Below, piece by piece: positions 1 to 20,784 of a stretch of DNA of 20,784 nt. The stretch is taken from the IMG/VR virus record IMGVR_UViG_3300042991_000148, positions 1 to 20,784 of that record, one strand, 5' to 3'. The notes under the pieces were generated by a model. The model was not told the DNA's origin. It was given only the letters and a program-made list of their open reading frames with translations, and ran no database searches. Numbering within the stretch: the stretch's first letter is position 1; each line of letters begins with the position of its first letter. This stretch comes from a virus. A program made the position numbers and the translations under genes.

Positions 1-829
1 CTGTTCCACCATTGCCTACAGAAACAGTTTCTGTTGCCCCAAGAACACTCAATGCAAACCACCGCTCAACATACATCCCGCCACCGCCACCGCCTGTTCC
101 CTGCCCATTAGTCTGTCCTGCTCCAGCGCCGCCGCCGCCCCAAGCTTGAATTAATACTGTACTCCCAGACACAGGTTTAGTCCAAGTGCCTGTTGAAGTA
201 AAAATCTGTTGATTGCTACTTGATGACGTTGCCCAAACAGGATCATCAGCACCAATCTTTAAAAATTGTCCATCTGTTCCTTTTGCTAACCGAACCCAAT
301 TAGTCCCATCAAAGTAAAGAATATCACCACGAGCCTGACTTGTAATAGATAAGTCCGTAGGTAATCCCATAGCTGACCAGATAGGATCATTCGCCCCAAT
401 CTTCAAGAAATATCCGTCTGTTCCTTTAGCAAGCCTTGCCCAGTTCGTGCCATTAAAATAAAGGATGTCACCTCTGGCTTGAGATGCTATTGTGATGTCA
501 GAAGCCTTTGGCGCTGTGTCTGTCCATGCTAGGTTAGCACCTGCGCCTTGAGTCTTTAAAACATTTCCAGAAGTTCCGACAGATAATACCACCCAATTTG
601 TACCATTAAAATAAGCGATCGTGCCTTGTGCTTGAGAAGCTAAAGCTAGATCAACAGGATGTCCCCAAACAGGTGGAGATCCTGTTCCTGCTGACTTTAA
701 TACTTTGCCTGTATCAGCAATTCCTGACCATAAATTACCTGCTAAAAGAGCATCCCAATTTGCCCTAATCTGTGCTGAAATGTTTTTAAGAAGTTCATTC
801 GTTGCTGGTTTCGAAGCATCCCATGCCAT
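1..829 (-). CDS. Tail fibre protein with tandem repeats and Gly-rich domain (3' end outside window)
   Basis: The open frame begins at an ATG preceded by GAAGGG about 10 bases upstream and runs 276 codons to the window edge without a stop, so the C-terminus is missing. The N-terminus (MAWDASKPATNELLKNISAQ) is a typical start for virion-attached fibre proteins. Three units of about 40 residues (roughly 62-102, 114-151 and 162-199) share the core GDILYFNGTNW-RLAKGTDG-FLKIG-(N/D)DP-W, and a half-unit lies at 36-56. After residue 205 comes a TWTKP segment followed by the Gly-rich runs GGGGAGAG and GGGGGG, as in the glycine-rich domains of many phage fibres. The start overlaps the end of the preceding 87-aa gene by 35 bases. 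It is the last gene of the tail tip cluster seen here, which fits a receptor-binding fibre. Family assignment is firm; the receptor is unknown. Confidence 0.85.
   Translation of the reverse strand, partial: MAWDASKPATNELLKNISAQIRANWDALLAGNLWSGIADTGKVLKSAGTGSPPVWGHPVDLALASQAQGTIAYFNGTNWVVLSVGTSGNVLKTQGAGANLAWTDTAPKASDITIASQARGDILYFNGTNWARLAKGTDGYFLKIGANDPIWSAMGLPTDLSITSQARGDILYFDGTNWVRLAKGTDGQFLKIGADDPVWATSSSSNQQIFTSTGTWTKPVSGSTVLIQAWGGGGAGAGQTNGQGTGGGGGGMYVERWFALSVLGATETVSVGNGGT
259..605 (-). repeat. Coding tandem repeats of the tail fibre
   Basis: Two closely similar DNA blocks about 135-145 bases apart encode the second and third GDILYF(N/D)GTNW units. A more diverged first unit lies just to the right. 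They are in-frame protein repeats and not a CRISPR array: the units diverge at third positions and there are no uniform spacers. Such repeats can change in number by recombination and so alter fibre length. Confidence 0.7.
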
Positions 830-1058
830 GTTGCACTATCCCTTCTGCCGTTTCGGCAATTGAAATACTATCGTTAATTATTCCTTTAAGTCCATCTGAT
901 TTTTCTTGAATTACAAAATTGCTATCAATGCTAATTGTATAATATTTATTATTAACAACTCCATCATTCTTTATTTGGTATTGAAGTAAACCTTTTTTAA
1001 AAGTTCCGTCATTGTTTAAATCAATGATTATTTTTTTTGATATGATTTCTTTTACCAT
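795..1058 (-). CDS. Hypothetical 87-aa protein in the tail tip cluster
   Basis: The ATG start has a near-perfect AAGGAGG site a few bases upstream, lying across the stop codon of the preceding gene. The protein is small and hydrophilic, with a basic Lys/Ile-rich N-terminus (MVKEIISKKIIIDLNNDGTF) and a probable beta-rich middle part. No signal peptide, membrane segment or catalytic motif is visible. It lies between the second tip protein and the fibre and overlaps the fibre start, so co-translation is likely. A role as a small tip or fibre-associated protein, or a fibre chaperone, is inferred from position only. I do not recognise the family. Confidence 0.7.
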   Translation of the reverse strand: MVKEIISKKIIIDLNNDGTFKKGLLQYQIKNDGVVNNKYYTISIDSNFVIQEKSDGLKGIINDSISIAETAEGIVQHGMGCFETSNE

Positions 1059-1067
1059 AAATCCTCC

Positions 1068-2132
1068 TTAAATCCCATGAACATGATATGAAAAAGTTCC
1101 TGTCTTTGCGACACCTGATAAATCATATAAAGTTACTGTTACTCCTGTTGTTGACAAGTTCGTTAATTTATGAACAAATCCATCTCCTGTTAAAATACTT
1201 ACATTAACACTAGGATCTACATGGAATGTTTTAATAAATGTAATATCAACTCCGACATCAGGCGTTGAAGGATTGCTAACTTCTCCTGTGCCAAACTCAT
1301 CAACATCTGGTAAATCTGCATAATAGTCAAACTGAGAAACCAACAAGACCGTCGATACTGTTTCTCTTGTTATTGTCATTTCAATTTGAAAATATCTACA
1401 AACATAATCCGCAGGTTGCCAAGCTATCCAGTCACTCCAAGTAACATTGTCCTCGCTGGTCTTGATCTTGAAAGACACAGCCCCGACGACCTCTCCGCCG
1501 CTTAGTCTTAAAGTATCGCTATCATCAAGCTCTAATGTTTCACTATCATCAAGCTCCATGTCGTTTGAGACAACCACTACCGTTTCAATACCTATTTTAA
1601 AAACTGCGATATATCCTAGATCCCTAACAGGCGTTTTATACGTTCCTGTTAGATTTTCGCCAGCAGGGACAGCCTCATATGTAAGATTACAAGATAAATC
1701 TTCCGTCGCATAAGAAAAATCTGTTGCTGGATCTGGTATTGTAGGATAAGAAAAACCTGTCTTATAATATGTAGAATAATTCTCATTCCACGCATCATAG
1801 TAGCAGAGAATATCTCCAGTTTCTGTTTCCGCAAAGACTCCTATCGCATAAGCGAGATTACTTAACAAGAATGGCTCATCAAATTCAAGGTCAATCCACC
1901 CAGCTGCTTGTACAGGAACGTCAACTTCTAATGTCTGCGCTAATAAAACTCCGTCAGACATTCTATATATAACACCAGTTAATTTATGCGCTGAAGTGCT
2001 AACTGATGCGTAAAAAGAGATCTTTGTTGCTTGCTGTCCTGACAGATCAACGACAGGGCAAGACAAAACAAAAACTCCTCCATCCATAGCAAAAGTTGTT
2101 GCACCAGCGGTTTCTCTGCCTAATACTCCCAT
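1068..2132 (-). CDS. Tail tip/adhesin protein resembling the C-terminal part of J-type proteins
   Basis: The 354-aa start overlaps the stop of the large tip gene as TAATG, so translation is coupled. Residues about 30-155 look like a beta-sandwich carbohydrate-binding or anchor-type domain (GWIDLEFDEPFLLS, LAYAIGVFAE). Residues 162-300 contain GTYKTPVRDLG, a WSDW-IAWQPADYVCRYFQ segment and a DLPDVDEFG motif. The C-terminus has FHVDPSVNVSILTGDG followed by YDLSGVAKTGTFSYHVHG. These last blocks resemble the distal end of many J/TipJ-type central tip proteins, which here form a separate gene. A short acidic direct repeat (ELDDSETL / ELDDSDTL) lies at residues 192-208. It probably forms part of the receptor-facing tip. 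The homology statement rests on recognised patterns and was not searched. Confidence 0.65.
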   Translation of the reverse strand: MGVLGRETAGATTFAMDGGVFVLSCPVVDLSGQQATKISFYASVSTSAHKLTGVIYRMSDGVLLAQTLEVDVPVQAAGWIDLEFDEPFLLSNLAYAIGVFAETETGDILCYYDAWNENYSTYYKTGFSYPTIPDPATDFSYATEDLSCNLTYEAVPAGENLTGTYKTPVRDLGYIAVFKIGIETVVVVSNDMELDDSETLELDDSDTLRLSGGEVVGAVSFKIKTSEDNVTWSDWIAWQPADYVCRYFQIEMTITRETVSTVLLVSQFDYYADLPDVDEFGTGEVSNPSTPDVGVDITFIKTFHVDPSVNVSILTGDGFVHKLTNLSTTGVTVTLYDLSGVAKTGTFSYHVHGI

Positions 2133-5100
2133 TATGTTATCTCCAAGCTTTCACCGACAACCTGAGTGTTTGTCTTTGTTCCAGTCCATGCAGGTTGTTC
2201 AGAGTAAGACTCTATTATATTTGTGAAAGGAATATTTTCTACCGTAATGATAGCTTCTGTTGCATTTGCTGAATAATTGCCTGATGTGTCGATCGCTTTG
2301 ATCCAATAGCTTTGAGCGTTACCTTCTTTTAAGTCAAGAATGATTAAGTTATTCTGACTAATATAAGAAGCAATAACAATGCCTGTTTCCCAGCTATCGC
2401 CAAATCTTATTTCATATCCAGCAAGATCAACATCAGCAACAACTGTCCACCCAAAATACATGCGATCTCTGCTTTGATTAACAAGAAAAGTTGTTACGTC
2501 TGCAGGTAAAGCAGTTTTACCAACTAAAGTAATCGTGTCTGAAGGACTATCTGCAATTGCATTGACAGCACCAACTGCACTGACAGAAACAACAACCACT
2601 GTATATTCAACTCCGTCTATAATGCCGCCAATAATTTGGAAATAAGTTCCTGTCGTTTCGCCCATAAAATCAAAACTTTCACCGCCATTATCAGATAAAT
2701 AAATCTTAGCTTTACCGTAGAATGCCATGTTCGTTTGTTCTGGCTTATTGAACCAAACGTCAATAGCACATTCGATCGTTCCATCTGGCAACTTAACTAA
2801 AGACTCAGAAGTAATTAAATCTGTAACATCAGGAATAATTAAACTTAAAGACGAATAATTTGTTACGGGTAAAACAACTGCCGAGTCATCATAGACTCCA
2901 GAAATATATTCAATTGCAGAAATATCAACTTCATTCTTATTATCCATCTGCATTGAAACGATCCTAAAAGGTTTGACAACTTTTGTTGTTTCACCTAAAG
3001 AATAAATATCGAAGTCTGCTGGTGTTTGAGAAAAAGCAGGTGAAACAGTAACTGTTGAGTGTGGACCAGCAGCCGTCGTAACTTCTTTTTGTTCATTTGT
3101 TCCATCTGCGAATAAAACTTGAAGATAATAAGTTTTCCCTGCTTCGAGATCAACTGTTTGCCCTAAAATAATATCCGTATCGGTTGAACCTGTTTGAACT
3201 CTTCCAGAAAATCCCCATTGAGGAACGTCGTGCGATACATTAATAACATCTCCTGCTTGACAAGCAATAGCGTCAATTCCACATCTAAGACTTATACTTC
3301 GAGTTATATATTTATTAACTTTCATCGCATAACGACCTTCACGCAAAGCATAAGACATTTTAGTTGTATAAACTCTTATTTGCTTCTTACGGATAGGATC
3401 ACCTACTGCCATAGCTTCTTCATCGATAATTGCAATCTGTTCTTGTTCGTAATTTTTGTCTTGATCTAAAAACTGAACTTCAATAACGTTTGGAGTATCT
3501 TTAACAGATTTCCATTGTTGCCCCATATTCATAATATTGCCCATACCAAATAACTGAACAGGGGTTTCTGGTTTGTCAATAGCAAGCTTGATATATCCTT
3601 CTGAGAAGAAAAATAATCCTCTGAAACAACTTGCTACTTGTTGAAGTATGTCTGGAACTGCGCCCGAACTATCCAAAACAATATCCATTCTAAAACGTTT
3701 TTCAAGTCCACCTTCACCATCAGGAACTAATTCATCGCAATAACGAGCTGACTCAAGCAATAAGGTTTCATCAAAAGGACTAGCAACAAGATGTTCACCA
3801 ACGCCATAACGATCATTATTAAGCATATCTCTAACGCACCAAATAGGATTTGCTGTATACGCATCATAAAAGGTTGTTCCATCCCAAGTTAAAGATCTAT
3901 CATCTGCAATTAATCGATATTCATTATATGTGTTATTCCAATAATAATCATCCCAAGCAACAGGTAAGCCAGAAAGATAATGAACTTCTGGAACGCTTAC
4001 TTTGCGACCTTTAACAATGCAAGAGATTTGAGGTAAACTACCACTTAATTGATTGGTGGCTAAAGCTTCTAGGGCAAGCAAAGCTGTATTCGGATAAGCA
4101 ATATCATCTGTTTTAATCTCATCGATATTTGTTACTTGAATATCTGTCATTAAATAAGTTGAAGAGTCATTAGAAGTTTTCTCGATCTTAATGTCATATT
4201 GCTCTGGCGTTAATCCATCACATCTAAAAGTCCTTCTCACTGCTGTTCTTGACATTGCATTGATAGTTGTTGAGCCTAAATCAATCCAAGAAGCACCTGC
4301 ATGAATTTTATATTGAACAGTGTAAGTGATGCTTGTTGAAGTCATATTCCCTGTAACGGAGTTTTGAAAATAGACACCTGCTGGCATAGTTAATTTAATT
4401 TCAAAGCCTTCGACATCAGAATTAACAGTTGTATAAGTGTAAGGTGTATCTTTAACCAAAGTATGAACCACAGAATAAAGATTGTGAAGATCATTAAAGT
4501 TTGGAATAACTGTTTGGGCATTCGTGCCAAGTCTTTGAATAGAAGAACATCCTTCGTAGTTTGCAATTGGTTGATTGTCAACTGTAATATCAGAAATGCT
4601 TTCAATCTCGCCTTCGCCTAAAGCTAGCAATATATTAAGATAATTCTTTTCTCCATCTGTCCTGATAAAAGCATTAACAATATTACCACCAACTTTATGC
4701 TGTCCATAGATAATAGGAACAGGAATGCCAATATCTTGAGTTGTTTGGATCCCATCCCAGCCATAAGTTGGACTTGATTCATCATCTCCTCTACCACCAT
4801 AATTGGGAAGAGTAGGCTTTTTATAAGTTACAGCAGTATAAATTGCATAAGCGACAGAAAGAACTGTTGCTGCTATGGATAATGCTGTATAAACACCCAT
4901 CCAAAAAGTAGCATTTGCCCCAAAGATCCAAGTTAAAACAGGAACATTTATTTTGTTTGTAATGATGATCTCTTCACCATCTTTAGGAATATCAATAAGA
5001 GAAGCAGATTTTCCTGAAACGATTAACCTTGTTTCTGAGAAAGACAAATCTGCTTTTTCTATGTAAAAAGAAATAGACTTATCTTCACAAGGGAATTCCC

Positions 5101-5155
5101 ATTGTTTACGACCTTCTTTGGATAAGATATTTGGAATATATTTTAAGGTTATCAT
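2132..5155 (-). CDS. Central tail tip / host specificity protein, J-like
   Basis: At 1007 aa this is the longest gene. It sits directly after the NlpC/P60 gene, exactly where lambda J lies. The N-terminal 65 residues form a small beta-rich domain. Residues about 71-110 are strongly hydrophobic (WIFGANATFWMGVYTALSIA, then VLSVAYAIYTAV), a feature often carried by the separate lambda I-type protein. The J-family core follows: DIGIPVPIIYGQHKVGGNIV, then LALGEGEIESISDITVDNQ at about 140-200. The C-terminal third contains two fibronectin type III-like domains, about 780-880 and 885-971; the second ends in YWIKAIDTSGNYS. The protein stops soon after EQPAWTGTKTN, earlier than usual for the family. 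It forms the central tip and contacts the host receptor. Starts and stops overlap both neighbours as TAATG. Confidence 0.88.
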   Translation of the reverse strand: MITLKYIPNILSKEGRKQWEFPCEDKSISFYIEKADLSFSETRLIVSGKSASLIDIPKDGEEIIITNKINVPVLTWIFGANATFWMGVYTALSIAATVLSVAYAIYTAVTYKKPTLPNYGGRGDDESSPTYGWDGIQTTQDIGIPVPIIYGQHKVGGNIVNAFIRTDGEKNYLNILLALGEGEIESISDITVDNQPIANYEGCSSIQRLGTNAQTVIPNFNDLHNLYSVVHTLVKDTPYTYTTVNSDVEGFEIKLTMPAGVYFQNSVTGNMTSTSITYTVQYKIHAGASWIDLGSTTINAMSRTAVRRTFRCDGLTPEQYDIKIEKTSNDSSTYLMTDIQVTNIDEIKTDDIAYPNTALLALEALATNQLSGSLPQISCIVKGRKVSVPEVHYLSGLPVAWDDYYWNNTYNEYRLIADDRSLTWDGTTFYDAYTANPIWCVRDMLNNDRYGVGEHLVASPFDETLLLESARYCDELVPDGEGGLEKRFRMDIVLDSSGAVPDILQQVASCFRGLFFFSEGYIKLAIDKPETPVQLFGMGNIMNMGQQWKSVKDTPNVIEVQFLDQDKNYEQEQIAIIDEEAMAVGDPIRKKQIRVYTTKMSYALREGRYAMKVNKYITRSISLRCGIDAIACQAGDVINVSHDVPQWGFSGRVQTGSTDTDIILGQTVDLEAGKTYYLQVLFADGTNEQKEVTTAAGPHSTVTVSPAFSQTPADFDIYSLGETTKVVKPFRIVSMQMDNKNEVDISAIEYISGVYDDSAVVLPVTNYSSLSLIIPDVTDLITSESLVKLPDGTIECAIDVWFNKPEQTNMAFYGKAKIYLSDNGGESFDFMGETTGTYFQIIGGIIDGVEYTVVVVSVSAVGAVNAIADSPSDTITLVGKTALPADVTTFLVNQSRDRMYFGWTVVADVDLAGYEIRFGDSWETGIVIASYISQNNLIILDLKEGNAQSYWIKAIDTSGNYSANATEAIITVENIPFTNIIESYSEQPAWTGTKTNTQVVGESLEIT

Positions 5156-5553
5156 TATTTAATCCTATAATACCCTTCGATTTTATCAGTCATATTATTT
5201 ACTCTTCCGAGAACTGTTCCTGCTTTGCAAGTATGAATAAATCTTGTTCCATTCATAACGATCCCTGCATGATTTGGAATGCCATTTCTACTATTAAAAA
5301 GAACTACATCAAATAATTTTGGTGTTTCAGGCACTTCAATTTTTACCCATTGCTTATGATAATTCTCTATAAAGTAATTCTCTTTTTTGAAGCTCCAATT
5401 TTGATCGTAGTCAATATCGAAGTCTAAAACGGTCATGTCTAAATCTTTGTAGACAAGAATTATCAAACCCCAACAATCAAGACCTTTTAGATCTCTACCT
5501 TTGTGAAGATAAGGAACTCCTAAATACTTATCAATTATTTGTTGCTCTGTCAT
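5155..5553 (-). CDS. NlpC/P60-family tail tip peptidase, K-like
   Basis: The 132-aa protein has the NlpC/P60 fold signature. The catalytic Cys27 lies in GLDCWGL, His95 in PNHAGIVM, and a probable third catalytic residue is His107 in RFIHT. Family members cleave peptide stems of peptidoglycan. In lambda-like phages gpK carries this domain as part of the tail tip, where it is thought to act in tip assembly or local wall opening. Unlike lambda gpK there is no N-terminal JAMM/Mov34 domain; the protein begins directly at the NlpC/P60 part (EQQIIDKYLGVPYLHKGRD). The ATG overlaps the previous stop as ATGA. No separate endolysin gene is visible in the window, but this gene's position between L- and J-like genes argues for a virion role and against it being the lysis endolysin. 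Confidence 0.9.
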   Translation of the reverse strand: MTEQQIIDKYLGVPYLHKGRDLKGLDCWGLIILVYKDLDMTVLDFDIDYDQNWSFKKENYFIENYHKQWVKIEVPETPKLFDVVLFNSRNGIPNHAGIVMNGTRFIHTCKAGTVLGRVNNMTDKIEGYYRIK

Positions 5554-6161
5554 CCTATGTAAATTCCTTTTGATGGAATGCTTGGAAACCCACCAAAGTT
5601 TATTTGATTAGCTAAAGCTCGACATCTTGTTAATGTTTTATTACAAGAAGTTTCTCCTGCTGCGTATTTACAGTTAGCGTCTTTGAATTTCCACGAACAA
5701 AAGTTTCGCATGTATTTTCGATTTGGTAAAGTAACGTCCAAAACATCAAAGCTGCTTGATAGATTAAACTCAACAGTATTTTCGTCTGCCGAATAATTGT
5801 CTATAAAGAATGTATGCTTGACATAATCAGTTGCCCCATCAACTCCAAGAAAGACAAGATATATTTCTACTTTCTTTTTCCTAAAATCATACGCTTCAAG
5901 ATAAGATTGAATAATCCTAGAAACATTTGCGATCTTAATTTTAACTTGATTTGTTTCACCTTGCGTATTCTCTGAAACAAATTCATGAGTAATAGGGAAT
6001 TTAATATAGGTAGCACTATCGGCAGGATTAACTACATCAGCATCATGCTCAGCAAGAAGAAGATCGCTTGAGCCATCATAGTCATAAATCTTATAAAGAA
6101 ATATAGGCTGATTAGATCTCTTATTCTTTTCTGCATTAAAATCTGTACTTAAAGTTCTCAT
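5550..6161 (-). CDS. Minor tail protein L-like, with four-Cys iron-sulfur motif
   Basis: The 203-aa protein matches the lambda gpL / DUF2163-type tip family in length, position (between M- and K-like genes) and motifs. The N-terminal part is beta-rich. The C-terminal part holds four cysteines, Cys155 (NFCSW), Cys164 (ANCKY), Cys173 (TSCNK) and Cys180 (TRCRA), followed by NFGGFPSIPS. In lambda gpL the equivalent four cysteines are known to coordinate an iron-sulfur cluster, and the spacing here keeps all four. The protein ends soon after the GGFPSIP motif, as is usual for the family. Start and stop overlap the neighbouring genes as ATGA. It is a structural part of the tail tip, linking the tube end to the central tip protein. 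Confidence 0.85.
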   Translation of the reverse strand: MRTLSTDFNAEKNKRSNQPIFLYKIYDYDGSSDLLLAEHDADVVNPADSATYIKFPITHEFVSENTQGETNQVKIKIANVSRIIQSYLEAYDFRKKKVEIYLVFLGVDGATDYVKHTFFIDNYSADENTVEFNLSSSFDVLDVTLPNRKYMRNFCSWKFKDANCKYAAGETSCNKTLTRCRALANQINFGGFPSIPSKGIYIG

Positions 6162-6496
6162 TTGACCTCTATCAATGCAAGATCAAAATCATAAATCTCA
6201 TAGGCTTTTCTTTTGAAACCAAAGCTGTCTTCTTTAAATCGAACAGTATACTCGACATCATCATTGATATTTGTCCAAGTGAAAGAAGTGTAAGATCCTA
6301 GCTTTGCGATAAAGAAATCTCTTACAGTTTCCATCTCATCTTGTGTTCTATTTTCAAACGTCAAAACAAACTCTCTTAATGGAATTGACCATTTATTTCT
6401 TCGCTGTTCAACGCCATTTTCAAAGTTAGAAACAAGAGTTTTATAATTAAGCTTTTCATCTAAAACTTTATCTGGGACTGCGGTAAATTCGCTCAT
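6158..6496 (-). CDS. Minor tail protein M-like
   Basis: The 112-aa protein lies immediately after the tape measure gene and before the L-like gene, the same order as lambda H-M-L. The pattern FENGVEQRRNKWSIPLREF, then LTFENRTQDEM, FFIAKLG, FTWTN and a VRF segment is typical of the Phage_min_tail / DUF2460-like distal tail ring proteins. These form the first ring below the tail tube at the tip. The ATG overlaps the tape measure stop as TAATG. No transmembrane segment or enzymatic motif is seen. Confidence 0.8.
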   Translation of the reverse strand: MSEFTAVPDKVLDEKLNYKTLVSNFENGVEQRRNKWSIPLREFVLTFENRTQDEMETVRDFFIAKLGSYTSFTWTNINDDVEYTVRFKEDSFGFKRKAYEIYDFDLALIEVK

Positions 6497-7731
6497 TATG
6501 TATACCCCTTTATAATTTTACGTATCCCTGCATTATTTTTAATCTCTTCTGCAAGAGAGGCACTAAGCATTTTTCTGTTACGATAAACATCTGAAGCATC
6601 CCAAGCTTGAATAACTTGATTAACATTGATAGTAACTCCACTTCCTTGCTCATAAGCCTTATTTTGTTTCCTTGAAAGAACTCTCTCGCCTGTTTGAGCT
6701 ATGATCGGAACTTCGTCAATAGCAAGACCATTATGTGCATAAATCATGCCACCTTTATGCATATAATTAAGAGTATTCAAATTTGATCCACCTGCGCCAT
6801 ATCCAGCAGCAGAAGCAGCATTAGCTGAACCTGAATATCCAGCAGCAGAAGTTGCTTGAAATATACCACCAAATCCAGTAATTACTTTCATCACCATCCA
6901 ACGAGTAATTATTTCAGCAATTATATTTCCAAACATAGCTAAAATAGAATTACCGAATTCCGCAAAGTATTCTTTAGCACTTTTTAATTCACCTTTAAAG
7001 AAATCCTGAAAGAAACCGCTCAAAGTATATTTCATGTCATCAACAACAAGCGTAATTTCACTTCCAAGAAACTCTGTCCAATTCCTTATCTCAATTTTAA
7101 TTACATCAATAGCTTCTTTTACGTCTTTTGCTGCTTTAACTGCTTGTTTCTTTATAGCTATGGTTTCTAGAGTTATTCCAGATGTAACCTTCACAGAAGT
7201 ATCTTCTATTCCTTGAGCAAAGCTGTCTGCTGCTGCTTCAGCTTCAGCAAAAGCATATTTAATAGCGTCTGCTGCGGACATATCTCCAAAATGACTAAAG
7301 ATCCCATCTATAAACCCAGCAATCTTCATAACTCCTGTAATTGCAGCTTCAAGAGTATCTTTTAATATCTTAATAGCTCCTGTTGTTAAATTTACTGCTG
7401 GGATCAAAATTTGTCCTGCTGTAACAGCAAATAATTGTATGGCAACAGTAAAATCATCAAATGATTTTTTAGCTTCAGGATTATACTTAGCTGCTTCTCG
7501 CACAGATGAAACAACTGCTGCCATAGCGATCGTAGCGATCAGCATTGTTCTTCTAAAATCTCTTACTGAAGAACTTGCTTCTTTAAACTGATATCTTACT
7601 GTCTTTCCAGTTTCTTTTATCTTATTCTTTAACTTATCAGTTTCAATTCCAACATTTCTTAAAGCATTTTTAAAAGGAGAAGTTGCATTGTCAATAAAAG
7701 ACAGAATTATTTTCATTTCATTGTCTGTCAT
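6496..7731 (-). CDS. Tail tape measure protein, short, lambda H-like C-terminus
   Basis: The 411-aa protein follows the G/T chaperone pair, as tape measures do. The N-terminal 60 residues are helical and charged. Hydrophobic stretches lie at about 60-76 and 95-120, and again near 260-292, consistent with the membrane-active character of tape measures. The C-terminal block YMHKGGMIYAHNGL, then DEVPIIAQTGERVLSRKQ (about 323-356) and a helical end (RNRKMLSASLAEEIKNN) is the typical lambda-type tape measure C-terminus. An Ala/Gly-rich near-duplication (AAGYSGSANA / AAGYGAGGSN) lies at about 297-316. The start has GGAG 7 bases upstream and overlaps the end of the frameshift extension by 14 bases. 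The protein is short for the family, which predicts a short tail. Confidence 0.87.
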   Translation of the reverse strand: MTDNEMKIILSFIDNATSPFKNALRNVGIETDKLKNKIKETGKTVRYQFKEASSSVRDFRRTMLIATIAMAAVVSSVREAAKYNPEAKKSFDDFTVAIQLFAVTAGQILIPAVNLTTGAIKILKDTLEAAITGVMKIAGFIDGIFSHFGDMSAADAIKYAFAEAEAAADSFAQGIEDTSVKVTSGITLETIAIKKQAVKAAKDVKEAIDVIKIEIRNWTEFLGSEITLVVDDMKYTLSGFFQDFFKGELKSAKEYFAEFGNSILAMFGNIIAEIITRWMVMKVITGFGGIFQATSAAGYSGSANAASAAGYGAGGSNLNTLNYMHKGGMIYAHNGLAIDEVPIIAQTGERVLSRKQNKAYEQGSGVTINVNQVIQAWDASDVYRNRKMLSASLAEEIKNNAGIRKIIKGYT

Positions 7732-8029
7732 CTTTTATCTCCGATACTTGGTTGTTAATAATAAACATGGCTTCAATAAATTTATGACTTTCATTGATCC
7801 AGCCTTTTCCGTTCGGCAATTTGTTTTCTTTCCATAATGAATAAGCATTTATATATTCCTTGCTTGAAACAGTTGATATAGAACTTGGACACCTATTAAA
7901 AGAATAATCGCCAAGCTTCCATTTGTTCGGTATTGGACTATCTTCTTTACATCCACGATCCACCTTTGCATATTCACTACATTTGCGACAATCAAGCCCG
8001 ATATGCAGAGCTAAAACTGTCGCTAAGAG
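7718..8029 (-). CDS. T-part of tail assembly chaperone, made by -1 frameshift (GT extension)
   Basis: This frame has no convincing start of its own: the only candidate in the first half is a GTG at 7963. It is open upstream to 8038, inside the end of the G-like gene. Translation is expected through a -1 slip at the A_AAA_AAC heptamer, adding 103 residues (LLATVLALHIGLDC...) to 105 residues of G, giving a 208-aa GT protein. Numbered in the fusion, Cys119, Cys122, Cys132 and Cys152 (DCRKCSEY, RGCKED, NRCPSS) form a possible metal site. In lambda, gpG and gpGT coat the tape measure and recruit tube subunits during assembly and are absent from the finished tail. The gene ends 14 bases inside the tape measure start. 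Confidence 0.85.
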   Translation of the reverse strand, partial: LLATVLALHIGLDCRKCSEYAKVDRGCKEDSPIPNKWKLGDYSFNRCPSSISTVSSKEYINAYSLWKENKLPNGKGWINESHKFIEAMFIINNQVSEIKDDRQ

Positions 8030-8035
8030 TTTTTT
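7985..8035 (-). promoter_or_regulatory. Programmed -1 ribosomal frameshift site with stem-loop
   Basis: The heptamer A_AAA_AAC (8035-8029) is in the correct phase of the G-like frame (ATA AAA AAC TCT TAG). A 5-base spacer (TCTTA) is followed by a stem starting at the last base of the stop codon: GCGACA (8023-8018) pairs perfectly with TGTCGC (7990-7985). The pairing extends by G-U, U-A and U-G. A second inner stem, AGCTC with GGGCT, closes an 8-base loop. The -1 frame is closed by TGA at 8041-8039 and the zero frame by TAG at 8025-8023, so the slip must happen in this short overlap, which contains the heptamer. Confidence 0.9.
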
Positions 8036-8343
8036 ATTTCACCTTCGGTCAATACCGAAAGTTGCATAATTTTTTTGCCAAGTTCAACAAAGACCATTGG
8101 AGGAATTGTTTTTAAGAAATCATCTGAAAAAGAAAATTCCTTTGTATAATGCTCAACTCCTTTTAATCCGTTCTTTACTGCTTCTGCTAGAGCTTCTTCT
8201 GCTTGTCCTGCTTCGCTCATTTTGCCAACTCTAGTAAATGTCTTGTAATCTAAAGAACAAAGTTTCCAAATGGTTTTTACTTCACCTTTATCGTAAATGC
8301 TAATAAAATTTTCTGCTTCGTTAACATCAATTCCTGTGATCAT
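8023..8343 (-). CDS. Tail assembly chaperone, G-like
   Basis: The 106-aa product lies between the tail tube gene and the tape measure gene, the conserved place of lambda G. It starts at an ATG with GGGAGG 5 bases upstream. It is a small, mostly helical, acidic protein (EAGQAEEALAEAVKNGL, FSDDFLKTIPPMVFVELGKK) with no signal or membrane segment. Its last codons contain the slippery sequence that gives the longer GT form, so most ribosomes should make G and a minority GT. The ratio of the two forms is important for tail assembly in lambda. The family is assigned by position, size and the frameshift arrangement rather than by sequence motif. Confidence 0.85.
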   Translation of the reverse strand: MITGIDVNEAENFISIYDKGEVKTIWKLCSLDYKTFTRVGKMSEAGQAEEALAEAVKNGLKGVEHYTKEFSFSDDFLKTIPPMVFVELGKKIMQLSVLTEGEIKNS

Positions 8344-8363
8344 CTTTTCCTCCCAGTTAGAGT

Positions 8364-9302
8364 TTATGAAAATACAATATTAAAAGCATCGGATCCAGAA
8401 TTCGCAGAAGCTTCACCTGATACGTTTTCAATCAGGATGCCTTCACGATCTCCGTAGGCAATATCGGTAATATTAAACTTTGGAACATTAAGAGTAATAA
8501 TGTTTCCTGCTGCTCTTGTTGCTACAACTGCAACTGCTCTTGGAGTTGTCAATAGATCAGCTTCAAATGTATATGAAGTTTCAATTTGACATTCTGGATC
8601 AATCGTTACTTTTGGGTTATAGCCAACGATCTCAAACCCAGCAACTCCTGTAGTTGTATTTAAAGACGCTCTTTTAGCAAGCTCAATGCCGAAATCAATT
8701 TCAACTGTTTGAGCAACTAAAGTTGTCTTTGCATTATAAGCAAATAAACTTGATTTGCAAACAGGAGGAAGATTGACTGTTGACTCATAAGTTACTGTTG
8801 CTGGCAAAACAGCAACCGATGCAGCAGCATAAAGCCCTTTCATCGTAACTTCCATGACGCAAGTCTTTCCTGCGGTGTAAGTAATCTTTGCATTAGCAAC
8901 CTTTGCGCCTGTGATAATATGAAGCCTGCCATCAATATAAACGTAAAGCGTTACGGAACTTATTGTGCCAACAGAAACTGTATATGTTACTGATGAACCA
9001 CTTTGAACTGTTTCTTCTAATCTTGCTGCTTTAAGAATTGCACCAATACGAGGGGCAAGAGCAACTGAACCAGAGCCGATCATATCAATTTTAAAAGATA
9101 CTTCAGCATAACTCTCGCCTTTGATTGACGGTTTTTTGTCAAAGAATTTCCATGCCACATTTCTTTCTAAGGTTTCGTGGACAAGCTTAACGTTAACATC
9201 CATAACCAGCAAAGCATCTACTGTGGGGGAAGGAGTTGGATCCGTTCCATAAACAGACTCTATCTTTGCTAACAATACTGATTGCTTCGAATGCATTACC
9301 AT
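8364..9302 (-). CDS. Major tail tube protein (Phage_tube_2-like)
   Basis: The 312-aa protein has the N-terminal pattern LLAKIESVYGTDPTPSPTVDALLV typical of this tail tube group, followed by a long beta-rich chain ending in ENVSGEASANSGSDAFNIVF. It forms the stacked hexameric rings of the non-contractile tube. It lies directly before the G/GT chaperones and tape measure, as lambda V does. The middle section (TVSVGTISSVTLYVYIDG to YTAGKTCVMEVTMKG) looks like the usual tube beta-sandwich. A strong AAGGAG site lies 7 bases before the chosen ATG; the next in-frame ATG, two codons on, is worse placed. No contractile sheath gene is present, supporting a siphovirus morphology. Confidence 0.85.
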   Translation of the reverse strand: MVMHSKQSVLLAKIESVYGTDPTPSPTVDALLVMDVNVKLVHETLERNVAWKFFDKKPSIKGESYAEVSFKIDMIGSGSVALAPRIGAILKAARLEETVQSGSSVTYTVSVGTISSVTLYVYIDGRLHIITGAKVANAKITYTAGKTCVMEVTMKGLYAAASVAVLPATVTYESTVNLPPVCKSSLFAYNAKTTLVAQTVEIDFGIELAKRASLNTTTGVAGFEIVGYNPKVTIDPECQIETSYTFEADLLTTPRAVAVVATRAAGNIITLNVPKFNITDIAYGDREGILIENVSGEASANSGSDAFNIVFS

Positions 9303-9324
9303 TTTCTTTCTCCTTTGTTATTTG

Positions 9325-9738
9325 TTAATATATGTAAGTATCAGTTATCAACAACGTAACTGTTAATATGAAATAATCTTTCAACTCCTCAACTGTCCAG
9401 CTTTGGTATTTAAGAAATCTAACAAAAGGCTCCCAATTCGCTGGAGTATCGAGCTTCTTTAAAATAGCATCTTTGTCTTCGTGCATTTCGTCTTTATTAA
9501 TAGTGTCATTCTGTCCAGACTTTGCAAAAGCAAATTTTATTTCCCATTTTTGACTGTCATAAAAGCGATCTGAAAGAGTTTCGCCTTCTGGATTTAATTG
9601 TCCTGAAATACATTTTAATATAAATGTATTGCCAAAATCTGAAGCAGAAGCTTCAACAAAGTTTTCTGCTGCTGACTCTGAATATCCTAATGCTTTTAGA
9701 AGTGCTGCAATTCCGTCTTTTATTGTGTAATAACTCAT
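9325..9738 (-). CDS. Probable tail terminator / tail completion protein
   Basis: The 137-aa protein lies just upstream of the tail tube gene, where lambda U-type terminators are found. It begins with a helix (YYTIKDGIAALLKALGYSES) and ends in beta strands (YFILTVTLLITDTYI), the alpha/beta layout and length usual for terminators. Such proteins cap the tube at the head-proximal end and join it to the neck. Its ATG overlaps the previous stop as ATGA. The assignment depends on position, size and predicted secondary structure, as no diagnostic motif is visible. Confidence 0.6.
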   Translation of the reverse strand: MSYYTIKDGIAALLKALGYSESAAENFVEASASDFGNTFILKCISGQLNPEGETLSDRFYDSQKWEIKFAFAKSGQNDTINKDEMHEDKDAILKKLDTPANWEPFVRFLKYQSWTVEELKDYFILTVTLLITDTYIY

Positions 9739-10250
9739 AATTCAGTAACCCTTTCTTCAGCCTTTGATGCTTTACCTCGATCAATAGGCTTTAAAACAGC
9801 ATTATCTGCAGGGATTAAAATACATTGACAAGATTGTTTGCATACAGTAAATCCAGATCTAGGCAATCCTTCTTGTTCCCATTCTTCCATTGTTTTTTCC
9901 TTTGCGTGGCGTTCTAAACAATCAGGACAAGTATTTGTAAGAACAGCAACCCAAAGCCATTTATCAATAAAGACATCTTCTGAATATTGAGCTGTATCTC
10001 TTATATTTGCAATAAAACCATTTGAAGTTGCTTTAATAGCATTTCGAAATTCGCCAAAGATCCTTCCGCCTTCTTCAAGATCTTTAAGCAAGTAAGCTTT
10101 TACTTCGGCTTTAGTTGCGCCTTGAGCTAAAGTTGTCTGAATAAACTCATCAATAGTGATAGCAGTTCTCAATGCTTTTGATCTAAGAAAAATCATTAAA
10201 TTATTAAGATCAATATCAAACATAGAATCAAAAGAATTAATATCAGGCAT
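9735..10250 (-). CDS. Neck/head morphogenesis protein with Mu F-like cysteine pattern
   Basis: I chose the ATG that gives 171 aa because it has AAAGGA 6 bases upstream and overlaps the previous stop as ATGCCTGA. A GTG five codons earlier (10265) lacks a good site. The N-terminal half is helical (IDEFIQTTLAQGATKAEV). The C-terminal half holds TNTCPDCLERH, then GLPRSGFTVCKQSCQCILIP. This C-x2-C ... C-x3-C-x-C arrangement with a preceding Thr and a closing LIP resembles the metal-binding end of Mu gpF / SPP1 gp7-type minor head proteins. Those are usually longer and sit next to the portal gene, whereas this one lies among neck genes. A structural role at the head-tail joint or in head assembly is inferred. 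Confidence 0.6.
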   Translation of the reverse strand: MPDINSFDSMFDIDLNNLMIFLRSKALRTAITIDEFIQTTLAQGATKAEVKAYLLKDLEEGGRIFGEFRNAIKATSNGFIANIRDTAQYSEDVFIDKWLWVAVLTNTCPDCLERHAKEKTMEEWEQEGLPRSGFTVCKQSCQCILIPADNAVLKPIDRGKASKAEERVTEL

Positions 10251-10671
10251 TCTTAATCCTTTCACCTATACTTTTTCTCATGAAATCCATTGCCCATGCT
10301 TCCATTTTAGAACTGATACCAAAGAAATTAAACTTTCTTCCACTCTTTGTTCCTTGATTTTGAAGAATAGCTCCAACTTTATTTCTTTGCCCTTCAATAT
10401 AAATAATAGAAGTGTTTTTATTTAATAGCATACTTGTAATAGAATTTTTTAATAATCTTGTAGCAATTAAAACCCTAGTGTCTAAACCCTTTTTAAATTT
10501 ATATTTTGTTGTGCTTGCAGCGTTTGGAGCATAAGGAATTTCTTGAATATCAATCTGCTTATCAATGTTATTTTTTAATATCTTAGAAAACTTATCAGCG
10601 ATCTCTTTTAACTCTTTACTGACATCGAAGTTAGGCATGTTAAAATTGAAGGTTATCTCTGTCTTGATCAT
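10243..10671 (-). CDS. Phage virion morphogenesis protein, Mu gpG / tail completion-like
   Basis: The 142-aa protein is basic (KKGLDTRVLIATRLLKNSI, KSIGERIKN). It has the pattern of the phage virion morphogenesis family: a helical N-terminus, a TRLLKNSITSM segment, then a Gln-x-Gly-containing stretch (ILQNQGTKSGRKFNFFGISS) comparable to the family's HQ-G ... PxRxFLG region. Members act in tail or neck completion, joining heads to tails. It starts with an ATGA overlap and sits between a small acidic protein and the gpF-like protein. The call is moderately secure; HK97 gp10-type is an alternative name for the same functional slot. Confidence 0.6.
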   Translation of the reverse strand: MIKTEITFNFNMPNFDVSKELKEIADKFSKILKNNIDKQIDIQEIPYAPNAASTTKYKFKKGLDTRVLIATRLLKNSITSMLLNKNTSIIYIEGQRNKVGAILQNQGTKSGRKFNFFGISSKMEAWAMDFMRKSIGERIKNA

Positions 10672-10955
10672 TTATCCTCTTTGTTGAGATTAGGATCTTT
10701 ACTCTCATCAACAACAATTTCTCCATCTTTAGCGATCGCCTTTGACAATTCAATCCCTGACTTTACCGCATCTTCAGCGTATTTATCTAAAAGCAACTCT
10801 TGAAGAATATCAACAATGTAAATTAATATTTCTTCTGGATTTTCAATTACATCATCAATGTCGATCTCTTTTATTAATGAATCAATATCTTTTTCAACGC
10901 CTAGTTTGATTTCATCTATCTTATTAAGATGTTTATGTATAATCTGATCAAGCAT
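10668..10955 (-). CDS. Small acidic helical protein of unknown function
   Basis: I chose the ATG giving 95 aa (MLDQIIHKHLNK). It overlaps the glycosyltransferase stop as ATGCTTGA and has GGAAG 7 bases upstream. A GTG 15 codons earlier (11000) is possible but has a weaker site and a longer overlap. The protein is acidic and helical, with an amphipathic N-terminus (KIDEIKLGVEKDIDSLIKEI), a central hydrophobic part (EEILIYIVDILQELLLDKYA) and a charged tail (DESKDPNLNKEDK). No known motif is seen. It lies among neck genes and could be a connector or assembly helper, but the sequence does not show which. Confidence 0.7.
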   Translation of the reverse strand: MLDQIIHKHLNKIDEIKLGVEKDIDSLIKEIDIDDVIENPEEILIYIVDILQELLLDKYAEDAVKSGIELSKAIAKDGEIVVDESKDPNLNKEDK

Positions 10956-11646
10956 TTTGAAGCTTCCATTTCTCTTTAAAATACTTTGCTCTCTCGCCAC
11001 AAGTTCTCATATAAGTTTCGTGTCCCATAATTCTAATCGAAGAATTAATCTTATGGTAGTAACGACCTGCTGGGCTATTAATATGGCAATGGTATTGTTT
11101 AATACCTCTTGCTTTCATTTCGTTAAAGAAATCAAGGTCTTCAAATCCGTAACCAGCACCATAGTTTTCATCGAACATAGCTCCTTTGTCAAAAACACTC
11201 TTACGATACATACCATAGTAACAGCAGTGAGCGGTATTTTCTTCAACTTGAACGATCTCTTTGCAATACGTTTCATGATGAACTTGTCCATTCTTATTTT
11301 CTTGATTTATCCACTTATTAGCATGAAATCCTAAAGCTTCTATTTCTGGATGTTCTTCCATATAATTTAAAAGACATCTAATAGAATTAGGAACAGGCAT
11401 TATATCACCATCAAGCAAAAGAATGAAATCACCTTTAGAAGCCCTTATCCCTTGATTTTTCCCAACAGAAATGCCTTTGTTTTCGCTATTCTTGATAGTA
11501 GCCACATCTTGACACCCATCTATTGAGCCGTTATCAACAATAATAACTTCATAATCAAGACCTTGAAGCTCATTAGCTAAGACATGAAGCGTCTTATGAA
11601 GTATATCCCAAGTATTCCAAGTTAAGATATTAACGCTAAGTTTCAT
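10948..11646 (-). CDS. Family 2 (GT-A fold) glycosyltransferase
   Basis: The 232-aa protein has the ordered motifs of a nucleotide-sugar glycosyltransferase. The N-terminal strand SVNILTWN is followed by IIVDNGSIDG (about 35-44), NKGISVGKNQGI (about 56-67), the metal-binding DGD at 79-81 within LLLDGDIMP, and an acidic GFEDLDFF (about 167-174), the usual place of the general base. A cluster of Cys/Tyr residues (HCCYYGMYRKS) lies between. It has no membrane segment, so it is cytosolic, unlike the membrane-anchored GT2 enzymes of serotype conversion. It overlaps both neighbours by a few bases and is co-transcribed with neck genes, which favours modification of a virion protein or another late intracellular target. 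The sugar and acceptor cannot be told from sequence. Confidence 0.9.
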   Translation of the reverse strand: MKLSVNILTWNTWDILHKTLHVLANELQGLDYEVIIVDNGSIDGCQDVATIKNSENKGISVGKNQGIRASKGDFILLLDGDIMPVPNSIRCLLNYMEEHPEIEALGFHANKWINQENKNGQVHHETYCKEIVQVEENTAHCCYYGMYRKSVFDKGAMFDENYGAGYGFEDLDFFNEMKARGIKQYHCHINSPAGRYYHKINSSIRIMGHETYMRTCGERAKYFKEKWKLQNA

Positions 11647-12542
11647 CCTCTAAATATCCTTATTGAGTTTGAACTTTGAGCTTCTTCATCTGTGCCATCA
11701 ATAAAGCCTGATTCGTCTTCATCATATTCAAGTTTCATACCCTGAAAAGCGTCTTGATATTTCTTCCAGTAAGTTTCTGATAACTTTTCAAACTTATCGC
11801 CAACTTCTGTCATTAAGTCTAAGCAAATAAAATGCACTGTTAAATAGATCAAAGCAAATTTAATCTGTGAGCTTTCAAGAATTAATTCATGACGTTTACC
11901 CATAGAATAAAGAGCGTCCTCAATCTTCTCAAAACTCTGTTTAATCTTTTTAGTAAATGATCTTATAACTCTATAAATGCTCGTTGTATCGGGTGTTGTT
12001 GCAAAAGCTGGATCCACGGAAATAACTCCTGTAGACGAAACAAAATCTGTAATATCTCTTATTTGCCCTGAACCTGTTCCTGACAAAATCTCGATAACAC
12101 CACCTGTCCAAAAGTCATCTTCTTCTTTGCGCTTTGTATCAGTTAAAGAAGTTGTTGCACCTGCTGTTGCTGTTCCTCTTTCTTGCTTATTTGCTTTACG
12201 TAAACTATCCAGCTCATTATATAGATCTTCATCAGTGATCGGGATAGATAGAATACTTTTAACAACATCGAAAAGCTGATTTTCATAATAAGTAATACCA
12301 CCAGAAATATATGTCCATACTGCTTTATAGTTTAGATCTATATCGGCTGTATGAATTGCTGTTAAAGCATAAGTCATTTCGCCTGTTGTTGAGTTTACCG
12401 TCGCAGCAATTTCTGCTTGTAAAACATTACCGCTCGATGAATATAAAGTAATCGTTCCCGAGGTTGGAACAATCGGTCTATTGTTTGAATAAATGGTTAT
12501 TCTTATTGTATCTGTTTTATCTTCAAGGAATTGTTGTTTCAT
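11643..12542 (-). CDS. Probable head-tail adaptor with N-terminal Ig-like domain and EF-hand-like loop
   Basis: The 299-aa protein has three parts. Residues 1-95 form an Ig-like beta domain (DTIRITIYSNNRPIVPTSG, TTGEMTYALTAIHT, ending ENQLFDVVKS). A second small beta unit (about 150-195) has ILSGTGSGQIRDITDF and VDPAF-TTPDTTSIYRV, a pattern seen in several phage structural proteins. Residues 198-270 are helical (IKFALIYLTVHFICLDLM, ETYWKKYQDAFQGMK), as in the helical-bundle adaptors that sit beneath the portal. Residues 274-285 (DEDESGFIDGTD) fit a calcium-binding EF-hand loop closely. The neck role is inferred from the helical C-terminus and from the neck genes that follow. It overlaps the lipoprotein stop as ATGA. 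Confidence 0.5.
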   Translation of the reverse strand: MKQQFLEDKTDTIRITIYSNNRPIVPTSGTITLYSSSGNVLQAEIAATVNSTTGEMTYALTAIHTADIDLNYKAVWTYISGGITYYENQLFDVVKSILSIPITDEDLYNELDSLRKANKQERGTATAGATTSLTDTKRKEEDDFWTGGVIEILSGTGSGQIRDITDFVSSTGVISVDPAFATTPDTTSIYRVIRSFTKKIKQSFEKIEDALYSMGKRHELILESSQIKFALIYLTVHFICLDLMTEVGDKFEKLSETYWKKYQDAFQGMKLEYDEDESGFIDGTDEEAQSSNSIRIFRG

Positions 12543-12742
12543 TTTCCCCTCTCAATTTTAACCTGCATAACTTCTTTTAAATACATAGCACTAAAACAAG
12601 TATCACCTTCGTTAGTGCCTTTATATATATCTTTTCCTGTAATAGGATAAAGAATTAAAGGTCTACCTGCGCAGCTTGACAATAGCATTGTTGATAACAG
12701 AAAGATCGCCGCTATCAATTGCTTCAAATGCTTCTTTAACAT
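12539..12742 (-). CDS. Small lipoprotein, o-spanin (Rz1-like) candidate
   Basis: I chose the ATG giving 67 aa because GAGGAG lies 10 bases upstream; a TTG 17 codons earlier is poorly supported. The N-terminus is a classic lipoprotein signal: basic MLKKHLKQ, a hydrophobic stretch, and the lipobox LSSC with Cys at position 24. The mature part is short (CAGRPLILYPITGKDIYKG to MQVKIERGK) and contains one further Cys. The gene starts inside the preceding 58-aa membrane protein gene in another frame, overlapping it by 80 bases, the hallmark arrangement of Rz/Rz1-type spanin pairs that fuse inner and outer membranes at lysis. The mature part lacks the Pro-rich character of lambda Rz1, so the lipoprotein call is firm and the o-spanin role is an inference. 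Confidence 0.7.
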   Translation of the reverse strand: MLKKHLKQLIAAIFLLSTMLLSSCAGRPLILYPITGKDIYKGTNEGDTCFSAMYLKEVMQVKIERGK

Positions 12743-12839
12743 TAACTTTATTCTCCTCTTTTCGAGCGGTATCATTACTAAATTTCTTCCCAAGAATAAG
12801 AATAAATAACTGAATGATACCGCATATTACCTGAAGCAT
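12663..12839 (-). CDS. Small membrane protein, i-spanin-like candidate
   Basis: This 58-aa frame starts with an ATG overlapping the holin-candidate stop as TAATG, so it can be translated by coupling. The N-terminus MLQVICGIIQLFILILGKKF is one hydrophobic segment followed by Lys residues. The rest is hydrophilic and helical (ARKEENKVNVKEAFEAI, then VINNAIVKLRR). That is the layout of an i-spanin: one membrane anchor and a periplasmic helix. Its last 80 bases overlap the lipoprotein gene in a different frame. It is much shorter than lambda Rz, so the pair would have a short reach, and a different small lysis or structural role cannot be excluded. The full-length open frame with a coupled start supports a real gene. 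Confidence 0.55.
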   Translation of the reverse strand: MLQVICGIIQLFILILGKKFSNDTARKEENKVNVKEAFEAIDSGDLSVINNAIVKLRR

Positions 12840-13033
12840 TACTCTGGTCTTTTCTCAGGTGTCGGTGTATTCAATGCAATATACTTACTAAGGAATTTAA
12901 TGACCCCGAGCAATATATTGTCATCTGATAAAGTAGGCGTCAATTTTACGATAATTGAAACACCTGCGATAATGTAAGCAATCGTTTGAGCGATCGCTTC
13001 CCAATTTGTTATGAACCATTGCACTATTTCCAT
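12839..13033 (-). CDS. Holin candidate with one clear transmembrane segment
   Basis: The 64-aa protein starts at an ATG with a very strong AAAGGAGG site 4 bases upstream. Residues about 9-31 (NWEAIAQTIAYIIAGVSIIV) form a transmembrane helix, followed by KLTPTLSDDNILLGVIKFLS, a pattern I associate with small phage holin-like proteins, and a charged C-terminus (TPEKRPE). Holins form lesions in the inner membrane that time lysis. The neighbours, a second small membrane protein, an i-spanin-like protein and a lipoprotein, form a lysis-like cluster. A second hydrophobic stretch (about 41-53) is too short and polar to be sure of as a membrane span. Confidence 0.65.
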   Translation of the reverse strand: MEIVQWFITNWEAIAQTIAYIIAGVSIIVKLTPTLSDDNILLGVIKFLSKYIALNTPTPEKRPE

Positions 13034-13046
13034 TTTTCCTCCTTTG

Positions 13047-13187
13047 TTAAACTGTTTCCCAATATGATTCCATATAACAATCTAGACAAATATAAATCAT
13101 TGTCCTTTTCCCATCAATGTTAATCCATACTCTTTTAACAGCCAAACATTTGCAATTTTTTCTTTCACAAAAGATCTTCTCTTCCAT
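13047..13187 (-). CDS. 46-aa Cys-rich protein, putative zinc ribbon
   Basis: This short frame starts with an ATG one base after the preceding stop (with AGAAG about 10 bases upstream, in the end of that gene) and ends 13 bases before the holin-candidate start, filling the gap exactly. The protein has five cysteines: Cys7, Cys12 and Cys14 (FCERKNCKCLAV), and Cys34 and Cys37 (YICLDCYME). The two knuckles, C-x4-C-x-C and C-x2-C, are about 20 residues apart, as in small zinc ribbons. Basic residues lie between (VKRVWINIDGKRT). It was checked codon by codon on the minus strand. No function is known; its place in the lysis cluster may be incidental. Confidence 0.6.
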   Translation of the reverse strand: MEEKIFCERKNCKCLAVKRVWINIDGKRTMIYICLDCYMESYWETV

Positions 13188-13188
13188 A

Positions 13189-13485
13189 TTATTTTCTTCT
13201 TATCCATTCCATAACAATGCAACCTATAATCAGACCAATAAATCCCCATAAAGCATAAATATTTCTTATTACCATATCCCACATTGGTTTTCTAGCTTCA
13301 CAAGGTAACCTATCAAGACGAGATATGATTATATTTTGAGTATTAATAATTTCTTTTTGATTATCTTTATATTCCTTCCGCCAAGTGATCGTTCCCTCAA
13401 CAAAATCTTTTAACTTCTCTTTTAGCACCGCAACCTCCGTATCATAGCTTCTTCTGTTGTGTTGTTGTTGAGTTTCTTCACTCAT
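13189..13485 (-). CDS. XhlA-like coiled-coil protein with C-terminal membrane anchor
   Basis: The 98-aa protein has a soluble helical N-terminal part (DTEVAVLKEKLKDFVEGT, KEYKDNQKEIINTQNIIISR) that should form a coiled coil. One transmembrane helix follows near the C-terminus (NIYALWGFIGLIIGCIVMEW), ending in Arg-Arg-Lys. This is the layout of the XhlA/hemolysin-type phage lysis proteins, which associate with the membrane and aid holin action. It overlaps the 646-aa appendage gene as ATGA. An antiholin or membrane-anchored helper is an alternative. The topology is clear; the precise lysis role is inferred from its neighbours. Confidence 0.6.
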   Translation of the reverse strand: MSEETQQQHNRRSYDTEVAVLKEKLKDFVEGTITWRKEYKDNQKEIINTQNIIISRLDRLPCEARKPMWDMVIRNIYALWGFIGLIIGCIVMEWIRRK

Positions 13486-15422
13486 ACCATTATCTCATCT
13501 TCTGTTCCGTTGCCTGAGTTGTAGATAAAGTCTAGTTGTTCGTCGCTAAGTGCTTCTGAGTAATAGAGAAAATTGTCAATGCTAGATGAATAGTTATTAC
13601 TTGATAATGCACTTTTAGCTAAATCAAAAAGAGTTACGCTTTGACTTAAATCTCCAAGCCATAATCCTGCATCGTTTCCACCTTGACTACTACCAACAGA
13701 AGAATTATTTAATTTCCCTGACAAGAGTGTTCCATTTTGAACTATTGAAATCATGTGAAAAGAAGTTTCATCTGGAACTACTGGTGATGTCCATCCATAA
13801 TTAGTTGAGGAGTCTTTATTTATATAAAAAATAAAATAATTCCCAGCAGTAGAATATAGAAGATAAAGATAAGAAGATAAATAGTGAGGATACCCATAAC
13901 AAAAAACAATCCCTTGGTCAGCAGTTGCATAAGGCTTAACCCACAGAATAATAGTTCCTTGACTGTCAGACTTTATGCCACTTATATAATTAGCAAGGTT
14001 TACTGAATATAATTTATTAAAATTAAATGCTTGATTTATCTTTCCAGATGCAGTCAATAAACTCGTATTCGCGCTAGCAGTCCCACTCTCACCTAAGCTC
14101 CCGACATTCTCCACAATCGTATTGGCTGCATTATCGTTGCACTTTAAGTGGATTTTTGGAAGTAAATAAGAAACAGTTTCAACAATCGGCAAATCTATAT
14201 TTGCACAAGGCTTTAAATTAAATCTTTCTATTTTATTTTCAAATGTAGAAACAATATTGCTTCTGATGTTAGTAATAAATCTTTTTGGTGCTGCTATAAT
14301 CCATGAAGCTTTAAGATCTCTTTCTGTAATTATAGGTTCCGTATACCTAATAAAATAAACTCTAATGTATTCGGGATAATGGCTTTCAGCAATGTTGTTG
14401 TTAGCCTTCACAAAGGCATTTGATATTGACCAAATATGTGTATGACTGTTTGTTGCTACTGTTGAACCAATAAAACTATTTTGCCCTAATTCTGTTCCCG
14501 TAGCAGAGCCAGCGGTCAGATTGTGAGCGTGATCTTTGGAATTGTGATTATGTTGTGTCGAACCTCCCGTCTGAATAATGTCTCCAAATCCAGAATATGC
14601 TCTGATAAACATTTCTCTCTGCCCTTCGACTTCGACCCAATTGGCAGGTATCGTAGACTTGGAATTTTTCCACATTCCGATAAAGCCTGTCTTGAGAGGA
14701 ATATTCCCTAATGCTGTGTTATACATGACAGCAAGAGAGGAATATGGAGGCAGTGAATCGGCATATTGAGTTTCAGGAGTTGTTAGAGAAAATGAAATCC
14801 TGTGAGTGTGGTTTTGAGATATAGCCCCACGACCTGTCCCTGTAATATTTCCAGTATCTGCAGATGACGAGTCAAAATCAGGATGAGCATGAGGGACGTT
14901 CGCAGTATGATAATGAGTATCTGAACCGCTAGTTCCACCTGCATTTGAACCTGTTTCTGCCCCTCGTATCATCTTTCTATGAGAAGCGGTGTGTTCAATA
15001 AATCCGTCTAAAGTCGTTGTCTCACAGAAACCACCCATGTTAAGAGGTAGGTCTGCTGTTCCGTCAGAAGAACATACGATAACATCATAGTAAGCAGGGC
15101 GGTTCTCTTTTTCCGCCCAATACCATTCTGTATTCTCCGTTCTTGTTTCTCCATCTAAATGTTTGTGGCTATCTGCGCAAACACTAAGACCAGGAGTTGC
15201 CTTGTTTTTTTCAGAGGATGTATCTGCAGATACGGAATGGGTATGCGTAATGTCTATCTCATGGCTATGGCTTTGTTGCCCTCCAGTGCCTCCGCCTGTC
15301 ATGTCAGAAGCGGAGCAGCCTGAAATGAACTTCTCATCAAAGTCCGTATCTCTGGGAAAAGCAGAGGGGACAGAGGCATGAGTACCGAAGTAAAGTAGTT
15401 TTACGTTAGTTGCTATTGACAT
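13482..15422 (-). CDS. Virion appendage protein with three His-rich collar-like modules and LamG-like C-terminus
   Basis: The 646-aa protein has three tandem modules, about 1-115, 116-245 and 246-362. Each contains a Gly/Thr/Ser-rich GGTGG-type stretch and HxH motifs, and ends in a PAYYDVIV, PPYSSLAV or YPEYIRVY segment. This is the pattern of tail collar / fibre tip domains (NxPPYxxLxY). Nine HxH motifs occur, exactly three per module (52-54, 60-62, 86-88; 170-172, 178-180, 205-207; 291-293, 298-300, 327-329). In T4 gp37 such motifs bind metal. Residues about 410-640 look like a concanavalin/LamG domain (HLKCNDNAANTIVENVG, TIILWVKPY, IDNFLYYSEALSDEQL). AAAGGA precedes the ATG. A sugar-binding appendage or fibre is likely; attachment to head or tail is uncertain, as it lies between head and neck genes. 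Confidence 0.7.
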   Translation of the reverse strand: MSIATNVKLLYFGTHASVPSAFPRDTDFDEKFISGCSASDMTGGGTGGQQSHSHEIDITHTHSVSADTSSEKNKATPGLSVCADSHKHLDGETRTENTEWYWAEKENRPAYYDVIVCSSDGTADLPLNMGGFCETTTLDGFIEHTASHRKMIRGAETGSNAGGTSGSDTHYHTANVPHAHPDFDSSSADTGNITGTGRGAISQNHTHRISFSLTTPETQYADSLPPYSSLAVMYNTALGNIPLKTGFIGMWKNSKSTIPANWVEVEGQREMFIRAYSGFGDIIQTGGSTQHNHNSKDHAHNLTAGSATGTELGQNSFIGSTVATNSHTHIWSISNAFVKANNNIAESHYPEYIRVYFIRYTEPIITERDLKASWIIAAPKRFITNIRSNIVSTFENKIERFNLKPCANIDLPIVETVSYLLPKIHLKCNDNAANTIVENVGSLGESGTASANTSLLTASGKINQAFNFNKLYSVNLANYISGIKSDSQGTIILWVKPYATADQGIVFCYGYPHYLSSYLYLLYSTAGNYFIFYINKDSSTNYGWTSPVVPDETSFHMISIVQNGTLLSGKLNNSSVGSSQGGNDAGLWLGDLSQSVTLFDLAKSALSSNNYSSSIDNFLYYSEALSDEQLDFIYNSGNGTEDEIMV

Positions 15423-15621
15423 CTAATTCCTTTTTGATTGCTTCTCGAATACTAAGTAAATATCGTTTCTGCTTAACTTCTTCATATATAGCGTTAGTTT
15501 CTCGCATAAGCCAATCAAACGCTCCACTATAATCAATAAAACCTTTGTCTGCTATAATCACAAAGTTGACTGTTTCAATAACCTTTGGCTCTTTACCGTC
15601 TTGTTCGATAGTTATTTTCAT
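15406..15621 (-). CDS. Hypothetical 71-aa protein between two appendage genes
   Basis: The ATG overlaps the preceding stop as ATGA, and the end overlaps the next gene start by 17 bases, so it belongs to the same translational unit. The N-terminal half is beta-like (MKITIEQDGKEPKVIETVNF), the C-terminal half helical and charged (YEEVKQKRYLLSIREAIKKE). There is no membrane segment, signal or known motif. By position it might help fold or attach one of the flanking appendage proteins, but nothing in the sequence proves this. Confidence 0.7.
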   Translation of the reverse strand: MKITIEQDGKEPKVIETVNFVIIADKGFIDYSGAFDWLMRETNAIYEEVKQKRYLLSIREAIKKELDVNSN

Positions 15622-17147
15622 TTTGTATTATTGTAACAAGTTTTTTGTTCTTGATTGTTTTTAGAAATATTAATTATTCTATTTATGCCTACACTCTTAG
15701 GATCTGATCTATATTTAGACACAAAAGGTTTTCCAGGTAAAACGGTATTCATGTCCTGTATTAACAAAGTTATTGTGATATTTTTGTCCTCTGTCATTTC
15801 ATATGTCGCTGTTTGTGTAACATATCCTGTCTTAGCTACTAATAAATAATGGCACAATCCTGCGGTATCATCATTAGACCATTGAGCGTAAGTTCCTAAG
15901 GCAGTTTCTTCTTTCTCGACAAGCATGATGCTGCAGCCAAAAACATTGACCACTATACCCGATGAATTAGTAAGAAACGCCCATCTCTCTTTGCTTGGAT
16001 TGCTCCCTTGAACGAAAGAAACTGTAGCGTCTGTTATTGGATTATGGGCTAAATCTTCGACGAGAATATCTATCTTTCGGCAATGAAGAAATGTTCCATT
16101 GGTAGCCCAAACTTTATTGATAGCTAAATTCGTGAAGGTGTTATTGTATTCAAGAACGCAAGAGCTGTAATAAGAGTATATACCACGTCTTGTTCCTGCA
16201 TAAGTCACATTTGTAAAGGTACAGTCTTTGACTTGCAATAAAGAGTTATAGACGTTTGTTATATTATAGCCTGTTGACAAATTAATTGAATTATCGATAA
16301 AGTCCACGTTCTCTATAACTGCCATAGATTGATTACGCCCTGTTGGAAAAATCGTATCATCTTGAGCCGTTTCATAGGATGGGCTGATAACGTTCCCTCC
16401 GCCTTGAACAGCAACAGCTGCATCAAGGCAATTCTTTATTGTGCCATTAGCTATCCTTGCCGAGCACCCCGTAATGAGAAAGGCAGTCTGTATACCGTCT
16501 ATAACGAAATCGCTCATCGTGACGTTAGTATACATACCGCCTGCGGAAAATTGAGCTGCATAACCAAATCCTGTGACAGGCGCAGTGACTGTGAAATTAG
16601 TAAATGACATGACAGGCGCATATGGAGTTATTTGAGTAAAATATAAACCGCTCGCACCGCTTGCCCTCTGGTCAACGATATCGAAATAAGTCCATGTGCA
16701 GGCTTGATAGCCATACATATAAAATCTTGTCATGCCTTTGAAGGTTACTCTTTTAAGGGCTGTCCCTGTGACATTCCAAGCCCCTGTAGTATAGTTATAG
16801 ACATTGATGCCTGCTGTGCCTGCCGATTGGTTTATGTAGCACCCTTCAGCGATGTTAAAAACCGCACCGCTGTTGATAAAAAATGCGTAGTTCCCTGTGG
16901 CTGTGATATTCCCCCAAGACACATAGGTATCTGCTGCCATTGTAACAATCGTGCCAGAGTTAAATGTAAAACGGCGATAGCCTGAAGGGGTAGTAATAAC
17001 GTAAGGCGATGCGGAAGTTCCTAAGCCTGTAATCGTGCCAGGAGTTACAGTATTGACAGCTGTCACGCAGTTAGCAAAAGACTCTCCAACACCGCCAGTG
17101 CTTGTGATTGTGATGATTGTAGATGTTACTGTTGCTGTAACTGCCAT
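15618..17147 (-). CDS. Beta-helix appendage/decoration protein with C-terminal Ig-like domain
   Basis: The 509-aa protein has many short, evenly spaced beta-strand turns from about residue 60 to 355 (for example GAVFNIAEGCYINQSAG, ALKRVTFKGMTRFYMYG, MSFTNFTVTAP, VTMSDFVIDGI, LLQVKDCTFTNVTYAG). This is the pattern of right-handed parallel beta-helix (pectate lyase-like) proteins common in phage spikes. Residues about 357-463 look like a carboxypeptidase-regulatory/Ig-type domain (KIDILVEDLAHNPITDATV ... TGYVTQTATYEM). The last 40 residues are Lys/Asn-rich. No obvious catalytic set is seen. It follows two head-region genes and precedes another appendage gene, so it may be a head fibre or decoration as well as a tail spike. 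Translation is coupled to the preceding stop (TAATG). Confidence 0.65.
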   Translation of the reverse strand: MAVTATVTSTIITITSTGGVGESFANCVTAVNTVTPGTITGLGTSASPYVITTPSGYRRFTFNSGTIVTMAADTYVSWGNITATGNYAFFINSGAVFNIAEGCYINQSAGTAGINVYNYTTGAWNVTGTALKRVTFKGMTRFYMYGYQACTWTYFDIVDQRASGASGLYFTQITPYAPVMSFTNFTVTAPVTGFGYAAQFSAGGMYTNVTMSDFVIDGIQTAFLITGCSARIANGTIKNCLDAAVAVQGGGNVISPSYETAQDDTIFPTGRNQSMAVIENVDFIDNSINLSTGYNITNVYNSLLQVKDCTFTNVTYAGTRRGIYSYYSSCVLEYNNTFTNLAINKVWATNGTFLHCRKIDILVEDLAHNPITDATVSFVQGSNPSKERWAFLTNSSGIVVNVFGCSIMLVEKEETALGTYAQWSNDDTAGLCHYLLVAKTGYVTQTATYEMTEDKNITITLLIQDMNTVLPGKPFVSKYRSDPKSVGINRIINISKNNQEQKTCYNNTK

Positions 17148-17482
17148 TATCGATGTAACCTCTTTATATCATATTCAGAGAATTCGCCGATACCGTCTTT
17201 GCATAACCCTTTGCATTCAAGTTTACAGATAGGATTTAACGGATCCCAGATATGCTCTAAAGCAAACGCTGCAGATATTTCTGGCTGAACATAGCTTCGT
17301 TTATCATAAAGCTTCTTTCCAAAGCGATCTTTAGCTACAACAAACCGTCTTAATTTAAACTCTCTTATAGCTCGTTCGCTGACATACTTTAGTAAAGGAT
17401 TTGGCTTCATTAAGAAAGGGTTACAACCAGCTTTAAGCATAAAATGTCGAGGGCATTTGATCTTTCTAATGATCGCAACCAT
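17147..17482 (-). CDS. Hypothetical 111-aa basic protein with clustered cysteines
   Basis: The ATG has AAGGAG 8 bases upstream, within the end of the preceding gene. The protein is basic (RAIREFKLRRFVVAKDRFGK) and carries Cys10, Cys20 and a C-terminal group Cys86, Cys90 and Cys94 (PICKLECKGLCKDG). These could bind a metal. It is soluble, without signal or membrane segments. It lies two genes after the major capsid gene, where head-tail connectors or decoration proteins are often found, but I see no family motif and make no functional call. Confidence 0.7.
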   Translation of the reverse strand: MVAIIRKIKCPRHFMLKAGCNPFLMKPNPLLKYVSERAIREFKLRRFVVAKDRFGKKLYDKRSYVQPEISAAFALEHIWDPLNPICKLECKGLCKDGIGEFSEYDIKRLHR

Positions 17483-17485
17483 TTA

Positions 17486-18064
17486 CTATGCTCCTTTACT
17501 TAACGCAATCCCCTCTTTAACTGACTTAATTTTTTCAGGACTTAATAATCCTGTTAAAGTTTCCATCGTAATACCATACTGAGTCATCATTTGTTTCATC
17601 ATCTTTTCCATGTTGCCACGCTTTTTAGATTCATCTTTTATTTCACGAACATGATTAAATTCAGCAATTCTTTTCTTTCCCTCAGGGCTTTCATTATAAG
17701 CATCAATTTGTTCTTTAGTTGGCATTGTAGCTGATAAATAAATTCCCACAGCAAAGAAACGCTGTAATGCAGCAAGAGCATTTGATTGATGAAGAGGACC
17801 AATACGTTTACCCCATTTTGTCCATAAAGAAACGTTCCTGTGATCAGCAAAGTCTTTAATGATAATCTTATCGCTTTCAACTCTTGCTGACTTTTTAATG
17901 ACATCAACTTCTTTCAAGTAAGTTGCAGCAATAGGATCCATTCCTTCACTGACCTTACCAAGTTCTTCAACTTGCTGTAAAAGTCTTTGATTTTCTGCAA
18001 CTAATTTTTCTATATCAACACTATCCTGAATGGTGTCAGTATTTACCTTTTTAGATCTACCCAT
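17486..18064 (-). CDS. Hypothetical 192-aa helical protein downstream of capsid gene
   Basis: The start has AAAGGAG about 9 bases upstream, just after the post-capsid stem-loop. The N-terminus contains a likely coiled coil (IEKLVAENQRLLQQVEELGK). The middle has a Trp-rich segment (HRNVSLWTKWGKRIGPLHQ, then ALQRFFAVGIYLSATMPT), and the C-terminus is helical with a Met-rich stretch (NMEKMMKQMMTQYGI). There is no signal or transmembrane segment. It lies in the head module and may be a minor head or assembly protein. I do not recognise the family. Confidence 0.75.
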   Translation of the reverse strand: MGRSKKVNTDTIQDSVDIEKLVAENQRLLQQVEELGKVSEGMDPIAATYLKEVDVIKKSARVESDKIIIKDFADHRNVSLWTKWGKRIGPLHQSNALAALQRFFAVGIYLSATMPTKEQIDAYNESPEGKKRIAEFNHVREIKDESKKRGNMEKMMKQMMTQYGITMETLTGLLSPEKIKSVKEGIALSKGA

Positions 18065-18093
18065 TTTATTATCTCCTTTTGTTTGCCTTTGTC

Positions 18094-18132
18094 AGGTGGC
18101 TACTCAAGTAGCGCAATACTCTTTCACCACCT
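18094..18132 (-). other. Stem-loop in the gap after the major capsid gene
   Basis: AGGTGG and CCACCT (read on the minus strand, 18132-18127 and 18099-18094) pair perfectly over 6 bp. They enclose a second small hairpin, CTAC-TTGA-GTAG. It lies in the 87-base gap, the largest in the window, between the capsid stop and the next gene. No T-run follows, so it does not look like an intrinsic terminator. An mRNA-stabilising or processing role after the highly expressed capsid gene is possible. Confidence 0.4.
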
Positions 18133-18151
18133 ACAAGTTAATTTACCGAAA

Positions 18152-19009
18152 CTAGCTCAAAGTATCGAACTGCATTTCGTTTCCATGCTTGTTGCGAAGA
18201 ACTGCTTCGCCCCACATCTCGGTCCCAACAATACGAGTCGCAACCTCTGCAGGATCGGCAGCAATGTCGATTCTGAAAGGTCGTTTAGTAACAAGCTTAA
18301 TGCCCTCTCGTGAGAAAGCAGCACCAGAAGCGTTGTTGCTAGCGATCGTTATATTTGGATCAAGATACAAAGAAAAACCGAATACCATCCCAGCGAAACC
18401 TTGTCTTGCAAAATCCTCGCCAACAGTTCCAAGTCCAGCTGATTGAATAGCGTCAGAGCTATTATCAAATAAAGAAGCCAAACCAGTTGAACGATAAACT
18501 TGTAGAGGATGAAGCACTAGGTTATATGGTAACGGAGCATGATATGTGCGGAGTGAACCATACGTATCATACAAATCAGCAGGGGTTGGATCGGTATTCT
18601 GTCCACCTTGATTAGTTGTGAAAGAAGCAAACAATGTGCAAAGATCGAGATCCTTGCGCACTGCTACTGATTGACCAATCAACTTACCTGCTACCGCTGC
18701 CATATCATCCACAGAAGCTAATGCAGCAATTTCTTTTAATTGCACATAAGATCCGTGAACGCCAACAGTAGCTGCTGAAGGTGATGTTTCATCTGAAGTT
18801 GTCGAATCGAGTGCCTGACTTGTCAAACTGTCATCTGCTTCAGAAGTTAATCTGCTAACAAACGGAGTTTGGTGAACAACACCAGGACCAGGAAATGCGA
18901 TATTCGTAACTAAAGGCGCAACAATATTACCTTCATCCAACTCTAAAAGAGCTGATGCAACTATCGTTGGAATACATTCGGTTAACGTAGTCGTTGTCGT
19001 ATCTGCCAT
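18152..19009 (-). CDS. Major capsid protein
   Basis: The 285-aa protein has a very strong AAAGGAGG site and follows the scaffold gene directly, the standard portal-scaffold-capsid order. The N-terminal part has Thr-rich MADTTTTTLTE, then ALLELDEGNIVAPLV and PFVSRLTSEADDS. The middle has YVQLKEIAALASVDDMAAVAG, an arm-to-core region, and LPYNLVLHPLQVYRSTGLAS. The C-terminal part has SREGIKLVTKRPFRIDIAAD and a closing beta segment (ATRIVGTEMWGEAVLRNKHG). This layout agrees with HK97-fold capsid proteins that assemble with a separate scaffold and need no N-terminal delta domain. It is short for the family. The assignment is based on context and overall pattern. Confidence 0.82.
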   Translation of the reverse strand: MADTTTTTLTECIPTIVASALLELDEGNIVAPLVTNIAFPGPGVVHQTPFVSRLTSEADDSLTSQALDSTTSDETSPSAATVGVHGSYVQLKEIAALASVDDMAAVAGKLIGQSVAVRKDLDLCTLFASFTTNQGGQNTDPTPADLYDTYGSLRTYHAPLPYNLVLHPLQVYRSTGLASLFDNSSDAIQSAGLGTVGEDFARQGFAGMVFGFSLYLDPNITIASNNASGAAFSREGIKLVTKRPFRIDIAADPAEVATRIVGTEMWGEAVLRNKHGNEMQFDTLS

Positions 19010-19042
19010 TTTTGATTATCCTCCTTTCTTCAAGATTACAAA

Positions 19043-19735
19043 TTATAAGGCGTTTCTGTTGCCCTTCATTAAAGGCACCATTTTTTTCTTTGTTTCTTCC
19101 GCCAATTTCCTATTCCCTGATTGTAAAGCTTGCCAGTATTTATCATTCAAGGTCGTCAGGTCTTCACCTTGATCGCTAGCACCAGAATCACCGCCACCTT
19201 TGGAGCTATCTGTATTCCCATTACCTTTTGAAGTGTTAGCTTTTACTAGGTAAGGTCGTGTTGATAAAAATTTCTTTACTCCTTCTTCAAGAGTTAATTC
19301 AATTGCAATACCATTTACATCTGTTGATTTAACTTTGATAAAACCTTCAGGGGTAAGCATTACATTTGATTTTAAAAGAGCAACTGCTTCCTCAACCATG
19401 CCATTCTGCCTTGTAACTTCACCGATCAAAGAATTACTTATTGTGATATCTTGTATTTTTCTATCTTTTTCAGAAACAATCCCTTGTAATCCTGTCAACT
19501 GCTCTTGATATTTCTTTTCAGCTTCTTCAAATTTCTTTTGTTTTATCAATTCTTGCTGTTGAGTTTTATCCTGTTCTTTTTGATGCTCTTCCTTGAATTT
19601 TTTAAGTTCATCATAATCTCCGAACTTACCTCGTTCTCTAGCAAGCCTGTCTTGAACAATGCGGTCAAGATCAATTTGAGTAAATGTTTTATTATCTTGC
19701 CCTTGACTTTCTTCTTTTCCTTTTTCATCTGGCAT
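19043..19735 (-). CDS. Capsid scaffolding protein (DUF4355-like)
   Basis: The 230-aa, highly charged protein has a long coiled-coil region (about 45-100: FKEEHQKEQDKTQQQELIKQ, then FEEAEKKYQEQL). It is preceded by FTQIDLDRIVQDRLARERGK, the signature of DUF4355-type phage scaffolds. A low-complexity Gly/Ser linker (GNGNTDSSKGGGDSG) separates a basic C-terminal helix (NRKLAEETKKKMVPLMKGNR), which in scaffolds commonly contacts the coat protein. It lies between portal and capsid genes and has an AAGGAGG site. Scaffolds guide procapsid assembly and then leave the head. No separate head protease gene is visible in the window. Confidence 0.87.
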   Translation of the reverse strand: MPDEKGKEESQGQDNKTFTQIDLDRIVQDRLARERGKFGDYDELKKFKEEHQKEQDKTQQQELIKQKKFEEAEKKYQEQLTGLQGIVSEKDRKIQDITISNSLIGEVTRQNGMVEEAVALLKSNVMLTPEGFIKVKSTDVNGIAIELTLEEGVKKFLSTRPYLVKANTSKGNGNTDSSKGGGDSGASDQGEDLTTLNDKYWQALQSGNRKLAEETKKKMVPLMKGNRNAL

Positions 19736-19746
19736 ACAACTCCTCC

Positions 19747-20784
19747 TTATTCCGCCGAGTTGGCGTTTTTGTTTTTAAAAATGAACGGAAATCGTTCTCT
19801 TAATTTCACGCCATTCCCAGAAGCTTCTTGCGTCTGCTCAGGAATGGCATCTATTTCTCTATCTATCTCTTCAAGACCTTGTTCATCCAAGCGAGGGAAT
19901 TTACGTCTTACGATCGCCTTCTTAACTTCACTTGAAAAGGTCTTGCCTAAGTTTATACGAAGCAATTTTTCTGCTTCATCAAGTTCAAGATTTAAGTCTT
20001 TAACAGAGAACTCATCAGGATAAGTAATAGATCCTTCAAACTTTGTTCCATCTTGTTCTGCAAATAATGCCCAAAGCTTTTCTTCAGCGTCTTCTAAGTT
20101 TTCTGACTTGCGAGATAATGCAGCATTGGTTTGATTAAAGTCCCAAGCCTTACTTATGCCTGATTGATTAACTGCATTTTGTCCTTTGAATGATGCCGAT
20201 CCACCTTCAAGCTTAGCAAGTTCAAACATCTTTGAAACTTGCCTATCAATATGTTCATAATATAATTGAGCGTTAGCAGGTGGCGGAGATATATAAGCTG
20301 GAGCTGATCTACCTTCAGGATATAAAAGACCTTTGCTGACAGATAAAGTTAATTCTTTATATTCATCTGCAGTTCCTTGCAAAGCTAAAAATGAAAATGT
20401 TTGATCTCTAAGTATTTGCCTTAACTCAGAACATGAATTATAAACATCACGAGCAATAAAAGAAATATCTGCGATTGAACTAATACCAAAGAAACCTTTG
20501 ACTTTCTTGCTTGGCTTATCATAAGAACATACGATAGGAACTTTACCTAAGCCATGAACACCTCTCGCCATTTCGTTATATTCACTATCAGTTAAGATCC
20601 ATTCTGTTTTAGTAAATAATCTATATTGAATATTAATAGTTTTTATTTTATTGAATGTTTGAGCTTCTGTATTAGCATCATAGCATTCACGAAGCAAAAC
20701 CCAATTGCATTGACCGAAAGCATCTAAAGACCAATTTATTACATCTTGTGGTTGATACATAGCAAAATAGGGGAACTTATCAGC
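19747..20784 (-). CDS. Portal protein, C-terminal part (5' end outside window)
   Basis: The frame stays open to the right edge of the window: eight codons (ADKFPYFA) precede the first ATG in view, so the true start lies outside and about 345 residues are seen. PYFAMYQPQDVINWSLDAFG resembles the segment found in portal proteins of the DUF4055-like group. The following parts fit a portal stem and crown: long helices with Gln/Asn-rich turns (FELAKLEGGSASFKGQNAVN, then FNQTNAALSRKSENLEDAEE) and a C-terminal KKAIVRRKFPRL with acidic Glu/Asp-rich end. It is followed after 11 bases by the scaffold gene. The portal is the dodecameric channel at the head vertex through which DNA is packed. Terminase genes would be expected to the right, outside the window. 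Confidence 0.8.
   Translation of the reverse strand, partial: ADKFPYFAMYQPQDVINWSLDAFGQCNWVLLRECYDANTEAQTFNKIKTINIQYRLFTKTEWILTDSEYNEMARGVHGLGKVPIVCSYDKPSKKVKGFFGISSIADISFIARDVYNSCSELRQILRDQTFSFLALQGTADEYKELTLSVSKGLLYPEGRSAPAYISPPPANAQLYYEHIDRQVSKMFELAKLEGGSASFKGQNAVNQSGISKAWDFNQTNAALSRKSENLEDAEEKLWALFAEQDGTKFEGSITYPDEFSVKDLNLELDEAEKLLRINLGKTFSSEVKKAIVRRKFPRLDEQGLEEIDREIDAIPEQTQEASGNGVKLRERFPFIFKNKNANSAE

Follow-up and report, generated by a model that had tools for sequence, protein, structure and literature searches.

A pair of overlapping reading frames lying between the tail tube and tape measure genes of a tailed bacterial virus from IMG/VR (record IMGVR_UViG_3300042991_000148, of which the 20,784 nucleotides analysed are here called the window) very probably forms, to judge from its sequence, a -1 programmed frameshift site of the lambda G/GT type. 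This reading is based on the sequence anatomy of the site, the conservation of its heptamer and hairpin, the homology of both frames to frames in related phages, and the predicted chaperone fold of the G protein; the slip itself, its rate and the role of the GT product are what we infer. A preliminary description, made from the DNA alone, had called the site a textbook -1 frameshift joining two tail chaperones, and the conserved heptamer and covarying stem described below support that view of a slip that would occur here.

The mechanism is long known and ordinary in kind, and the chaperone family is absent from the protein-family libraries searched. A standard gene finder would call one short gene at this place and lose its second half, while a view of the whole family points to probable GT fusions where several phages, among them RcZahn, are annotated with separate hypothetical genes. 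A hairpin with real covariation also makes a useful training case for frameshift predictors.

Anatomy and conservation of the slip site

Checked base by base, the 3' end of the zero frame reads ATA AAA AAC TCT TAG and gives the G protein a C-terminus of ...GEIKNS. The -1 frame is closed upstream by TGA at 8041-8039 and stays open down to the stop at 7720-7718. The TGA and the zero-frame TAG bound the slip exactly as first proposed, and the heptamer and five-base spacer likewise match the minus-strand reading, with A_AAA_AAC standing in the phase required for a tandem -1 slip (Table 1). G8023, said at the outset to serve as both the last base of the stop codon and the first base of the stem, does so. 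A slip here would produce a fusion with the junction ...EIKN-LLAT..., and the 208 aa originally predicted for it were reproduced from both frames.

Table 1. Features of the predicted frameshift site and its neighbours in the window
Feature	Position	Strand	Basis or remark
Tail tube protein	8364-9302	minus	Pfam PF18906 4e-10; PHROG 290 3e-11
G-like tail assembly chaperone ORF	8343-8023	minus	zero frame, 106 aa, stop TAG 8025-8023
Slippery heptamer A_AAA_AAC	8035-8029	minus	letters AAAAAAC; in-phase heptamer at homologous point of relatives
Spacer TCTTA, 5 nt	8028-8024	minus	between heptamer and hairpin
T-like -1 frame, CxxC...C...CP domain	8029-7718	minus	103 aa after slip
Predicted stimulatory hairpin	8023-7985	minus	folding, recoding tests, covariation
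Putative tape measure protein, 411 aa	6496-7731	minus	position; tape measure annotation at this place in related phages

Heptamers of the form X_XXY_YYZ stand in phase at 23 of the 6251 codon positions in the genes of the window, and since only about four positions are available between the two stops, the chance of finding one there is about 1.5% (0.3% for A_AAA_AAN alone). A second in-phase AAAAAAC, at 15210 on the minus strand within a 646-aa fibre-like ORF (15422-13482), is probably incidental.

Relatives were collected mainly through the T protein. Used as a query, the T frame of the window found one relative directly and a two-row alignment found eight loci, while tblastn with T proteins reached the isolated phages JP1, P24, L338C, RHph_I4, Mae-JY22, RcZahn, RcTiptonus, RcDurkin and RHph_Y1_11. 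A search of IMG/VR proteins with G alone returned no relatives, a search of genome contigs with the T alignment gave no matches, and the wider alignments A2 and A3 proved too divergent to serve in a locus search. Seventeen other loci were examined (14 distinct, from about 12 lineages), all reached through protein similarity alone with no use of the heptamer. In every one of them a G frame lies upstream of T, which is in -1 relative to it, and the corresponding point holds a slippery heptamer in phase; the preliminary description had suggested checking related phages for just this. The commonest is A_AAA_AAC, with A_AAA_AAT occurring once (L003), A_AAA_AAG in RcTiptonus and RcDurkin, and G_GGA_AAC in the Rhizobium phages L338C and RHph_I4; this use of four different heptamers indicates that the motif is kept, and not merely the sequence. 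The zero-frame stop follows the heptamer immediately in most members of the family and comes one codon later in the window.

Two DNA-pattern scans added many further members, whose use was confined to the analysis of the hairpin and of the proteins, the heptamer being part of the pattern. The conservation of the heptamer is tested only by the protein-found loci, because the sets of 47 and 26 sites discussed below were partly picked by such heptamer-bearing patterns; the T matches L046, L070, L082 and L093 all have A_AAA_AAC, as expected since the search pattern contained it.

The predicted stimulatory hairpin

Refolding returned the hairpin of the preliminary description, with its outer and inner stems at the right coordinates. 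The outer stem has 9 bp, formed by GCGACAGTT (8023-8015) with GATTGTCGC (7993-7985), and the inner stem pairs AGCTC (8012-8008) with GGGCT (7999-7995) around a loop of 8 nt (8007-8000). Its minimum free energy of -19.3 kcal/mol lies well below that of dinucleotide shuffles (z -4.63, with none of 200 as low) and of recodings that preserve the T-frame protein (z -3.36, with 3 of 300 as low); when the flanks out to 7940-8050 are included, the z of the whole stretch is only -0.9 and the hairpin is still in the centroid structure. Across 47 sites, mostly relatives more stable than their synonymous recodings, the median z is -2.36 and 27 sites fall below -2, with clear excess stability missing from the folded stretch of some relatives, such as L014, L011, L056, L049 and L208.

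The compensatory stem changes that had been suggested as a check were found in the alignment of 26 distinct sites sharing one spacing from heptamer to Cys. Its 13 pairs are formed in 92.6% of cells, and RNAalifold recovers the identical 13 pairs from the same alignment. Changes on both sides occur at 7 of the 13 pairs, amounting to 35 such cells against 12.6 in shuffles, and none of 500 shuffles reaches the covariation score; sliding the partner by 1-3 columns, as a control, brings pairing below half. The window itself offers an example: its first conserved Cys codon is TGT where the others have TGC, and because the facing base has changed too, from G to A, the pair at the third base of this codon is kept (G-C to A-U).

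A dnaX-like stimulator resembling a Shine-Dalgarno sequence upstream of the heptamer was considered and rejected: over 47 sites, anti-Shine-Dalgarno pairing there does not exceed that of synonymous recodings (mean z -0.19).

The two proteins and their neighbourhood

G has no significant Pfam, NCBIfam or PHROGs profile match, and its homologue in relatives is the ORF preceding the T frame. The model predicted for G (pLDDT 80.6) matches YqbN (3klu, Z 7.7), 3fgx (6.8), the HK97 chaperone (2ob9, 6.7) and 5ir0 (6.0), the next match scoring 2.9, and 88-94 residues align with 3klu or 2ob9 at 8-12% identity. The model thereby suggests a tail-assembly-chaperone fold of the HK97/YqbN type, for which the match is support and not proof because Z is under 8. 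The naming of the two frames as G-like and T-like is borne out by this predicted fold, by their place with tail tube on one side and tape measure on the other, and by homologues in Rhodobacter phages that carry the annotation 'tail assembly chaperone'. In the relatives' phage records the G and T frames are annotated as separate genes, or T is unannotated.

The T part is a small, compact four-cysteine domain, and its cysteine pattern suggests that it may bind a metal such as zinc. Among 36 members C14, C17 and C47 are invariant, C27 is present in at least 90%, and a Pro follows the last Cys. The T model is confident (pLDDT 91.8), and neither PDB nor BFVD yielded a convincing match to it in a fold search. 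T has no significant match in Pfam or NCBIfam and none to a named family, PHROGs matches only the unnamed 10052 (2 of 36 members, best E 5e-4), and no description of the cysteine-bearing domain was found in the open-licence literature. We regard as evenly balanced the broader reading that this is a widespread unnamed chaperone family whose T part binds metal through four cysteines and whose hairpin doubles, along its 3' arm, as coding sequence for the first half of that site; the stimulator in the RNA and the metal-binding site in the protein would then be locked together.

The genes are ordered tail tube, G, T and tape measure. The T frame runs at its end into the putative tape measure ORF, which has weak profile matches. 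At 411 aa this ORF is short, complete ORFs at this place in many relatives having about 470-660 aa, which would suggest a short tail. Further along the minus strand, a 232-aa glycosyltransferase-like ORF (10948-11646), by eye of family 2, lies within the structural gene block, and three small ORFs at 12539-13485, judged by eye from their translations, resemble lysis genes: one lipoprotein-like (84 aa), one membrane (64 aa) and one with a C-terminal membrane segment (98 aa).

Mechanism, alternatives and known systems

In the mechanism we propose, the majority of ribosomes would terminate at the TAG and release the G-type chaperone, while a minority would pause at the hairpin with tRNAs on AAA AAC, slip one base back onto AAA AAA and read on to 7718, yielding GT. 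If lambda is a guide, G would be in excess and GT the minority product; G would coat the tape measure protein, and the T portion of GT would bring in tail tube subunits. In lambda itself the tape measure is bound by G and the tail tube subunit by T (PMC5009743), the gpG/gpGT frameshift having been described by Levin 1993 and Xu 2004, 2013 and 2014, as cited in PMC5009743; measured frameshift rates in HK97-like tail chaperone genes are 6-7% (PMC3711429). Against the reading, A_AAA_AAC is less shift-prone than A_AAA_AAG in E. coli (PMC5009743), which may not be the host of this virus.

T might instead start independently as a gene of its own, perhaps by coupling to the G stop, and be made with no frameshift. 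Several phage records do list it as a separate short ORF, and ATG is the third T-frame codon after the slip in L007, L025, L098, L060 and L036. In RcZahn the annotated T gene begins at an ATG that overlaps the stop of G, and the paper on R. capsulatus phages says that the usual frameshift sequences are not clearly evident in this phage (PMC8601537). By alignment, RcZahn (L015, 1806-2228) has a homologous T frame and, at the corresponding point, A_AAA_AAC in phase, making it a candidate frameshift site where its authors reported none; its T may arise either way, because heptamer and ATG are both present. In the window, however, the T frame contains no ATG, GTG or TTG upstream of GTG 7963, in keeping with the earlier remark that it has no good start of its own, and this GTG lies downstream of the first two conserved T cysteines, so that a start there would drop the conserved CxxC. 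Many relatives likewise have no start codon before the first Cys, and coupling needs neither an in-phase heptamer nor a covarying hairpin. No relative was seen that combines a strong start for T with lack of the heptamer, a case named beforehand as evidence against a frameshift: those bearing a start all keep the heptamer, including L007, L025 and RcZahn, where the possible start lies just 3' of it. We consider a separate start very improbable.

It is just as hard to credit that the fusion arises through RNA polymerase slippage on the run of six A, altering the number of A in the mRNA, since the bacterial cases reviewed involve nine consecutive A or T, a longer run (PMC5009743), two Rhizobium phages have the non-homopolymer G_GGA_AAC at the same point, and a stem placed downstream, with its compensatory changes, is consistent with a stimulator of the ribosome. 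That the frame break is unprogrammed, the mark of a decayed or mis-sequenced gene, is the least credible account: a single contig might carry an error, but a break identical in place, and with the same type of motif, recurs across independent contigs and the complete genomes of isolated phages.

The ribosomal frameshift that we favour resembles lambda gpG/gpGT in having a pair of overlapping frames flanked by the tail tube and tape measure genes, a probable slip near the end of G, a presumed minority GT fusion and, by prediction, a chaperone fold for G. Lambda has the heptamer GGGAAAG and is not known to have a clear stimulatory hairpin, whereas the site described here combines A_AAA_AAC with a conserved hairpin and a four-cysteine T domain that has no similarity to a named library family. 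The HK97 chaperone and YqbN are alike in predicted G fold, at the Z scores given above, but differ in their low identity and in the absence of a sequence-profile match. Other counterparts, with homologous G and T frames and an in-phase heptamer, are the Rhodobacter phages RcTiptonus, RcDurkin and RcZahn, Agrobacterium phage JP1, the Rhizobium phages L338C, RHph_I4 and RHph_Y1_11, Alteromonas phage P24 and Microcystis phage Mae-JY22, although some of these, unlike the window, use A_AAA_AAG or G_GGA_AAC. E. coli dnaX shares the -1 slip on A_AAA_AAN (here a predicted one) with a stem-loop downstream; the sites studied here differ from it in having no excess of an upstream Shine-Dalgarno-like element, and dnaX is a cellular gene whose shift shortens its product, unlike the GT fusion predicted here.
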